From: Sediminibacterium sp. | Lineage (GTDB): Bacteria; Bacteroidota; Bacteroidia; B-17B0; Aurantibacillaceae | NCBI GenBank assembly: GCA_030054095.1 | Contig: JASGCO010000011.1 | Span: forward strand, 1 to 64,000 | Reading direction: 5' to 3' | Length of the DNA stretch: 64,000 bases | In this document: positions 1 through 64,000 of the stretch, in pieces | How the letters are laid out: every line of letters starts with the position of its first letter | Position numbering within the stretch: the first letter of the stretch is position 1 | The notes under the pieces: generated by a model | Told to the model about the DNA's origin: nothing | Database searches by the model: none | What the model saw: the letters and a program-made list of their open reading frames with translations, nothing else | Position numbers and translations under genes: made by a program

Positions 1-11
1 GCCCAAAATCA

Positions 12-287
12 GTGTGGTATATGTTTCTTATGCCTTTCAATTTCATTGAAGATTTTTTCATCATGATAAACATTTCAAATTCATTGGAGGAAGAAGCAAG
101 ACACAATAGCAAATTAGAAAATATCAAAGATTTTGGTATGGTTACGGGCATTGGCTGGAGCATAGCGCAAATTTTATCTTTTATTCCAAACATGGCCGGT
201 CAGATAGCTGGTGGATTAGGCTTAGTCCTTTGGATAATGCATTGGCGTTTCATTATTAAAGTAAACAAACTACTAATCGTAAAATAA
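12..287 (+). CDS. Hypothetical small membrane protein, possibly 5'-partial
   Basis: Function is not recognised. The frame is open to the left edge of the window, so the gene may start outside it. The first in-window candidate is GTG at 12; an internal ATG at 63 would give a shorter protein starting MINISN. A charged segment (SLEEEARHNSKLENIKD) is followed by a hydrophobic stretch rich in Gly, Ile and Leu that could form one or two membrane segments, then a basic C-terminus. The stop lies seven bases before the thiolase gene, so the two could be co-transcribed. Confidence 0.45.
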   Translation: MWYMFLMPFNFIEDFFIMINISNSLEEEARHNSKLENIKDFGMVTGIGWSIAQILSFIPNMAGQIAGGLGLVLWIMHWRFIIKVNKLLIVK

Positions 288-294
288 AATTCAA

Positions 295-1470
295 ATGAAA
301 GAAGTATTTATCGTATCAGCCAAACGCACACCGATAGGTGGTTTTTTAGGCCATCTCTCAGGCGCAAGTGCCACAGAGTTGGGGGCAGTTGCTATTCGAA
401 ACGCTTATCATTTAATAGGATTAAACCCTGCTCATATTGATTCCGTTTATATGGGTAATGTATTATCGGCTAATTTGGGCCAGTCTCCTGCACGTCAGGC
501 ATCGAAATTGGCAGGGATTCCTGATAGGGTTGATTGTACAACCGTCAACAAAGTGTGCGCGGCAGGTATGAAAGCGGTAATAATTGGCGCACAACAAATT
601 CAACTAGGGTTAGAAAACCTTGTAGTGGCTGGAGGAATGGAAAGTATGAGTAACGCGCCGCATTATGTTATGTTTCGTAAGCAAACTAAGCTAGGCAGTG
701 AAACACTCACCGATGGGCTTTTAAAAGATGGTTTGACAGATGTGTACAATGGTTTTCACATGGGCAATGCTGCGGAGATGTGTGTCAGGAAGTATAATAT
801 CTCCCGTCAGGAACAAGATGCTTTCGCTTTAGCGTCTTACGAAAAGGCAGCCCGCGCGACTGAATCGGGTAAATTCAGAAATGAAATGATTCCTTTTAGA
901 GTTGCTCAGAAAACGGGAGAGTTTATTCTTGATAGCGATGAGGATATTACTAAAATTATTCCCGGAAAGGTATCTAAACTCAAACCAACTTTTCAAACTG
1001 ATGGCACTATTACCGCGGCAAATGCCAGTAATCTGAATGATGGAGCAGCCGCATTGATTTTAGCATCACAGGAGGCAGTTGAAAAATACGACCTGAAGCC
1101 AATGGCAAAAATAGTCGCTTACGCAGATGCCGCTTTAGCACCTGAATGGTTTACCATTGCGCCTGCTGAAGCAATTAAAAAAGTTCTTGTCATGGCTAAA
1201 CTTACGTTAAGCGATATTGATTTTTTTGAAATTAATGAAGCCTATGCAGCAGTTGTTTTAGCTAATCAACAAATTCTTGGTATTGATTCAAAGAATGTAA
1301 ATGTGTATGGTGGCGCGGTGGCTATGGGGCATCCATTAGGTGCATCCGGCGCACGTATTATGTGCACATTAACTTCTGTTTTAAGTCAGGAAGGAGGCAA
1401 ATACGGTATTGCTGCCATCTGTAATGGTGGTGGTGGCGCTTCTGCTATTCTCATTCAAAACTTAGGATGA
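295..1470 (+). CDS. Acetyl-CoA C-acetyltransferase (thiolase)
   Basis: This thiolase of 391 residues, normal for the family, condenses or cleaves acyl-CoA in the cytoplasm. The three catalytic elements are visible: acylated Cys88 in VNKVCAAGMK, His346 in GHPLGASGAR, and Cys376 in CNGGGGAS. The GGMESMSNAPH segment is typical of acetoacetyl-CoA thiolases. Whether it works in biosynthesis (acetoacetyl-CoA) or in degradation cannot be told from sequence. The downstream DinB and thioesterase genes follow at minimal spacing, so it probably heads or sits within a short operon. No beta-oxidation partner (FadB/FadE) is nearby. Confidence 0.93.
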   Translation: MKEVFIVSAKRTPIGGFLGHLSGASATELGAVAIRNAYHLIGLNPAHIDSVYMGNVLSANLGQSPARQASKLAGIPDRVDCTTVNKVCAAGMKAVIIGAQQIQLGLENLVVAGGMESMSNAPHYVMFRKQTKLGSETLTDGLLKDGLTDVYNGFHMGNAAEMCVRKYNISRQEQDAFALASYEKAARATESGKFRNEMIPFRVAQKTGEFILDSDEDITKIIPGKVSKLKPTFQTDGTITAANASNLNDGAAALILASQEAVEKYDLKPMAKIVAYADAALAPEWFTIAPAEAIKKVLVMAKLTLSDIDFFEINEAYAAVVLANQQILGIDSKNVNVYGGAVAMGHPLGASGARIMCTLTSVLSQEGGKYGIAAICNGGGGASAILIQNLG

Positions 1471-1473
1471 AAT

Positions 1474-1998
1474 ATGGAGCCATCAATAGAACATACAATT
1501 CAGATCCTTGCGCGTACTCCTGATGCGTTGCGCGCTCTATTATACAATGTAAATGAAGATTGGACGCGGGAAAATGAAGGAGGAGAAACCTGGTCTCCTT
1601 ATGATGTTATCGGACATTTAATCCATTGTGATGAGGATAATTGGATCCCCCGGATATCAGTTTTACTTTCTGATTCTGTTGTCAGAAAATTTGAACCATT
1701 GAACAGATTCGCTCAATTAGAAAAAAGCAAAGGGAAAAGTATGAACCAATTGCTGGATGAGTTTGCTGAAATTCGTTGTGCAAGTGTCGCTAAATTAAGG
1801 ACATTACCGATTACCGACGAGCATCTTTCCAAAACAGCTATTCACCCTGAATTGGGAGCGGTTACTCTATCACAATTGATAGCTACCTGGGTTGTGCACG
1901 ATTTAGATCACATTTCTCAAATTTCGCGTGTGATGGCAAAACACTTTAAGCATAAAGTTGGCCCCTGGATTCAATACTTGCCGATACTTAATCAATAA
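1474..1998 (+). CDS. DinB-superfamily protein
   Basis: The 174-residue protein has the four-helix DinB/YfiT-like pattern: a His in GHLIHCDE and a HDLDHISQ motif near the C-terminus, which are the usual metal-binding histidines of this superfamily. Members are putative metal-dependent enzymes, some being thiol-dependent transferases; the substrate is unknown. It starts three bases after the thiolase stop, and a second DinB-type gene of another subfamily follows 16 bases after its own stop. Confidence 0.82.
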   Translation: MEPSIEHTIQILARTPDALRALLYNVNEDWTRENEGGETWSPYDVIGHLIHCDEDNWIPRISVLLSDSVVRKFEPLNRFAQLEKSKGKSMNQLLDEFAEIRCASVAKLRTLPITDEHLSKTAIHPELGAVTLSQLIATWVVHDLDHISQISRVMAKHFKHKVGPWIQYLPILNQ

Positions 1999-2014
1999 TA
2001 TAAAAACTAAGACG

Positions 2015-2605
2015 ATGGAAGCAGATTATTTAAACAGCGTTATCAAACAATTTGAATACTACAAGCTACTTGGAGACAAAACAATGGCTCAACTACCTGA
2101 TGATAAACTAACATGGCAATATAATCAGGAAAGCAATAGTATCGCAACTATCATTAAGCATTTAAGCGGCAATATGCTTTCGCGTTGGACAGATTTTCTT
2201 ACCACAGATGGAGAAAAAGAATGGCGTAACCGTGATGCTGAATTTGATAATACTATTCTAACTAAAGCGGCAATTATTAAAACGTGGGAAGATGGGTGGA
2301 ATTGTTTTCTCGGTGCCTTAAAAAGGCTTAAAGAGGATGATTTGGCAAAAATAGTTTACATCCGTAATCAAGGACATACTGTAATTGAAGCAATCAATCG
2401 TCAGTTGGCACATTATCCTTACCATGTCGGACAAATCGTGTTTATTGGTAAAATGATTTTAAACGAAAACTGGCAATCACTTTCTATCCCAAAAGGTAAT
2501 TCAACGTCTTATAATGCTGCAAAATTCGCGAAAGGGAAGAGTAGGGCACATTTTACCGATGAATACCTGAAAAGTGAAGATACTAAAAATAGTGAAAATG
2601 GATAA
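2015..2605 (+). CDS. DUF1572-family protein (DinB superfamily)
   Basis: The 196-residue protein resembles DUF1572, a DinB-like helical family. Characteristic segments are TIIKHLSGNM, RWTDFL, and HYPYHVGQIVFIGK near residues 130-145, with conserved histidines that probably bind a metal. I start at ATG 2015 rather than at the in-frame upstream codon at 1958, which would overlap the preceding gene by 41 bases and add an unconserved extension. The 3' end overlaps the thioesterase start. The biochemical function of DUF1572 is not established. Confidence 0.8.
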   Translation: MEADYLNSVIKQFEYYKLLGDKTMAQLPDDKLTWQYNQESNSIATIIKHLSGNMLSRWTDFLTTDGEKEWRNRDAEFDNTILTKAAIIKTWEDGWNCFLGALKRLKEDDLAKIVYIRNQGHTVIEAINRQLAHYPYHVGQIVFIGKMILNENWQSLSIPKGNSTSYNAAKFAKGKSRAHFTDEYLKSEDTKNSENG

Positions 2606-3095
2606 AACACCTTCTTCTAACTACAAAGTGCGTTTCCACGACTGCGATATGTTCGGACATCTTAATAATGCGCGCTATTTCGATTACATGATTAACGCCC
2701 GTCAGGATCATTTAAAGGATGCTTATAACTTCGATTACAACAGTTATTACAAAAACAATTTGGGATGGGTTATTAGTAGTCACGAAATCCACTATCTGAA
2801 GCCCGCCTTATTTGAAGAAACTGTTTGCATTCAATCATCCTTATTAAGAGCCGATAGTGAAACTCTTTATGTAGAAATGATAATGATGAATGAAGCAAAA
2901 TCACATCTTAAAGCAATACTAAGATCAAAACTCACCTTCATTAATCTTAAAACAGGTCGCAAAGAACAACATGCTCCTGAGTTTATTCAATGGATTAATT
3001 CTTTGGTAATTGAAGATGCAGAAGTTGATGCGTCTATTCAGGATAGAATTAAACAACTGATATCTGATCTTAAAAGAAGTAAGCTGTCTACGTAA
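2598..3095 (+). CDS. Acyl-CoA thioesterase (4HBT hotdog family)
   Basis: The 165-residue protein opens with the 4HBT signature HDCDMFGHLNNARYFDYM near residues 13-30. In this family the Asp/His/Asn cluster positions the thioester for hydrolysis. It probably hydrolyses acyl-CoA or acyl-ACP in the cytoplasm. ATG 2598 is preferred over GTG 2574, because it overlaps the DUF1572 gene by only 8 bases and places the signature at the usual distance from the N-terminus. With the thiolase it suggests a small acyl-CoA operon; the substrate chain length is not predictable here. Confidence 0.87.
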   Translation: MDKTPSSNYKVRFHDCDMFGHLNNARYFDYMINARQDHLKDAYNFDYNSYYKNNLGWVISSHEIHYLKPALFEETVCIQSSLLRADSETLYVEMIMMNEAKSHLKAILRSKLTFINLKTGRKEQHAPEFIQWINSLVIEDAEVDASIQDRIKQLISDLKRSKLST

Positions 3096-3237
3096 TCAGT
3101 TATCAGCCATGGGTAAAAGTCAACAAAAATTTAATAACACAGATGCGGACTCTGCGAATTTTAGAGTTAAAGAAGCAGATTTTCATTCCCGAAATAATGA
3201 TTTGATTAATTTTAAGAATTAATCTTAATAAAACCAC

Positions 3238-3612
3238 ATGATTACAACAGAGACGGCCCAAAACTTTGCCATAGAATGGATTAAATCATGGAATAGTCAC
3301 GATTTGAATTCTATAATGGAACACTATGATGATGAAATTGAATTTTATTCGCCATTTATTCCTTTACTGAAATTTAATGATACAGGGCTCATTAGATCCA
3401 AAGCTGATTTAGCAAAATATTTTAAAATCGGACTCGATGCTTACCCTGATTTGGAATTTAAACTACACAATGTGTTTACAGGTATTAATACTGTTATAGT
3501 TTATTACACCTCTGTCAATAAAAGGATGGCAGCCGAAGTATTCCATTTAAACAAACAAGGTAAGGCCACAAAAGTGTTTTGTAATTACAGTAACGTTCAA
3601 TCGCTTTATTAA
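3238..3612 (+). CDS. NTF2-like / SnoaL-type protein
   Basis: The 124-residue protein has the cone-shaped NTF2-like fold pattern: an N-terminal helix ending in WIKSWNSHDLNSIMEHYDDEIEF, a central loop of variable residues, and a C-terminal beta sheet (VIVYYTSVNKRMAAEVFHLN). Such proteins are isomerases, cyclases or ligand-binding proteins; no function is predictable. It is separated from the thioesterase gene by 142 bases that hold only a 37-codon reading frame (3109-3222) of doubtful reality. Confidence 0.75.
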   Translation: MITTETAQNFAIEWIKSWNSHDLNSIMEHYDDEIEFYSPFIPLLKFNDTGLIRSKADLAKYFKIGLDAYPDLEFKLHNVFTGINTVIVYYTSVNKRMAAEVFHLNKQGKATKVFCNYSNVQSLY

Positions 3613-3620
3613 TAATTAAA

Positions 3621-3952
3621 CCATATCTGTATTACAAAGCAAGCATCGCAATCCTTGTTATCGTTGGTTTATTTGCTGCTTTTGTGTCTGGTAATATAGT
3701 TGGTGATATGACAAGTATCGGAACAGTGTTCGCTTTTATTCTCGTAAGTAGTTATTGTACTTCGGAACAAAGAACCTGACTTAAAACGTGAATTCAAAAC
3801 ACCATTTGTTCCTTGTGTACCAATTGCCGGCATTTTAGTTTGCATGGCAATGATTTATGGACTCGGCTGGGCTAACTGGCTTCGGTTAGGCATTTGGTTA
3901 ATGGGTAGGTATGGTTATCTACTTTTTTTACAGTAAAAAGAATAGTAGATAA
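3621..3952 (+). pseudogene. 3' remnant of an APC-family amino-acid permease
   Basis: Stitching two frames gives a recognisable permease C-terminus. From 3627 one frame reads LYYKASIAILVIVGLFAAF, then SGNIVGDMTSIGTVFAFILV. The +1 frame from 3748 continues VVIVLRNKEPDLKREFKTPF and VPIAGILVCMAMIYGLGWAN. A further shift near 3898-3902 continues with WVGMVIYFFYSKKNSR and a stop at 3950-3952. The order EMTSIGT-like loop, E-P-x-x-x-R-x-F-K-T-P, then two membrane segments is that of cationic amino-acid permeases. The upstream two-thirds of the gene are absent and at least two frameshifts are needed, so this is a decayed fragment. The remaining bases to 4141 hold no gene. Confidence 0.85.
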
Positions 3953-4057
3953 AATAACCATTGACCTTATAGCATAATATGGATTTAAAGTAGCGGAAGG
4001 GGGTAGAGTAAATGACAACGAACTGCATGTTACTGTTTACCCATAAGTGGAAAGACT

Positions 4058-4087
4058 CCCCTTTTAAAGCGCGATCTTGAAAAGGGG
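4058..4087 (-). terminator. Inverted repeat, weak terminator candidate
   Basis: CCCCTTTT (4058-4065) pairs perfectly with AAAAGGGG (4080-4087) across a 14-base loop. It lies 54 bases beyond the DoxX stop on the minus strand. No T-run follows, so it is at best a weak terminator. Confidence 0.35.
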
Positions 4088-4141
4088 CATTCAGTTATAG
4101 CAGTACTGATTGAACACTGCAATTTCCGTCTTAGTTTTGTA

Positions 4142-4546
4142 TTATGAATTTCTTGGATGAATGGGCACTTTTTTAAACCTGCCCCAGGCAATAAATACGG
4201 TTATCGCAAAGAAAATAAGTGTTGGCAAAGTAGGTTCGTTATGCGAAATATGGTATTGAGTAGCCAGGATCATAACAACCGAAAGGCCTGATGCTGCCAG
4301 AGGGGTTAATATGGGCCATATACGCAAGGCTGCGGGTAAAATTAGTCCAATTGCGGCGAGTACTTCGGTTATGCCAATAAAGCGTACCATGCCTGCACTG
4401 TATTCCGAGACGAAGGACATGGCTGTTAACTGATCAATTGGCATGATGAGTTTCATAAAACCGGCCATGCCAAATGCAGCGGCTAGTAAACCCTGTGCAA
4501 TCCACAAACCAATGTGAAGTGCTTTTGATTTTTTTTGTTCTGTCAT
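4142..4546 (-). CDS. DoxX-family membrane protein
   Basis: The 134-residue protein has four predicted hydrophobic helices: IGLWIAQGLLAAAFGMAGFM near the start, then segments around residues 45-65, 75-95 and 105-125. The GMAGFMKL motif, the FIGITEVLAAIGLILP segment and overall length fit DoxX/DoxD-like proteins of the inner membrane, some of which link to thiol or quinone redox chemistry. It follows the pirin gene by 33 bases on the same strand and is probably co-transcribed with it under the HxlR regulator. Confidence 0.85.
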   Translation of the reverse strand: MTEQKKSKALHIGLWIAQGLLAAAFGMAGFMKLIMPIDQLTAMSFVSEYSAGMVRFIGITEVLAAIGLILPAALRIWPILTPLAASGLSVVMILATQYHISHNEPTLPTLIFFAITVFIAWGRFKKVPIHPRNS

Positions 4547-4579
4547 TTTATGTATTGTTTTGATTAATAACTATTACGC

Positions 4580-5446
4580 TTAACGATAAATTATTTCCCC
4601 ATATTTTCCACTCCGATAATCGGCATGGGCCTGATATATCTCATCTTGAGTGTTCATAACAAAGGGGCCTTGCGCTACAAAGGGTTCTGTATATTTTTCG
4701 CCGCCAAACAAAAGAATGTCAGCTTCTGTTGCTAAGTGATTTGTAATTTCTATTTCGCCCTTTTTATCATCAAAGCCTATTAACTGACCCGAGAAATATA
4801 CACTATCATTAATGGTAGTGTCATGTTGCGGTAGAAAAACGGCATATTCTAAACCGTCTTCAGCAGGCAATGTAAATGTTTTTCCCTCATTAATACGTAT
4901 ATGATAGAGGTATTGTCTGGCATAAGTTGGTATTTGGGATGTATGCCCACTAAATTCGCCAAGAATAACTTTTAAGAAACCCGCATTATTGTCTAATGCC
5001 AGCAACGGCAATTCATTTGCCTGAACAGCCATATAGTCGGGGTTTTCTTTTTTATGTTTGGCTGGAAGATTAACCCAAAATTGAAAGCCATGATTAAGCA
5101 AGCCATCCGTTTTCGAATCGGCATTTACTATTTCATTGTGTATGATACCATTTCCTGATTTCATCCATTGTACGCCGCCTGAGTAGATGGTAGCATGATT
5201 TCCACGACTATCGAAATGTTCTGCTTCGCCATTGAGTATATAAGTTAATGTTGCAATGCCGCGATGTGGATGCGCCATGTTTTTATTTACTACCATTTTG
5301 TGTTTCCTGGCAAAGGGCGCTATATAATCCAGAAACACAAAGTGCCCAATATGATGGGTAAAAGGATTAGGTAGTACCCTTGAAACAGTTATTTCACCTA
5401 CATTGGAAGGGTGTCCGCTTATTTTAAATATTACGTGTTTCTTCAT
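4580..5446 (-). CDS. Pirin-family protein
   Basis: The 288-residue bicupin has the pirin hallmark HPHRGIATLTYILNGEAEHFD in its N-terminal cupin and GVQWMKSGNGIIHNE just after, which carry the His and Glu metal ligands. The C-terminal part contains the second cupin and the LLFGGEKYTEPFVAQGPFVMN pirin tail. Family members bind Fe or Ni and some oxidise quercetin-like substrates or act as redox sensors. It diverges from an HxlR regulator across 121 bases and is followed by doxX, which suggests a redox- or electrophile-responsive unit. Confidence 0.92.
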   Translation of the reverse strand: MKKHVIFKISGHPSNVGEITVSRVLPNPFTHHIGHFVFLDYIAPFARKHKMVVNKNMAHPHRGIATLTYILNGEAEHFDSRGNHATIYSGGVQWMKSGNGIIHNEIVNADSKTDGLLNHGFQFWVNLPAKHKKENPDYMAVQANELPLLALDNNAGFLKVILGEFSGHTSQIPTYARQYLYHIRINEGKTFTLPAEDGLEYAVFLPQHDTTINDSVYFSGQLIGFDDKKGEIEITNHLATEADILLFGGEKYTEPFVAQGPFVMNTQDEIYQAHADYRSGKYGEIIYR

Positions 5447-5511
5447 TTACGCGTTTTACCCTTCTTTTTTGGGAATTACTACTACAAATTTATGTATATT
5501 TGGTTTCCATA

Positions 5512-5560
5512 GGTAATCAGTTACCTTATTGTAATCAGTAACCTTTAGGTAATCAAAACA
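5512..5560. promoter_or_regulatory. Repeated operator-like boxes upstream of the HxlR gene
   Basis: Two direct copies, GGTAATCAGTTACC (5512-5525) and TGTAATCAGTAACC (5530-5543), are followed by a partial third, AGGTAATC (5548-5555). The first is itself an inverted repeat, AGGTAA-TCAG-TTACCT. The cluster ends just before the HxlR start at 5568 and sits in the divergent pirin/HxlR promoter region. HxlR-type winged-helix dimers usually bind such dyads, so autoregulation plus control of pirin-doxX is inferred. Confidence 0.65.
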
Positions 5561-5567
5561 GGAATTT

Positions 5568-5912
5568 ATGAAAAGGAAAGATCATAAGGAATGTATGTCT
5601 TCCTTATTGCCAGTGCGCGATACGCTTGAAATAATCGGAGGCAAATGGAAACTTTTAGTGTTAATTTCCATAGCGGAAGGCAATAAGCACTTCAGGGAAA
5701 TTGAACGAAGTATTCCTAAGTTGTCCACAAAGGTCTTATCAAAGGAATTGAAAGAACTGGAAGGAAATAAATTAATTACACGGACCATTATTAATGGTTT
5801 CCCGGTTCGAACCGAATACAGAGTCACTAAACATGCAACTACTTTACAAAAAGTTATAAAAGCCTTGCACGATTGGGGATTAACACATCGCAAAGAGATA
5901 TTGGGGAAATAA
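5568..5912 (+). CDS. HxlR-family winged-helix transcriptional regulator
   Basis: The 114-residue protein carries the HxlR/MarR-like winged helix: the core begins CMSSLLPVRDTLEIIGGKWK, continues HFREIERSIPKLSTKVLSKE for the helix-turn-helix, and ends with the wing TEYRVTKHA. Cys9, near the N-terminus, is at the position used by many HxlR proteins to sense aldehydes, quinones or disulfide stress. It is divergent to pirin-doxX and its own promoter region holds repeated dyads, so it likely controls both directions. The effector is unknown. Confidence 0.92.
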   Translation: MKRKDHKECMSSLLPVRDTLEIIGGKWKLLVLISIAEGNKHFREIERSIPKLSTKVLSKELKELEGNKLITRTIINGFPVRTEYRVTKHATTLQKVIKALHDWGLTHRKEILGK

Positions 5913-6087
5913 AGCACCGGTTTGTAAAACAAAGAGCGACAACGGGTACAATGGTACAGAACGATGGCATTTTGGTTAACACACCTTAAGTAAGGTGAAC
6001 TTAGAAGGAAGAAAAGTAGTACTTATGCGGTTCATAAAACTGTTGTGGTGGTTAAGCAAGAGTGATAAGTGTCATTGTCCGGTGGCA

Positions 6088-7377
6088 TTACGCTAACCAT
6101 AATGTGCGGTATTCTTTTTTTGGGTCGTAGTTTCTGGCCTGCAATTCAATGTTAAAATACCGGTCTTTTCTCGGATCGTTGCCAACACCAGCTATATATG
6201 CCCAGTTACCCCAATTGCTGCACACATCGTAATCAATAAGTTGTTGTTCAAAATAAGCGGCACCATAGCGCCAGTCTATTTTTAAATCATTGCATAAATA
6301 GCTGGCCACATTTTGCCGGCCCCTGTTACTTATAAAACCGGTTTGTTTTAGTTCAAGCATATTGGCATCAATAAAATCGTTACCTGTTTTACCATTCACC
6401 CAGGTTGCCAGCTTGGTGTTGTCATGGTTGAATGCCTTTGTGTCAGATGAACCGATACCGTTTTTTTTTAAATAGCTTGAATGATGTTTTTTCATCATAA
6501 ACCGGAAAAAGTCGCGCCATAACAGTTCAAAATACAGCCAGTAGGTTGACGCGTTGCTCCCGTGAATAGATTCGTAGCTTTTTATTTCGTGGTAAACTTC
6601 ACGTGGAGATAGGCAGCCAAGCGCCAGCCAGGGCGAAAGTTTGGAAGAGTAATCGCAACCAATCAGTCCGTTTCTGGTTTCTTTGTAGTTGGAAATCAGA
6701 CGCGTGTCATAAAAATAATAATGTATCCTTTTCAGTGCCTGACTTTCGCCTCCCATAAACGGAAAGGCCGTTCGCTTATCGGGGTGGATTTCAGTTATGC
6801 CACACTGACTAAAATCAGGTAATGAAAAAGCGGGAAGCTCCGGGGAGGGTATGGTTGACGGCTTATCAAAAGTTGGACGAACAGACACTTCGTGTTCTAC
6901 TTTGCTCCTGAATTTTGTGAAAACATCCGGTATGTCTTTCAAGGCAAACGGTAAGTCGGTAGCAACATATAAGGTGCTTGTGCTGTAGGTTTCAACGGTA
7001 CAATGGTGTTTCCATACTTCTTTTTCTACTTTTCCGAGTGTTAGTAGTTCTTCGTAAGCCACTTCTTTTTTTGTGTAAATTTTTTCGGCTTTGTAACGTA
7101 ACACAATTTTAGGAATTTCCTCTTCAGGAATGCCATATACAACGAGCAGACCTGAGCCTGTTTTTTGTAGTTCGTTATGTAAATCGTTCAGCGCTTCAAA
7201 CAAAAATTTGAGACGGAAAAAATTGATCTTTTTAAAGCCAAATAGCGTTGCTTCAAATAAACGTTTGTCTATACAATAAACGGGAATTATGGTAGTACTA
7301 TGTTTGATAGCTTTTACCAGTGTTTCGTTGTCATGCAGCCGAAGATCATTTTTAAACCAAACAACAGAGGTACTCAT
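6088..7377 (-). CDS. Cryptochrome DASH / photolyase
   Basis: The 429-residue protein has the photolyase/cryptochrome architecture. An N-terminal alpha/beta antenna domain begins SVVWFKNDLRLHDNETLVKA, and a C-terminal FAD-binding helical domain contains DYSSKLSPWLALGCLSPREV, YWLYFELLWRDFF and GRQNVASYLCNDLKIDWRYG. The WLALGCLSPR and YELLWRDFFRFM segments resemble CRY-DASH enzymes, which repair cyclobutane dimers mainly in single-stranded DNA. It is the last gene of the light operon and starts two bases after the FeS photolyase stop. A class I photolyase of different specificity is the alternative. Confidence 0.9.
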   Translation of the reverse strand: MSTSVVWFKNDLRLHDNETLVKAIKHSTTIIPVYCIDKRLFEATLFGFKKINFFRLKFLFEALNDLHNELQKTGSGLLVVYGIPEEEIPKIVLRYKAEKIYTKKEVAYEELLTLGKVEKEVWKHHCTVETYSTSTLYVATDLPFALKDIPDVFTKFRSKVEHEVSVRPTFDKPSTIPSPELPAFSLPDFSQCGITEIHPDKRTAFPFMGGESQALKRIHYYFYDTRLISNYKETRNGLIGCDYSSKLSPWLALGCLSPREVYHEIKSYESIHGSNASTYWLYFELLWRDFFRFMMKKHHSSYLKKNGIGSSDTKAFNHDNTKLATWVNGKTGNDFIDANMLELKQTGFISNRGRQNVASYLCNDLKIDWRYGAAYFEQQLIDYDVCSNWGNWAYIAGVGNDPRKDRYFNIELQARNYDPKKEYRTLWLA

Positions 7378-7379
7378 AG

Positions 7380-8921
7380 CTATAGGTTATTAATGTTATG
7401 TAAATACCATTTAGCCTGTTTTAAAATGGCAGTTTTGTCATCTTCATTCATCCGGTTCCATACAGTGTACATCATACCTATTCGAGGATTAGTTGCCAGT
7501 TTATCTGCATGCCGGTTATAAAAATCCCAGTATAAACTATTAAACGGACAGGCATTATGCCCCGTTTTTTTGCTTTTATCATAAAAGCAGCCCTCGCAAT
7601 AGTTACTCATTTTATGAATGTAAGCCGCTGAACTAACATACGGTTTAGTGCCAACAATACCACCATCAGCAAACTGACTCATGCCGCGTGTATTGGTGAT
7701 TTCTACCCAGTCCAGCGCATCAATGTAAATGCCTAAATACCATTCATCTACCTGAGTAGGTTCTGTTCCGGACAGCAGGGCAAAATTACCTGTAATCATT
7801 AACCGTTGAATGTGATGGGCATAGGCATGGGTCAACGATTGCTTTATGGCATGTTTCAGGCAATTCATTTTTGTAGCGCCATCCCAATACCATTTTGGTA
7901 AATTGTTTTTATGATTAAAAAAGTTCAATTGATTATAAGCAGGCATGTGCATCCAGTAGATGCCCCGCATGTATTCCCGCCAGCCAATTATCTGTCTTAC
8001 AAAACCTTCAATCTGATTATAGTCAATGGCTGAGTGATTAGAGTTGTAGGCACTGATGGCTGCGTCAACGACTTCTTTCGGTGAAAGTAATTTTGTGTTG
8101 AGTGAAAATGACAGACGGGAATGGTATAAACTCCATTCTTCCGTCATCATCGCGTCCTGATAGGTGCCAAACAAGGGCAAGCAGTTCCTGGTAAAGTAAT
8201 GCAGTAATGCTAGGGATTGAGCACGGTTAACTGGCCATATAAACGTTTTAACGTTTATATACCCCATAGTTTTAATGGTGGTTTTTTGCAACTCATTATA
8301 AATCGCTTCTACGTTATTATTAAACGACAACGGTTCGGGAGGCTTGTGGTATTTGGGAAGTTTTTTTCTGTTGGCTTCATCAAAATTCCATTTATCGTGC
8401 AGTGGTTTGTCTCCCCGCATCAGCACATTATGTTTTTTGCGCATGGCACGATAGAACGTTTCCATTAACAGTTGCTTTTTACCTTCAAAGAGTGTTTGTA
8501 GCTCCGTTTGTGTGGTATAAAAATGTTCAGTGTCGAATGAAGTAGTGGGAATGCTGAGCTCTGAGCTAAGCTTTTTCAGAATTTGGTCAACCCTGTACTC
8601 ATCAGGCAACAAGTATTGAAACGAGGTAATGTGATGAGTAGTCACCAATGCCTTGATGTTTTGCTCAAATGATTGAAGGTTGTTGGGATCGTTTATTGTC
8701 AGATAAATAACCGAATGACCTTTTTCGGTCAGCCAGTCGGCAAACGCTCTCATAGCAGCAAAAAAAGCGATGATTTTCTGGATATGGTGTGTAACGTAAT
8801 CGGTTTCCGTTCTGATTTCCATCATTACGTAAAGGATGGAAGGATCCGCATGTTTAAACCAGGAGTGCTGGCTGTTAAGCTGGTCTCCTAGTATCAAACG
8901 GAGTAGTTTAGGCTGACTCAT
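7380..8921 (-). CDS. FeS-type bacterial (6-4) photolyase / cryptochrome
   Basis: This protein of about 513 residues belongs to the photolyase-related FeS-BCP group (PhrB of Agrobacterium), which repairs (6-4) photoproducts with FAD and a [4Fe-4S] cluster. The N-terminal antenna domain starts [17 protein letters not shown]. The C-terminal region has [31 protein letters not shown] and [17 protein letters not shown]. The Cys-x2-Cys-x12-Cys spacing plus the upstream Cys matches the four cluster ligands of the family. ATG 8921 is chosen because it overlaps the DUF2256 stop as ATGA; the ATG at 8942 would overlap that gene by 25 bases. Confidence 0.9.
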
Positions 8922-9061
8922 GTGTTTTTGTTTTTTCTGCAACGATCACTGCAATATTTAACCTCGTCCCAGTTTTTCTCCCATTTCTTTCTCCAGACAA
9001 ACGGAAGTTTGCATACACAGCAAATTTTTTCCGGTAGATTTTGTTTTTTTATGTGTTTCAA
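8918..9061 (-). CDS. DUF2256 mini-protein (CxxC...CxxxC)
   Basis: Reading the minus strand from TTG 9061 gives 47 residues with the DUF2256 pattern: [20 protein letters not shown], then [18 protein letters not shown]. The paired cysteines (CCVC and CSDRC) look like a small zinc or FeS-binding knuckle. The stop overlaps the photolyase start (ATGA), indicating translational coupling. DUF2256 proteins are often found beside FeS-type cryptochrome/photolyase genes; their role is unknown. No ATG is available in frame, so TTG is the most likely start. Confidence 0.8.
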
Positions 9062-9152
9062 GCAGAGTCCGTTTATAATGGTATAAAAACTTTAATTATT
9101 TGTTCATGTTTCTGCTTTACCTCCTGTTGTATCTGAGGTTTCGGGCCGTTCA

Positions 9153-9815
9153 TTATTCTCTTTCATGCAGGTAAGTAGTAACTAATTCCTGAAGTGCCTT
9201 GTCGGGTTTGGCATAAGTTAATCGTGTTATCTGCTTGGTGGCATGGTAACTGTCTAAACCAATGCCTGTAACTGTGCCGGCTTCTTCAAGGTTCACAAAT
9301 CCATCCGTGGCAATGATATGAGTGGGTAGGTACAACTGCTCTATTTGTCCAACGATAATGCTTGTGCCATTCGTTACTATATCTACACGTTCTTTAAATT
9401 GTAAGCCAATTTGCAGAATGCTTTCTTTTACATAAGGCGCATAGAAATTATTTTTCAATTCGGGTGTCAGGCCTGTGGCGGTAAATTCGGAAACGTCTTT
9501 GGGATATCGTGCCGCTGTTTGATGCGCCTGTTTAATAATAGCCTGGTGGATGTGATTAATGGTAAAATACCCGGTTTCTAAAATGTTTTCCAGTGTATGC
9601 CGTTCAACAGAATCGGGCCTGACGACAAAGGCCATGAGGGCAGGATTGGCTCCCAGATGAATGACCGAGTTAAAAATGGCAAGATTAGTGTTCTGGCGTA
9701 AGTCTCGGGTAGCAATTAAATTGAGACTTTTAAAACCGGATAAAGAATTGATAAGATTGGTGCGGAATCGTTGTTCCATCGTTTCAATGGCACTAGCGGA
9801 ATAAAATGTTTGCAT
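9153..9815 (-). CDS. Flavin reductase-like (FMN-binding split barrel) protein
   Basis: The 220-residue protein resembles flavin reductase-like domain proteins of the split-barrel fold. The segments NLIATRDLRQNTNLAIFNSV, HLGANPALMAFVVRPDS and TLENILETGYFTINHI correspond to FMN-binding strands. It probably supplies or uses reduced flavin. Its start is two bases after the SDR stop, inside the light operon, and this gene pair recurs in photolyase neighbourhoods. A link to FAD reduction in the two photolyases is inference. Confidence 0.85.
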   Translation of the reverse strand: MQTFYSASAIETMEQRFRTNLINSLSGFKSLNLIATRDLRQNTNLAIFNSVIHLGANPALMAFVVRPDSVERHTLENILETGYFTINHIHQAIIKQAHQTAARYPKDVSEFTATGLTPELKNNFYAPYVKESILQIGLQFKERVDIVTNGTSIIVGQIEQLYLPTHIIATDGFVNLEEAGTVTGIGLDSYHATKQITRLTYAKPDKALQELVTTYLHERE

Positions 9816-9817
9816 TG

Positions 9818-10507
9818 TTATAATTTTAAATGATTCATACCTCCATCAACGGCCAGGATCTGACCGGTAATCCAGGCGGAACGGTCGGTGAGTAAAAAAT
9901 GAATGGCGTTTGCCACATCAACGCTTTCTCCTATTTTTTGCAGGGGGTTACGTTTTTTTAATGCCTCAGTCTTTTCTGGTGAGTTGATAAAACGTTCTGC
10001 TAAAGGAGTGTTAACCAGCGAAGGGGCAACGCAATTGACCCGGATGCGAGGCGCTAATTCGGCGGCTAAAGCTTTGGTTAAACCTTCAAGGGCACCTTTG
10101 GCAACAGAAACAGAACTGTGAAAGGGCATGCCAACGCTAACCGCTACTGTACTGATGTAAACAATGCTGGCGTTTGTTGCCAGTTTTAAATTATTTAAAT
10201 AGTGTTGCGTGAAGGAAATGGCACCGAGGGTATTAATTTCAAAATCGTTACTAAAATCGGTAGCTGTAATACGTGAAAATGGTTTTAAATGGATACTGCC
10301 CGGAAAGTACACGATTCCATCCAGTGACTCCTTTATTTCAGGAAGCGATGGGGGAGTGTAGTTTTCAACGCGAACGAACTGGTTGTAGGGGGTGTCACCA
10401 TCCGTTCTGCTGATCCCAATTACGTTATGTCCTTCTGCTTGTAGTAATTTACAGCATTCTTTCGCGATAGCGCTGCTGGCTCCTGCCAGTAAAAACGTTT
10501 TGCTCAT
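9818..10507 (-). CDS. SDR-family oxidoreductase
   Basis: The 229-residue short-chain dehydrogenase has the nucleotide-binding start FLLAGASSAIAKECCKLL and the catalytic-region residues Ser (IVYISTVAVSVGMPFHSSVS) and Lys (SVAKGALEGLTKALAAELAP). It ends with the family tail GQILAVDGGMNHLKL. The usual Tyr of the YxxxK motif is replaced: the sequence reads SSVSVAKGA, so Ser stands where Tyr is expected. That casts doubt on a standard dehydrogenase reaction. It overlaps the TIGR03643 gene stop by four bases. Confidence 0.88.
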   Translation of the reverse strand: MSKTFLLAGASSAIAKECCKLLQAEGHNVIGISRTDGDTPYNQFVRVENYTPPSLPEIKESLDGIVYFPGSIHLKPFSRITATDFSNDFEINTLGAISFTQHYLNNLKLATNASIVYISTVAVSVGMPFHSSVSVAKGALEGLTKALAAELAPRIRVNCVAPSLVNTPLAERFINSPEKTEALKKRNPLQKIGESVDVANAIHFLLTDRSAWITGQILAVDGGMNHLKL

Positions 10508-10788
10508 TTGTTTCTGCGTTTTGAGATTTTATTTAAACTGATGGTTCTTTGCCGTGAACATTTAAAGCGATTTATAACGTCTGAACGTTTCAAATCATGT
10601 TTTGTGTTACAGGCTTCTACACGTTTTCGCCACAGAACATAACTGCTGAATTTTAAGTGCTTCTTCATGAGGACTTTTACATCTGCCTCCTTTAAACCAA
10701 ACTGAAAAGCAATGGCATCGAAACTGGTTCTGTCTTCCCAGGCCATTTCAATGATTCTGTCTATGTCCTGTGCGTTTAAGGCTATCAT
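10504..10788 (-). CDS. TIGR03643/DUF2805-family small protein
   Basis: The 94-residue basic protein begins LNAQDIDRIIEMAWEDRTSF and contains FGLKEADVKVLMKKHLKFSS and YVLWRKRVEAC, the signature of the TIGR03643 (DUF2805) family. It resembles a helix-turn-helix protein, which could suggest DNA or RNA binding. The family is frequently encoded beside photolyase/cryptochrome and SDR genes, as here. Function unknown. Confidence 0.85.
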   Translation of the reverse strand: MIALNAQDIDRIIEMAWEDRTSFDAIAFQFGLKEADVKVLMKKHLKFSSYVLWRKRVEACNTKHDLKRSDVINRFKCSRQRTISLNKISKRRNK

Positions 10789-10868
10789 TTTGTTACTTGT
10801 TTTTAATGATCAAAAGGGTAGAGGAGAAGTTCAATCCGCTAAAGCATTGCTGCTCCTGAAAGCATGTT

Positions 10869-11327
10869 TCAGGATGCATTAAAAATCTCTTCCAGTTTGT
10901 TGTAGCGATACGTAAAAACTTCGTTTAGCTGATATTTAATAAGCAGTGCATTGGCAATGCTTCCAATGAATCCCAACGGTGCCTTATAATGCACAATGTC
11001 TGTCATTTCAGTGCCATTGTTTACTGATTTTACATGGTGTTGATGGTGCCAGAAAGCGTAGGGGCCAAAGCGCTGTTCGTCAACAAAAAAAGCGTTTTCC
11101 TTTACATGTGTGATTTCTGTTACCCAGTGCAATTTTATGCCCAGTATGGGTTTTACATAATATTCTATAATTTGCCCGGCATACATTTTATCTCCCGGAT
11201 CATTTAATATCTCGAACCCCATATAGTCGGGGGTAATGGCAGAGAGATTTTTGGGTGAGCTGATAAATTCCCAAACGGTTGAAAGATCACTATTAAGGAA
11301 TTGGGTTTTGCGAATAGAACACAGCAT
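10869..11327 (-). CDS. SRPBCC-family (START-like) protein
   Basis: The 152-residue protein has the helix-grip pattern of polyketide cyclase/START proteins: FLNSDLSTVWEFISSPKNLS, AITPDYMGFEIL, then strands ending in MTDIVHYKAPLGFIG and a C-terminal helix. It probably binds a hydrophobic ligand. ATG 11327 is preferred over the in-frame codon at 11393, because a TAACTTTG promoter box lies at 11356-11349, inside the longer version. It precedes the TIGR03643 gene by 80 bases and may head the whole light operon. Similar SRPBCC genes occur in LitR-controlled light clusters elsewhere. Confidence 0.8.
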   Translation of the reverse strand: MLCSIRKTQFLNSDLSTVWEFISSPKNLSAITPDYMGFEILNDPGDKMYAGQIIEYYVKPILGIKLHWVTEITHVKENAFFVDEQRFGPYAFWHHQHHVKSVNNGTEMTDIVHYKAPLGFIGSIANALLIKYQLNEVFTYRYNKLEEIFNAS

Positions 11328-11348
11328 AGTATTAATATAAAACGTCAG

Positions 11349-11356
11349 CAAAGTTA
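11349..11356 (-). promoter_or_regulatory. Bacteroidota -7 box of the SRPBCC/light operon
   Basis: On the minus strand TAACTTTG matches the TAnnTTTG consensus exactly and lies 21 bases before ATG 11327. No convincing -33 TTTG is seen at ideal spacing. No MerR/LitR-type regulator gene is adjacent. Confidence 0.5.
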
Positions 11357-11620
11357 TATATTTGTTTAATGTTTTGTTATTTTTGTTAAACAAAAAATAA
11401 TCCCGTTTTCATGCTTTAACCGTTTTTAACCAATGGTACTAATCTGTATGTTATTGTTTGGATTTTACATAACTATTTGATTTTTAGTGAATTTTTGGAT
11501 TTTTAGCTGTGTTTTAAATGGCTCGATCTGCGGATTTGTCAAAAGCCGGGTTTTGTGGTGGTATGATAGCTAATTTTAGTATTTTGAGGTTGAAATGTTT
11601 ATTACGGCCTCTATAAAAAG

Positions 11621-12304
11621 ATGCTCAAGCAAAAGGAGATAACCCGGTTTTACAAACGATTTGTAAAAAAAGGTGATTTGTGTTTTGATATAGGTGCGAA
11701 CAGCGGAGAGCGCACGGATTGTTTGTTGAAGGCAGGTGCCAAAGTTATAACAGTAGAGCCTCAAGGTAGTTGTTATGCTATTTTACAAAAAAAGTATAAA
11801 GGTACTGTTGCAGTTACGTTGTTAAAGTGTGCTGTTGGAAGTAAGGAGCGGGAGGACGAACTTTTTATTTGTGATGAAACGAGTGAATGTTCAACGCTTT
11901 CTAAGGCCTTTATAGCAACTTATACAAACGTATCGCAGCTGAATTGGCGACAAACGGAGCGAGTAAGGGTGACTACTCTGGAAAATATGTGTTTGCAATA
12001 CGGAACGCCTGAATTTTGTAAGGTAGATGTGGAGGGGTATGAGTCGGAAGTGTTTGCTGGCTTAAAACGTCCGATACGGTTTATTTGTTTTGAATTTAAC
12101 CGGCCTCTTTTAAACGATACTCTCAAAAGCCTGGAATTATTAAACACCCTTGGAAATTACCAATGTAATTATTTAAAGTACGAAACCATGAGTTTGGTTT
12201 TGCCGGATTGGTTGCCGCTTAACGTGTTTGCAGAACAAATAGAATTGCTTATCCCACAGGAGGTTTTAACCGGTGAAATAGTGCTGGAATGTTTGAGTTT
12301 GTAG
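11621..12304 (+). CDS. FkbM-family methyltransferase
   Basis: The 227-residue protein is a class I SAM-dependent methyltransferase of the FkbM type. Motif I is DLCFDIGANSGERTDCLLKA near residues 19-38, motif II-like AKVITVEPQ follows, and the conserved C-terminal block EFCKVDVEGYESEVFAGLK is present. FkbM enzymes O-methylate sugars, lipids or antibiotics. No glycosyltransferase or polysaccharide locus is adjacent, so the substrate is open. The gene is monocistronic and followed by a G-rich non-coding element. Confidence 0.87.
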   Translation: MLKQKEITRFYKRFVKKGDLCFDIGANSGERTDCLLKAGAKVITVEPQGSCYAILQKKYKGTVAVTLLKCAVGSKEREDELFICDETSECSTLSKAFIATYTNVSQLNWRQTERVRVTTLENMCLQYGTPEFCKVDVEGYESEVFAGLKRPIRFICFEFNRPLLNDTLKSLELLNTLGNYQCNYLKYETMSLVLPDWLPLNVFAEQIELLIPQEVLTGEIVLECLSL

Positions 12305-12388
12305 TGCGTAATGTAAGGCTGTGCGTTGTGAAAGCCTTTCTTTAATTAAACGAAGTGTTTTGTAGAAAAAACGTATGGGGCGTATCAG

Positions 12389-12575
12389 CCGAGCGATTGA
12401 AGCGACAGCCTTGCGCCGTACTTTGCCTGATTTTACGTGAGCGAAGAGGGGGGCAAAAGCCTTGTAGGCTTTTGGGCCGGATTGGAGCCAAGGTAGAAGC
12501 CACCGGAGCCACAGTAAAATTGGCAAAGTACCAGCAAGCTATAGTGAAAAGCGCGGTTTTAAGGGGAGAAATGTG
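12389..12575. repeat. G-rich intergenic repeat-like element
   Basis: The whole 12305-12652 stretch between the convergent FkbM and HsdR-N genes lacks a convincing gene. It holds a chain of similar short blocks: GAGCGATTGAAGCGACAGCC, GATTGGAGCCAAGGTAGAAG, and CTATAGTGAAAAGCGCGG. A stem-loop AAAAGCC-TTGTA-GGCTTTT sits at 12455-12473. The layout resembles the degenerate intergenic repeat family seen in many Bacteroidota genomes. The base composition differs from its neighbours. Reading frames on both strands here look like by-products. Confidence 0.45.
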
Positions 12576-12652
12576 GGCAGGGAAAACGGCTTGTCATTTT
12601 AACTGTGGTTTTACAAGAGGTATAATCTATGGTTCAGCGTTTTCGCCAATTT

Positions 12653-13099
12653 TTATAACACCGGCCAGTCACTTGTCGCCACAGCTTTCCCTTTTTCCGA
12701 TTTGAACAAGAGATCTTCCAGTCCGTTACTGATAAAACAGTAGGGCGCACCAAGTTCCATATTGTACCTGAGGGCTTGTTCTATGGTTTGATTACTCAAA
12801 GAAACATCAGGGGCTTTGCATTCGATAACCATAACGGGTTCGGGAATGGTATTGTAGATGACAATATCATATCGCCGTTTTAAACCATTAAGGGAAAGTT
12901 CTTTTTCTACAGACAAAAAGCCGGGTGAAATGCCTTTATAATGGATTAACCAATGTAAGATGTGTTGCCGTACCCATTCTTCGGGACTAAGCACCAGCCA
13001 TTTTTTCCGGATGATGTCAAAGACCATGAAACGCTGCTTTTCCTGTTTTAGCCTGACGTTGATGGGTGGATATTTAAGGTCGGGAAAGATAGAACTCAA
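12653..13099 (-). CDS. Orphan HsdR N-terminal-like nuclease-fold protein
   Basis: The 148-residue protein matches the HsdR_N domain of type I restriction R subunits, without helicase or methylase parts. The PD-(D/E)xK elements are visible: the Asp in RRYDIVIYN and the Glu-x-Lys in VMVIECKAPDVSLSNQTIEQ. Stand-alone copies are common in Bacteroidota and lack hsdM/hsdS partners, as here, so a restriction role is unlikely. It diverges from the AMP nucleosidase gene across 47 bases. Function unknown. Confidence 0.82.
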   Translation of the reverse strand: MSSIFPDLKYPPINVRLKQEKQRFMVFDIIRKKWLVLSPEEWVRQHILHWLIHYKGISPGFLSVEKELSLNGLKRRYDIVIYNTIPEPVMVIECKAPDVSLSNQTIEQALRYNMELGAPYCFISNGLEDLLFKSEKGKAVATSDWPVL

Positions 13100-13146
13100 A
13101 TTTTTTTTAAATATATTTACATTATTTGATTTAAGAAAAGCGAAGT

Positions 13147-13920
13147 ATGAAGAGTAAAGAGGAAATCGTTAATAACTGGCTACCACGCTATACAGGTGTT
13201 GCTTTGGAAGAATTCGGAGAATACATCCTTTTGGTTAATTTTTCGAATTATGTGCACATGTTTGCGCGCTTGTATAATGTAGAGGTAAAGGGACTCGACC
13301 GGCCTATGAGCAGCGCTACGGCTAATAATATCACCATTATTAATTTCGGTATGGGCAGTGCCAGCGCGGCAACGGTGATGGATTTATTGTCGGCCATCAG
13401 TCCTAAGGCCGTATTGTTTTTGGGGAAATGTGGTGGTTTGAAACGAAAGAATGAGATTGGCGATTTAATTTTACCCATTGCGGCAATCAGAGGTGAAGGA
13501 ACCAGTAATGATTATTTTCCTTCGGAAGTGCCGGCTTTACCGGCGTTTAATTTGCAGAAAGCGATTTCTTATACCATTCGCCTGCGTGACCGGGATTACT
13601 GGACGGGAACGGTTTATACCACCAACAGGCGCGTATGGGAACACGATGAAACATTTAAAGAGTACCTCAGAACACTGCGGGCCATGGCTATTGATATGGA
13701 AACAGCTACTATTTTTACAGTTGGTTTTCATAACGAAATTCCTACCGGCGCCTTGCTTCTTGTTACGGATCAACCTATGATACCAGAAGGAGTAAAAACC
13801 GAGGTGAGTGATAAAAAGGTGACAGAGAGTTTTGTAAACGAGCACCTGAGTATTGGTATTGAAGCCCTTAAAGAGCTACAGAATAAAGGGGTATCCGTAA
13901 AACATCTTCGTTTTGAATAA
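13147..13920 (+). CDS. amn: AMP nucleosidase
   Basis: The 257-residue protein is a nucleoside phosphorylase-fold enzyme that splits AMP into adenine and ribose 5-phosphate. Visible elements are NNITIINFGMGSASAATVMD, VLFLGKCGGLKRKNEIGDLI, and AIDMETATIFTVG, the purine and ribose contact region. The C-terminal VTDQPMIPEGVKTE is typical of the Bacteroidota form, which is shorter than enterobacterial Amn (about 480 residues) because it lacks the regulatory N-terminal domain. The meaB frame begins before its stop. Confidence 0.9.
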   Translation: MKSKEEIVNNWLPRYTGVALEEFGEYILLVNFSNYVHMFARLYNVEVKGLDRPMSSATANNITIINFGMGSASAATVMDLLSAISPKAVLFLGKCGGLKRKNEIGDLILPIAAIRGEGTSNDYFPSEVPALPAFNLQKAISYTIRLRDRDYWTGTVYTTNRRVWEHDETFKEYLRTLRAMAIDMETATIFTVGFHNEIPTGALLLVTDQPMIPEGVKTEVSDKKVTESFVNEHLSIGIEALKELQNKGVSVKHLRFE

Positions 13921-14920
13921 TTCAGTGAACAGATCTCTGCCGGCATCGTATTATGTAGAGGGGATTCTGAATAAAAATGTGACTATCCTTAGCCGTGCTA
14001 TTACACTGGTGGAAAGCCAATTGGCCCGGCATCGTGATTTAGCCCAGGAGATAATTCAAGATTTATTGCCGCATTGCGGAGCCTCGTTTCGTTTGGGCAT
14101 TACCGGCGTACCGGGAGTAGGTAAGAGTACTTTTATAGAAAGTTACGGACGGGTAGTGCTAGAGAAAGGGCATCGTTTGGCTGTGCTGGCCATAGATCCG
14201 AGTAGTACCCGCAGCAAAGGCAGCATATTGGGAGATAAGACCCGTATGAGTTATTTATCGGCTCAGGCCAATGCTTACATAAGACCCTCCCCTAGTTCAG
14301 GATCTCTGGGCGGAGTGGCCAGAGCCACACACGAAAGTATTTTATTGTGTGAGGCATTTGGTTTCGATTATATTATTGTAGAAACAGTAGGTGTAGGGCA
14401 AAGTGAAACAGCGGTAAGTGATATGACGGATTTTTTCCTGTTGCTGATGCTGGCCGGAGCGGGTGATGAGTTACAAGGTATTAAACGTGGTATTATGGAA
14501 ATGGCGGATGGTATCGCTATTACTAAAGCCGATGGTACGAATGTACAAAAAGCCAAAGCCGCCCGTGCGGAGTATGACGGTGCTATTCATTTATTTCCAC
14601 CTTCAGAAAGTGGCTGGATACCTGAAGTAAAAGTATGTTCGAGTACTGAACAAACAGGCATTACGGATCTGTACGATATGATAGAACGTTACAGGCAGCA
14701 TAGCAAAGCCAATGGGTATTTTGAACACAAACGCCGTGAGCAGCAACTCGACTGGATGTTGTTTGCCGCAGAAGAAGCCATACGTGAACGGTTTTATAAA
14801 CACCCGGAGGTAGAAGCCCGTTTGGCGTATCTGAAAAACACGGTACAAGCTGCCTCGTTTAATCCTTTTCAGGAAGGGCAGCGTCTTATAACGTTGTACA
14901 ATCAATCGCAAACGCATTAG
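13913..14920 (+). CDS. meaB: Methylmalonyl-CoA mutase-associated GTPase MeaB
   Basis: This GTPase of about 335 residues is a G3E/SIMIBI NTPase that chaperones adenosylcobalamin-dependent methylmalonyl-CoA mutase. Walker A is GITGVPGVGKSTFIE. LAIDPSSTRSKGSILGDKTR is diagnostic of the ArgK/MeaB family, VETVGVGQSE is switch II, and ITKADG is the base-specificity motif. The start is unclear: TTG 13913 overlaps amn by eight bases, and GTG 13925 is an alternative; no ATG is suitable. The mutase itself lies outside the window. Confidence 0.92.
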   Translation: MNNSVNRSLPASYYVEGILNKNVTILSRAITLVESQLARHRDLAQEIIQDLLPHCGASFRLGITGVPGVGKSTFIESYGRVVLEKGHRLAVLAIDPSSTRSKGSILGDKTRMSYLSAQANAYIRPSPSSGSLGGVARATHESILLCEAFGFDYIIVETVGVGQSETAVSDMTDFFLLLMLAGAGDELQGIKRGIMEMADGIAITKADGTNVQKAKAARAEYDGAIHLFPPSESGWIPEVKVCSSTEQTGITDLYDMIERYRQHSKANGYFEHKRREQQLDWMLFAAEEAIRERFYKHPEVEARLAYLKNTVQAASFNPFQEGQRLITLYNQSQTH

Positions 14921-15085
14921 AGGTTGCGCCTCGTTTGAACTTCTTTCATGTTGTTATTTCGCTGAAAGGCTTTGTTATAAAGGCTCCCGAACTCGATGAA
15001 TGTATTAAGGGATTACTGCTTTTTTAGCTATAAAGAAATAGAAGTCCAATAATTATCTTTTTTTTTACATAACGTGTGAAATTTA

Positions 15086-15119
15086 TTTGTAACCGTAATA
15101 AATATTTTTTTCATATTTG
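15086..15119 (+). promoter_or_regulatory. Promoter of the arginine operon leader
   Basis: TTTG at 15086-15089 and CATATTTG at 15112-15119 are spaced by 22 bases, fitting the TTTG-N17-23-TAnnTTTG pattern with one mismatch. Transcription would start near 15126 and leave a leader of about 255 bases before the first enzyme gene. Confidence 0.5.
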
Positions 15120-15167
15120 CGCGAAATTTTAAAACACTATTTAAGTCAATAAAGCGTAAAGCATAAA

Positions 15168-15305
15168 ATGAAAACACATAATTTCATTCTCTGCTCAACT
15201 GTGAATAGCAGTAAATTCAGCTCCTTGAGCAAGGGTGTGTTTTTGTCAACTCTCAAACAGTTGTTCCTTTTACCGGTTCGCCCGGTATTTTGTATCCGAC
15301 GTTGA
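15168..15305 (+). CDS. Candidate leader peptide of the arginine operon
   Basis: A 45-codon ATG frame lies in the 463-base stretch before the arginine genes. It encodes MKTHNFILCSTVNSSKF at the start and ends LPVRPVFCIRR. Arg codons occupy positions 38, 44 and 45, the last two directly before the stop. Hairpin arms flank and include these codons. Arg codons at the end of a short upstream frame suggest translational sensing of charged tRNA-Arg. This is inference; the frame may be fortuitous. Confidence 0.45.
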   Translation: MKTHNFILCSTVNSSKFSSLSKGVFLSTLKQLFLLPVRPVFCIRR

Positions 15306-15354
15306 TTCAGCGTTTCTTTTCTGAAATTTTTCTGAACTGCTTTTAACGGGCAGT
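15223..15354 (+). promoter_or_regulatory. Hairpin series in the arginine leader (attenuator candidate)
   Basis: Several short stems follow one another. CCTTGAGCAAGG is at 15223-15234. CAACT (15247-15251) pairs with AGTTG (15259-15263). ACCGG (15272-15276) pairs with CCGGT (15282-15286), with the first Arg codon in its loop. ACG-N9-CGT spans 15299-15313. ACTGC (15336-15340) pairs with GCAGT (15350-15354), ahead of a T-rich segment. The last could be a terminator or a start-sequestering stem. The rest of 14921-15383 is AT-rich and shows nothing further. Confidence 0.4.
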
Positions 15355-15383
15355 ACTTCTTATTTATTTAATCTTTTACAATT

Positions 15384-16037
15384 ATGCAACATTTCGTTGT
15401 GCAGGTGGCGCATGAGCAGCACTTGCATTATGCAGAGCAGATCTGCGGTGAAATGGAGTTGTCGGCTAAGGCTCGTGGTACGGGCATAGCTAAACGTACT
15501 CCGGAATACATCCGGCAAAAAATGCGGGAAGGAAAAGCGGTTATTGCCTTAACAAACAAGGGAGAATGGGCCGGATTTTGTTACATCGAAACCTGGAGTC
15601 ATGGTAAGTACGTGGCTAATTCAGGGTTAATTGTATCGCCGCCGTTTCGTAAAAGCGGTTTGGCAACATTAATCAAAAAGAAAATTTTCGAGTTGTCGCG
15701 GTCTAAGTACCCCGACGCTAAGCTCTTTGGGCTAACTACAGGGTTAGCAGTAATGAAAATTAATTCCGATCTGGGATACGAACCGGTAACGTATTCTGAA
15801 CTCACTCAGGATAATGATTTCTGGAAAGGGTGTCAGAGTTGTGTGAATCACGAGATCCTTATGAGCAAAGAGCGTAAGAATTGTTTGTGTACGGCTATGC
15901 TTTTCGATCCGGCAGATAATAAAAAAGCGCCCTGGTTCAATTTTGCTGGTAAAAAGCACATTCTGGAGCGACTTACACGCATAAAGCAGAACACATTTCT
16001 TAAACGCATTAAACTTAAAAACAAAGAACAGGCTTAA
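15384..16037 (+). CDS. GNAT acyltransferase, probable first enzyme of arginine synthesis
   Basis: The 217-residue protein has a GNAT core: strand-rich VIALTNKGEWAGFCYIETWS, the acyl-CoA loop VSPPFRKSGLATLIKKKIFE (R-x-x-G-x-A-like) and a C-terminal extension with a cysteine cluster. It is first in a complete arginine operon that otherwise lacks argA or argJ. It is therefore the likely glutamate N-acyltransferase, making N-succinyl- or N-acetylglutamate. Given the succinyl-type transcarbamylase downstream, succinyl-CoA is the expected donor (inference). It sits five bases before argG. Confidence 0.8.
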   Translation: MQHFVVQVAHEQHLHYAEQICGEMELSAKARGTGIAKRTPEYIRQKMREGKAVIALTNKGEWAGFCYIETWSHGKYVANSGLIVSPPFRKSGLATLIKKKIFELSRSKYPDAKLFGLTTGLAVMKINSDLGYEPVTYSELTQDNDFWKGCQSCVNHEILMSKERKNCLCTAMLFDPADNKKAPWFNFAGKKHILERLTRIKQNTFLKRIKLKNKEQA

Positions 16038-16042
16038 TTAAC

Positions 16043-17263
16043 ATGAAAAAAAATGTAGTATTAGCGTTTAGTGGTGGTTTAGATACCACATTTTGCGCAG
16101 TGTATCTTAAACACGAACAGCATTTCGATGTCCACGCGGTAACGGTAGATACTGGCGGACTAACAGAAAAGGAACGTCAGCAATTGGAACAACATGCCAC
16201 CGCATTAGGCGTAGCATCGTTTCGTATAATAGACGCGAGAACGACTTATTACAACAAAGTGCTGAAGTACCTCATTTATGGTAACGTGTTAAAAAATAAC
16301 ACGTATCCCTTATCGGTAAGCGCCGAGCGTATTGTACAGGCGTTGGTGATTGCTGATGAAGTGAAGCGGATACATGCTGATGCTGTAGCGCATGGAAGTA
16401 CTGGTGCGGGAAATGATCAGGTGCGTTTTGATATGGCGTTTCAGATTCTTATTCCGGAAGTAAACATCATAACACCTATCCGCGATTTGTCGTTATCGCG
16501 TCAGGAAGAAATTGATTACCTGAAGCAGCATCAGGTAGAAATGAATTTTGAAAAAGCAGTGTACAGTATTAACAAAGGCATGTGGGGCAATTCAGTAGGG
16601 GGAAAGGAAACCTTAACATCTGTAACCCCATTACCGGACACAGCCTGGCCAACCGCTGTTTATAAGAATGGGAAAGAACGCATTAAACTGGTGTTTAAAA
16701 ATGGGGAGTTGCTTCAGATAAATGAACAGCTATTTGCTACTGCAGCTGAAGCAATAGAAGAACTTGGCGTAATAGCAGGACCTTATGGTATTGGCAGGGA
16801 TATACATGTGGGAGATACCATTATCGGATTAAAAGGAAGAGTGGGTTTTGAGGCGGCGGCAGCACTTATTATTATTAAAGCACACCATACACTTGAAAAA
16901 CATGTGCTTACCAAGTGGCAGTTGTATTGGAAAGATCAACTGGCTTTGTGGTACGGTAACTGGCTGCACGAAGGGCAATACCTTGATCCGGTAATGCGCG
17001 ATATGGAGGCGTTTATGGATAGTACGCAAAAGTACGTGAACGGAGAAGTGTATGTGACGCTGCTGCCATATCGTTTCAGTATTGATGGCATACAGTCGCC
17101 GCACGATTTAATGAATGATGCGTTTGGTTCGTATGGCGAGATGAACAGATCGTTACGTGGGGAAGATGTGAAAGGATTTACCAAGGTGTTTGGAAATCAA
17201 ACCGCCATTTACCATAAAGTCAATAATTTACAGGACAGTTTAGTGTTTAACGGGCATGATTAG
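16043..17263 (+). CDS. argG: Argininosuccinate synthase
   Basis: The 406-residue enzyme joins citrulline and aspartate with ATP. The PP-loop is VLAFSGGLDTTFCAVYL at the N-terminus, and VAHGSTGAGNDQVRFD is the citrulline/aspartate-binding block. SVGGKETLTSVTPLPDTAWP and GRDIHVGDTIIGLKGRVGFE are further conserved segments. Length fits the family. It ends eight bases inside argC, so the two are tightly coupled. Confidence 0.96.
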   Translation: MKKNVVLAFSGGLDTTFCAVYLKHEQHFDVHAVTVDTGGLTEKERQQLEQHATALGVASFRIIDARTTYYNKVLKYLIYGNVLKNNTYPLSVSAERIVQALVIADEVKRIHADAVAHGSTGAGNDQVRFDMAFQILIPEVNIITPIRDLSLSRQEEIDYLKQHQVEMNFEKAVYSINKGMWGNSVGGKETLTSVTPLPDTAWPTAVYKNGKERIKLVFKNGELLQINEQLFATAAEAIEELGVIAGPYGIGRDIHVGDTIIGLKGRVGFEAAAALIIIKAHHTLEKHVLTKWQLYWKDQLALWYGNWLHEGQYLDPVMRDMEAFMDSTQKYVNGEVYVTLLPYRFSIDGIQSPHDLMNDAFGSYGEMNRSLRGEDVKGFTKVFGNQTAIYHKVNNLQDSLVFNGHD

Positions 17264-18233
17264 AGTAGCTGTTATAGGAGCGGCTGGATATACCGGAGGA
17301 GAGGTAATTCGCTTGTTGTTGTTGCATCCGCAAGTGCTTTTAGTATGCGCGCAAAGCGAAAGCCAAAAGGGAAAGTATATTTACGAGGTGCATCCGGATT
17401 GCTTTGGGTTAACCACCTTGCAATTCAGTGAAGAATTGGATGTTGCGGTTGATGTTGTTTTTCTTTGTAAGGGGCATGGTGAGTCGTTGCGGTATCTGAA
17501 AGAGCATGCGATACCCGATCAGACCAAAGTTATAGATCTGAGTCAGGATTTCAGGCTGGCACAGACTTCTTTTTTGGGGAAGAAACAGTTTATTTATGGC
17601 TTACCGGAATGTAACCGCGACGTAATTCGGTATGCCGCTTACATTGCTAACCCGGGATGTTTCGCTACTGCCATTCAGTTGAGCTTACTACCTGTAACCG
17701 CGGCCGGTAAACTGGAGGCGGATATACATGTCAGTGCTACAACAGGATCTACAGGAGCAGGTCAGGCATTGAGTTCCAGTTCGCATTTTTCGTGGCGGAG
17801 TAATAATCACAGTGCGTATAAGGTGTTATCGCATCAGCACGTTGCGGAGATAATGGAAACTATAGTGGCCTTGCAGGGAGCATTTCAAAATGAACTGCAT
17901 TTTATTCCTCAAAGGGGAGCTTTTACCAGAGGTATCTATTCTGTTTTACATTTTAATACCTCACTGCCGCTTTCAGAATTGAAACAGATGTATGAAACGT
18001 ATTATACCGGACATCCTTTTACACATGTGGTGCCTTTTGAGGCAGATGTAAAACAAGTGGTTAATACGAATAATTGTTTTTTATCCGTTACTAAAGTTCA
18101 GGATCGCGCAGTTATTATAGCTGTTATTGATAATCTGTTGAAAGGCGCTGCGGGTCAGGCTATACAAAACATGAATCTGATGTTTGGCATAGACGAGCGC
18201 GCTGGCCTTTTATTAAAACCTTCAGCATTTTAA
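17256..18233 (+). CDS. argC: N-acyl-gamma-glutamyl-phosphate reductase
   Basis: The 325-residue enzyme reduces acylglutamyl phosphate to the semialdehyde with NADPH. The Rossmann start is VAVIGAAGYTGGEVIRLL. Catalytic Cys135 lies in ANPGCFATAIQLSLLP, and the substrate loop is TTGSTGAGQALSSSSHFSWR. HFIPQRGAFTRGIYSVL contains the conserved His/Arg. It lies ten bases before argD. Confidence 0.96.
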   Translation: MIRVAVIGAAGYTGGEVIRLLLLHPQVLLVCAQSESQKGKYIYEVHPDCFGLTTLQFSEELDVAVDVVFLCKGHGESLRYLKEHAIPDQTKVIDLSQDFRLAQTSFLGKKQFIYGLPECNRDVIRYAAYIANPGCFATAIQLSLLPVTAAGKLEADIHVSATTGSTGAGQALSSSSHFSWRSNNHSAYKVLSHQHVAEIMETIVALQGAFQNELHFIPQRGAFTRGIYSVLHFNTSLPLSELKQMYETYYTGHPFTHVVPFEADVKQVVNTNNCFLSVTKVQDRAVIIAVIDNLLKGAAGQAIQNMNLMFGIDERAGLLLKPSAF

Positions 18234-18243
18234 AATTAGAGAG

Positions 18244-19374
18244 ATGAAACCATTTGATGTTTATACTTTGCAAGACATAACACCAGTAAGAGCTAAAGGC
18301 TCGTGGTTATGGGATGAAACTAATACCCCTTATCTGGATTTATATGGGGGCCATGCGGTGATTTCCATCGGGCATAGCCATCCAGTCTATGTGCAAAAAA
18401 TCAGTGAGCAGTTGCAGCAACTTGCATTTTATTCTAACTCCGTTATTAATCCGTTGCAACAAGAGCTGGCCTTAAAATTAGGCATACAAAGCGGATATAC
18501 AGACTACGATTTGTTTTTATGTAATTCGGGTGCAGAGGCCAATGAGAATGCGCTAAAGCTGGCTTCTTTCCGGAACGGGAGAAAAAAAGTGGTCGCGTTT
18601 TCCGGAAGTTTTCACGGGCGAACGTCTTTAGCTGTAGCCGCTACCAATGATGCGAAATTACAGGCAAAAATAAATACAGCGCATGACGTTGTATTTGTAC
18701 CGTTGAACGACAAGGAAGCCTTTTCGGCACAAATGGATGAAACTGTTTGCGCGGTTATTATAGAGGGTATTCAGGGAGTTGCAGGCATTTATGAGCCGGA
18801 ACCTTTGTTTTTACAGTATATCCGTGAACAATGTAACGCGTTTGGTGCTATGTGTATTTTGGATGAAGTTCAATCGGGATACGGACGAAGTGGATTGTTT
18901 TTTGCGCATCAGTATGTCGCTCTGCGCCCCGATCTGATTACGGTGGCAAAAGGCATGGGGAATGGTTTCCCGATTGCGGGTGTATTGATTCATCCCGATT
19001 TTAAAGCGGTTTACGGTATGCTTGGAACAACGTTTGGCGGTAACCATCTGGCCTGCGCGGCAGCTATAGCGGTATTGGATGTGATAGCACAGGAAAACCT
19101 GATGCAACGGGCAGAAACAGTGGGACAGCAATGGATACATACTTTAAAAAGTATGCCGGGGGTTAAAGATGTACGTGGTAAGGGATTAATGATAGGTGTA
19201 GAATTTGAAAAACCTATTCAGAACTTAAAACAGAGCCTGACGTTTAAACACCGGATGTTAACCGGAACAGCTGCCAATAAACAAACCATACGTCTGTTAC
19301 CGGCATTAACCATAAATCAGAACGATATAGACCGATTTAATGAGGTGTTGTACGCTGAATTACAAAATTATTAA
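18244..19374 (+). CDS. argD: N-acylornithine aminotransferase
   Basis: The 376-residue class III PLP aminotransferase converts N-acylglutamate semialdehyde to N-acylornithine. Family blocks are LYGGHAVISIGHSHPVYV, FLCNSGAEANENALKLA, FSGSFHGRTSLAVAATN, ILDEVQSGYGRSGLFFAHQY and ITVAKGMGNGFPIAGVL, the last with the PLP lysine. In this pathway the substrate is probably the succinylated form. Seven or fewer bases separate it from the transcarbamylase gene. Confidence 0.95.
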   Translation: MKPFDVYTLQDITPVRAKGSWLWDETNTPYLDLYGGHAVISIGHSHPVYVQKISEQLQQLAFYSNSVINPLQQELALKLGIQSGYTDYDLFLCNSGAEANENALKLASFRNGRKKVVAFSGSFHGRTSLAVAATNDAKLQAKINTAHDVVFVPLNDKEAFSAQMDETVCAVIIEGIQGVAGIYEPEPLFLQYIREQCNAFGAMCILDEVQSGYGRSGLFFAHQYVALRPDLITVAKGMGNGFPIAGVLIHPDFKAVYGMLGTTFGGNHLACAAAIAVLDVIAQENLMQRAETVGQQWIHTLKSMPGVKDVRGKGLMIGVEFEKPIQNLKQSLTFKHRMLTGTAANKQTIRLLPALTINQNDIDRFNEVLYAELQNY

Positions 19375-19380
19375 AACAAG

Positions 19381-20379
19381 ATGAAATACTTTACTACAGT
19401 AAATGATATAACAGATTCTGGGGGATTGGTAAAAGCGGCTTTAGCGCTGAAGAAAAATCCTTTTGCTCACAGCCATCTGGGTAAAAATAAAACGCTGGGG
19501 CTTATTTTTCTGAATCCGAGTTTGAGAACACGCCTGAGTACGCAAAAAGCGGCCCGTATGCTGGGAATGGATGTGGTAATCATGAACATGGATAAAGAAA
19601 GCTGGGCCATTGAATGGAAAGACGATGTGATAATGAACGGATCAACAGTAGAGCACATTAAAGATGCGGCGGCTGTGCTTGGTATGTATTGCGATATTAT
19701 TGGTATCCGGTGTTTTGCATCTTTATCCGACAGGGGACAGGATTATAGTGAACACTTGTTGGTACAATTAATGCGTTATTGTCAAGTACCAGTGGTAAGC
19801 CTCGAGTCGGCTACATTACATCCTTTGCAAAGTCTGGCGGACGCTATAACAATTGCTGAACACCAGCGGAAAGGCATAAGACCCAAAGTAGTGTTAACCT
19901 GGGCGCCTCATATTAAACCTTTACCGCAGGCGGTAGCTAATTCGTTTTCTGAATGGATGTTGCGGTTAGATACGGATGTAACGATTGCCTGTCCGGAGGG
20001 ATACGATTTATGTGAAGATTACACACGGGGCGCAAAGCTAACGCATAACCAGGAGGAAGCCTTGAAGGACGCTGATTTTATTTATGTGAAAAATTGGTCG
20101 GCCTACGAACCGTATGGTGCTATGCCGGAGGTAAAAACAAACTGGATGTTAACAGAAGAGAAGTACCGTTTGTCGGCTCAGGCACATATTATGCATTGCC
20201 TGCCGGTTAGGCGTAATCTGGAATTAAGTTCGGCCTTAATTGATCATCCGAATAGTTTGGTAAAACATCAGGCCGAAAACCGGCTGTATGCCGCTATGGT
20301 GGTTTTAAAAACGATGCTGGAAACAGTAAGAAAAACGGAAACAAGTACGATTGAAGTACAAGAAATAGAGCAGGTATGA
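19381..20379 (+). CDS. argF': N-succinylornithine carbamoyltransferase (SOTCase/AOTCase family)
   Basis: The 332-residue transcarbamylase belongs to the acylornithine group, not classical ArgF. The carbamoyl phosphate loop is NPSLRTRLSTQKAARMLGM. The 80s loop reads GSTVEHIKDAAAVLG, and HCLPVRRNLELSSALIDHPN is the C-terminal block. Residue 90 is Val, where the Bacteroides fragilis succinylornithine enzyme has Pro90 and the Xanthomonas acetylornithine enzyme has Glu92. Published substitutions of that Glu, including to Val as I recall, switch acetyl to succinyl preference, so SOTCase activity is predicted. Its stop overlaps argB (ATGA). Confidence 0.92.
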   Translation: MKYFTTVNDITDSGGLVKAALALKKNPFAHSHLGKNKTLGLIFLNPSLRTRLSTQKAARMLGMDVVIMNMDKESWAIEWKDDVIMNGSTVEHIKDAAAVLGMYCDIIGIRCFASLSDRGQDYSEHLLVQLMRYCQVPVVSLESATLHPLQSLADAITIAEHQRKGIRPKVVLTWAPHIKPLPQAVANSFSEWMLRLDTDVTIACPEGYDLCEDYTRGAKLTHNQEEALKDADFIYVKNWSAYEPYGAMPEVKTNWMLTEEKYRLSAQAHIMHCLPVRRNLELSSALIDHPNSLVKHQAENRLYAAMVVLKTMLETVRKTETSTIEVQEIEQV

Positions 20380-21152
20380 AAACAGTGTATGTGATTAAAA
20401 TAGGAGGGAATGTTGTGGATGATGACAAAGTGCTGCAACGCTTTTTGAAAAAACTGACAGATCTGAACGTTCCTTTAGTATTGGTGCATGGCGGAGGAAA
20501 ACTGGCAACGGAATTGTCGCAGCAGATGAATATAAGAACAAAAATGGTGGAGGGGCGACGGATTACAGATGAGGTTACTTTAAAAGTAGTAACCATGGTG
20601 TATGCCGGTTGGATAAATAAAACGATTGTGGCTAAACTGAACGCTTTGGGAGCAGCGGCTATAGGCTTGTGTGGCGCAGATGCACTGTTAATAAAGGCAA
20701 CACGCCGTAAACCCCAACCGGTTGATTATGGGTTTGTTGGTGACATTGCGCCGGAAGGAATCAACGCTGCTTTTTTGAGTAAGTTGTTAAAACAGGGATT
20801 AATGCCGGTGATAGCGCCTATTACAGCCACTGCAAAAGGTCAGTTATTAAATACTAATGCCGATACAATTGCTTCATCAGTAGCCGTTGCACTGGCAAAG
20901 GATCATAAGGTTAAACTGATTTATTGTTTCGAAAAGAAAGGGGTATTGAACGGCGTAAAGGTGATTAGAGCAATAAATCCACGTATTTATAGTCAGTTAA
21001 AAGCAGATAAGGTAGTAAAAGATGGTATGATTCCTAAGCTGGATAACGCGTTTCATTCTGTTCAAAAAGGGGTGAAAGAAGTTAAAATAGGAAGTGCTAC
21101 TCACATTCATTCACTCGTATTAAAACATGCAGGAACCAGTATTGTACTATAA
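20376..21152 (+). CDS. argB: N-acylglutamate kinase
   Basis: The 258-residue amino-acid kinase family enzyme phosphorylates N-acylglutamate. The N-terminal nucleotide loop is YVIKIGGNVVDD, followed by PLVLVHGGGKLATELSQQMN for the substrate/ATP site. LLNTNADTIASSVAVALAKD and KDGMIPKLDNAFHSVQKGVK are the C-terminal catalytic segments. It lacks the long N-terminal helix of arginine-inhibited hexameric kinases, so feedback inhibition here is less likely. It overlaps argE by 26 bases. Confidence 0.95.
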   Translation: MKTVYVIKIGGNVVDDDKVLQRFLKKLTDLNVPLVLVHGGGKLATELSQQMNIRTKMVEGRRITDEVTLKVVTMVYAGWINKTIVAKLNALGAAAIGLCGADALLIKATRRKPQPVDYGFVGDIAPEGINAAFLSKLLKQGLMPVIAPITATAKGQLLNTNADTIASSVAVALAKDHKVKLIYCFEKKGVLNGVKVIRAINPRIYSQLKADKVVKDGMIPKLDNAFHSVQKGVKEVKIGSATHIHSLVLKHAGTSIVL

Positions 21153-22218
21153 AGATCAGGAAAGGTTGTTTACCGAAGCGGTTGATTTACTGTCGGGTTT
21201 AATTGCTACGGCAAGCTATAGCCGCGAAGAGGCGCATACCGCGGAACTGATAGAGCAGTTTCTTTTGCGCAAAGGATGTAAGGCAGAGCGGTATTTGAAT
21301 AATGTTTGGGTAAAGAGTAACCACTTTAAAGCCGATAAACCTGTTTTGCTTTTAAATTCACATCACGATACAGTGAAGCCTAATGCCGGATATACACTGG
21401 ATCCGTTTCAACCGCTTATAAAAGAAGGAAGATTGTATGGTTTAGGATCTAATGATGCGGGAGGTGCTTTGGTTGCGCTGTTAATGACATTTTTATATTT
21501 CGCAAACGATCCGGATTTACCATTTAATCTGGTGTATATTGCCAGTGCCGAAGAAGAAATTTCAGGTAGCAATGGTATAGAAGCTGTGTTGCCAAAAGTA
21601 GGAAGGATTGATTTTGGTATTGTGGGTGAACCTACGCAAATGCAGATGGCGGTGGCAGAAAAGGGATTATTGGTTATGGATGCTGTCTGTTACGGGAAGT
21701 CTGGTCACGCCGCGCGGGAAGAAGGAGATAGCGCCTTGTATAAAGCTATTCAGGATATACAGTGGATTAAAAATTATCATTTTCAGAATACATCGGCATT
21801 ACTGGGGCCGGTTAAAATGTCGGTCACTGTAGTGGAAACTCCGAATAAGGCTCATAATGTAATACCGGCGGAGTGTCGTTATGTGATAGATGTTCGTGTT
21901 AATGATTGTTACACTCACGAACAGATTATTGAGACGCTACAACCGCATTTGCAGGCAGAACTGAAACCAAGAAGTTTAAGAATGCGGTCTTCATCTATTG
22001 CATTAGATCACCCATTGGTAAAAAGCGGACTGGAAGCAGGCAGATCGTGTTACGGTTCTCCAACAACCAGCGATAAAGCGCTGATGCCGTTTCCGGCTTT
22101 AAAGATGGGACCCGGGGATAGTGCCAGAAGCCATACAGCTGATGAATACATTTATCTGGAAGAAATTAGAGAAGGTATTGAGTTATATATAAAACTCCTT
22201 CAGGGGCTGATTATTTGA
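21127..22218 (+). CDS. argE: M20 N-acylcitrulline/N-acylornithine deacylase
   Basis: The 363-residue M20 metallopeptidase-family enzyme has the dizinc motifs LLLNSHHDTVKPN, GSNDAGGALVAL, and ASAEEEISGSNG with the catalytic Glu. The terminal HTADEYIYLEEIREGIE supplies the last His ligand. In this pathway it should remove the succinyl group from N-succinylcitrulline after the transcarbamylase step, as in Bacteroides, rather than deacetylate ornithine (inference from operon context). Its ATG lies inside the end of argB. Confidence 0.92.
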   Translation: MQEPVLYYKDQERLFTEAVDLLSGLIATASYSREEAHTAELIEQFLLRKGCKAERYLNNVWVKSNHFKADKPVLLLNSHHDTVKPNAGYTLDPFQPLIKEGRLYGLGSNDAGGALVALLMTFLYFANDPDLPFNLVYIASAEEEISGSNGIEAVLPKVGRIDFGIVGEPTQMQMAVAEKGLLVMDAVCYGKSGHAAREEGDSALYKAIQDIQWIKNYHFQNTSALLGPVKMSVTVVETPNKAHNVIPAECRYVIDVRVNDCYTHEQIIETLQPHLQAELKPRSLRMRSSSIALDHPLVKSGLEAGRSCYGSPTTSDKALMPFPALKMGPGDSARSHTADEYIYLEEIREGIELYIKLLQGLII

Positions 22219-22242
22219 AAAATTAAAACTGGAATAGTAGAA

Positions 22243-23451
22243 ATGGAAGCAACGAAACTTTGGGAAAAAGGAATTACAACGGATGAAAAAATAGCCCGTT
22301 TTACCGTGGGCAGAGATCCTGAATTTGATAAATTCATTGCCCCTTACGATATAAAAGCTTCTGCCGCGCATGCGCAGATGCTGGTAAGTGTAGGATTATT
22401 ATCGGCAGAGGAATGCTCAGCTTTACAAGAGGGATTAGAAGAATTGTCTGATCAGGTTAAGAATGGAACGTTTAGTATTGAGGAGGGCGTAGAAGATGTG
22501 CACTCGCAGATAGAACTGTTTTTAACGCGTCGTTGCGGTGAAGCCGGGAAAAAAATTCACACGGCACGGTCGCGGAACGATCAGGTGCTAACCGCTATAA
22601 AATTATATCTGAAAGATGAATTGTTATCTGTTCGAGAGAAGACAGAACAATTAATTGCAGTATTCCGGCAGTTATCAAAGCGGTTTTCGGGGATTGTATT
22701 GCCAGGTTACACCCATTTTCAGATAGCAATGCCCTCATCGTTTGATATGTGGCTGAATGCCTATGCCGAAAGTCTGGAAGATGATTTGGCTTTTGTTTCA
22801 GCGGCGTTAACCATTTGTGATAAAAATCCATTAGGAAGCGCGGCGGGTTTTGGAACCTCTTTTCCCATTGACCGGGCTTTAACCACGCGCCTGTTGCAGT
22901 TTGGCGCATGCAACGAAAGTCCGGTTTATGCCCAGATGACCAGGGGTAAATCGGAAAAAGCGGTCGCCATTGCATTGGGAGCTATTGCACAAACACTTTC
23001 AAAGTTTGCGTATGATGTGTGTTTGTACCTGTGTCAGAATTTTGGTTTCATTTCCTTTCCCGAAAGTCTGACTACCGGTAGCAGCATTATGCCGCATAAA
23101 AAAAATCCGGATGTGTTTGAATTGCTTCGGGCAAGATGCAACGTGTTACAAGGATTACCCAATCAGTTTACTTTACTGATCAATAATCTGCCAAGCGGAT
23201 ACCACAGAGATATGCAGCTAACCAAAGAATTGATCTTTCCTGCAATAGAAGATATGAAGCGCTGTACAGATGTATTGCTTCATGTACTGCCTGAAATGTC
23301 AGTGAATACAACTATTCTGAATGACCCTAAATATAAATACCTGTATAGTGTGGATGAGGTAAATAAACTTGTTATGGAAGGGATTTCGTTCCGGGAGGCA
23401 TACAGGATCATTGCTCAACGGATTGCCAGTCAGGAACCGCCGTTTAGTTAA
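22243..23451 (+). CDS. argH: Argininosuccinate lyase
   Basis: The 402-residue fumarase-superfamily enzyme splits argininosuccinate to arginine and fumarate. It has HTARSRNDQVLTAIKLYLKD, the His block LPGYTHFQIAMPSSFDMWL, and the signature GSSIMPHKKNPDVFELLRAR. It ends soon after ISFREAYRIIAQRIASQ, roughly 20-50 residues earlier than common ArgH proteins. The missing part is the peripheral C-terminal domain, so activity is probably kept. It is the last operon gene and ends one base before the convergent Thg1 stop. Confidence 0.95.
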   Translation: MEATKLWEKGITTDEKIARFTVGRDPEFDKFIAPYDIKASAAHAQMLVSVGLLSAEECSALQEGLEELSDQVKNGTFSIEEGVEDVHSQIELFLTRRCGEAGKKIHTARSRNDQVLTAIKLYLKDELLSVREKTEQLIAVFRQLSKRFSGIVLPGYTHFQIAMPSSFDMWLNAYAESLEDDLAFVSAALTICDKNPLGSAAGFGTSFPIDRALTTRLLQFGACNESPVYAQMTRGKSEKAVAIALGAIAQTLSKFAYDVCLYLCQNFGFISFPESLTTGSSIMPHKKNPDVFELLRARCNVLQGLPNQFTLLINNLPSGYHRDMQLTKELIFPAIEDMKRCTDVLLHVLPEMSVNTTILNDPKYKYLYSVDEVNKLVMEGISFREAYRIIAQRIASQEPPFS

Positions 23452-23452
23452 T

Positions 23453-24289
23453 TTACTGGTCGTTTTCTTCAGCGTTTTCAGTAGTATTTAGTAATGGTGT
23501 TTCGTTAAAAAAGACAACACCGGTTTTATTACTGATTTTACTGAAAATGGGATATTCGATAGTTTGGATGATATGTCTTTCTATGATGAGATCCGGATTT
23601 TTATGTGCCTTATGGTGTTTCGGTAACTGGCTTAATTCATCTTTACTGAATGGCTTTTGGGTTTTAATACGTTTAATATAAGTCCCTCGTTTAAATTTTA
23701 CCTCAAGGTCATTCCAGTTTACATTTTTCTCCAGCATCATTTTATCCTGTAACTGCGAACCGTTTAAACCTTGCAGGCTTTTGTGCGAAAAGAGGCTTTG
23801 TGCCAACATTGAGATGCTGTTTTTGGTGGCATCGTTTTCTCTCCATAATAGTTGCGCACACGCATCTTTCAGGGTAGGGGTCTGATAAATCCGGCAATCG
23901 AATATAGCTGTTTTATCATGTTCAGGTAAGTAACGCTGACGCTCGTCGTTAAAAAAGGACACGCATTTGGCGGTTAGCTTAGAGACAATCTTTTGTTTTT
24001 TCCCATCGTTATAAAGTGCTGATTGCCTGTCGTCAGAGTAAAGAATAAGCGTGATCTCATCCGATTGAGTATAACCAATAACGGCGTTGGTTTCCTTTAC
24101 CAGAAAACGGGTGGTTTCAATCATTAAATCGGTAAGGCGCTCGTCAAACGGGCGTTTTAGGTCTTTTGTCCAGTTATGGAAATTGTTCCCGTCTAAGCGT
24201 ATGATAACCGGCAGAGAGGGAATCATGATTTCATTACTGAAATTTTTTTCCAGCCATTTACACCAATCGCCTAATGTTTTAAAGTCCAT
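23453..24289 (-). CDS. Thg1-like 3'-5' nucleotidyltransferase
   Basis: The 278-residue protein belongs to the tRNA-His guanylyltransferase superfamily, which adds nucleotides in the 3'-5' direction. The palm-domain metal ligands are visible: IIRLDGNNFHNWTKDLKRPF with Asp33, and GYTQSDEITLILYSDD with Asp77. KLTAKCVSFFNDERQ and DCRIYQTPTLKDACAQLLWR follow the family order. Most bacteria encode G-1 of tRNA-His in the gene, so bacterial copies are usually Thg1-like proteins (TLPs) that repair truncated tRNA 5' ends. It stands alone, convergent to argH. Confidence 0.88.
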   Translation of the reverse strand: MDFKTLGDWCKWLEKNFSNEIMIPSLPVIIRLDGNNFHNWTKDLKRPFDERLTDLMIETTRFLVKETNAVIGYTQSDEITLILYSDDRQSALYNDGKKQKIVSKLTAKCVSFFNDERQRYLPEHDKTAIFDCRIYQTPTLKDACAQLLWRENDATKNSISMLAQSLFSHKSLQGLNGSQLQDKMMLEKNVNWNDLEVKFKRGTYIKRIKTQKPFSKDELSQLPKHHKAHKNPDLIIERHIIQTIEYPIFSKISNKTGVVFFNETPLLNTTENAEENDQ

Positions 24290-24332
24290 TTTTCAAGAAA
24301 TGAGTTATAAGCGCTAAGGTACATTACCCTGA

Positions 24333-24878
24333 TCAGTTTTCCTGCTTTGTTCTTGGGATGGTGATATATAATGAGTAAAAAAAGTCTCCAGATTCGGTTT
24401 CATCAAAACTATACTCCAGTTTTTGTCCTGATTTTCGGGCAATATCTATTAAGCCGAGCCCCGCGCCGCCTTTTTCGGAAAGGGCACCTGACTTGATGAG
24501 TTCTTTCTGAAGGCTTTTTAATCCTTCTTTGTCCAGACTATTGATTTGTTCCAGTTTAGCTTTTAAAACCGGTACATTTTCCGCTTCCAGTAAATTTCCA
24601 GTACAGATGAAGTAATCCCCGTTTTTAATTCCAATAAAGAAAACGGATGTTTTATACTGTTCTTTCCGCTCGTCGGAATGCTTTACGATATTTTGCAAAC
24701 ATTCTACCATTACGTTAAATACCTTACGTTTAATAATAAGGTCTTCTTTCATGCTGTCCATGTTGTGTTCCGTCATTGATAAAACGGATTTCATAATGTC
24801 CTGAGTAAACTCACCTTCGTAAACCAGCATGATTTTGTTGTTTAGCATGATTTCATGCAATCGTCTGATAAATTCCAT
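24333..24878 (-). CDS. SiaB-family protein kinase (copy 1)
   Basis: The 181-residue protein matches the SiaB/DUF6272 family, a histidine-kinase-like ATPase fold that phosphorylates SiaC. The N-terminal block is NNKIMLVYEGEFTQDIMKSV, the N-box-like helix is KVFNVMVECLQNIVKHSDER, and the ATP-lid glycines are EKGGAGLGLIDIARKSG. It is clearly paralogous to the protein at 29586. It starts three bases after the SpoIIE phosphatase stop and ends the minus-strand operon. In Pseudomonas, SiaB opposes the phosphatase SiaA. Confidence 0.88.
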   Translation of the reverse strand: MEFIRRLHEIMLNNKIMLVYEGEFTQDIMKSVLSMTEHNMDSMKEDLIIKRKVFNVMVECLQNIVKHSDERKEQYKTSVFFIGIKNGDYFICTGNLLEAENVPVLKAKLEQINSLDKEGLKSLQKELIKSGALSEKGGAGLGLIDIARKSGQKLEYSFDETESGDFFYSLYITIPRTKQEN

Positions 24879-24881
24879 AAC

Positions 24882-27479
24882 TTAAAATTTTATGCCTATT
24901 AATAAAACGTCGTCCATTTGTTTATAGGGACCTTTCCATGTATCAAATTCATTAATAAATAATTGTTCCATTTCTCCGATACCATTTGCCGCATGTGTGC
25001 CAATCAGTTCTTTTACCCGTTTACTCATGAATTTTTGTTTGCCATCACTTCCGCCAAATTGATCAGGTAAACCGTCTGTATTCATAAAAATAGAGTCGTT
25101 TGGCTTTACCTTCAGCGAATGATTGGTAAACGCTTGCCTGTTTTTGTAGTACATACCGGCAATAGGATATTTATCCCCTTTAAATTCGGTTACATTACCT
25201 TCCGAATAATGGTAAAGCGGACGGTGAGCTCCGGCAAATTCTATCTGAAAGTGTTTACGGTTAATTTTGCACAAAGCGATATCCATTCCATCCTTAGCTT
25301 GTGTGTCGCCTGTATCTTGTTTCAGTGTTTTTTGCACCCTTTCATGTAACAGATCCAGAATCTGACCAGGACTATAATCTTTGGGTTCATTCATGATCTG
25401 GTTAAGTGTAAAATAGCCGACAAAACTCATAAGTGCGCCGGGAACGCCATGTCCGGTACAATCTACAGCAGCAATAAATATGTTGTCTCCTTTCTGATAA
25501 ATGTAAGGAAAATCACCGCTCACAATATCTTTACTCCGGTAGAACATAAAGCATTCCGGAAAAAAATGCCTGAGGGTTTGCTGGGTAGGCATCAGGGCAT
25601 TTTGAATTCTGTATGAGTATTGAATACTTTCGGTGATGCTTTTGTTTTTATGTATAATTTCGGCTTCAATCTTTTTCCGGGCGGTAATATCGTGGGCCAC
25701 AATAAGTACAGTTGCCGTTTCGCCATTTTGATCGCGTTCGGGTATTCCGTTAATAGTATAGATTTTGTCACCTTCTACGGTAGCAAAATGTTCTTCTGTC
25801 TGCACATTTTTTTGTACTGAATGAATCTGTTCCAGAATTTTATCGAATGCAGCGATCAGATAATCCGGTAAGTCAGATTCAGGGTAAAACGCATTGATAA
25901 GGCTTTTTACGGTTAAACCAGTCATTTGCTGTATAACCGGATTACCGTAGTAAATCTTTTTATCGGTACCAAGTCTGAGAATGAGGTCGTGTGAGTTTTC
26001 GGAAAGCGCCTGCATTTGGCCGCGTAAACGTTGCTCTTTTTCGATCATTCGTCTGCCGGTAATATCGCGCGAGTTAATTACTATTCCCTGAATAGCTGTG
26101 TCGTAAAGCAGATTTGTGAAAATTGACTCAATCCAGATTTCCTCACCATTATTTTTTAAATAACGGAACTGTATAAACGAGGATGTGCCAGGTAATTCTA
26201 TAGCATCTTTAAAAATGGTATTAACTGCTTCCACATCATCTTCGGCCACATGAATGGTGTGGTGTTGATTAATATTTGTTTCTGCATCATACCCCAGAAT
26301 ATGCCTTACTGATGGAGATTGATACCGTATAATTCCATCCTTATCAACAATAGTCACAATTTCGGAGGCATGTTCCAATAGCGCGTTTTGTTGTTTCTGA
26401 ATGTTGTTTACCGCAATAATCTGATTTTCCAGTTTGGCATTGGTTTTTTCCAGCTCAATGCGTGCCTGTTCCATTTCTTCGGCATTTTGAAGAAGTTGAG
26501 CGCGTTGTTCTCTTAACTCGCTACTCATCTGTTGCGATTCGCTCAGTAGTTTTAGTGTACGTTCATTAACCGTAACATTAAATATTGTTCGGGCAATACT
26601 GCTTCCTACCTGTAACATAAAATTACGGTGCAACTCGCTAATAGGATGAACCGAGGCCATTTCAATAACGCCGTAAACGCTTGCGTTTGTTATAAGCGGT
26701 GTAATTAAAATGGCTCGTGGCCGTTGTTCTCCGAGTAAACCAGAGGTAATGGTTACATAATTGGATGGAATTTCTGTTCTGTAAAGCTGGTCTTGTTCTA
26801 TAACGGCCTGACCAACCAATCCTTCACCGGCTTTGAAACGGCCTTTAATGTATTTTTTACGGCTGTAGGCGTAAGTAGATATCAGTTCAATCTCTTGTTT
26901 TTCTCGCTCTTCCGATTCATAGGCCAGATAAAAAGCACACTGAATACAATTTAACTTTGTGGAAAAATAAGCAGATAGCGCGTCGCCAAGTTCTTTTAAA
27001 TTCGGATACTTCCGAAGCAATTCGCCAACTTCACTGACACCTGTAATAATAAAACGCCGCTGTTGTTCTTCTTCAGATGCTTTTCGGATGTTATCCCTCA
27101 TTTGTATAAGGGAGGTTACCAGTTTGTCGTTAGTATCGTCAAAGTTGTGAGCATAATTAAAGTCAGCTTTTCCTATTGCCTCCGCAAAATTTGATACTTT
27201 TTCAACAAGTACAATTTGCTTGTTGCGTTCGTCAATGGTCAGGTTCATTCTGTCAATCAGAAAATAGAGTAGCAGGAACGAAACAGCCGGCAGAATAACG
27301 GGGGCCAGAAGAATTATTTTAAATAGCGAATTGTCAAAGGCTGTTTTAAATAGATTGACACTAAAAGATATGTCAGTTTCGTGAGAAATAATAAGTAATG
27401 CAATTATAGGAAAACAAATCCCCAACAGGAAGGATACTGCTATAACCGGTAGTCGCTGAAGTTTTTTAATTTGTTTCAT
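24882..27479 (-). CDS. Membrane GAF-PAS-PAS SpoIIE/PP2C-type phosphatase (SiaA analogue)
   Basis: The roughly 865-residue signalling phosphatase has, in order: two N-terminal membrane helices (about residues 10-70), a GAF domain (about 150-300), a coiled coil, two PAS domains (about 370-600), and a SpoIIE/PP2C domain (about 625-865). The metal-site motifs are SKDIVSGDFPYIY, AVDCTGHGVPGALMS, KDGMDIALCKI and MNTDGLPDQFGG. It probably dephosphorylates a SiaC-type protein at the membrane in response to ligand or redox input. ATG 27479 avoids a 35-base overlap with the preceding gene that the in-frame ATG at 27524 would create. Confidence 0.9.
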   Translation of the reverse strand: MKQIKKLQRLPVIAVSFLLGICFPIIALLIISHETDISFSVNLFKTAFDNSLFKIILLAPVILPAVSFLLLYFLIDRMNLTIDERNKQIVLVEKVSNFAEAIGKADFNYAHNFDDTNDKLVTSLIQMRDNIRKASEEEQQRRFIITGVSEVGELLRKYPNLKELGDALSAYFSTKLNCIQCAFYLAYESEEREKQEIELISTYAYSRKKYIKGRFKAGEGLVGQAVIEQDQLYRTEIPSNYVTITSGLLGEQRPRAILITPLITNASVYGVIEMASVHPISELHRNFMLQVGSSIARTIFNVTVNERTLKLLSESQQMSSELREQRAQLLQNAEEMEQARIELEKTNAKLENQIIAVNNIQKQQNALLEHASEIVTIVDKDGIIRYQSPSVRHILGYDAETNINQHHTIHVAEDDVEAVNTIFKDAIELPGTSSFIQFRYLKNNGEEIWIESIFTNLLYDTAIQGIVINSRDITGRRMIEKEQRLRGQMQALSENSHDLILRLGTDKKIYYGNPVIQQMTGLTVKSLINAFYPESDLPDYLIAAFDKILEQIHSVQKNVQTEEHFATVEGDKIYTINGIPERDQNGETATVLIVAHDITARKKIEAEIIHKNKSITESIQYSYRIQNALMPTQQTLRHFFPECFMFYRSKDIVSGDFPYIYQKGDNIFIAAVDCTGHGVPGALMSFVGYFTLNQIMNEPKDYSPGQILDLLHERVQKTLKQDTGDTQAKDGMDIALCKINRKHFQIEFAGAHRPLYHYSEGNVTEFKGDKYPIAGMYYKNRQAFTNHSLKVKPNDSIFMNTDGLPDQFGGSDGKQKFMSKRVKELIGTHAANGIGEMEQLFINEFDTWKGPYKQMDDVLLIGIKF

Positions 27480-27489
27480 TTTTATTAAT

Positions 27490-27918
27490 TCAGGAAGGTT
27501 GTAGTGTGGTAAATAATTCGACATCTACCGCTTTCAGAAGTTCCAGTTTTTTTTCGTCAGGTTTATCAAAAAATGCAAACTCAAAAATAAGATTGACTTC
27601 ATTGTTTTTGAGAACAGGAAATATCAATATATGGGCAGGTCGGGCGGATCCTAAACCGGAAACTATTTTCAGATAGCCATCGGGTATATCCTCAATGTTC
27701 ATTGGCATTTTGTTTTTTGCTACCTGACCTATAAGTCCTTCGCCGTAGTGATATGAAGGTAGCGCGTCTTCATTTCCGGTATAAGCAAAGCCTTCCGTAA
27801 AGTGATAATTTCGGTCGGTCTCCGGAACATTGGTATCTGTGGTATATAAGATGGCCTGAACCGCGTTCAGATGATTGCACAGTTCCCAAAATTTTTTTTG
27901 TAATCCGCTTTTACTCAT
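27490..27918 (-). CDS. Single-domain GAF protein
   Basis: The 142-residue protein is one GAF domain: FWELCNHLNAVQAILYTTD, YHYGEGLIGQVAKNKMPMNI and SARPAHILIFPVLKNNEVNL follow the GAF strand order, with no output domain. It probably binds a small ligand or another GAF domain, such as that of the adjacent phosphatase. It overlaps the CheB stop (ATGA). Confidence 0.82.
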   Translation of the reverse strand: MSKSGLQKKFWELCNHLNAVQAILYTTDTNVPETDRNYHFTEGFAYTGNEDALPSYHYGEGLIGQVAKNKMPMNIEDIPDGYLKIVSGLGSARPAHILIFPVLKNNEVNLIFEFAFFDKPDEKKLELLKAVDVELFTTLQPS

Positions 27919-28484
27919 AGTTTATTCAAAGCTATTATTTTTTTTATAATATCTTCTGTTTTAAGTATGTATGTAGGAAGTTGCTGTTGGATAATGGATT
28001 CTGGCATTGTTTGGATTTCAGCTTCTTCGAGCGACTGCGCGATGAGGGTAGTGCCTCTGGCTTTAGCCAGAATACAGCCGTTTAAACCATCGCGGTTAGC
28101 ACCGGAAAGAATAATGCCCAGCATTTTGTTTTTATACACATACGAAAATGTGTCAAAAGTCAGATCAATGGACGGACGCGAAAAGGAAACCGATTCTTCA
28201 GTTGACAGAGAAAGTGTGCCGTTTATTTCGGCGTAGAGGTGGTAATTAGCCGGGGCAAGATAAACATACCCTTTCTGGAGTTTGGTTTTATCTTCAGGTT
28301 CTATCACCTTCAATGTACTTTTTTTATTCAGAACTTCTTCGAATCCGGAGCGTATGTGCTTTAACCGATGCAGACAAAGTACAACCGGAATGTTAAAATT
28401 GGCAGGTAATGCAGCCAGTATCCTGGTTACGACCTGAAAACTTCCGGCAGATCCTCCTATAACGATGACCTTAAAACGCTCCAC
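27915..28484 (-). CDS. CheB-type methylesterase without receiver domain
   Basis: The 189-residue protein is only the CheB catalytic domain. The triad is visible: Ser12 in VIGGSAGSFQ, His39 in LCLHRLKH, and Asp132 in SGANRDGLNG. YVYLAPANYHLY is another family block. It lacks the N-terminal receiver that gates CheB by CheA phosphorylation, so activity must be controlled otherwise, perhaps by the GAF protein. No chemoreceptor or CheA is nearby, so its methylated substrate is unknown. It starts seven bases after the CheR stop. Confidence 0.9.
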   Translation of the reverse strand: MERFKVIVIGGSAGSFQVVTRILAALPANFNIPVVLCLHRLKHIRSGFEEVLNKKSTLKVIEPEDKTKLQKGYVYLAPANYHLYAEINGTLSLSTEESVSFSRPSIDLTFDTFSYVYKNKMLGIILSGANRDGLNGCILAKARGTTLIAQSLEEAEIQTMPESIIQQQLPTYILKTEDIIKKIIALNKL

Positions 28485-28491
28485 ACTACAG

Positions 28492-29331
28492 TTAAACTAT
28501 TTTTTTATAGATTTTTTCTTCAACGGACAGTGGCTGGAAATCTTTGGCAGTAGAACACCAAACAATCGTTTCTTTAGAGCCGATGGCCAGAAACCCTCCT
28601 TTAAACAAACTATTGCTTATTGTATCCATTACCCTGTCCTGTAAATCAAAATTGAAGTAAATCATGACGTTTCGGCAAAGTACAATGTCAAATTTTGAAA
28701 AACCTTCTTCGCTCACCAGATTGTGTTTTCTGAAGTTGACGTTTTTAATGAGTGATTCATTATATTTGATAGTTGTTTGATCTGAGGATACTTTGTAGTA
28801 GTTTTCCAGCTTTCCAGAGGTTCCCAAACGGTCAAAGTTACTTTTGGTGGTGTCAAGACTGCGTATAGGATAAACGCCGGATTTAGCGTTAGCCAGTACC
28901 TCTGAATTGATATCTGATGCGAAAATCCTTGCCTTGTCAAGTAGCCCCATTTCCTGTAAAATTATACACATCGAATAAACTTCCTCTCCCGAAGAACAGG
29001 CGGCGTGCCAGATACGAATAACCGGGCTGGATACGAACTGGGACAATACTTCATCTCTCATCTTTCTCCAAAAGGATGGATCCCTGAACATTTCCGTCGT
29101 ATTTACCGTTATTTCCTTTACTGCCTGCTCGGCCAGAGAAGGATTAGCGTCAATTTTTCTTATCAGGTCATTTACTGATCCTGATTTGAAAAAAAACAAC
29201 AGGTGCTCAACGCGCCTTTTAAAGGAGGATAAAGCATAATCTCTGAAATCATAACCGTACTTTTCAAACAGAAATGTCTGGAATTGTTTTATAATGGTTA
29301 AACTCAGGTCGGTATCTTTGTTAAGAAGCAT
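28492..29331 (-). CDS. CheR-type glutamate methyltransferase
   Basis: The 279-residue protein has the alpha-helical CheR N-domain (about 1-70) and a SAM methyltransferase domain. The latter shows VNTTEMFRDPSFWRKMRDEV, IRIWHAACSSGEEVYSMCI (SAM loop), and FDIVLCRNVMIYFNFDLQDR, plus the terminal GGFLAIGSKE. It would methylate glutamates on a signalling protein and heads the minus-strand operon cheR-cheB-GAF-SpoIIE-siaB. A 254-base divergent promoter region separates it from the second siaB; I found no strong consensus box there. Confidence 0.92.
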   Translation of the reverse strand: MLLNKDTDLSLTIIKQFQTFLFEKYGYDFRDYALSSFKRRVEHLLFFFKSGSVNDLIRKIDANPSLAEQAVKEITVNTTEMFRDPSFWRKMRDEVLSQFVSSPVIRIWHAACSSGEEVYSMCIILQEMGLLDKARIFASDINSEVLANAKSGVYPIRSLDTTKSNFDRLGTSGKLENYYKVSSDQTTIKYNESLIKNVNFRKHNLVSEEGFSKFDIVLCRNVMIYFNFDLQDRVMDTISNSLFKGGFLAIGSKETIVWCSTAKDFQPLSVEEKIYKKIV

Positions 29332-29585
29332 ACGGTAAGATTAGTTAATGGTAAAAGTAGCAAGTGTTTGGCAAAACCATTAAAAATTATACGAATAAGG
29401 TCAAATGTACTATGAATAAGGCGTATTTTATAATGAAGATACCTGATAACCTGAGATAGACCATAGAAACGCGTAGTTTTACTTGGTTTTTCATGCGATT
29501 GGTAGTGTGGGTATTTTTTTTAAAAACGTTAAAGCGCTCTTTTTTTTATTTATTTTCGTGCGATTAATATACTTTTTGATATCGA

Positions 29586-30143
29586 ATGAATAGGGGCTTT
29601 ATTTATGATACCTTTAATGTTGTTCAACAGAATAAAATAATGTTGGTATATCAAGGAGAGTTTAATCAGGATATAGCTAAATCTGTTTTGGCGATGACAG
29701 AACGTAATCTTGACTTTTTTGGAGAAGACGTATCTGTTAAACGTAAAATATTTAATGTGATGGTAGAGTGTTTGCAGAATATCTGTAAGCACGCTGAGCA
29801 TTCAGATGCCAGACTAAGAGAAGCTATTTTTATGATAGGAATGGATAAGGACACTTATTTTGTTACTACCGGTAATCACATAGCAAACGAACACGTGGTA
29901 GGTCTCAGGAGTAAACTGCAAGAAATTAATCAGTTGGATAAGGAAGGTCTTAAAAAGATGTACAAAGGGTTGGTAAGTAATGATAAAGGGTTATCGGAAA
30001 AAGGAGGTGCCGGCCTAGGATTAGTGGATTTGGCGCGTAAATCAGGAGAGAAGTTACTCTATGATTTTTCGGCGGTAGATCATTGCGATACTAGTTTTTA
30101 TTCTTTGTTAATCAAAATTTCTAAAAATAAAATAATTCAATAA
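29586..30143 (+). CDS. SiaB-family protein kinase (copy 2)
   Basis: The 185-residue paralogue of the 24333-24878 protein shares NKIMLVYQGEFNQDI, KIFNVMVECLQNICKHAEH and EKGGAGLGLVDLARKSG. The latter two are the ATP-site helix and lid of the histidine-kinase-like fold. As first gene of the plus-strand operon, one base before the SiaC start, it is the likely cognate kinase of that SiaC. The N-termini of both paralogues align from this ATG, supporting the start. Confidence 0.88.
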   Translation: MNRGFIYDTFNVVQQNKIMLVYQGEFNQDIAKSVLAMTERNLDFFGEDVSVKRKIFNVMVECLQNICKHAEHSDARLREAIFMIGMDKDTYFVTTGNHIANEHVVGLRSKLQEINQLDKEGLKKMYKGLVSNDKGLSEKGGAGLGLVDLARKSGEKLLYDFSAVDHCDTSFYSLLIKISKNKIIQ

Positions 30144-30144
30144 C

Positions 30145-30519
30145 ATGGAAAATCTTACCATAAAAGCAACAGATGATACACCTGAAGTTAGTTTTGATAC
30201 CAGTGGTGTTATGATATTGAGCGGTCGTTCATTGCCTGAAGATGCCGCCAGTTTTTATAATCCTTTACTTCAATGGTTAAGTGACTATGGAAAATCGGGC
30301 GTAACCAATCCGGTTGTATTTGATATGAAACTGGAGTATTTTAATACGGCCTCTTCAAAGATGTTGCTCGATTTGTTTAACGAGCTGGAAAGTGTAGCAA
30401 AATCGGGGGTAGATGCTTTGGTTCGCTGGTATTATCCGGAAGGAGATGATGATATGCAGGAGGCGGGAGAGGAATATGCTGAATTAGTAGAAATACGTTT
30501 TGAAATGCTGACGTATTAA
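30145..30519 (+). CDS. SiaC-family regulatory phosphoprotein
   Basis: The 124-residue protein is a SiaC/DUF1987-type partner-switch protein. The conserved block FDMKLEYFNTASSKMLLDLF places Thr68 at the same number as the phosphorylated Thr68 of Pseudomonas aeruginosa SiaC, as I recall. Other family features are TPEVSFDTSGVMILSGRSLP and the acidic YPEGDDDMQEAG. In Pseudomonas, unphosphorylated SiaC activates the cyclase SiaD. No GGDEF protein is present here, so another target is expected. Confidence 0.9.
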   Translation: MENLTIKATDDTPEVSFDTSGVMILSGRSLPEDAASFYNPLLQWLSDYGKSGVTNPVVFDMKLEYFNTASSKMLLDLFNELESVAKSGVDALVRWYYPEGDDDMQEAGEEYAELVEIRFEMLTY

Positions 30520-30523
30520 GTAC

Positions 30524-31648
30524 ATGTTATTTCAACAGGAAATATTAAAGCTTATTGTTGATCTCTACGCCTCGGCAGCGAGATTGAATAAAAAAAAGCT
30601 ATCACTTAAGAAACAGTATCTGGCTGTTAATCTCCGGAATTACATTGAAGATTTTGATGCAATAAATGCGTTACTTGCCCAGCTTGATACAGAGTTAAAC
30701 ATGTCTTTTACCAATGAGGATATTGTTGGTGCCGGAATTGAGTTTCCTGTTGCGGATTCGGTGCGTTTGGTGCGCCTTTCTCAAAAGATAAATCAGCAAA
30801 CCAGCTATTGGCAAAAACTAGTGGTTATGCAACTGATTATTGAACAATTTCGCATAGGCGATATAACCAGTAATCAGCGTAATGAAGCCTTAGAGGCCAT
30901 CAGTTCGGTATTTAATTTAAGACTGAATGATTTTCAACAGATCAAGTATTTCTGCTATATAGACCTTTCTGAAAAAGATTTCGATGAACACACAGTAGTT
31001 GTATCTGCCGCGTCTCTGAACAGGCAAGAAGCATTGCAGGAGAAACGACACATTCTGATTTCAGGAATGCAAGGCTATATTATGTTTAAGAATATAGCAG
31101 GATTAATTTTATTCAAATATCTTGGAGGACAGGCTAATTATTTTTTTAATGGCACTATTCTGGAAAAGGGCAGGGCTTACCAACTAACAAATTATGGACA
31201 ATTACTGATCGAAAATACCACTCTGAATGCTGAGTTAATTAAAGACCAGTTGTTTCGTACATTCCGGTTTAACGACCTTTTGTTAAAACCTACTAATAAA
31301 ACACCTGAAGTAGAGTTAAACAGAGATAAACACACGTTAACCATTAACGGACGGCTTTATCCTGAAAACCCGTTTTCTTTTTTTGATACCATTAACGCGT
31401 GGATTGATTATTATTTGTCTGTTAATCCTCCTAAACTGGATATACACATTAATATCACTTATTACAACACAACCTCATCTAAGTTATTGCTCAATCTGCT
31501 TAAGAAAATACTTTCCTTTGGATCAGAAGCATTTGAAATCTCTATTACCTGGAAGTACGACAAAGATGATGAGGAAATGATGAGGACAATCAGCAACTAT
31601 GCTACGTTGCTAGATTTCCCGATAAGGGCAGAAGAAATTGACGATTAG
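30524..31648 (+). CDS. TerB-like/FHA-like module fused to a SiaC domain
   Basis: The 374-residue protein has three parts. Residues 1-145 are a TerB-like helical domain (EILKLIVDLYASAARLN, DSVRLVRLSQKINQQTSYWQ, NEALEAISSVFNLRLNDF). Residues about 155-250 are a beta-rich FHA-like segment (GMQGYIMFKN, ANYFFNGTILEKGRAYQLTN). Residues about 257-374 are a SiaC domain with YYNTTSSKLLLNLL, whose Thr316 aligns with the SiaC phosphosite. The first two parts are homologous to the N-terminus of the next protein, an ABC transporter. I infer an adaptor that passes the phospho-state to the transporter. Confidence 0.85.
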   Translation: MLFQQEILKLIVDLYASAARLNKKKLSLKKQYLAVNLRNYIEDFDAINALLAQLDTELNMSFTNEDIVGAGIEFPVADSVRLVRLSQKINQQTSYWQKLVVMQLIIEQFRIGDITSNQRNEALEAISSVFNLRLNDFQQIKYFCYIDLSEKDFDEHTVVVSAASLNRQEALQEKRHILISGMQGYIMFKNIAGLILFKYLGGQANYFFNGTILEKGRAYQLTNYGQLLIENTTLNAELIKDQLFRTFRFNDLLLKPTNKTPEVELNRDKHTLTINGRLYPENPFSFFDTINAWIDYYLSVNPPKLDIHINITYYNTTSSKLLLNLLKKILSFGSEAFEISITWKYDKDDEEMMRTISNYATLLDFPIRAEEIDD

Positions 31649-31656
31649 TATCCACT

Positions 31657-34600
31657 ATGAGCGAAGAGATATTAAAAGCCCTGATGCAATTGTTTGCGAT
31701 TATATCCAAACAGGATACTGGTTATTCGGATATACAAAGGCAGTTTGTTTCTTCATTTCTGAGAAATCAGGTAAATACGGAAAAGGTAGAACAATATCTG
31801 TTATTGTACGATACGTTTTTAACGGACAAAGAGGAACGTAAAACGGAAGTATCAGAAGTTAAAGAGGCAGAAAAGCGCCCTAAGCTAACGTCGGTTAAAG
31901 ATAGTGTAAGAACACTGGGCATCTGTAAAAAGATCAATAAAACACTGGTTCAGAAACAAAAAGTAGTGGTATTAACCCGACTTTTTGAAATGCTTAAAGC
32001 GGATCACGGTTTTACGGTCCAGCGTTTGGGAATTGTTGATACCGTTTCGGATGTGTTTAACATTAATGAAGCGGAAAAGAAATTAATCCGCCATTTTGTA
32101 GAAAGCGATAATCCTTACGCGTACGAATCAGCCGATTTACTTGTTATTGACGATAATAAACTGGTAACGTTAGATTACGTCAGTGGGATTAATCACATTA
32201 CTGCACCGGGTTTAAACGGATTTATCAGCATTATAAAAGTACAAAGTGTAGATATCTACTTCCTGCGTTATAACGGAGGAAGCGAAACTTTCCTGAACGG
32301 ACTACCCATTCAGGCTAATAATGTGTATTTACTTGCTCCTGGTAGTAATCTGCGTTTGCCAAGGGGAACCATTTATTACAGTGAAGTTGTATCGCATTTC
32401 GCATCGCGTTACGATTATGCTAAACTTGTGTTTCAGGCAGAGGCACTGGAGTATCGCTTCCCGAATGGAAAGCAAGGTTTAGTAAACATTAATATTGAAG
32501 AAAAGAGCGGTAACCTGATAGGAATCATGGGAGCCAGTGGTGCCGGTAAAACAACGTTGCTTAATGTATTAAGCGGACTTATTAAACCGGTATCAGGTGA
32601 TATAAAAATAAACGGAGATAGTGTATTGTCTAATCCCAAACTGGCAAAAGGACTTATTGGTTATATTGCTCAGGATGATTTATTGTTTGAAGACCTGACG
32701 GTGTATCAAAACCTTTTATATAATGCCGAACTCTGTTTTAAGCAATACGATACGTTTCAATTACACCGGATTGTTGCCAAAACGCTACATAGTCTTGGCT
32801 TGTACGAGATTAAAGATATAGTAGTTGGAAATCCGTTAAATAAGAAAATAAGTGGAGGACAACGTAAGCGATTGAACATTGCTTTAGAGTTAATTCGCGA
32901 ACCAGCCATCCTTTTTGTGGACGAGCCCACTTCGGGTTTATCATCGCGTGATAGCGAAAACGTGATGGACTTGTTAAAGGAACTTACTCAAAAAGGAAAA
33001 CTCATTTTTGTAGTAATCCACCAACCTTCATCAGACATTTTTAAAATGTTTGACAAACTGTTTTTGTTAGATGTTGGAGGTTTACCAATATATTATGGAA
33101 ACCCCATCCAGGGGGTTATGTACTTTAAGCAAGCCACTAATCAGCTAAACGCTGATGTGGGAGAATGTTATACCTGCGGGAATGTTAATCCGGAATTATT
33201 ATTCAATCTGATTGAATCTAAAGAGGTAGATGAATATGGTAGTTTTACAGATAGACGTAAATTTTCACCTAAAAACTGGAATGATCTGTTTCTAAAGAAA
33301 ATTAGGACCAGTTTTGAAACCAACCTGCCCGAAAGACCTAAAATTGTCAATAATACACCTGGTTTGTGGAAGCAACTGAGGGTGTTTATAAAACGGGATG
33401 TATTAAGTAAATTCAGTAACCGTCAGTACCTTTTGCTTAATTTATTGGAAGCACCCTTACTGGCTTTTATTCTGGCGTTCCTTATACGCTATATTGCTAA
33501 AGCAAAAGGGGGGACATATGTTTACCGCGAAAACGAAAATATACCGGCTTACATATTTATGAGCATAATTGTGGCCTTGTTTATAGGTTTAACGGTAAGT
33601 GCGGAGGAAATTTTTAAGGACCGTAAAATACTGAAACGCGAGAAATTTCTGAATTTAAGCTGGTTTTCTTATCTGCAATCTAAAATCATTATTTTAACAG
33701 TATTGTCGGCTATACAAAGTATTTTGTTTGTGTTAATTGGAAATACAATTATTGGTATTAAGGGTATGTATTTCAGTTATTGGCTAATGCTATTCAGTGT
33801 GTCTTGTTGTGCCAACTTAATGGGATTGATCATAAGCTCTCTGTTTAATACAGCTGTTACCATCTATATTGTTATTCCTTTGCTTATTATTCCTCAAATG
33901 ATTTTGGGAGGAGCTATGTTCCGGTTTGATAAGTTAAACCGGCTTATAGGGGATGGAAGTAAAGCGCCTTTGGTGTCTGATGTCATGGTCAGCCGTTGGG
34001 CTTATGAAGGACTGATGATTCAGCAGTTCCGGTATAATAATTATTACAAGGTATTTTATGATCATGATCGGGAATTAGGACAGTTGAATTATCAAACGAT
34101 TTATTACATCCCCGAATTACTGCAAATCACTACTAATTGCAGGAATTCGATCAGTAATAAGAACACGAGTGAACTTTTTGATAACCTCAAACTGTTGAAG
34201 ATCGAAATTGAGAAACAGGAAATTATTACCGATAATCCCAAATTTACGCTAAAAAACAAGTTAAACATGGTTGATTTTAGCGAAAAAGTAGCCGATGAGT
34301 TAACAGCCTATTGGAATACGCTTTATAAAGTATATTCTCAGCGTTTTGCCGAACTGGATAAAAAGAAGAATGCTTATGTATCTTCTTTTCTAGAAAGTAG
34401 TGAAGCGGAAGTTAAATTTAACAGAATTAAGGATGAGTATTATAATCCCAGTATTGATGAGCAGGTAAATAATGAGTTGTCTAAACAAAAGTTCTTTATT
34501 AATACAAAAAACGGGTTTACGCAGCATTTTAACGCTGCGTATAATGAACCTCAACCGGAGCTGTTAAGCTTACGTCCCCACTTTTTTAGCCCTGTAAAAT

Positions 34601-34746
34601 ATTTTTTTGGTGTTAAACTCAATACTTTTCTGTTTAATGTTAGTATTATATGGTCTTTAAACTTGGTTTTTTTCATAATTTTGTATTCAGGAGTATTAAC
34701 TAAGGGTATTACATTTTTTATAAATATTAAAAGATCAAAACAATGA
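31657..34746 (+). CDS. ABCG-like ABC transporter with N-terminal TerB-like/FHA-like module
   Basis: The 1029-residue half-transporter has a TerB-like domain (about 1-150), an FHA-like segment (about 155-260; TFLNGLPIQANNVYLLAPGS), and an ABC domain. The latter shows Walker A GASGAGKTT with Lys298, AQDDLLFEDLTVYQ, signature SGGQRKR at 399-405, Walker B ILFVDEPTSG with Asp422, and His455. An ABC2-type membrane domain (about 590-800) and a long helical, probably extracytoplasmic or cytoplasmic insert (about 800-985) follow, then a last membrane helix. The ABC-then-membrane order is that of ABCG proteins. Substrate unknown. Confidence 0.88.
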   Translation: MSEEILKALMQLFAIISKQDTGYSDIQRQFVSSFLRNQVNTEKVEQYLLLYDTFLTDKEERKTEVSEVKEAEKRPKLTSVKDSVRTLGICKKINKTLVQKQKVVVLTRLFEMLKADHGFTVQRLGIVDTVSDVFNINEAEKKLIRHFVESDNPYAYESADLLVIDDNKLVTLDYVSGINHITAPGLNGFISIIKVQSVDIYFLRYNGGSETFLNGLPIQANNVYLLAPGSNLRLPRGTIYYSEVVSHFASRYDYAKLVFQAEALEYRFPNGKQGLVNINIEEKSGNLIGIMGASGAGKTTLLNVLSGLIKPVSGDIKINGDSVLSNPKLAKGLIGYIAQDDLLFEDLTVYQNLLYNAELCFKQYDTFQLHRIVAKTLHSLGLYEIKDIVVGNPLNKKISGGQRKRLNIALELIREPAILFVDEPTSGLSSRDSENVMDLLKELTQKGKLIFVVIHQPSSDIFKMFDKLFLLDVGGLPIYYGNPIQGVMYFKQATNQLNADVGECYTCGNVNPELLFNLIESKEVDEYGSFTDRRKFSPKNWNDLFLKKIRTSFETNLPERPKIVNNTPGLWKQLRVFIKRDVLSKFSNRQYLLLNLLEAPLLAFILAFLIRYIAKAKGGTYVYRENENIPAYIFMSIIVALFIGLTVSAEEIFKDRKILKREKFLNLSWFSYLQSKIIILTVLSAIQSILFVLIGNTIIGIKGMYFSYWLMLFSVSCCANLMGLIISSLFNTAVTIYIVIPLLIIPQMILGGAMFRFDKLNRLIGDGSKAPLVSDVMVSRWAYEGLMIQQFRYNNYYKVFYDHDRELGQLNYQTIYYIPELLQITTNCRNSISNKNTSELFDNLKLLKIEIEKQEIITDNPKFTLKNKLNMVDFSEKVADELTAYWNTLYKVYSQRFAELDKKKNAYVSSFLESSEAEVKFNRIKDEYYNPSIDEQVNNELSKQKFFINTKNGFTQHFNAAYNEPQPELLSLRPHFFSPVKYFFGVKLNTFLFNVSIIWSLNLVFFIILYSGVLTKGITFFINIKRSKQ

Positions 34747-35171
34747 AAATTAAATTACTTCGTTTCTCTTCCGTTCTTTTTATGCTGCTCAGTACAATGT
34801 TTACTGTTCGTGCGCAGTGTATTCAGGGCGAATGCAGCAAGAAGCTGGGGGATTTCACGTTTATTAAGTCGGTTAATATTAATAGTTCTTGTGTGGAAGG
34901 AAAGGCTAACCAGTTTAGTTATGTTTTCAGTCAGGGCAGCACTTACATGGTGTTGGCTTGCGATAGCGAGAAAAAGGGTGCCAGAATGATTGTTAATTTA
35001 TACGACAAGGAAAAAAATCTTATCGCCACTAATAAGAACCGTAAAAAATTCTATCCTTCCATCACATTTCCCTGCAGTGCTACCGGCGTGTATTATATTG
35101 AATCCTTTTATGAAGGAAGTAGCCCCGATGCCTGTGGAATTAATGTATTAGGCTTCTCCAGAACCCACTAA
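34743..35171 (+). CDS. Exported protein of unknown function (ABC operon)
   Basis: The 142-residue protein has an N-terminal signal peptide (LLRFSSVLFMLLSTMFTVRA, cleavage before QCIQG). The mature part has five to six cysteines, probably disulfide-paired, and alternating strands ending in TGVYYIESFYEGSSPDACG. It resembles small beta-sandwich periplasmic domains, but I do not recognise a family. Its ATG overlaps the ABC transporter stop (ATGA), so production is coupled to the exporter. Confidence 0.75.
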   Translation: MKIKLLRFSSVLFMLLSTMFTVRAQCIQGECSKKLGDFTFIKSVNINSSCVEGKANQFSYVFSQGSTYMVLACDSEKKGARMIVNLYDKEKNLIATNKNRKKFYPSITFPCSATGVYYIESFYEGSSPDACGINVLGFSRTH

Positions 35172-35218
35172 AATTTAGTAACTGTAACTTTCTCAATTTA
35201 TCAAGCGTATAAAATACA

Positions 35219-36118
35219 ATGAAAAAATTAATCCCCGTTCTTTTTCCGGTTTTGTTTCTTTTTGCATGTGGAGATTCAGAGGATAAACTTGAACAGAAAT
35301 CTCAGGAAACGGATTCCGTTTCTTTAGCTCTTAAACCTATTGATGTAAGTGAAGAAACCATTAATGGAATTATACAGTCTATTCCTACACCGATAGAAAT
35401 AGCCAGCCTTTTAAAAAGTAATGGCGCTACTTACGATGCCGCTATTTTAAATGCTACGGAAAGTGCCAGTAAGTATAATACCAATTATTCCAAAGCACTC
35501 AATATTGGTATTTACAGCGCTGATTTGGGGTATATCAATATTTACGAAAAAACGTTTTCGGCAGTTAATTACCTCAGTACAGTTAAAGGGCTCGCTGACG
35601 ATATAAAAATAGGTCAGTTTTTTGATTTTGAAACGCTTAAACGTTTAGCCTCAAGCAATAACAATTATGATTCATTGTTATATGTGAGTACCGATAATTT
35701 TAATAAAATGGACGGGTTTCTGCGTGAACAAAAACGTGGAGAATTAAGTGTATTAATGATTTCAGGGGCCTGGCTGGAAGGCTTGTATATCGCTACTCAG
35801 GTGAATAAACAAGTGAAAACAAAAGAACTGAAAGAACGTATCGGTTTTGAAAAAATAAATCTTGATAATATTCTGGTGATTTTAAATGCCTACAAGCAGG
35901 ATAAATATTTCGCCAGCATAGTATCGGAATTTGATAAACTGAAAGCTATCTACGATAGTATTAAAATCACTTACGAATACAAAGAGCCGGAAACCAAGGA
36001 AGTAAATGGTCAGTTGGTTATTGTAAATAACAGTAAGAGTACGGTGGATATAACCGATGAGCAGGTACTTAAGATTACAGAAACCCTGTCTCAGGTCAGA
36101 GCAAATATGGTGAAGTAA
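35219..36118 (+). CDS. Lipoprotein of unknown function (ABC operon)
   Basis: The 299-residue protein has a lipoprotein signal: MKKLIPVLFPVLFLFACGDS with lipobox Cys17. The mature part is mostly helical (SYTKALNIGIYSADLGYINI-like segments, VSTDNFNKMDGFLREQKRG) and has repeated YxxDxK features. I do not recognise the family. It follows the small exported gene by 47 bases and is the last gene of the plus-strand operon. Its 3' end overlaps miaA by 23 bases, convergently. Confidence 0.75.
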   Translation: MKKLIPVLFPVLFLFACGDSEDKLEQKSQETDSVSLALKPIDVSEETINGIIQSIPTPIEIASLLKSNGATYDAAILNATESASKYNTNYSKALNIGIYSADLGYINIYEKTFSAVNYLSTVKGLADDIKIGQFFDFETLKRLASSNNNYDSLLYVSTDNFNKMDGFLREQKRGELSVLMISGAWLEGLYIATQVNKQVKTKELKERIGFEKINLDNILVILNAYKQDKYFASIVSEFDKLKAIYDSIKITYEYKEPETKEVNGQLVIVNNSKSTVDITDEQVLKITETLSQVRANMVK

Positions 36119-36998
36119 GAGGGTCTATCCATTCAATAGCAACTTCCTTTTCCATTTTTCTGAACCAGGTCATTTGTCGTTTGGCATATTGAATAATAGC
36201 CGTTTCAAGGTTTTTAATAAATGTTTCTTTGTCGCATTGCCCCAACAGGTAATGCGACACGTGTTTATATTCTAATCCTAAAAACTGTAAACGATCGTGC
36301 GTAATCCCCATTTCAAGAAGATGTTCCCCTTCTGCAATAAGTCCCTCATTAATGCGGTCTTTTAAGCGTTTGGAGATGCGTTCAATACGTGTTTCCTTGG
36401 AGACCGATAAACCAAGGTATTTTACAGTGTACGAAGGCCATATAGTGGGCTGGAGATGGTTTTCCTGAAGATAAGTGGCGACTTCTATGCCACGTATAAG
36501 ACGTTTTGCAGATTGCCGGTCAACGTGTTTGGTCCATTGCTCGGGAAAGGTATTCAGTTGTCGGATAAGTTCGTTTTTATCCAGTGGCCGGAGTTTATGC
36601 CTCAGTTCCTCATTTTCAGGAACAGCGGTTAGTTCATAAGAAGTGTATAATGCACTTAGGTAAAGACCTGTACCACCACATACTATGGGTAATTTTCCTT
36701 TTTGACGGATAATGTGTATAGCTTCAAAAAGCGCTGCCTGAAACTGATGCAGATAGAATGGTGTATCGGGATCCGCAATGTCTATGAGGTGATAAGGGAT
36801 AGCCTGACCGTTTACCTGATAGGCACTCAGGTCCTTTCCGGTGCCAATGGTAAGATGGCGGTACATCTGACGCGAATCGGCGCTGATAATCTCACCGTTA
36901 TAGCGGGCCGCTAACTGACAGGCAAAATTTGTTTTCCCGCAAGCTGTGGGTCCCAATACAACAATGACATCGTATCCTGCAAAAGGATTTTCCGTCAT
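36096..36998 (-). CDS. miaA: tRNA dimethylallyltransferase
   Basis: The 300-residue enzyme adds a dimethylallyl group to A37 of UNN-reading tRNAs. The P-loop is VVLGPTACGKTNFACQLAAR, followed by EIISADSRQMYRHLTIGTGK with the catalytic Asp. VCGGTGLYLSALY and QTWFRKM-like QMTWFRKMEKEVAIEW at the C-terminus are family blocks. Its start overlaps the O-methyltransferase stop by four bases. Confidence 0.95.
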   Translation of the reverse strand: MTENPFAGYDVIVVLGPTACGKTNFACQLAARYNGEIISADSRQMYRHLTIGTGKDLSAYQVNGQAIPYHLIDIADPDTPFYLHQFQAALFEAIHIIRQKGKLPIVCGGTGLYLSALYTSYELTAVPENEELRHKLRPLDKNELIRQLNTFPEQWTKHVDRQSAKRLIRGIEVATYLQENHLQPTIWPSYTVKYLGLSVSKETRIERISKRLKDRINEGLIAEGEHLLEMGITHDRLQFLGLEYKHVSHYLLGQCDKETFIKNLETAIIQYAKRQMTWFRKMEKEVAIEWIDPLTSPYLL

Positions 36999-37636
36999 CG
37001 TTTTTGCATTAGGGTTAAACCATCTCTTATTGGTAGCAGCAATGGGCAGACACGGGAATCATTGGCTATAGCAGTATTAAAGGCATGAATGAGTTTTGTA
37101 TCGGCATCCATGATATTATCCTCTTGCAGTACTTTTCCACTCCACAACACGTTGTCGGTTATAATAAGACCACCTTTCCGTACCTTATTTATTACGGCCT
37201 CAAAATAGGAAGCGTAATTTTTTTTGTCGGCATCAATAAATACCAGATCGAAACCATCGGGAAGGGTAGGGATAAGCTCCAAGGCTTGCCCTTCCAATAG
37301 TTGAATTTGCTGAGAAAAAGCAGATCTTAAAAAAAAGTCTCTGGCCATCGCATTTGTTTCGCGATTCGGATCAATTGTTATCAGTTTTCCTCCGGGTTTT
37401 AAGCCTTCAGCAAGGCAAAGAGCCGAGTAGCCGGTAAATGTGCCTATTTCGAGAATAGTTTCTGGTTGAACCAGCTTAGATAAAAAACTGAGTAAACGTC
37501 CCTGCAGGTGCCCGCTAACCATGCGGGGCTGTGTGGTACGCAAATGCGATTGCCGGTTTAATTCGTAAAGAAGGGAAGGTTCTGCCTCACTAAAACGTTC
37601 GCAGTAACTCAATAATTCATCGGGTATAAATTCCAT
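36995..37636 (-). CDS. O-methyltransferase (COMT-like, class I SAM)
   Basis: The 213-residue protein resembles bacterial catechol-type O-methyltransferases. Segments are RMVSGHLQGRLLSFLSKLVQ, ILEIGTFTGYSALCLAEGL (SAM motif I), FDLVFIDADKKNYASYFEAV (metal-binding Asp), and IITDNVLWSGKV. It needs Mg2+ in the family; the substrate is unknown. One base separates it from the TIGR01777 gene, suggesting co-transcription with it and miaA. Confidence 0.93.
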   Translation of the reverse strand: MEFIPDELLSYCERFSEAEPSLLYELNRQSHLRTTQPRMVSGHLQGRLLSFLSKLVQPETILEIGTFTGYSALCLAEGLKPGGKLITIDPNRETNAMARDFFLRSAFSQQIQLLEGQALELIPTLPDGFDLVFIDADKKNYASYFEAVINKVRKGGLIITDNVLWSGKVLQEDNIMDADTKLIHAFNTAIANDSRVCPLLLPIRDGLTLMQKR

Positions 37637-37637
37637 A

Positions 37638-38546
37638 CTAATGGCGCGCCAAATCGTTTAAAGCCGCCTCTAAGGTAGGAAAATTAAAAGTAAAACCCGT
37701 TGCGCTGAGTCGCGCATTACTTACCCGGCTGCCTTCCGTTAACATGAGGTGCATTTCGCCAAGCAGGAGGCGTAATACCCAAGCCGGAACACCTGGCATA
37801 AAAAAGGGTTTATTAAGCGATTTTGCCAGTGCTTTGTTAAACTGGTAATTGGTAACATGCTCTCCTGCCACCAGATTGTAAGTGCCGTTTAGTTGTTCCT
37901 TGGTCATCAGCCATTCTATAGCGTTTACCAAATCGTTGAGGTGTATAAACGGCATGTAGTGTTTCCCCGATCCGAAGGCCGAACCTAATCCGAATTGATG
38001 GGGAACTTTCATTTTGGCATAAGCACCACCGTTAGCACTTAATACAATTCCAATGCGACCTATGACCGTTCTTATTCCTGCCTGAATAAAGGGTTGATAG
38101 CTATCTTCCCAGTTTTTACAGGTTACTCCAAAAAAATCATCTGTTTCACGATCTGTTTCAGTATAAATTGTTTCGTTGGTTTTTAAACCATAGGCACCAA
38201 TGGCGCTGGCACCAAAAAAGCCTTTCACGGGAGTGCGTAATGCCGAAATTGTATTAAACAGTAGTTTTGTACTTTGGGTCCGTGAGCGGATGATTTCGTC
38301 TTGTCGTGTTTTTGTCCAACGTTTATCGGCAATACCCGCGCCGGCAAGATGCACAATGTAGCTGACGTTATCAAAGGCCTTGTGGTCTATTTGCCCGGTT
38401 TCTACATCCCAACTGTAAAACGAAACGCCTTTAATTTGTGGGTTGGAACGTCCAAGGCCATGAACGGTATAGTTTCTGGAAAGCAGGTGGCGGGCCAGGT
38501 TTTTACCAATTAAACCACTGATGCCGGTAATAAGTACTGTAGCCAT
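37638..38546 (-). CDS. TIGR01777-family NAD-dependent epimerase-like protein
   Basis: The 302-residue protein starts with the Rossmann motif VLITGISGLIGKNLARHLLS and contains YIVHLAGAGIADKRWTKTRQ, the typical TIGR01777 insertion. IGRIGIVLSANGGAYAKM and YNLVAGEHVTNYQFNKALAK follow the family. The role is unsettled (related to yfcH and SulA-like epimerases). It diverges from the ferredoxin-like gene across 38 bases. Confidence 0.92.
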   Translation of the reverse strand: MATVLITGISGLIGKNLARHLLSRNYTVHGLGRSNPQIKGVSFYSWDVETGQIDHKAFDNVSYIVHLAGAGIADKRWTKTRQDEIIRSRTQSTKLLFNTISALRTPVKGFFGASAIGAYGLKTNETIYTETDRETDDFFGVTCKNWEDSYQPFIQAGIRTVIGRIGIVLSANGGAYAKMKVPHQFGLGSAFGSGKHYMPFIHLNDLVNAIEWLMTKEQLNGTYNLVAGEHVTNYQFNKALAKSLNKPFFMPGVPAWVLRLLLGEMHLMLTEGSRVSNARLSATGFTFNFPTLEAALNDLARH

Positions 38547-38584
38547 AATCTCTGTGCTGATTAAACAACAAAATAACAGTAAAT

Positions 38585-38899
38585 TTGTTTATGGTTTACG
38601 ATATACACATTTTTGTTTGTACGAATCAACGTAGCGGGAGCGAGCGTTTGAGTTGTGGCGAAGAACACGGATTGGCACTTACAGCTGAGTTTAAGAAACA
38701 ATTAAACGATTTACCGGTTAAGCTGAAAGCCAGGGCTAATAAAAGCGGTTGCCTTGGTATTTGTGATTTTGGTCCCACAGTGGCCATTTATCCTGAAGGA
38801 ACGTTTTATGTAGGCGTTAAGGTAGAGGATGTGAAGGAAATTGTACAATCTCATCTTGTAAATGGCCAAAAGGTGGACCGCCTGATCTTAAAAAAATAG
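38585..38899 (+). CDS. Thioredoxin-like [2Fe-2S] ferredoxin-type protein
   Basis: The protein of about 104 residues has the thioredoxin-like ferredoxin fold. Cluster-ligand cysteines are in IFVCTNQR, ERLSCGEE and SGCLGICDFGPTVAIYPEG. It probably transfers electrons to an unidentified partner. ATG 38591 (MVYDIHIF) is an equally good start; position 38585 adds only two residues. It stands alone. Confidence 0.88.
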   Translation: MFMVYDIHIFVCTNQRSGSERLSCGEEHGLALTAEFKKQLNDLPVKLKARANKSGCLGICDFGPTVAIYPEGTFYVGVKVEDVKEIVQSHLVNGQKVDRLILKK

Positions 38900-39038
38900 A
38901 AATGGAACAACTTTGAGGTGAAGGAATGGCGTTACATATAGTGAACGTTTTTTTGTTTTAATTGTATGTAGTACAAGCAACAGTTGTTTAATGGTAAAAT
39001 ATTTAGAGGTTTAATACCGGAGGTAAAGGAGAAACTGC

Positions 39039-39554
39039 ATGGAAGAGTATGTAATATTAGTGGACGAGACCGATAAGGAATTGGGAGTTATGGAAAAAAT
39101 GGAGGCTCATCAAAAAGGAGTCCTTCATCGCGCTTTTTCTGTTTTTATATTTAATACCAACGGAGAAATGCTTTTGCAGCAAAGAGCATTGTCTAAATAC
39201 CACAGCGCCGGACTCTGGACAAATACCTGCTGTTCGCATCCCCGCCCGGGAGAAAATGTAGCGGATGCGGCGTTACGACGTTTAAATGAGGAAATGGGAC
39301 TATCGGTGCCGCTTGCGATGAAAACCACTTTTATTTACAAAGCGGCTTTTGATAACCAACTAACGGAGCATGAGCTGGATTATATTTTTACCGGTATCAG
39401 TACTACCGATCCGCAAATAAACCCGGAAGAGGTGAACGCCTTTAAATGGTTATCCCCGCATCAGGTTCAGGAAGCCATAAAAGCCGCTCCCCACCAGTTT
39501 ACAGCCTGGTTTAAAATAGCCATGGAGCAATTTTTTGCTATCGCGCAAGCCTAG
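39039..39554 (+). CDS. idi: Isopentenyl-diphosphate delta-isomerase, type I
   Basis: The 171-residue Nudix-fold enzyme interconverts IPP and DMAPP. LWTNTCCSHPRPGENVADAA contains the catalytic Cys and metal-binding His, RRLNEEMGLSVPL is the modified Nudix box, and EHELDYIFTG carries the catalytic Glu region. It is monocistronic and ends just before a strong hairpin terminator. Confidence 0.94.
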   Translation: MEEYVILVDETDKELGVMEKMEAHQKGVLHRAFSVFIFNTNGEMLLQQRALSKYHSAGLWTNTCCSHPRPGENVADAALRRLNEEMGLSVPLAMKTTFIYKAAFDNQLTEHELDYIFTGISTTDPQINPEEVNAFKWLSPHQVQEAIKAAPHQFTAWFKIAMEQFFAIAQA

Positions 39555-39555
39555 G

Positions 39556-39594
39556 AGGCTGTCGAGCATTTATATTACAGGTTTTCGACAGCCT
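39556..39594. terminator. Hairpin terminator after idi
   Basis: AGGCTGTCGA (39556-39565) pairs perfectly with TCGACAGCCT (39585-39594) across 19 bases, with a short T-run after it. It separates convergent idi and pirin genes and could serve both. Confidence 0.7.
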
Positions 39595-39613
39595 TTAATA
39601 GCCAACCTACTGT

Positions 39614-40327
39614 TTACATAGGAACATCCATCAGTAAGATTTCCGCGTTATCACTTAATGCTTTAAGTTCTAGTGTTTCCACATTCCATATACCTAAAGC
39701 ATCACGTTTTTCAAGGTGTTGACCGTTAAGAACGAAGGTGCCTTCAATAACAAATGCGTACACGCCGTTTTGTGGACGTTTTATGGTGTAGGAGGTACTT
39801 ACATCTTTATCAAAACGCCCTAGGTGAAACCAGGCTTGCTGATGTATCCAAACCCCTTCATCTCCACTATCAGGAGAAAGAATTTGTTGCAGTTTATTGT
39901 GGCGTGCATTTACATCCAGGCGCATCTGATCGTAACGGGGTGTTACATTTTGTTTATCGGGGAATACCCATATTTGCAAAAGTTTTAAAGTTTTATCGCG
40001 GTTTTTATTGACTTCGCTGTGGTAAATACCCGTTCCGGCACTCATTACCTGAATGTCGCCATGCTGTATCAGGCCTACATTTCCCATACTGTCTTTATGT
40101 TCAAGATCGCCTTCTAGCGGAATGGTAATAATTTCCATATTATCATGTGGGTGCGTTCCGAACCCCATACCAGGGCTTACGGTATCGTCATTAAGCACTC
40201 TCAGTGCACCAAAATGTATGCGTTGCGGATCGTAGTAACCGGCAAAACTAAAGGAATGCCAGGCGTTGAGCCAGCCATGATCTGCATGCCCGCGACTATT
40301 TGCCTTGTGAAGAATGATAGTTTCCAT
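39614..40327 (-). CDS. Pirin-family (YhhW/quercetinase-like) bicupin
   Basis: The 237-residue protein is a second, YhhW-like pirin. The N-terminal block is RGHADHGWLNAWHSFSFAGY, with the metal ligands in GTHPHDNMEIITIPLEGDLE and MSAGTGIYHSEVN. YhhW-type proteins oxidise quercetin in vitro. ATG 40327 (METIILHKA) is preferred to the in-frame codon at 40366 because conservation starts there. It differs in subfamily from the HxlR-linked pirin at 4580. Confidence 0.92.
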   Translation of the reverse strand: METIILHKANSRGHADHGWLNAWHSFSFAGYYDPQRIHFGALRVLNDDTVSPGMGFGTHPHDNMEIITIPLEGDLEHKDSMGNVGLIQHGDIQVMSAGTGIYHSEVNKNRDKTLKLLQIWVFPDKQNVTPRYDQMRLDVNARHNKLQQILSPDSGDEGVWIHQQAWFHLGRFDKDVSTSYTIKRPQNGVYAFVIEGTFVLNGQHLEKRDALGIWNVETLELKALSDNAEILLMDVPM

Positions 40328-40476
40328 ACGTTGGTATTTTAATGTAATTGGCATCAGGTTTGTCATTCTGAACAGAATATTGCGCCGTTAGCCATTATCA
40401 GATTTATGGTGGTAAAGTTACTACATACCAATACGCCGTAACAATAATGTGGGTTAAGAAAGCAGCTTAATCCAGA

Positions 40477-40977
40477 TTAAGACGCTTTCCAGAACATCAC
40501 AAAATCATTCATCACATAACCATTGCCAATATCGAAATCAGCCACTTTTTCTATTTTAAATCCGTTCTTGAAATAGAAATTAACCGATTTATAATTTTGT
40601 CTGTTTACTGTTAAACGAATGGTTTCAGGTTGCAATTGTTCCAGCAAAAGCTGAAAAACCTTACTGCCTGTACCCTTAGCGGCGTATTCCTGGTCAATAT
40701 AAAATTTATGGATAAACCATTGATGGGGAGAAGACTCACTAACTGAAATAAACCCGAGTGGGTGAGTGGTATTTAAAATAAGACTAAAGCGGTGTCCTGA
40801 TTCCCGCATTTGCTGAAGCAGGCTGTCCGGATTGTACATTTTATCAAGCATATAAGTGATTTGTTCGGTACTTATAACGGATGGGTAGTGCTGCCACCAG
40901 ATACGTTTGGCCAGTTCGCCAATGTGTGCTATGTGATCGGGACCAGCGTCCAGTAATTTTATTGTGCTTACATCCAT
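40477..40977 (-). CDS. GNAT-family N-acetyltransferase
   Basis: The 166-residue protein has the GNAT core: LILNTTHPLGFISVSESS, then FYIDQEYAAKGTGSKVFQLL with the acetyl-CoA loop (Q/R-x-x-G-x-G/A), and VNRQNYKSVNFYFKNGFKIE. The acceptor is unknown. It diverges from smpB with about 30 bases between starts. Confidence 0.88.
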   Translation of the reverse strand: MDVSTIKLLDAGPDHIAHIGELAKRIWWQHYPSVISTEQITYMLDKMYNPDSLLQQMRESGHRFSLILNTTHPLGFISVSESSPHQWFIHKFYIDQEYAAKGTGSKVFQLLLEQLQPETIRLTVNRQNYKSVNFYFKNGFKIEKVADFDIGNGYVMNDFVMFWKAS

Positions 40978-41007
40978 GATTAATTTGTAATTTTGATGAT
41001 CTGGGTT

Positions 41008-41463
41008 ATGCCAAAATTAAGTAATACAGTTAACATAGAGAACAGGAGGGCGAAATTTGAGTATCAGTTTCTGGAAACCCACACTGCCGGCATTGTACTA
41101 AAGGGGACAGAGATAAAGAGTATCAGGGAAGGAAAAGCGGGTTTGGCAGATAGTTATTGCTATTTTCGGAATGATGAATTGTTTATCCGGAATTTTCACA
41201 TTACCGAGTACAGCGAAGCATCGTTTTATAATCATGAGCCTATGCGTGAGCGTAAACTATTGCTAACCCGTCAGGAACTCAGTAAACTGCAAAAAAAGAT
41301 AAAAGATCAGGGACTTACTATCATACCGGTTAAACTTTTTATAGGAGATAAAGGCTTTGCCAAACTGGTTATAGCTCTGGCTAAAGGGAAAAAAGCGTTT
41401 GATAAGCGGGAGGATATTAAAAAACGTGATTTACAGAAGGAATTAAACCGCCAGTTTAAATAG
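41008..41463 (+). CDS. smpB: SsrA-binding protein
   Basis: The 151-residue protein binds tmRNA in trans-translation. NRRAKFEYQFLETHTAGIVL, GTEIKSIREGKAGLADSYC and the basic C-terminus KKAFDKREDIKKRDLQKEL are the family blocks. ATG 41008 (MPKLSN) is preferred; ATG 40996 would add four residues and reach into the divergent promoter. The tmRNA gene is not in the window. Confidence 0.96.
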   Translation: MPKLSNTVNIENRRAKFEYQFLETHTAGIVLKGTEIKSIREGKAGLADSYCYFRNDELFIRNFHITEYSEASFYNHEPMRERKLLLTRQELSKLQKKIKDQGLTIIPVKLFIGDKGFAKLVIALAKGKKAFDKREDIKKRDLQKELNRQFK

Positions 41464-41505
41464 TACGTATTTTGGTTTTTGGGTTTAATTTTGTAATTTA
41501 AGATT

Positions 41506-41850
41506 ATGAAAAGGATTACCATTATTAGTTTTGTCGCTTTGTTGGCAGGTGGAGGATTAGGAAGCGGATGTCTGAAACCTAAAACCTCTCAGTTCAGAGT
41601 TAGTAATTACTATATTGAACGTTTATCCGAAGTTAGAGTAGGGGCAGATGAAGTTTCCTTTTCGGATATTGAAAAACAAACCAGTTCAGAATACAGAACC
41701 ATTAAGCCGGGTAATTATTCGGTGATTGCCACCTCGGGGAGTGGTAGTAAGTTTAATACAGAGTTAAAAATAGAATCCCGTAAATCAGGGCGTTTCACCT
41801 TGTTAATTGATGGTATTGGCAGGGTAAGTATTCAAAATGATGATAAGTAG
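41506..41850 (+). CDS. Small lipoprotein, function unknown
   Basis: The 114-residue protein starts with a signal ending in GGGLGSGC, where the Cys is a lipobox candidate. The mature part is beta-rich (YYIERLSEVRVG, FTLLIDGIGRVSIQ) and looks like a small sandwich domain. No family is recognised. It follows smpB by 42 bases. Confidence 0.65.
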   Translation: MKRITIISFVALLAGGGLGSGCLKPKTSQFRVSNYYIERLSEVRVGADEVSFSDIEKQTSSEYRTIKPGNYSVIATSGSGSKFNTELKIESRKSGRFTLLIDGIGRVSIQNDDK

Positions 41851-41908
41851 GGATGATGCGTATCACTTTCATTTAAGATGCTGGTTCCCCTAAAAGATTT
41901 TCAAAAAA

Positions 41909-43330
41909 CTACGACAATTTAGTTTCCGGTTTTAGCCACTCTTTTAATTTTTTTTCGATTGGAAAGCGGTAATTATTGTTTTCTACACGCCAGCGGGCCA
42001 GCGACTGAAATACATATTTGGATGTTGTTCGTTTATTATATGCCAGATTCTGATAAAATTTAAAGTTTTCTACCAGACGAAATGTATCGGCATCTATCCA
42101 CTCGCTTTGTCCACTACCCACATAATCAAAATTGCTCCATTCCTCGAGCGTGGTCGAAAACTGGTAATTATTGGCCAGTAATTCATCCGCGATTTTGTTA
42201 CCCGGATAAGGTTTGAAATAGAAAATGCCCATGTGGAACGATGGACTCATTTCCCGTAGTTCTTTTACAACGTTTAGGGTCTGTCGAATGCTTTCAGCAC
42301 TTTCTCCCGGAAAGCCTACAATTACACTAAAGTTAATGGCTATATCGTATTTGATGCAAAGTTTGGCTACATCGTATAACTGTTGCAGTTTAATGTCTTT
42401 CTGCATCCAGTCAAGCATTTCCTGTGTACCGGCTTCCATCCCTATCATTACCCGTTCCAGTCCTGACTGTTTACAAAGTTGCCAGATGTCTTCACTAAGC
42501 CTGACTCCCTGATCGGCCCGCATGGTGCCAAACCAGGAAATAGGTAATTTACGTTGAATAAAAGTTTCTGCCAACGCTTTTACCCTTGGGGCATACGTAA
42601 AAAATGTTTCATCCTGAAAATGCACATGATTAAAATGGTAGCGCTTCCATAAGGCTTCCACCTCCTCGCCAATACGTTCAGGACTATAACCATACCAACC
42701 GCGTTTATACATAAACGGATCGGCGCAAAACGAACAACGGAAACGGCAGCCCTGTGAGGAAATGTAATCCAGTTGAGGCCGGCCGCTCAGCGCCATATAG
42801 CGATTAACATCTATCAGATCGTAATTAAAAGGAGGGAACTGGTTGATGTCCACCATGGCTCTTTCCGGATTTTCGGTATAAATGCCTTGCTCTTTATAAC
42901 AAATCCCTTTTAAGCCTTTCAGGGATATGCCGTTTTTTAAGTGATCTACCAATTCGGCAAAAGTTATTTCTCCCTGCCCTTTTACAACCACATCTACCGA
43001 AGTATCGTTAAGTGTTTGTTCTGGAAATAGGGAGGGGTGCCAGCCACCCCAAACGACAGGTAATTCCGGCATTTCGTTTTTTACAGACCTTGATATAGCG
43101 AGAGCATCTTTAATGGGGCTTCCCGTAAGAACCGTGGTGGCAAAGCAAACAGGATCAGCTTTAAAGGCTTCCCTTATTTTGATCATAGGATCTTTTTCCA
43201 AACGCCCATCAATAATAACAACTGAATACTTTTCCTGGTCGAGGTAGGAGCCAATAGCCAACAAGGCCAGCGGCATGGTGTAGAAAACCGCGTCAGGATT
43301 ATAGAGTATGACGGTTCGTTTTGAGTTCAA
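41909..43330 (-). CDS. B12-binding-domain radical SAM enzyme
   Basis: The 473-residue protein has an N-terminal cobalamin-binding domain (RTVILYNPDAVFYTMPLALL, VVWGGWHPSLFPEQTL), then a radical SAM core with YISSQGCRFRCSFCADPFMY. CxxxCxxC binds the [4Fe-4S] cluster. IGMEAGTQEMLDWMQKDI and VIVGFPGESAESIRQTLN complete the barrel. Such enzymes methylate unactivated carbons or rearrange lipids. The cobalamin domain lacks the classic DxHxxG motif. No pathway partner is adjacent. Confidence 0.92.
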   Translation of the reverse strand: MNSKRTVILYNPDAVFYTMPLALLAIGSYLDQEKYSVVIIDGRLEKDPMIKIREAFKADPVCFATTVLTGSPIKDALAISRSVKNEMPELPVVWGGWHPSLFPEQTLNDTSVDVVVKGQGEITFAELVDHLKNGISLKGLKGICYKEQGIYTENPERAMVDINQFPPFNYDLIDVNRYMALSGRPQLDYISSQGCRFRCSFCADPFMYKRGWYGYSPERIGEEVEALWKRYHFNHVHFQDETFFTYAPRVKALAETFIQRKLPISWFGTMRADQGVRLSEDIWQLCKQSGLERVMIGMEAGTQEMLDWMQKDIKLQQLYDVAKLCIKYDIAINFSVIVGFPGESAESIRQTLNVVKELREMSPSFHMGIFYFKPYPGNKIADELLANNYQFSTTLEEWSNFDYVGSGQSEWIDADTFRLVENFKFYQNLAYNKRTTSKYVFQSLARWRVENNNYRFPIEKKLKEWLKPETKLS

Positions 43331-43443
43331 AATCTGAATTAATTAAAGTTAGTTTTTTCCGGTTTCCAAACAAATAGTTTTTTGCAGAATGTTATACATG
43401 CCAACTGGCAGCTACTGGTTTACCAATGTGAATCCAGATAACA

Positions 43444-44118
43444 TTACCATAAAAGTTGTTCGTAAAAACCGCCTATTTTCCGGTGCCGGTCAATAAAGTG
43501 AATTTCCAGAATCCAGTGACGTTCTGTTTCCTGAATACCGTGCGCACGCATATCCAATTGGCAATCAGGGTGTATGTAATTGCGTTTGTCTTCGCCCTCC
43601 AAGCGTTCATGAGGGAATTTTCCCACCAGATGTCCGGCAATGGGGCCGCCCCATTCCCATCCATATTTTCCGGCCAGATTTTTAGTATAATGAAAGTAAT
43701 CAGCACCCGTGACTTGTTTCTGTGCCATATACCAGTTCCGGCTTTCTTCCCATGCAAGAGCCACATCGGCTTTTAATTTTAATTTGTACGGATCATTTCC
43801 CAGTACATATGTACGCCCGAAATCGGCTTCATAATCTTCAAAAACCGGCCCAAAATCAAAAAACAAGATGTCATCTTCCTGTAAAATAAGATCGGGAGGA
43901 TTTTCGCGATACGGCAACAGGGTATTGGCACCACTTCTTACAATGCGTTTATGCCAGTATTTTTTTATACCAAATAGTTCATCTGCCAGTTTATACAGTT
44001 CCTGATTAAGGCTTTTTTCACTTTGCCCCGCAGTAATGTATCCTCTGGCTTCAGCGGTATCAAATAAGGTTTGCGCTTTCCGTTCTGCTTCCAGCAGATT
44101 TGTGACAATAGAATTCAT
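43444..44118 (-). CDS. M24-family metallopeptidase-like protein
   Basis: The 224-residue protein has the pita-bread catalytic domain only. Metal ligands are Asp88 in ILFFDFGPVF, Asp99 in EADFGRTYV, a His in GPIAGHLVGKF, and Glu in WILEIHF with the terminal YEQLL. Relatives are Xaa-Pro aminopeptidases and creatinases. It lacks the N-terminal creatinase domain. It overlaps the DUF3052 gene stop (ATGA). Confidence 0.9.
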   Translation of the reverse strand: MNSIVTNLLEAERKAQTLFDTAEARGYITAGQSEKSLNQELYKLADELFGIKKYWHKRIVRSGANTLLPYRENPPDLILQEDDILFFDFGPVFEDYEADFGRTYVLGNDPYKLKLKADVALAWEESRNWYMAQKQVTGADYFHYTKNLAGKYGWEWGGPIAGHLVGKFPHERLEGEDKRNYIHPDCQLDMRAHGIQETERHWILEIHFIDRHRKIGGFYEQLLW

Positions 44119-44597
44119 AAATTACCGCTCTGCTTCTGTTTTTGGGATTGGGTAACTTTTGCTTTTCCTTCTTTCGTCATTGCAAAGCTTCGGGTCATTT
44201 TTTTTATGTGACTGGGTTTCCGGAACCGTAACGCCGACCAATCAGCATCAAGAGCAATAATTCGTACGGGTTCGTATCCTAAATCTCCCAAAAATTGCCA
44301 GCCTGTATCACGATTAAATTCACAGGTATAATTTTTTGAGGTTCCTTTCGGATAGCAAAACCAAACGATCCCATCTTCCGTCAGTTTTTTATCAATGACT
44401 TTCGCGTATTTTTCAATTTCAGACAGGCGGGTAACAAAAGCAATGGCAAATGAGATCGTTTTCATTGTGCTGATTGTTTCTGTAATGCCAGCGTATGCCT
44501 TCATGGCTTCCAGTTCAGCGGAAAACGATTTGGGGGCATTTAAACAAACAATGGTTTCTTGTTGTTTGTAGTTCAGTTTTTTAAATAAGGGAGTCAT
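44115..44597 (-). CDS. DUF3052-family protein
   Basis: The 160-residue protein resembles DUF3052. Segments are ETIVCLNAPKSFSAELE, KVIDKKLTEDGIVWFCYPKG and ALDADWSALRFRKPSHIKKM, with a C-terminal basic/Gln-rich tail. Function unknown. It overlaps M24 by four bases and follows the TPM gene pair by 14 bases. Confidence 0.75.
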   Translation of the reverse strand: MTPLFKKLNYKQQETIVCLNAPKSFSAELEAMKAYAGITETISTMKTISFAIAFVTRLSEIEKYAKVIDKKLTEDGIVWFCYPKGTSKNYTCEFNRDTGWQFLGDLGYEPVRIIALDADWSALRFRKPSHIKKMTRSFAMTKEGKAKVTQSQKQKQSGNL

Positions 44598-44611
44598 ATT
44601 TTTATTTTAGG

Positions 44612-45385
44612 TTACCATTTCCCGCTGCTGCCACCGCCACCGAAGCTACCGCCACCAAAGCCACCAAACCCTCCTCCGGAAGATCCGCCACCGCCAAAGC
44701 CACCAAAGCCGCCACCGCCACCATTATAACCGCCCCACCAAATGCTGCGGCCGCCACGGTTGTAGGTATAACCACCTCCGCCATTTCCTCTGGAGATGGC
44801 AATTAATAAAATAATAACGATGATAATAATGAGTAAGGCAGTTCCCCCTCCATTTTTCTTTTTGTAGCGTTTTGCCGAAAATTCACCTTTGGCCAAACCA
44901 CTGAGTTCATCAATGCCTTTACTGAGCCCCGAAAAATAAAGCCCTTGTTTAAAATCGGGAATTATTAAACGTTCGCGGATGTGTTTGGTGGCCAGGTCGG
45001 GGATAGCGCCTTCGAGACCATATCCAACCGCAATGGCCAGATCACGTTGACCGTCCCCACCGGTAGGGTCTATCAGAATAATAATGCCATTTTTGAAATC
45101 ACTTTGTCCTACACCCCAGGTATTACCGATTTGAGTGGCCAGATCCATAGCGCTGTAGCCATTAAAATCATCCATGGCTACAATACAAATCTGATTCGAT
45201 GTTTCGTTACTGAATGTTTCCAGTCGCTTTTCGAGTTGTGCGCGTTCTGTGGCACTGAGGAACGCGTCTGGGTTTTTCAGGAACAGGTTAACCAGTCGCT
45301 GTGGTTCAGGCCGGGGTGGTACCTGCGACCAAATCAGTGATTGATAACAAAATAGAAGGGTGAAAAAAATAAGGAAACGTTTCAT
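44612..45385 (-). CDS. TPM-domain protein with glycine-rich tail (YgcG family)
   Basis: The 257-residue protein has a signal peptide, a TPM domain (about 30-165; QLEKRLETFSNETSNQICIV, GNTWGVGQSDFKNGIIILID), a membrane helix (ALLIIIIVIILLIAISRG) and a Gly-rich tail of about 60 residues (GGGGGFGGFGGGGSSGGGFG). TPM proteins act in photosystem repair or envelope stress; in heterotrophs the role is unclear. It overlaps the second TPM gene by four bases. Confidence 0.92.
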   Translation of the reverse strand: MKRFLIFFTLLFCYQSLIWSQVPPRPEPQRLVNLFLKNPDAFLSATERAQLEKRLETFSNETSNQICIVAMDDFNGYSAMDLATQIGNTWGVGQSDFKNGIIILIDPTGGDGQRDLAIAVGYGLEGAIPDLATKHIRERLIIPDFKQGLYFSGLSKGIDELSGLAKGEFSAKRYKKKNGGGTALLIIIIVIILLIAISRGNGGGGYTYNRGGRSIWWGGYNGGGGGFGGFGGGGSSGGGFGGFGGGSFGGGGSSGKW

Positions 45386-45822
45386 GCTTTGTAAGAAATG
45401 GTATTAGGTAATTCGTTGGTGTCGTCTGATTGCCATGGAAAAAAATGTTGGAGTTGAAGCCCGCATTGTGTAATAGCGGAAGCTAGACCAATAGCGGTAT
45501 TCCCATTTTTGAATTCCTGAACCAGTTGGTTGCGGATGGTGTCCCAGAAATTGGCAGGTACAACATCGTTGATCCCTTTCCCGGCAACGATAGCCAGTTT
45601 TTGGCTACCATGAGCGATGTAAAACAGGACGGCATTTTGCTGACGGGTGGCTTGCATATTTAGTTTGTGGAAAACAGCCACAGCCCTGTCAAACGGATCG
45701 CCTTTACAACTTTTTTCTACATGAACGCGGAGCTCTCCCGAGGTGTTTTTTTCAGCTTCCTGAATGGCATTTATAATAATAGTTTCATCCTGAGGTGAAA
45801 AGAAACGTTTCTCAAATAACAT
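45382..45822 (-). CDS. TPM-domain protein without tail
   Basis: The 146-residue protein is a TPM domain without signal peptide: AIQEAEKNTSGELRVHVEKS, AVFHKLNMQATRQQNAVLFY and FKNGNTAIGLASAITQCGLQ. It pairs with the tailed TPM gene downstream; the usual LemA-family partner is absent in this window. Confidence 0.88.
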   Translation of the reverse strand: MLFEKRFFSPQDETIIINAIQEAEKNTSGELRVHVEKSCKGDPFDRAVAVFHKLNMQATRQQNAVLFYIAHGSQKLAIVAGKGINDVVPANFWDTIRNQLVQEFKNGNTAIGLASAITQCGLQLQHFFPWQSDDTNELPNTISYKA

Positions 45823-45911
45823 ATCTGTTGATTTACATAAAAGTACGGAAAAAGTAAATAATGCTGATGCTTTTCAATGGATCTCCTGTTGATTCTGAAT
45901 TGGAACTTAAA

Positions 45912-45929
45912 ATACCTACCGTTAGGTAT
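45912..45929. promoter_or_regulatory. Perfect dyad upstream of the Ig-like lipoprotein
   Basis: ATACCTA (45912-45918) and TAGGTAT (45923-45929) form a perfect inverted repeat around CCGT. It lies about 25 bases upstream of a -33 element, between two divergent genes, and may be an operator. Confidence 0.4.
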
Positions 45930-45953
45930 CGTTTTTATAAGTGTTGGTTAAAG

Positions 45954-45980
45954 TTGTGCAAGTTGAGGACTGTAATTTTG
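45954..45980 (+). promoter_or_regulatory. Promoter of the Ig-like lipoprotein gene
   Basis: TTG (45954-45956) is followed after 16 bases by TAATTTTG (45973-45980), an exact TAnnTTTG match. A start near 45987 would give a 5' UTR of about 44 bases. Confidence 0.55.
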
Positions 45981-46030
45981 CTCTTAAATAAATCGGGCAA
46001 ATTGTCCGGGTTCTAAATAAATAGTAAACT

Positions 46031-47326
46031 ATGAAAAAATCAATTTTATCGGCCGGAACAATAGGTGTAACTGCATTGTTACTGGCATTAACGTCTTGTA
46101 AAAAAGAGAAAGACAGTACGCCGTCTAACCCGGCACCCAGTAACCCGCCAGCAGCGGAAAAGAAGTATCAGTTGGTAATAGACAATGGGGCTCAATCGGT
46201 TGAAATGGGGCGAACCCTCAATCTTTCGGCACATTTGGTTAATACCTCCGGAGCGGTAGTGAATGCTTCGGGAATAAGCTGGAGTAGTAATATAGGCGGG
46301 ATTTCAGGTAATAGTTTTGTGTTGAATAATGATACAACCGGTGTAATATCCGCATCTATTCAATACGAAGGTGTAACTTACTCCGCTTCAGTTCCCATTC
46401 GTGTAGCCCCATTAAAAAGTGTGGAGTTATTTGCCGTGTTACCCTCAGCCATTATCTGGGATATGAGCGGAGGCCCGATTCAGTTGGAAACGGTTTATGT
46501 GGGCAATACAAATCCGGCTTATACCTTTTCATCGGAAAATACAAATATCGCCACTGTTTCCAATACCGGTTTAGTGTCCTTTCAGGGAGTGGGAAGCACA
46601 AATATAAAGGTAACATCAACCATCAATGGTCAGACCTCAACCGTCACCATTCCTGTTTTAGTAGTGGGAACACCTGAAATTACGATGCCTGTAACTCGTA
46701 TAACAGTAACCCCGCGTTTTGGTGAGTTATTCCGTGGCGAAACGCTTCAATTAAATGCCCGCGCTTTTAATAAAAACGGAGATGATGTCACCAACACAGT
46801 AACGTTTAACTATACTATTGTTCAGAAGCAGGAGGATGACGATGAGCCGGCGGTACCCATTAGCGTTAACAACAATGGTCTGGTTACAGCGCTTGCTACA
46901 GGTGATGCTTATGTACAGGTAACCGCCAATGGTATAATGGGACAAGCTGAAATCTCCGTTATTCCGGATACTACTATATTGGTAACGCCTTTTTACACGA
47001 ATTTGGGAGGATTTGACCCAATAACGCTACAGCCTAATCCAACAAGTGCTAACTTTACAGCAACAACTTACAAAATTAACCGTACAGCTTACCGTTCGGG
47101 CAGTGCCAACTACCTTACACAAATTCCTAATCCTGCTAATTTGACCTGGGAGATTCCAACTACCGGAATTCCGCAAATTGATAATTTATTTAATGTAATA
47201 ACCATTAGCAATACAACAAACTCGAATGCCACGGCAACCGCTATACCTGGCAAAGTTGGGTTATCGTATATTATTGCGCACTCCGGCATTTACAGTGGTG
47301 CAGCTGCTATTATGGTAAATCCTTAG
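46031..47326 (+). CDS. Lipoprotein with bacterial Ig-like repeats
   Basis: The 431-residue protein has a lipoprotein signal ending LLLALTSCKKEKDS and a Pro/Ser linker. At least two or three Big_2-type Ig-like repeats follow, recognisable by TFSSENTNIATVSNTGLVSF, NNNGLVTALATGDAYVQVTA and ISWSSNIGGISGN. It is probably exposed at the outer membrane or periplasm as an adhesion or structural protein. It has its own promoter and a downstream terminator. Confidence 0.85.
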   Translation: MKKSILSAGTIGVTALLLALTSCKKEKDSTPSNPAPSNPPAAEKKYQLVIDNGAQSVEMGRTLNLSAHLVNTSGAVVNASGISWSSNIGGISGNSFVLNNDTTGVISASIQYEGVTYSASVPIRVAPLKSVELFAVLPSAIIWDMSGGPIQLETVYVGNTNPAYTFSSENTNIATVSNTGLVSFQGVGSTNIKVTSTINGQTSTVTIPVLVVGTPEITMPVTRITVTPRFGELFRGETLQLNARAFNKNGDDVTNTVTFNYTIVQKQEDDDEPAVPISVNNNGLVTALATGDAYVQVTANGIMGQAEISVIPDTTILVTPFYTNLGGFDPITLQPNPTSANFTATTYKINRTAYRSGSANYLTQIPNPANLTWEIPTTGIPQIDNLFNVITISNTTNSNATATAIPGKVGLSYIIAHSGIYSGAAAIMVNP

Positions 47327-47350
47327 TAAGCGTTCGTATAATCTGATTAA

Positions 47351-47375
47351 CCTCGGGCTTTACCCCGGGGTTTTT
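47351..47375 (+). terminator. Rho-independent terminator
   Basis: CCTCGGG (47351-47357) pairs with CCCGGGG (47364-47370, one G-T pair) and is followed by TTTTT, 24 bases after the Ig-like lipoprotein stop. Confidence 0.8.
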
Positions 47376-47379
47376 GTAT

Positions 47380-47501
47380 AACGTTCCTTTCAAAATAAAT
47401 TCCAGTAATTTTTGGGGAGGTTTATTGTTCCGTGCGCGCGTTTTAACAGCAATAATTCCTTTGTGTGCGTAAGATAAGGTAACAAATAATAAAGGAACGT
47501 T
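47380..47501. repeat. Long-range 11-bp inverted repeat bounding 100 bases
   Basis: AACGTTCCTTT (47380-47390) and AAAGGAACGTT (47491-47501) are perfect reverse complements. The enclosed 100 bases lack a gene. It might be a miniature element or a structured RNA; no target-site duplication is evident (left flank GTATA, right flank CTGAA). The rest of 47327-47632 shows nothing more. Confidence 0.4.
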
Positions 47502-47632
47502 CTGAAATTAAAGAGTTGTCTTTAGGATAGTAGCTGATTATATATTCAGTGATAATTTATCTATGTAGCCACAGAATGTATTGGTGTGATTCAAAAAATA
47601 GATTACCTTGTATTTCGTAAAAATAACAAACT

Positions 47633-48010
47633 ATGAAAATGACATTAAAATCATCTTTAGCAGTACTGGCATTTGTTTGTATTGCTAATATCGCATCTGC
47701 TCAGTTTAAAATGGATAGCGATGGGAAAACCCTGCGCAATTCAAGTAACAGCTCTGTTGGTCGTATAGACAGTGATGGGAAAACCATCCGGAATTCCAGT
47801 AACAGTAGTATAGGTCGTGTTGACAGTGATGGCAAAACGATCCGGAACTCCAGTAATTCTGCCGTACTGAGAGTTGACGGAGACGATATCCGTAACTCGA
47901 GTAACAGCACCATTGCTAAGATGAGTGACGTCACCAGAGCTATTCAGGGAGCTAAACCAGAAGCGGCTTACGTAGCGTTATGGTGGTTTATTGTAAAAGG
48001 GAATCAATAG
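47633..48010 (+). CDS. Beta-flower-type repeat protein, exported
   Basis: The 125-residue protein has a signal peptide (cleavage after ANIASA) and then four tandem repeats with an 18-residue period: residues 27-44, 45-62, 63-80 and 81-96 (16 long). The pattern is hDSDGKTIRNSSNSSIGR. The C-terminus has AAYVALWWFIVKG. This matches the 4/5-fold beta-flower proteins recognised in Bacteroidota from structure prediction; function unknown. Nearly identical 54-base DNA repeats suggest recent duplication or slippage. Confidence 0.85.
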   Translation: MKMTLKSSLAVLAFVCIANIASAQFKMDSDGKTLRNSSNSSVGRIDSDGKTIRNSSNSSIGRVDSDGKTIRNSSNSAVLRVDGDDIRNSSNSTIAKMSDVTRAIQGAKPEAAYVALWWFIVKGNQ

Positions 48011-48029
48011 ACCAGAAATAAATTCAAGA

Positions 48030-48073
48030 AACGCCTTTGTGTCGTAAATGTATTACGTGCAAAGGCGTTTTAT
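48030..48073. terminator. Bidirectional terminator hairpin
   Basis: AACGCCTTTG (48030-48039) pairs perfectly with CAAAGGCGTT (48060-48069). An inner CGTAA/TTACG stem and a T-rich tail follow. It lies between the convergent beta-flower and queA genes. Confidence 0.8.
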
Positions 48074-48080
48074 TATTTAA

Positions 48081-49313
48081 CTAGTCTGCTAGTAACAATG
48101 AGCTGTCGCCATAGCTGAGAAAACGGAAGTTGTGGCTAAGGGCATAATCATAAATACGTCGCCATTCCTGCCCCACGATAGCACTTATTATAAGTAACAG
48201 TGTGCTTTTGGGTTGGTGAAAATTAGTGATGATTCCTTTAGCTATTTTTAACCGATAAGGAGGCGCAATCAGTAAACTGGTTCTGCAGATCAGTTTCCCG
48301 GTACTTTGTTTACCCAACCAGTTTAATAAAGCGGTAAGGCTCGCTTTTTTATCAAAATGATCAGGGAGATCGTAAGCGTCCCATTGTGTAATTTCCAGTT
48401 CTTTTAAACCAGCATCCGGATTCAATGCAGCTTTAACCCCCATCCAGTACAGGGTTTCTAAAGTACGTAAGGATGTGGTGCCAACGGCAATAACGGTTTT
48501 GTCTGTTAATAAACGGGTAATGGTTTCTGTTTCAACTTCAATCCATTCCGCATGCATCAAATGCTCACCAATGGTAGTGCTTTTTACAGGCTTAAACGTA
48601 CCTGCGCCAACGTGTAGGGTTACATAAGTGTGGGCGATATTTTTCTCACTTAATTTTTCAAAAACAGGTTCTGTGAAATGCAGTCCGGCGGTAGGAGCAG
48701 CTACGGATCCCTTTTCACTGGCATAAATGGTTTGGTAACGTTCTTTGTCAATGACCGTTGTTTCGCGTTTAAGGTAGGGCGGAATAGGGAGTACTCCCGA
48801 ACGATCGAGTATTTCGGCAAAAGAAAGTGTTTTGTCTGCCCAAGTAAACAAAACTGAAACAACACCATTTTCATGCTTCCGTTTTTCAGCACATAACTGC
48901 ACACCTGGCATGGTAAGTGTTAATTGCGGCTGTTTCCAGCGTTTCAGGTTTCCCACCATACAATTCCATTTTACTTCCCCCGTCTGAATCATGGCGCTTG
49001 TTACATCGGCGTACGATTCATCCGGTTCAAGGCAAAAGATCTCAACCTGAAACCCTTCACTTGTATGGAAAAGTAAACGTGCCTGAACAACTTTCGTATT
49101 GTTAAAAATGAGCAAGCTCTTATCGGGTAGGTAGGAAGGTAACTCTGTAAACTGCGTTTCGCTGATTTGCTTTTGACTATAGACCAATAGTTTAGAAGCG
49201 TCACGCTTTTCGCAAGGGAACCTTGCTATCCGGTCTTCGGGCAGAAGATAGTCTATGTAATCAATCGTTATTCCGGCAGGGTCGTTTAAGCCCTTATGTT
49301 CATTTTTTGTCAT
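48081..49313 (-). CDS. queA: S-adenosylmethionine:tRNA ribosyltransferase-isomerase
   Basis: The 410-residue enzyme transfers the ribosyl part of SAM to preQ1 in tRNA, forming epoxyqueuosine. LLPEDRIARFPCEKRDASKL, SLLIFNNTKVVQARL, SVAAPTAGLHFTEPVFEKL and THVTLHVGAGTF-like YVTLHVGAGTFKPVKS are family blocks. ITNFHQPKSTLLLIISAIVG is the C-terminal block. It is about 60 residues longer than the common form (about 350), a size seen in a Bacteroidota paralogue group, so a variant activity is possible. Confidence 0.9.
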   Translation of the reverse strand: MTKNEHKGLNDPAGITIDYIDYLLPEDRIARFPCEKRDASKLLVYSQKQISETQFTELPSYLPDKSLLIFNNTKVVQARLLFHTSEGFQVEIFCLEPDESYADVTSAMIQTGEVKWNCMVGNLKRWKQPQLTLTMPGVQLCAEKRKHENGVVSVLFTWADKTLSFAEILDRSGVLPIPPYLKRETTVIDKERYQTIYASEKGSVAAPTAGLHFTEPVFEKLSEKNIAHTYVTLHVGAGTFKPVKSTTIGEHLMHAEWIEVETETITRLLTDKTVIAVGTTSLRTLETLYWMGVKAALNPDAGLKELEITQWDAYDLPDHFDKKASLTALLNWLGKQSTGKLICRTSLLIAPPYRLKIAKGIITNFHQPKSTLLLIISAIVGQEWRRIYDYALSHNFRFLSYGDSSLLLAD

Positions 49314-49671
49314 ACGAATACCCCAAAATTACATACAAAAAAAACGAAACGAATCATATTTGTTAAAAGCCGTAAGATTTTATTAAAACAAAACGAATGA
49401 AGCAGAAACCAGAACTTTCAGAAATGTTATTTGTTATATAGTGACAGGAATCTGTTTACATTTTATCTGATTTCTTTGTTATGTGTATTTTTGCCTCATT
49501 CTTAGTTGGATTTTTTAGCGTAGTCAAACCGATTATGACTGAAACGTCTGCCTCATCTGAGCCAAAAATCTGCTGCAATAAATTCATGGTATAATTTTTA
49601 ACAGATCCTGATTTGTTTAGGGGAAATCAAATAATTGTGTTTGTATTAATAAATAGTTATTTTTAATTAAA
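49314..49671. other. Divergent intergenic region queA/subtilase
   Basis: No gene is supported in these 358 bases. TAATTTTG on the minus strand (49331-49324) is a -7 box directly before queA, leaving almost no 5' UTR. TATTTTTG (49486-49493) is an exact TAnnTTTG on the plus strand, 180 bases before the subtilase. A 19-codon frame from 49534 (MTETSASSEPKICCNKFMV) is probably meaningless. Confidence 0.4.
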
Positions 49672-52600
49672 ATGAAATATAGCATGAGAAAAATTACATT
49701 GTTACTTGTTGTAACCTTTTGTTACAATCTGAGTATTGGACAAACAAATAAAGAAAAAGTACTCTGGCTCTCGACAGGGAAGGTTTATCCGGATGCTAAT
49801 TTCGAGAAGGGTATTTTTAGTGAACCAAAACCAGCAGAGGTGTTTAATGGGGTTTATTACCGGTATATAGAATTTAATCAATTGCCTTCCGATGATCAAA
49901 AGAAACAACTGGAACGACTTGGGGTGCGATTGATGCAGTATTTACCCGAAAACACCTATATGGCGGCCTTGCAACCATCTGTTAATCAGAATGTGCTTGC
50001 CGGATTTGGTATCCGTTCGGTATTAACCATTAAACCTGAGTATAAATTGTTAAACGAGCTTCAGATAGCGCTTCAGGAGAAAAACTTTCCCGGCTATGCG
50101 GTAAAAGGAAACCAGATAGGGATTGGGTTTACGTATTACCCCAATCAATCTCATGAAGCAATACGTGCCTGGCTAAAATCGAACGGTTACGAAATAAGTT
50201 ATGAGGATCGATTCACCAACTGGTTTGTAGTTTGGGTAAATAAAAACGCCATTCTTAATTTTGTTAACCAGCCTTTTGTGTGTTCTGCTGAACTTACAGA
50301 CGATACCCCTCAGCCTGAAAACCTGGTAGGGCGTACATCTCACCGCAGCAATGCTATTTCTACATCTTATTCGGGGGGGCGTAAGTACAATGGCAATGGC
50401 GTGAAGGTGATGTTACAGGATGATGGTATCATTGGCCCTCATATTGATTATACAGGACGTTTGCCAATGCAGTTCCTAACAAGCAATTCGGGTGATCATG
50501 GCGATCATTGTGCCGGAATCATCATGGGGGCGGGCAACCGTAATCCAACCACGCGCGGTATGGCGTGGGGAGCAGATATTTATGTGTATGCAGCTTCTCC
50601 CAGTTATCAGGGCTTCGATAGTATAAATACCCATTATGGTAATTACGGGATTCGTATTATATCCACTTCATATTCTGATGGTTGTAATGCAGGTTATACC
50701 ACACGGGCCAGGCAATTGGATGTTCAAAACATGAATATGCCTCAGTTAATTCATGTGTTTTCAGCCGGAAATAACGGTACCGGCGATTGTGCATATGGCG
50801 CCGGTGCTGGTTGGGGTAATGTAACGGGCGGTCATAAGCACTCCAAAAATTCCATAGCGGTAGCCAATCTGGATTATCTGGATGGATTAAATTCTTCTTC
50901 GAGCCGGGGGCCGGCACATGATGGCCGCTTAAAACCGGAAATAAGTGCAGTGGGAACCAATGTGAATTCTACAACCAATCCCGATAATTATGTTTTAAAA
51001 ACAGGAACCTCCATGTCGTGTCCAGGTATTGCCGGTATTTTTGCACAACTCTACGAAGCTTATGCTACCTTAAACGGGAACGCTACTCCTCAAAGTGCTT
51101 TAATAAAAGCTATTATAATGAATTCGGCAGACGATCTTGGAAATGCCGGACCAGATTTCCGCTTCGGTTATGGCCGGGTAAACGCCCTCAACGCTGTTAA
51201 AGTTCTGGAAACTAATCAGTACCTGACTGGCAGCATAAGTAACGGAGGACTCAATACCCATACCATAGCAATTCCTGCCGGCGTGCGTCAGGTAAAAGTA
51301 ATGACCTACTGGCACGATCAACCGGCCGCGGTAAGTGCCGCAGTAGCCTTAGTCAACAATATCAACACAAGTTTAACTACACCCGCGGCAACTACCGTAA
51401 ATCCGCTGGTGCTCGATTTTACGCCAAATGCTACTAATCTGAATGCGCTTGCCACTCAGGGAACAGATGTACGGAATAATCATGAGCAAGTGGTGATAAA
51501 TAACCCATCTGCCGGAAATTATGTGTTACGTGTTAGTGGAGCATCTATCCCGTCAGGGCCTCAAAATTATGTGGTTACCTGGATGTTTTATATGGATGGA
51601 TATACCATAACTTATCCGATGGGAGGTGAAGGTTTTGTGCCCGGTGAAACAGAAACTATTCGTTGGGATGCGTTTGAAACAACTGGTAGTCAGACATTGG
51701 AATACACAACGAATAATGGTGCTACATGGAATTTATTAAGTAATGCTATTCCCGGGGGGCAACGATATTTTAACTGGACAGTACCTTCTGGTACTATTTC
51801 AGGGCAATGTAAGGTAAGAATTACCCGTGGTGCCTTTACCGATGAAAGCGATGCCGGTTTCTCTATTATTCCACTTCCAACCAATATTAGTGTTAATTGG
51901 GCCTGTCCTGATTCCGTTCGGTTAACCTGGACGGCAGTTCCGGGAGCTACGGCTTACGATGTGTTTAAACTTGGAAATAAATACATGGACTCTGTAGGCA
52001 CTGCGACTACCAATTTTTTTGTTATTCCGAATGTACTAAGTACTCAAACGCAATGGTTTAGCGTGAGAGCCAGAGGTGCTTCTTCAGCGGTTGGACGCCG
52101 GGCCAATGCTATACAGAAACTACCGGGTACATTTAATTGCCCTATTACAAACGATGCAGCCTGTAATAATTTAATAAGTCCATCAGGTACTCTGCCTTCT
52201 TGTCAAAATATCAGCGCGACTCCTGTAAGTATCGTATTGGCAAATGCTGGTATTAATACCCTAAGCAATGTTCCTGTATTTTACAGAGTAAATAATGGTC
52301 CTGTTGTAAGCGAATTGCATACAGGCGTAATAGCGCCAAGCGCTACGGTAGCGTATAATTTTACCACTACTGCCGCTTTTGGCGGACCAGCGACATATAC
52401 TATTAAGGCCTGGGCTAAATACGTGACAGATCCTAACGCAACGAACGATACTTCTTTTTCCGTGATATCTGTCATTAATGGTATAAATGCCGGATTACCG
52501 CTTACCGAGAATTTTGAATCCTTTGCATTATGCAGTACCAGTAACTCTTGTGCCACTGTTTGCGGCCTGGGTAATGGTTTTGTAAATGAAAACAATGTTA

Positions 52601-53313
52601 CCGCAGATCAGCACGACTGGAGGGTAAGCGAGGGATCGACGCCATCTGCCAATACAGGCCCTGATCTTGATTATACCCCAGGCACAACAACCGGTAATTA
52701 CGTATATCTGGAAGCCTCGCAGCCATGTGTAAATATCAGGGCAAATTTACTGAGTCCGTGTATGGATCTGGCAACCATTAATAATCCTATGTTAACGTTT
52801 GCTTACCACATGTACGGTGCTAACATGGGATCTCTAACACTGGATGTTCTGGCAAACGGTGTTTGGTACAATAATGTGTGGAGCATGAGTGGGAATAAAG
52901 GGAATACATGGTTTGTGGCGGCGGTTAATTTAGCACAGTGGGCAACACAAAAAGTGAATTTCCGCTGGAGAGGCGTAACAGGTGGCGATTTCGCTTCCGA
53001 TATGGCATTGGATGCAATTAGTGTACAAACAAATGTTGGGTTGACCGAGCATAGTATTGCTAAGGGAGTAACTGTATTCCCTAATCCGGGTAACGGTTTA
53101 TACAATTTACAGGTCAGTGATTTACAGAATGAAGTTGTCAGTTATGTCGTTACAGACTTGAATGGTAAACAAGTTCATTCATCTGTTTATCCTAAGCAAT
53201 CTGGTGAATTAAGTACTCAGGTAAACCTGGAGGAGCTGGCAAATGGTTTTTATACATTATCGGTTAAGAGAGGAGATGAGGCCATTATTCACATTAAACT
53301 ATGTAAATATTAG
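49672..53313 (+). CDS. Secreted subtilisin-like serine peptidase with T9SS C-terminal domain
   Basis: The 1213-residue S8 peptidase has a signal peptide and a propeptide-like region (about 20-215). The catalytic domain has Asp in MLQDDGIIGPHIDY, His in GDHGDHCAGIIMGAG and Ser447 in TGTSMSCPGIAG. A proprotein-convertase-like beta domain (about 515-640), fibronectin/Ig-like and adhesion-type domains follow. The C-terminus has VFPNPGNGLYNLQVSDLQ and NGFYTLSVKRGDE, typical of T9SS type A sorting. It would be exported through the T9SS and attached to or released from the cell surface. ATG 49684 is an alternative start. Confidence 0.93.
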   Translation: MKYSMRKITLLLVVTFCYNLSIGQTNKEKVLWLSTGKVYPDANFEKGIFSEPKPAEVFNGVYYRYIEFNQLPSDDQKKQLERLGVRLMQYLPENTYMAALQPSVNQNVLAGFGIRSVLTIKPEYKLLNELQIALQEKNFPGYAVKGNQIGIGFTYYPNQSHEAIRAWLKSNGYEISYEDRFTNWFVVWVNKNAILNFVNQPFVCSAELTDDTPQPENLVGRTSHRSNAISTSYSGGRKYNGNGVKVMLQDDGIIGPHIDYTGRLPMQFLTSNSGDHGDHCAGIIMGAGNRNPTTRGMAWGADIYVYAASPSYQGFDSINTHYGNYGIRIISTSYSDGCNAGYTTRARQLDVQNMNMPQLIHVFSAGNNGTGDCAYGAGAGWGNVTGGHKHSKNSIAVANLDYLDGLNSSSSRGPAHDGRLKPEISAVGTNVNSTTNPDNYVLKTGTSMSCPGIAGIFAQLYEAYATLNGNATPQSALIKAIIMNSADDLGNAGPDFRFGYGRVNALNAVKVLETNQYLTGSISNGGLNTHTIAIPAGVRQVKVMTYWHDQPAAVSAAVALVNNINTSLTTPAATTVNPLVLDFTPNATNLNALATQGTDVRNNHEQVVINNPSAGNYVLRVSGASIPSGPQNYVVTWMFYMDGYTITYPMGGEGFVPGETETIRWDAFETTGSQTLEYTTNNGATWNLLSNAIPGGQRYFNWTVPSGTISGQCKVRITRGAFTDESDAGFSIIPLPTNISVNWACPDSVRLTWTAVPGATAYDVFKLGNKYMDSVGTATTNFFVIPNVLSTQTQWFSVRARGASSAVGRRANAIQKLPGTFNCPITNDAACNNLISPSGTLPSCQNISATPVSIVLANAGINTLSNVPVFYRVNNGPVVSELHTGVIAPSATVAYNFTTTAAFGGPATYTIKAWAKYVTDPNATNDTSFSVISVINGINAGLPLTENFESFALCSTSNSCATVCGLGNGFVNENNVTADQHDWRVSEGSTPSANTGPDLDYTPGTTTGNYVYLEASQPCVNIRANLLSPCMDLATINNPMLTFAYHMYGANMGSLTLDVLANGVWYNNVWSMSGNKGNTWFVAAVNLAQWATQKVNFRWRGVTGGDFASDMALDAISVQTNVGLTEHSIAKGVTVFPNPGNGLYNLQVSDLQNEVVSYVVTDLNGKQVHSSVYPKQSGELSTQVNLEELANGFYTLSVKRGDEAIIHIKLCKY

Positions 53314-53368
53314 TTTGATGCGATGGAAGAACTGTTAGTGTTCATTAATATGATATAAGAATAAAACT

Positions 53369-53395
53369 AAAAAAGGGCTGTTTCAGCCCTTTTTT
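53369..53395 (+). terminator. Rho-independent terminator after the subtilase
   Basis: AAAAAAGGGCTG (53369-53380) pairs with CAGCCCTTTTTT (53384-53395) around TTT: a strong stem with a T-tail, 56 bases after the subtilase stop. Confidence 0.85.
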
Positions 53396-53445
53396 AGTTG
53401 ATGCCGCGAATCAATAACAATCGTAATTGATGGGATGAGATATAA

Positions 53446-53473
53446 AAAAACCACCTCGGCCGAGGTGGTTTTT
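53446..53473. terminator. Perfect 28-base palindrome, probable bidirectional terminator
   Basis: AAAAACCACCTCGG (53446-53459) and CCGAGGTGGTTTTT (53460-53473) are exact reverse complements. It lies just beyond the stop of the minus-strand Lys/Cys-rich gene, with T-runs on both strands. Confidence 0.8.
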
Positions 53474-53494
53474 AACGTATTTGCTAAAGTACTA

Positions 53495-53746
53495 TTATTT
53501 TTTCTCTTCAGCAGTTTTAGTAGCATCAGAAGTAGAAGCAGACGCTTCTCCTTTTTTCTTGCAGCAAGCTTTGGTTTCACCACCTTTAGCACAAGCTTCT
53601 TTTTTCTCACCGGCGCAAGCTTTACCTTCGCTTTTTTTGCAGCATTCTTTCTTTCCTTTTTTATCTTTATCGTCACCTTTTGTAGCGGCAACTGAAACAC
53701 TGCTTAGTAAACCTACGAAAGCAGCTAACATTAATACTTTTTTCAT
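53495..53746 (-). CDS. Exported Lys/Cys-rich small protein
   Basis: The 83-residue protein has a clear signal peptide (MKKVLMLAAFVGLLSSVSVA) and a mature part of almost only Lys, Cys, Gly, Glu and Ala. Cysteines come as CC, C, C and CC with KK or EK between (KKECCKKSEGKACAGEKKEA). It may bind metal ions or carry disulfides in the periplasm. Similar small proteins occur in Bacteroidota without assigned function. A terminator follows. The other open frames over it arise from its biased composition. Confidence 0.75.
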   Translation of the reverse strand: MKKVLMLAAFVGLLSSVSVAATKGDDKDKKGKKECCKKSEGKACAGEKKEACAKGGETKACCKKKGEASASTSDATKTAEEKK

Positions 53747-54002
53747 TTTTTTATTTTAACTAGTTAATAAGGTAAATGTAGTAAAGTTTAGACTATGGAA
53801 ATGTTAAAATACCCAAATTTCGGGCGCAAAAAATATGAAATATGTCACAGATATTTTGTTTAAAAAGTAATTGATGCAGCTCAAGGTATAAGGGAAACGT
53901 TCATAAAATTAAGTCGATTTTGTAAAACAAAAGACATAAACAGTAAAACCAAGTATTGTCTAAATTGTTTTATTTATTATTTTCAAGCCATCAAAACCAC
54001 CA

Positions 54003-54476
54003 ATGACTAAAAAACAACTTGTTCAGGATTTACAAACCTACATCGGGAAATTGATGGATTGCGAAACACTCTTTTTCAATTTATGTCAAAATGCTGACCC
54101 TGGTAAATCATGGAAATATGATCTGGAAGAAAGTGATTTGCTTTCATTTTTTTCAAGATATAGTGATGATATGGTATATAAGGTTATCATAGAATTTGAA
54201 AATCATATAAACGCTCCACCTTTCGGAGAAAAAGAAGTTCTGAGAAGTATCCTTGTGTTTAAACTGAACCCGGCTATGCTTGTTAATGAGCATAAGCCCC
54301 GGTATGACTTGCAGGATTACGCTAATGGTGATCCTGCCCGTTTTCATATTCTATACGGTGACTACAATTATGACTGTTTTGGAGATGTTATTGACCCTGA
54401 GCAATTGCCCGATCTTTTTTTTCAGGAGATTTATACGTCGCTAGGAAAGGCATTTGAAAAAGCTGTTTTAGATTAA
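54003..54476 (+). CDS. Hypothetical cytoplasmic protein
   Basis: The 157-residue acidic protein has no signal or membrane segment and no recognised family. It opens with a helix (KKQLVQDLQTYIGKLMDCE), has a beta-like middle (VYKVIIEFENHINAPPF, EVLRSILVFKLNPAML) and ends with a helix (LFFQEIYTSLGKAFEKAV). The coding frame is convincing in length and codon use. It precedes the TonB receptor by 56 bases. Confidence 0.6.
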   Translation: MTKKQLVQDLQTYIGKLMDCETLFFNLCQNADPGKSWKYDLEESDLLSFFSRYSDDMVYKVIIEFENHINAPPFGEKEVLRSILVFKLNPAMLVNEHKPRYDLQDYANGDPARFHILYGDYNYDCFGDVIDPEQLPDLFFQEIYTSLGKAFEKAVLD

Positions 54477-54532
54477 AGCCGCCTGTACGGTAAGCGTATC
54501 TAACTCCTTCAAAATAAAAAAGGAAGGGTAGT

Positions 54533-57070
54533 GTGTATAATAATTTAGTGTTATCTTCGTTAACTTATTTGTTTTTGAGAACGGTTGTACTAAATATTAT
54601 TTTTTTGCTGTTGCTGTTAGGTTCTGGTTTTGCTCAAACAGCCGAAATCAGTGGGTATCTTAAAGATGAAGCAGATCAACCGGTTGAAGGTGTTAGTGTG
54701 GGGGTTCAGGAAGATGTGAAATATGCTGCCAACTCAGACGCGAATGGATTTTACCGTTTAGTATTGCCTGCAGGAACAGAATATTCGCTTACATTTTACA
54801 GTATTAATTATGATAAGCAGGTTTTAAAAATAAAATTAAAACCAGATGAAAACCGCGTATTGTCTCTGAAAATGAGATTTAAAAATGCACTCTCGGAAGT
54901 AAGTGTTGACGGGGGGAAACGAGAGGTAGAGGTAACAAGGATAGATCCGAGGGTATTTACGCAGTTACCATCGGTAAGCGGCAATATAGAGGATTTAATT
55001 AAAACGCAGATAGGTGTCAGCAGTAATAACGAATTAAGTAGTGGTTACAGTGTGCGAGGCGGTAATTTTGATGAGAATCTGGTTTACGTGAACGATATAG
55101 AGGTTTATCGTCCGTTTTTAGCGCGAAGCGGACAACAGGAGGGGCTTAGTTTTGCTAATCCCGAAATGGTTAGTAACATTAATTTCAGTGCCGGAGGATT
55201 TGAAGCCCGGTACGGAGATAAACTCAGTAGCGTGTTGGATATTACCTATAAAAAACCATTGAAGTTTGGTGGTTCGGCATCTGCCAGTGTATTGGGGGGA
55301 AATCTGCACCTTCAGGGTGTTTCTAAGAACCGGCTTTTAGCCTGGAGTATAGGGTCGCGCTACAGAACCAATACTTATCTATTAAAGGGGCTCGATACCA
55401 AAGGCGAGTACCGCCCGCGTTTCATAGATGTGCAAAGTTTTCTAACCTTCGATTTTAATCCTAAGTTTAAACTGGAGTTCTTAGGAAATGTTGCCAGCAA
55501 TCGTTATCAGGTTATCCCGGCAAATCGCGAAACTACTTTTGGTACGGTGAATAACGCGCTTAAATTTACGGTGTATTTTGATGGCCAGGAATTAATGAAA
55601 TACACTACACTGATGGGAGGCTTAAGCGCCACTTACCTGCCCCATGCCAGGTTAAAATTAAAATTTATTACCTCGGCTTACAGAGCCAAAGAGGAAGAGT
55701 TGTACACTGTTCAGGGACAATACTATATAGATCAGCTGGAGGCAGATTTTGGTAAGCCAACGTTTGGACAGGTGGCGTATAACCGGGGAGTGGGAACTTT
55801 TTTGAATAACGGCCGTAATTATTTAACCGCTTTTGTGGCAAATACAGAGCATAAAGGCACGTATTACATTAATCAGCGAAGTGAGTTTTTGTGGGGCGCG
55901 CGTGTTCAGGCTGAACAAATTGAAGACCGTTTAGGTGAGTGGCGAATGATTGATTCGTCGGGTTACATCAGTCCTTATAGTTCTACTGCCATTGATTTGC
56001 AGGATGTTTACAAAACACGGATCAGCCTTATCAGCCAAAGAGCGCAGGGCTATGTACAATACAATAATACCTACACATTTGCGGATACCAGTTCTCTAAC
56101 ATTGACTGGTGGTGTGCGCAGTCATTACTGGACGGTGAACAAGCAGGTAGTGGTTTCTCCGAGGATAACTCTGGCGTATAAACCTAACTGGCGCCGCGAC
56201 TGGTTATTTCGCTTTTCAACCGGATTATATTATCAGCCACCGTTTTACAGAGAGATCCGTAACCTGCAGGGGCAGATTAATAAAGACGTAAAAGCGCAGC
56301 AGTCCATTCATTTTTTACTGAGCAGCGATTATAATTTCAGAATGTGGCAACGCCCTTTTAAACTGGTAATGGCAGGGTATTATAAGCAGTTAAATGCCAT
56401 TATTCCTTACGAGGTAGATAATGTGCGCATCCGGTATTTTGCTAATAATAATGCAAAAGGATATGCTACCGGATTAGATCTGCGCATCAACGGAGAGTTT
56501 GTAAAAGGTGTTGAAAGTTGGGCCAGTGTAGGCGTGTTGCAGACAAGGGAAAAGTCGCCGGATAACATACATTATATTTATTATAATAAGGATGGCGAAA
56601 AGATAGAGAAAGGACGGACATTCGATCAGGTAGCAACAGATAGTTCAAGAGTAGATCCCGGGTTTATTCCAAGGCCAAGTGATCAGTTGGTTACGTTTGG
56701 TTTGTTTTTTCAGGATTACCTGCCCAAGTTGCCGAGTTGTAAATTTAACCTGAATATTAATTTTGGTACCGGCCTGCCATTTGGTCCACCCAATCACCTT
56801 CGTTATCAGCAGGTGTTCCGTATGCCGCCTTACCGCAGGGTAGATGCTGGTTTTGCCTATAATATTTTAAAAGAAAACAGAGTTATGAAACGTAAAAATG
56901 TGTTTAATCATGTAAAAGATATATGGTTGTTTGCCGAGGTACTTAATATTTTACAGGTAAACAATACCGTGTCTTATACATGGGTACAGGATGTTACCGG
57001 GCAAACGTATGCTATTCCTAATTACCTGACCAACCGTCAGATTAACCTGAGATTGTACATTCATTTTTAA
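54533..57070 (+). CDS. TonB-dependent receptor-like protein with CarboxypepD_reg domain
   Basis: The 845-residue outer-membrane protein has a signal peptide (to GSGFAQ) and a carboxypeptidase-regulatory-like beta sandwich (ISGYLKDEADQPVEGVSVGV; about 38-120). A plug domain follows (IEDLIKTQIGVSSNNELSSG, YSVRGGNFDENLVYVNDIEV) and then a long beta-barrel ending in QINLRLYIHF. No SusD partner is adjacent, so its ligand may be a siderophore, cobalamin, peptide or glycan. GTG 54533 is supported by an upstream AGGAAGGG. Confidence 0.9.
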   Translation: MYNNLVLSSLTYLFLRTVVLNIIFLLLLLGSGFAQTAEISGYLKDEADQPVEGVSVGVQEDVKYAANSDANGFYRLVLPAGTEYSLTFYSINYDKQVLKIKLKPDENRVLSLKMRFKNALSEVSVDGGKREVEVTRIDPRVFTQLPSVSGNIEDLIKTQIGVSSNNELSSGYSVRGGNFDENLVYVNDIEVYRPFLARSGQQEGLSFANPEMVSNINFSAGGFEARYGDKLSSVLDITYKKPLKFGGSASASVLGGNLHLQGVSKNRLLAWSIGSRYRTNTYLLKGLDTKGEYRPRFIDVQSFLTFDFNPKFKLEFLGNVASNRYQVIPANRETTFGTVNNALKFTVYFDGQELMKYTTLMGGLSATYLPHARLKLKFITSAYRAKEEELYTVQGQYYIDQLEADFGKPTFGQVAYNRGVGTFLNNGRNYLTAFVANTEHKGTYYINQRSEFLWGARVQAEQIEDRLGEWRMIDSSGYISPYSSTAIDLQDVYKTRISLISQRAQGYVQYNNTYTFADTSSLTLTGGVRSHYWTVNKQVVVSPRITLAYKPNWRRDWLFRFSTGLYYQPPFYREIRNLQGQINKDVKAQQSIHFLLSSDYNFRMWQRPFKLVMAGYYKQLNAIIPYEVDNVRIRYFANNNAKGYATGLDLRINGEFVKGVESWASVGVLQTREKSPDNIHYIYYNKDGEKIEKGRTFDQVATDSSRVDPGFIPRPSDQLVTFGLFFQDYLPKLPSCKFNLNINFGTGLPFGPPNHLRYQQVFRMPPYRRVDAGFAYNILKENRVMKRKNVFNHVKDIWLFAEVLNILQVNNTVSYTWVQDVTGQTYAIPNYLTNRQINLRLYIHF

Positions 57071-57115
57071 TGAAGAAACAGTAATGCATCAATAACTTAA
57101 ACATAAAGCCGATAC

Positions 57116-57568
57116 ATGAAACATTATTCTTCTTTCGCTATTGACCAGTTTACGAGGCACTGTTTAAAGGATACTCAAGGATTTAACTGGCTGATGAATA
57201 ATGGCTATCAGGAACTAATAGCGACCCTCGACGCGATCCGCGATGATAAAAAAGCATTCCAGTACCTTATGAATCACAAACATTTTGAACTGGCTGCTTT
57301 TGTTAACGCGATATGGGAAGATGATAAGGCGTTTAAGTTTTTACTGGACGCTAAAGTTTTTGACTGGGCGGCTTGTGCTAATATTATCAATGGGGATGAT
57401 AAAGCGGAAGAGGTGTTAAACCGATTGAATAAAAAGCACTTTGTCTTGCTGGCACATGCCATTCAGAGCCGTATCCATGAAGATGGTGATCGTAATGTAA
57501 GTCCGTGGGGGGTATTGCAAAACCTGATGAATGTAAAAAAAGCGTTTAAAAAAGATGAGAATTATTGA
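57116..57568 (+). CDS. 25-residue-repeat helical protein
   Basis: The 150-residue protein has no recognised family but an internal repeat. Segments 20-44, 45-69, 70-94 and a weaker 95-118 share the pattern DKAFxxLMNxxxFELAAxxNAI. They probably stack as helical hairpins, a potential protein-interaction scaffold. It lies 45 bases after the TonB receptor stop and overlaps the next small gene by 14 bases. Confidence 0.65.
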   Translation: MKHYSSFAIDQFTRHCLKDTQGFNWLMNNGYQELIATLDAIRDDKKAFQYLMNHKHFELAAFVNAIWEDDKAFKFLLDAKVFDWAACANIINGDDKAEEVLNRLNKKHFVLLAHAIQSRIHEDGDRNVSPWGVLQNLMNVKKAFKKDENY

Positions 57569-57782
57569 TAGTATTCCGCACCAGAGTATGACCATAAGTA
57601 TTTTTCAGATGAATGATAAATACATGGTAAAGTTTGAAGCCGGGCCTATGGAACAAACGTTTAAATTTCTTGTGGAAGAGGTTAGAACCGTAGAGCAGTT
57701 AAAAGAGAAAATCACTGCAGATTTTATTGAAAAGGTAAGACTACGGTTTAATGATATGTTTCTCCAGCTAAAAGCTGTATAG
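57555..57782 (+). CDS. Small hypothetical protein
   Basis: The 75-residue protein has alternating strands (MTISIFQMNDKYMVKFEAGP) and a terminal helix (EQLKEKITADFIEKVRLRFN). No family is recognised. The start may be ATG 57555, overlapping the repeat protein, or ATG 57588. The spacing suggests co-transcription. Confidence 0.6.
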   Translation: MRIIDSIPHQSMTISIFQMNDKYMVKFEAGPMEQTFKFLVEEVRTVEQLKEKITADFIEKVRLRFNDMFLQLKAV

Positions 57783-57790
57783 AACTAAAG

Positions 57791-57976
57791 CTACTTTATC
57801 CCTTTTTCATTTGCCTGCTTTTTTCTGTGGCCATCAATCATCTGGTTGATGACTTTTTCTCTCAGATTTTTCCTTCTTAATGTATCATTGAGGTCTTGCG
57901 ATGAATGTAAATAACCCGTAAAGAGAGAGTAAACGTTCCAAGATGGAAGGAACTGTTTTTTTAAGCATTTATCCAT
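57791..57976 (-). CDS. Doubtful small hypothetical protein
   Basis: A 61-codon frame from ATG 57976 encodes a basic peptide ending LREKVINQMIDGHRKKQANE. A longer start at 58054 would run into the oppositely oriented gene at 58049, so I use the internal ATG. It has no recognised family, and composition alone is weak support. Confidence 0.3.
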   Translation of the reverse strand: MDKCLKKQFLPSWNVYSLFTGYLHSSQDLNDTLRRKNLREKVINQMIDGHRKKQANEKGIK

Positions 57977-58012
57977 TAACTTAAGTGAACGAACGGACGC
58001 ATAAAGGCAAAC

Positions 58013-58020
58013 TAATTTTG
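58013..58020 (+). promoter_or_regulatory. -7 box of the outer-membrane barrel gene
   Basis: TAATTTTG matches TAnnTTTG exactly and lies 28 bases before ATG 58049. No clear -33 TTTG is visible at the usual distance. Confidence 0.5.
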
Positions 58021-58048
58021 CAGTATTGTTTAACAAGTTATAAAAGAT

Positions 58049-58675
58049 ATGCAAAAGAAATGGTTATTTATCGCTTTTATTCTCGTATTGACGAATTCAG
58101 CGCAACTCAAAGCACAGTACAGTAAACAAGACAGTACCTATAAAAAGTGCTTTATCGGAAGTAGTTTTTTTTTACTGGGCAATTTGTCATCGGTCAATAA
58201 GCCCGATTTCGGGCAACTTAATTTCGGTTACAGACTTACGCGTAAAGATGCGATAACGCTTGAACTAAGAACCTGGAAATATGCATGGCCTTTGGGGATT
58301 AATCCTCTGACAAATAAAGCCTACGGAACACCGGAAGAAAAATTTCCGGGATACATTCGCGAGTTTGGCTTTGCACTTGCTTACCAACGGTTTTTGTGGA
58401 AAGGATTATATGCCGAACTTAATGTAATGAATGCCTGGCAAACCTTTGTGAATGATGATGGTAAAAAGATGGATAATGGGTTTCAGATTTTCAATACTTA
58501 CAGAGTAGGGTATCACATCAAACTTTTCAAGGACAGGTTTTTTATACAACCTTCTATCGCAATTACACACCGTCCTTATCACACTAAAATGCCAGATTCA
58601 TTTAAGCAGACTGATGATAAATGGCCTAAGTTCCTTTATGGAGAACCCGGACTTCATTTTGGGTTTAATTTTTAA
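58049..58675 (+). CDS. Outer-membrane beta-barrel-like exported protein
   Basis: The 208-residue protein has a signal peptide (IAFILVLTNSAQLKA) and alternating amphipathic strands with aromatic girdles (FGFALAYQRFLWKGLYAELN, IFNTYRVGYHIKLFKDRFFI), ending in LHFGFNF. This fits a small outer-membrane barrel ending in an aromatic residue. No family or function is recognised. Confidence 0.7.
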   Translation: MQKKWLFIAFILVLTNSAQLKAQYSKQDSTYKKCFIGSSFFLLGNLSSVNKPDFGQLNFGYRLTRKDAITLELRTWKYAWPLGINPLTNKAYGTPEEKFPGYIREFGFALAYQRFLWKGLYAELNVMNAWQTFVNDDGKKMDNGFQIFNTYRVGYHIKLFKDRFFIQPSIAITHRPYHTKMPDSFKQTDDKWPKFLYGEPGLHFGFNF

Positions 58676-58764
58676 TCTTATAAATATTTGATTACATGGA
58701 TACTATTTAATGGTACAGGGTAACGTCTGATGACTACAATAAAACAGAAAGGAATGAGAATAAT

Positions 58765-58795
58765 AAACCCCGTTACCAAATTGTGTACGGGGTTT
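58765..58795. terminator. Bidirectional terminator hairpin
   Basis: AAACCCCGT (58765-58773) pairs perfectly with ACGGGGTTT (58787-58795) across 13 bases, between the convergent barrel and PLP-enzyme genes. Confidence 0.75.
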
Positions 58796-58821
58796 ATAAG
58801 GAATGTCTAGTATATGTTCAG

Positions 58822-59979
58822 TTAGCTTAACGCCTGTTTTAAATCGTCTATCAGATCTTCTATATCTTCTACTCCGACGCTAAGGCGTAACAGGTTATCC
58901 ACAACGCCTGCCTTTTCGCGTTCTTCTTTCGGAATAGAAGCGTGAGTCATAGTAGCCGGATGATTAATTAAACTTTCTACACCACCAAGGCTTTCAGCCA
59001 GAGAAAATACATTGAAAGAAGAAGCGATACGGAACGTTTCTTTCAGATCAGCGCCTTTTAATACAATGGAGATCATTCCACCGAAATCACGCATTTGTTT
59101 TTTGGCAATGTCGTGGTTAGGATGATCGGTAAAGCCGGGCCAGTATATTTTTTCAATTTTTGGATGCGTTTTCAAAAACTCTGCTATTTTACGTCCATTA
59201 AAGCAATGGCGTTCCATACGTAAATGGAGGGTCTTAATGCCGCGCATTACCAGAAAACTATCCATCGGGCCAGGGGTAGCGCCACAGCTGTTGTGAATAA
59301 AGGCCAGTTGTTCATATAATTTAGGATCGTTCATTACCAGCGCGCCCATTACCACATCACTGTGTCCGCCCAGATATTTGGTAACGCTGTGCATCACAAT
59401 ATGTGCGCCAAGTGCCAGCGGATTCTGAAGGTAAGGGGAGGCAAAGGTGTTATCTACCGCTAGTGTTAATCCATGTTTTGCCGCGATGTTTCCGCAGGCT
59501 TCAATGTCAATAATCTGCATGGTAGGATTGGTAGGCGTTTCGGCCCATATTAAGCGGGTATTGGCATTTATGTATTTTTCAATATTCGACGCGTCGGTCA
59601 TATTGATAAAGTGAAATTTGATACCGTAATTGGCAAATACTTTGGTGAACATCCGGTAACTACCACCATATAAATCATCGCCGGTTATCACCTCATCGCC
59701 GGGGCGTAGTAATTTTATTACCGCATCCATAGCGCCCATGCCGCTGCTGAAACACAAACAATGCGCCGCGTTTTCAAGGGCGGCTATATTTTTCTGGAGT
59801 GCTTCGCGGGTAGGATTCTTGCCACGGGCATAAGCATACCCTTTATGTTGCCCTGGTGATTCCTGAACATAAGTACTGGTTTGGAAAATAGGGGTCATAA
59901 TGGCACCGGTAGATGGATCGGGTTCAGCTCCGGCGTGAATGGCTTTTGTTCCGAAGCCATGATGTTTAGACTGACTCAT
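58822..59979 (-). CDS. Cystathionine gamma-synthase-type PLP enzyme
   Basis: The 385-residue Cys/Met-metabolism PLP enzyme has FGTKAIHAGAEPDPSTGAIM, YARGKNPTREALQKNIAALE, DDLYGGSYRMFTKVF and the PLP lysine in HSVTKYLGGHSDV. SLGGVESLINHPATMTH and RLSVGVEDIEDLIDDLKQAL end the protein. The choice between gamma-synthase and gamma-lyase or O-acetylhomoserine sulfhydrylase cannot be settled by sequence; the layout fits MetB/CGS-like enzymes. It is monocistronic. Confidence 0.9.
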   Translation of the reverse strand: MSQSKHHGFGTKAIHAGAEPDPSTGAIMTPIFQTSTYVQESPGQHKGYAYARGKNPTREALQKNIAALENAAHCLCFSSGMGAMDAVIKLLRPGDEVITGDDLYGGSYRMFTKVFANYGIKFHFINMTDASNIEKYINANTRLIWAETPTNPTMQIIDIEACGNIAAKHGLTLAVDNTFASPYLQNPLALGAHIVMHSVTKYLGGHSDVVMGALVMNDPKLYEQLAFIHNSCGATPGPMDSFLVMRGIKTLHLRMERHCFNGRKIAEFLKTHPKIEKIYWPGFTDHPNHDIAKKQMRDFGGMISIVLKGADLKETFRIASSFNVFSLAESLGGVESLINHPATMTHASIPKEEREKAGVVDNLLRLSVGVEDIEDLIDDLKQALS

Positions 59980-60058
59980 AATTTTAAAAGCGCAAAGTTA
60001 AGCGCCTTTTTGATGTTAAAACCATTTTTATTTCAGCAATTTTAAACTATCTTTAAGC

Positions 60059-60775
60059 ATGTTTAGGCCGTTTCTGCTTTTTTGTGTGATACTAGCTTTT
60101 CTGTCTTGCCGTAAAAAGAATAAAGACGCTGCAGAACCGGTTAATCCGGGGAAGGAATATTATCCGGCAACAACGGGAAAATTTGTAGTATATGACGTGG
60201 ATAGTACCTGGTACAATGAGCTCACATTTCAACCTACTACCTTAAAATACCGCATCAAGGAAAGATTTTCAGAGGTGTTTACAGATAATGAAAATAAACC
60301 AGCCATTCGTATTGAACGTTTTATTAAATACTATAATCCGAATAAATCTTACGATAGCATTCCTTACACGATAAAAGATGTATGGCAGGCCAATGTGACC
60401 GATCGTAATGTAGAGGTGGTAGAAGAAAACATACGTTTTGTAAAACTGATTTTTCCGTTACAGGAAGGGAAAAGCTGGAATGGGAATGTTCGTAATACCA
60501 ATACCGAACGCAATTATAAAATAGAATACCTCGATCGTGCGGAAACTATCAATGGTGTTAGTTTGGAAAAGACGCTCGCGGTTAAGCAAATAGACTTCCG
60601 TACCCTGATATCCTATCAGTATGCCAGCGAAAAATACGCTAAGGGGATAGGTCTGGTTTACCGGGAAATAAAAGATATATACTCTAATACGGTTGTTGCA
60701 GGCGTACCGGTAGAGAACCGAATAGAGAAAGGTGTTATTTATATTCAAAAAATAGTAAGTTATGGACAGGAATAA
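60059..60775 (+). CDS. Lipoprotein of unknown function
   Basis: The 238-residue protein has a lipobox in VILAFLSCRKKNK and a beta-rich body (ATTGKFVVYDVDSTWYNELT, RIERFIKYYNPNKSYDSIPY) that resembles a repeated sandwich. No family is named. It overlaps the subtilase gene by 14 bases. Confidence 0.72.
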   Translation: MFRPFLLFCVILAFLSCRKKNKDAAEPVNPGKEYYPATTGKFVVYDVDSTWYNELTFQPTTLKYRIKERFSEVFTDNENKPAIRIERFIKYYNPNKSYDSIPYTIKDVWQANVTDRNVEVVEENIRFVKLIFPLQEGKSWNGNVRNTNTERNYKIEYLDRAETINGVSLEKTLAVKQIDFRTLISYQYASEKYAKGIGLVYREIKDIYSNTVVAGVPVENRIEKGVIYIQKIVSYGQE

Positions 60776-62402
60776 AAAGTGTTTTGTACTAATCAGTATC
60801 TTGTATTTAAGCTTTACAACGGTATTAGAAGCGCAGGGAAACAAATATTGGATCCGTTTTACCAATAAGACCGGAACGCCTTATACAGTATCTAGCCCGA
60901 ATGCATTTTTAAGTGCGAAAGCTATCGCGCGGCGTACAGCGGCCGGGGTGCAGGTAAACGCTACCGATTTACCGGTAACGCCCTCTTATATCAGTCAGAT
61001 TGAAGCAGTACCGAATGTTACGGTTCTTTACGCATCAAAGTGGATTAACGGTGTAGTAGCAATCATCACCAATACGGCAGCGCTAACGACTATTAATTCG
61101 TTTAGTTTTGTAGGCACGTCTTTCCCGGTTAACCGCTACCGTAAAGATATAGGAGAAACGGGAAATGATAAGTTGCCGGTTAGTACTGTTCAACGATCAC
61201 CATCTTCAGGGTTCAATTACGGATTATCGTTAACACAAGCTCAGCAACTGAATGTACCGTGTCTCCATAATGCCGGATTCAGAGGTCAGGGAATGACGAT
61301 TGCGGTATTGGATAACGGGTTTAATAATGCCAATGTAAATCCGGTGTTTGATAGTATTCGGACACGTGGTGGTATATTGGGAACCTACGATTTTGTGAAC
61401 ATGGAACAGAATGTTTACAACGATGGGGCACATGGCGCAATGGTACTATCCACCATGGCAGGGTTGTCTCCCGGTAATCTGGTTGGAACAGCGCCTTATG
61501 CCAACTACTGGTTGTTTACCACTGAGGATGACGGCGCGGAAACCATCAGCGAAGAGTATAACTGGATCAGAGGGGCCGAGTTTGCGGATAGTGCCGGGGC
61601 AGATATACTGACCACGTCTTTGGGGTATTTTAATTTTGACGGGAATTTGAATAATCATGTAACAGCTGATTTAAACGGACGGATTGCTCCCATGAGCATC
61701 GCTGCTAATCTGGCCGCCCGAAAAGGGATGGTTGTATTGAACTCTGCAGGAAATTCAGGCTCAGGGGTTACAACCATTGGGGTGCCTGCCGATGCCGATA
61801 GTATTATTGCTGTAGGAGCGGTAGATGGCAATGGAACCCGTGCCGGATTTAGTTCGGTGGGGCCAAGCGCGGACGGACGTATAAAACCGGATTTGTCAGC
61901 TATGGGACAAGGTGCTATTGTGTGTCAGCCAAATGGTAGTTTTACAGGAGCTAACGGCACTTCGTTTTCTTGTCCGATTTTGGCGGGAGCAGTGGCTTGT
62001 TTCTGGCAAAAGCATCCCGGACTGACCAGTTTTATGGTAGTAGATATATTGAAAAATAATGCGACACAAACCAGTAACCCGGATAACCTGTTGGGCTGGG
62101 GAATTCCGAATGTTTGCGCCGTTGTAGGGATAAAGGAAAATGAATGGAGTCACAAATACGGACTCGAATTGTTACCTAATCCAACAGAAGGTATTTTCAG
62201 AATACGTTACAACGAAGCGTATCAGTCAGAACTGAAAGGGTTGACGTTACATAACGCTTTGGGACAGGTTATTTTACAGCAAAGTTATAACCAGATGCAG
62301 AATGATGCCAGATTAGATATATCGAAGGAACCCGCCGGTGTGTACTTTCTGACTATCTCCGTTAATGAGGGAATCATAAGCCGTAAGTTGATTAAGTATT
62401 AA
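60762..62402 (+). CDS. Secreted subtilisin-like serine peptidase with T9SS sorting domain
   Basis: The 546-residue S8 peptidase has a signal peptide, a short pro-region, catalytic Asp in IAVLDNGFNNANV, His in DGAHGAMVLSTMAG and Ser401 in NGTSFSCPILAGAVA. The C-terminus (ELLPNPTEGIFRIRYNEAYQ, AGVYFLTISVNEGIISRKLI) is the T9SS sorting domain. It is a much smaller relative of the 49672 subtilase, without inserted adhesion domains. It overlaps the lipoprotein gene and is probably produced with it. Confidence 0.92.
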   Translation: MDRNKKCFVLISILYLSFTTVLEAQGNKYWIRFTNKTGTPYTVSSPNAFLSAKAIARRTAAGVQVNATDLPVTPSYISQIEAVPNVTVLYASKWINGVVAIITNTAALTTINSFSFVGTSFPVNRYRKDIGETGNDKLPVSTVQRSPSSGFNYGLSLTQAQQLNVPCLHNAGFRGQGMTIAVLDNGFNNANVNPVFDSIRTRGGILGTYDFVNMEQNVYNDGAHGAMVLSTMAGLSPGNLVGTAPYANYWLFTTEDDGAETISEEYNWIRGAEFADSAGADILTTSLGYFNFDGNLNNHVTADLNGRIAPMSIAANLAARKGMVVLNSAGNSGSGVTTIGVPADADSIIAVGAVDGNGTRAGFSSVGPSADGRIKPDLSAMGQGAIVCQPNGSFTGANGTSFSCPILAGAVACFWQKHPGLTSFMVVDILKNNATQTSNPDNLLGWGIPNVCAVVGIKENEWSHKYGLELLPNPTEGIFRIRYNEAYQSELKGLTLHNALGQVILQQSYNQMQNDARLDISKEPAGVYFLTISVNEGIISRKLIKY

Positions 62403-62415
62403 TGTAAGCCGTTGT

Positions 62416-63669
62416 ATGTCAAAAAAAACACCCAATGTTCTTTTCAATAAACTGATTTTTGTAGCGGCTTTAGGCTATTTTGTGGATATATACGATCTGG
62501 TGCTTTTTGGCATGGAACGCGTAGCCAGTTTAAATGATATTTTACAAGGCATCTATCCCGATGAGGTGGAACGAAACAAACACATCAGTAGTATTGGCGC
62601 CTCTTTACTAAACTGGCAAATGATGGGCATGATAGTGGGCGGTATTTTCTGGGGCGTATTGGGTGACCGCAAAGGCCGCTTGTCGGTATTATTCGGAAGT
62701 ATAATTACTTATTCGCTGGCTAATATTGCCAATGGATTGGTAACAGACACGCAATGGTATGCCGTATTACGGTTTGTGTCAGGGTTTGGTCTGGCAGGAG
62801 AATTGGGAGCAGGAATTACGTTGGTGAGTGAAACATTGGATAAGGAAAAGCGTGGATTGGGCACAACCATTGTGGCATCGGTAGGCTTATTTGGTGCAGT
62901 GGTTGCCGGATTAACAACCATATTACTGGACAACTGGCGGGTAAGTTATTTTATTGGCGGGGGAATGGGCCTATTACTACTTCTTTTAAGGATTGGGGTA
63001 TATGAAAGTGGTATGTTCAGCGAGGCCAAAGCACAGAAACATGTTAAACACGGCAACTTTTTTTATTTATTCTCACACTGGCAATTGTTGCGCAAATACC
63101 TCACCATTATCTTAATTGCGGTTCCGGTGTGGTTTGTTATGTTTTTTTTAGTGCAGTTTTCACCTGAAATGACAAAGGCACTAGGGCTGGATAATGCGCC
63201 ACGCGAAGCAAAAATTCCGATAATGGTAGCCTATATCGGCATTACCATAGGCGATGTGGCCAGTGGTTTACTGAGTCAGCATTTACGTTCCAGGAAAAGG
63301 GCGCTTCAATGGTTTATCGCCGGAACACTTTTGTTTACTATTCTGTACTATTTATTTGCTCAGGTTTCGGTATTCGTATTTTATACCCTGGTATTTTTCA
63401 TAGGATTTTTTACCGGGTATTGGGCCGTATTTATGAGTAGTGCATCCGAATTATTTGGTACTAATATCAGGGCAACAGTCGCTACAACTGTCCCTAATTT
63501 TGTAAGAGGATCGGTTACGTTAATGACCCTGTTTAATATGGGATTAAAGCCCTCCATGGGAACTGTAGGTGCCAGTGTTGCCATTGGAGCGGTAGTATTC
63601 CTTTTGGCGTTTTGGGCCAGTTACCGTTTAGAGGAAACGTATGGTAAAGATTTAAACTATGTAGAGTAA
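62416..63669 (+). CDS. MFS transporter
   Basis: The 417-residue protein has about 12 membrane helices. The motif in helix 1 (FVDIYDLVLFGM) and the cytoplasmic loop GVLGDRKGRLSVLFGSI are MFS signatures, and the second-half loop is GLLSQHLRSRKRALQWF. It resembles sugar/organic-acid proton symporters of the MHS-like group. Substrate is not predictable. It starts 13 bases after the subtilase stop. Confidence 0.9.
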   Translation: MSKKTPNVLFNKLIFVAALGYFVDIYDLVLFGMERVASLNDILQGIYPDEVERNKHISSIGASLLNWQMMGMIVGGIFWGVLGDRKGRLSVLFGSIITYSLANIANGLVTDTQWYAVLRFVSGFGLAGELGAGITLVSETLDKEKRGLGTTIVASVGLFGAVVAGLTTILLDNWRVSYFIGGGMGLLLLLLRIGVYESGMFSEAKAQKHVKHGNFFYLFSHWQLLRKYLTIILIAVPVWFVMFFLVQFSPEMTKALGLDNAPREAKIPIMVAYIGITIGDVASGLLSQHLRSRKRALQWFIAGTLLFTILYYLFAQVSVFVFYTLVFFIGFFTGYWAVFMSSASELFGTNIRATVATTVPNFVRGSVTLMTLFNMGLKPSMGTVGASVAIGAVVFLLAFWASYRLEETYGKDLNYVE

Positions 63670-63720
63670 AAAAGCAAAAAAGATTAACAACAAAAAATTA
63701 ACAAATAATAAACGATAAAA

Positions 63721-63751
63721 TTTGTTTTTTAAAAATGTTTAACTAATTTAG
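63721..63751 (+). promoter_or_regulatory. Promoter of the PorP/SprF gene
   Basis: TTTG (63721-63724) is followed after 19 bases by TAATTTAG (63744-63751), one mismatch from TAnnTTTG, about 50 bases before ATG 63801. Confidence 0.5.
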
Positions 63752-63800
63752 CACCCTAAGTGTATCATAAAGGGTACTCTTTAACCTTATATAAAAATAT

Positions 63801-64000
63801 ATGAAAAAACTAATTACTAAAATTTCATTAGCTTTTGTAGGTCTCACCGGGGCTGCGTTTGCTCAACAAGATCCGCAGTTCACTCAGTTTATGTTCAATA
63901 AATTGATTTATAATCCGGGGTATGCCGGTACCAGTAAAGCCATCTGCGGAGTAGGGCAATTCCGTCAGCAATGGTCAAGTTTTACCGGTGCACCTACTTC
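63801..64000 (+). CDS. PorP/SprF-family T9SS membrane protein, 3'-partial
   Basis: The gene runs off the right edge. The visible 66 residues comprise a signal peptide (to TGAAFA) and then QQDPQFTQFMFNKLIYNPGY, which is the hallmark N-terminus of PorP/SprF outer-membrane proteins. These anchor the gliding/secretion machinery and assist type IX export of surface proteins. In Bacteroidota they often sit beside large gliding-motility adhesins. The rest is needed to tell if it is a core or accessory copy. Confidence 0.92.
   Translation, partial: MKKLITKISLAFVGLTGAAFAQQDPQFTQFMFNKLIYNPGYAGTSKAICGVGQFRQQWSSFTGAPT

Follow-up and report, generated by a model that had tools for sequence, protein, structure and literature searches.

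The window, which is the whole stretch of 64,000 nt of DNA analysed here, carries on its forward strand an arginine operon of eight genes (15384-23451). Its first gene (gene 1, 15384-16037) encodes a GNAT acetyltransferase (Pfam PF00583) that is argA-like by context. Pfam matches and gene boundaries place behind it, on the same strand, argG, argC, argD, a gene for an argF-like product (an ornithine/aspartate-type carbamoyltransferase), argB, an argE-like M20 peptidase gene and argH (16043-23451). Gene 1 and argG were each found in 15 of 60 genomes, and these genomes are the same for both. Within the genus of the window (37 genomes, G000-G036), gene 1 and argG occur in only six, and the other members seem to lack the arginine operon along with the leader described below. 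Two bases from argH, and tail to tail with it, a bacterial Thg1-like protein is encoded on the reverse strand (23453-24289; Pfam Thg1, E 2e-26), and a small stand-alone HsdR N-terminal domain protein (PF13588) is encoded on the reverse strand at 12653-13099.

Between the end of a MeaB-like gene (14920) and the start of gene 1 (15384) lies a short open reading frame, running on the forward strand from an ATG at 15168 to a TGA at 15303-15305 and comprising 45 codons, with the sequence MKTHNFILCSTVNSSKFSSLSKGVFLSTLKQLFLLPVRPVFCIRR and the C-terminus RPVFCIRR. The first-pass annotation of this DNA had read a 45-codon frame ending in CIRR as the possible leader peptide of an attenuator, and the existence of this frame, at 15168-15305, is confirmed. 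Its last eight codons include three Arg codons. Arg38, at position -8 from the stop, is encoded by CGC (15279-15281) and is an invariant Arg in the window clade; Arg44 and Arg45, encoded by CGA (15297-15299) and CGT (15300-15302) immediately 5' of the TGA, stand at -2 and -1 from the stop, the former with the codon found below to be enriched in leaders. Upstream, a putative promoter -7-like box, CATATTTG (15112-15119, forward strand), resembles the Bacteroidota promoter consensus TAnnTTTG given in the available text of PMC9723704, and is kept as ATATTTG or TACATTTG upstream of all ten aligned leaders. The fold of the leader region has a z of -2.5 relative to shuffles, 2 of 200 shuffles being equally good, and no match to a T-box or other known RNA family of Rfam was obtained at gathering score across the whole 64,000-nt window.

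The occurrence of the leader was followed in orthologous loci of gene 1, taken from whole genomes (15 of 60 relatives) and named contigs (80 loci), 95 loci in all. In 88 of the 95, a frame of 14-60 codons carries two or more Arg in its last ten. The same type of short frame occurs in 78 of 84 non-redundant loci with sufficient upstream DNA, a set that leaves out 10 near-duplicates and L030 (135 nt upstream only), and is absent from the other six, namely L010, L012, L075 and the Flavobacterium loci L080, L081 and L088. Under a strict rule (30-50 codons, at least three Arg in the last ten, stop 40-220 nt upstream of gene 1), a leader was recovered in 64 of 94 loci, a count that takes in the 10 near-duplicates, dinucleotide shuffles and flanking windows giving expectations of 1.5 and 2.2. 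In a second sample, drawn from the class, gene 1 was present in 110 of 296 genomes, and the leader occurred in 49 of 79 ArgR-less genomes versus 5.8 in shuffles, nine of the 79 being already part of the first set. Alignment of orthologous leaders had been put forward in the first-pass annotation as one way to check its reading; these leaders retain the frame and its terminal Arg codons, and covariation was found for several of the hairpins described below, so that the outcomes named there as refuting did not arise. A profile built from nine leaders matched six of 60 genomes with E below 1e-20, exactly the genus members possessing the operon, the next best match having an E of 0.0014. Since these six genomes contributed to the profile, the informative part of the search is that it revealed no extra copies, and no leader in the 31 genus genomes without the operon.

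The substitution pattern indicates that the leader frame is translated. In the window clade, pN/pS is 0.47 in the leader frame versus 0.98 and 1.53 in the other frames, and falls to 0.35 in the last 12 codons. Five further groups gave 0.52-0.75 in frame against 0.89-1.37 in the other frames, with values for the last 12 codons of 0.14-0.35 across groups, the exception being a Mucilaginibacter-like group (0.66). Leader length is exactly 45 codons in all seven nearest members of the window clade and 44 in four more, and falls between 41 and 45 codons in 87 of 139 distinct leaders. Among these 139, position -2 from the stop is Arg in 79%, position -8 in 51% and position -1 in 38%, compared with a frequency of 3.5% in the remainder of the frame; loci without at least two Arg were left out of these counts, as well as from those on terminators and on pairing with the gene 1 start given below. 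C-terminal motifs and lengths vary between clades. Codon choice is also skewed: in a comparison of 65 named loci, CGA accounts for 73 of 198 Arg codons in leaders (37%) and for 253 of 3307 (8%) in genes, the latter taken from long frames of the same loci. CGA is decoded via inosine wobble and is slow, so its enrichment fits the codon choice expected of a ribosome-based arginine sensor.

ArgR is the textbook arginine control in bacteria, exerting feedback on the arginine genes. The ArgR model (PF02863) matches 8 of 14 control genomes, a Bacteroides among them, and has no match in the 60 relatives, the genome of the window included, or in the 50 genomes behind the named loci. In the class sample ArgR was found in 10 of 80 genomes with gene 1, and in all ten argR is the gene immediately ahead of gene 1, in the same orientation. 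None of these 10 ArgR-bearing genomes has an Arg leader, versus 49 of the 79 ArgR-less ones (Fisher p 1.7e-4, with genomes counted as if unrelated and with fewer chance frames possible in ArgR-bearing loci, since their upstream stretch is argR coding sequence); of the 110 class genomes that have gene 1, the comparison omits the 21 without an assigned ArgR status. Neither ArgR nor a strict-rule leader occurs in 30 of the 79 ArgR-less genomes, several of which still have two terminal Arg codons. As argR sits upstream of gene 1 and the leader is never found alongside it, both use the same place and are not seen together, and an Arg leader-peptide attenuator apparently stands in for ArgR.

Several conserved hairpins lie within and around the frame. 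In an alignment of seven sequences (A5), six helices were obtained with 93.7% of cells paired, and 11 of 45 pairs are changed on both sides versus 5.9 in shuffles, none of 500 shuffles reaching as high a value. Helix P1, which is RNAalifold helix 1 of A5, joins AAAACAC in the 5' UTR (15131-15137) to GTGTTTT within the leader frame (15237-15243), both partners of one pair being changed in L007; its 5' strand in the window sequence was set by complementarity alone, because L001 is misaligned there. Across the start codon, a hairpin with the arms AATGAAA and TTTCATT (15167-15188) is invariant in seven of seven close relatives and thus carries little information; taken in isolation, it is not predicted to fold in L018, L004 and L022. 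In L005, L018 and L019 its end pair changes from A-U to G-C jointly with an ATG to GTG change of the start codon. In hairpin P3 (ACTGT gaata GCAGT, 15198-15212, leader codons 11-15), the stems vary freely in sequence, yet 49 of 50 cells are paired in 10 sequences and four of five pairs are changed on both sides, whereas permuted 3' arms gave a mean of 28.8 paired cells and in 0 of 20000 permutations matched the observed value. Further along, a CTC.TT/AAG.G hairpin followed by TGTGTTTTT (15221-15245) was recognized by eye in each of the 11 clade members aligned and is a possible RNA polymerase pause site. Hairpin P4 (CAACT...AGTTG, 15247-15263; helix 5 of A5), also within the frame, has 95% of cells paired and one pair changed on both sides. 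A long-range TCAAC/GTTGA pairing suggested by an 11-sequence fold is not trusted, since the alignment is poor for four of the sequences and three of these break one of its pairs.

The hairpin on which the first-pass annotation had laid weight fared differently. The third Arg codon, CGC38, does lie in the loop of a hairpin as claimed, enclosed by TACCGG/CCGGTA (15271-15287). The ACCGG/CCGGT stem, present here, is lost in the close relatives L003 and L016, though the Arg codon is kept there, and from this comparison it is probably incidental, so that its proposed role as a functional hairpin does not hold. The annotation had also envisaged a series of alternative stems reaching up to the first enzyme gene. 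Two more hairpins do follow, at 15298-15314 and 15336-15354, but mutual exclusion between stems was not found in the window clade. The former (GACGTTG att CAGCGTT) overlaps the terminal Arg codons and the stop; it occurs in most clade members with differing sequences, overlapping CGACGTTGA, has a mean z of -1.8 and is weak in L002 and L007.

The second of these, ACTGCTTTTAACGGGCAGT (15336-15354, forward strand), is terminator-like and is followed by a T-rich tail (15355-15379). Of 11 window-clade loci, 10 have a hairpin with a T-rich tail 25-43 nt before gene 1, and in each of the 10 none of 20 shuffles equalled it. Compensatory changes were recorded in four gapless members, where 12 pairs have 97.9% of cells paired and five are changed on both sides. 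The T tract that follows the hairpin in the window clade is interrupted, and in L007 the hairpin is present with fewer T in its tail. Over all leaders, a terminator-like site beating at least 19 of 20 shuffles was found in 41 of 145, and two distant loci (L053 and L143) have perfect textbook terminators following shorter leaders.

In a classical attenuator, a stalled ribosome favours a stem that forbids the terminator. No such antiterminator was found in the 11 window-clade members, in which the terminator-like hairpin was predicted to form with a probability of about 0.9-0.98 whether the ribosome was placed on Arg -8, -2 or -1 or on the stop codon. Kinetic folding of the window clade revealed no consistent trend for the 5' arm to pair before the 3' arm is transcribed. 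Folding of the full leader RNA without a ribosome disfavours the hairpin in L007 (probability 0.00) and, less strongly, in L004 (0.68), and not in the other nine. An in silico switch was obtained in L053, where the terminator probability of 0.97 with the ribosome at the stop drops to 0.01 upon a stall at Arg -11 and to 0.63 at Arg -8, and is unchanged at -7 and -6. A comparable drop at one Arg codon was seen in L203, these two being the only such cases in 31 loci tried. Where Arg codons abut the stop, the positions of a stalled and of a terminating ribosome differ little.

Taken together, we regard it as rather probable that 15121-15383 (263 bases) is a regulatory leader in which stalling at Arg codons under shortage brings about expression of the eight-gene operon, likely by relieving termination. 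Sequence comparison has established a frame that is constrained as a translated one is, its Arg codons and several conserved hairpins, and has shown that the leader goes with the arginine operon and that ArgR is missing. We infer that the ribosome stalls on uncharged tRNA-Arg, that shortage raises expression and that termination is the output, the last two points from the pathway that is regulated. A ribosome would translate the 45-codon peptide ahead of the operon and, when charged tRNA-Arg is scarce, would stall at CGC38 or at CGA44-CGT45. The stall would alter the fate of the downstream RNA and allow readthrough into the operon mainly under arginine shortage, whereas with ample arginine the ribosome would complete the frame and leave, and the transcript would be cut short at 15336-15379. 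Premature termination at this hairpin and T-rich tract, relieved by the stall, is the most likely output, and RNA polymerase might pause at the hairpins within the frame, letting the first ribosome keep pace. Because the leader is conserved in many Bacteroidota without the usual repressor, the ribosome itself probably senses the shortage of arginine. The Arg sensor is well supported; given that the ACCGG/CCGGT stem is not conserved and that no competing antiterminator was found in the clade, an RNA switch joining stall to output is what we infer. The layout of ribosome-mediated attenuation claimed by the first-pass annotation thus stands as far as an Arg leader before an arginine operon is concerned, and its alternative stems were not found in the window clade. 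Against our explanation stand the terminator-like hairpin that persists in the window clade wherever the ribosome is placed, its interrupted T tract, the minority of leaders with a strong terminator-like site, the closeness of the Arg codons to the stop, and ArgR-less genomes that have no recognisable leader, the three Flavobacterium loci among them.

The main rival, unlikely in our estimate, is an arrest driven by the nascent peptide, in which the peptide together with arginine or a related metabolite would stall the ribosome at or beside the stop and so fix the output. Consistent with it, constraint within clades extends to the non-Arg residues among the last 13 codons (pN/pS 0.19-0.57), C-terminal motifs such as RPxPFxVRR and RRPILPRA are shared among leaders, 87 of 139 leaders have 41-45 codons and Arg stands precisely at -2 in 79%. 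Frames of only 15-25 codons with Arg runs are however found in other families (L195, L206 and L207), and the last Arg lies 3-7 codons ahead of the stop in 28 of the 139 leaders. The enrichment of the rare codon CGA suggests, moreover, that the rate of decoding and not the peptide alone is at stake, although RNA pairing could also keep CGA. A combination of the two, in which CGA would read tRNA-Arg charging, the C-terminal peptide would hold the terminating ribosome and a non-classical RNA switch would complete a dual sensor replacing ArgR, is proposed only tentatively and is doubtful on present evidence. Its conserved peptide elements would be the Arg at -8 and -2 from the stop and, if true, it would place an Arg-codon leader in the position of the repressor across much of the Bacteroidota.

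Other outputs of a stall, or none, have also to be weighed against relieved termination. In translational attenuation, a stretch near the Arg codons would pair with the start region of gene 1 and a stalled ribosome would free the start. Six Sphingobacteriaceae-type leaders (L077, L078, L095, L142, L149 and L042) do pair GACGACC[C/T]A with T[G/A]GGTC just upstream of gene 1, with one C-G to U-A exchange, and some Chitinophagaceae pair strongly. Overall there is no excess (13 of 145 loci at k<=1 of 20 versus 14 expected), 23 Chitinophagaceae-type leaders pair with their own gene 1 start at -11.9 kcal/mol against -11.5 kcal/mol for swapped partners, and the pairing is not seen in the window clade, all of which makes this explanation improbable. 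A general pairing of Arg codons with the gene 1 start was rejected, there being no excess and swapped pairs being nearly equal; by this comparison, masking of the gene 1 start of the ermC type does not appear to be general, and the Sphingobacteriaceae-type leaders may be an exception. Rho-dependent termination past the leader, blocked by the stalled ribosome as with TnaC, would fit the lack of a competing antiterminator, and a C-rich, G-poor stretch was noted by eye past the stop of Chitinophagaceae leaders. What the window clade shows instead is a conserved terminator-like hairpin, with a post-stop stretch that by eye is not C-rich, and termination by Rho seems likewise improbable. Very improbable indeed is an incidental frame, with the operon controlled by an unrelated DNA-binding regulator: some ArgR-less genomes without the leader still keep gene 1, yet the frame, the Arg codons and the protein-level constraint are conserved well past chance.

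Ribosome-mediated transcription attenuation has long been known from the trp, his and thr leaders of E. coli. The leader preferred here, an Arg-codon sensor acting on termination, resembles them in having a short frame rich in the codons of the pathway, then hairpins, and a terminator-like hairpin before the first gene. It differs in that arginine is sensed, the frames mostly have 41-45 codons, the Arg codons adjoin the stop, covarying hairpins lie within the frame and the window clade yielded no competing antiterminator. Leader peptides such as the fungal arginine attenuator peptide, TnaC and SpeFL respond to arginine or to another small molecule and arrest near the end of the frame. They require a specific nascent chain and a free ligand, whereas the common element here is the Arg codons, with peptides and lengths variable across clades. 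ArgR, in turn, is a DNA-binding protein; it is absent here, and in ArgR-bearing Bacteroidia its gene takes the leader's position before gene 1.

The transcriptome of Flavobacterium psychrophilum has provided clues for leader-peptide attenuation ahead of amino-acid operons (PMC9723704), in the same phylum and with the same type of control; no arginine leader is named in the available portion of that article, and the three loci titled Flavobacterium in our set (L080, L081 and L088) have no Arg leader. In Staphylococcus aureus, the available text on rbfL (PMC13009471) describes a small frame, placed upstream, in which rare Arg codons serve to sense a limitation of arginine; it differs in that its target is a biofilm regulator and no arginine operon, and in that stalling blocks the ribosome binding site and represses translation. 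A search of the open literature, most subscription journals lying outside it, found no arginine-operon leader in Bacteroidota. Ribosome-mediated attenuation as such is thus already known, its arginine-operon version in Bacteroidota is apparently new, and the reading as an Arg leader peptide is strongly supported. Many genomes of one phylum that have an Arg-codon leader in the position of a missing ArgR amount to a clean swap of regulators, and they put many natural leaders on hand for ribosome-mediated control in Bacteroidota, which hardly use Shine-Dalgarno sites, and for a possible combined sensing of peptide and codons.

Some groups of loci present further elements at or behind the leader stop. 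Ten Chitinophagaceae-like loci (L044, L048, L061, L069, L073, L079, L086, L087, L090 and L094) have the stop inside a conserved stem, CTGAtAGGACGAGC...CCTaTCAGTGA, which is possibly the switch element of that group. Several of L006, L008, L020, L024 and L074 have a hairpin past the leader with a YACGC-like loop that faces a GCGTA right after the stop, a possible pseudoknot. In the Pedobacter loci L066, L067, L083 and L092, about 60 nearly invariant bases (AGAGGATTGCCTCT..AAAAAACAATTAAT..TTTTTTCGTTA) stand between the leader and gene 1, exceeding what the leader would need.
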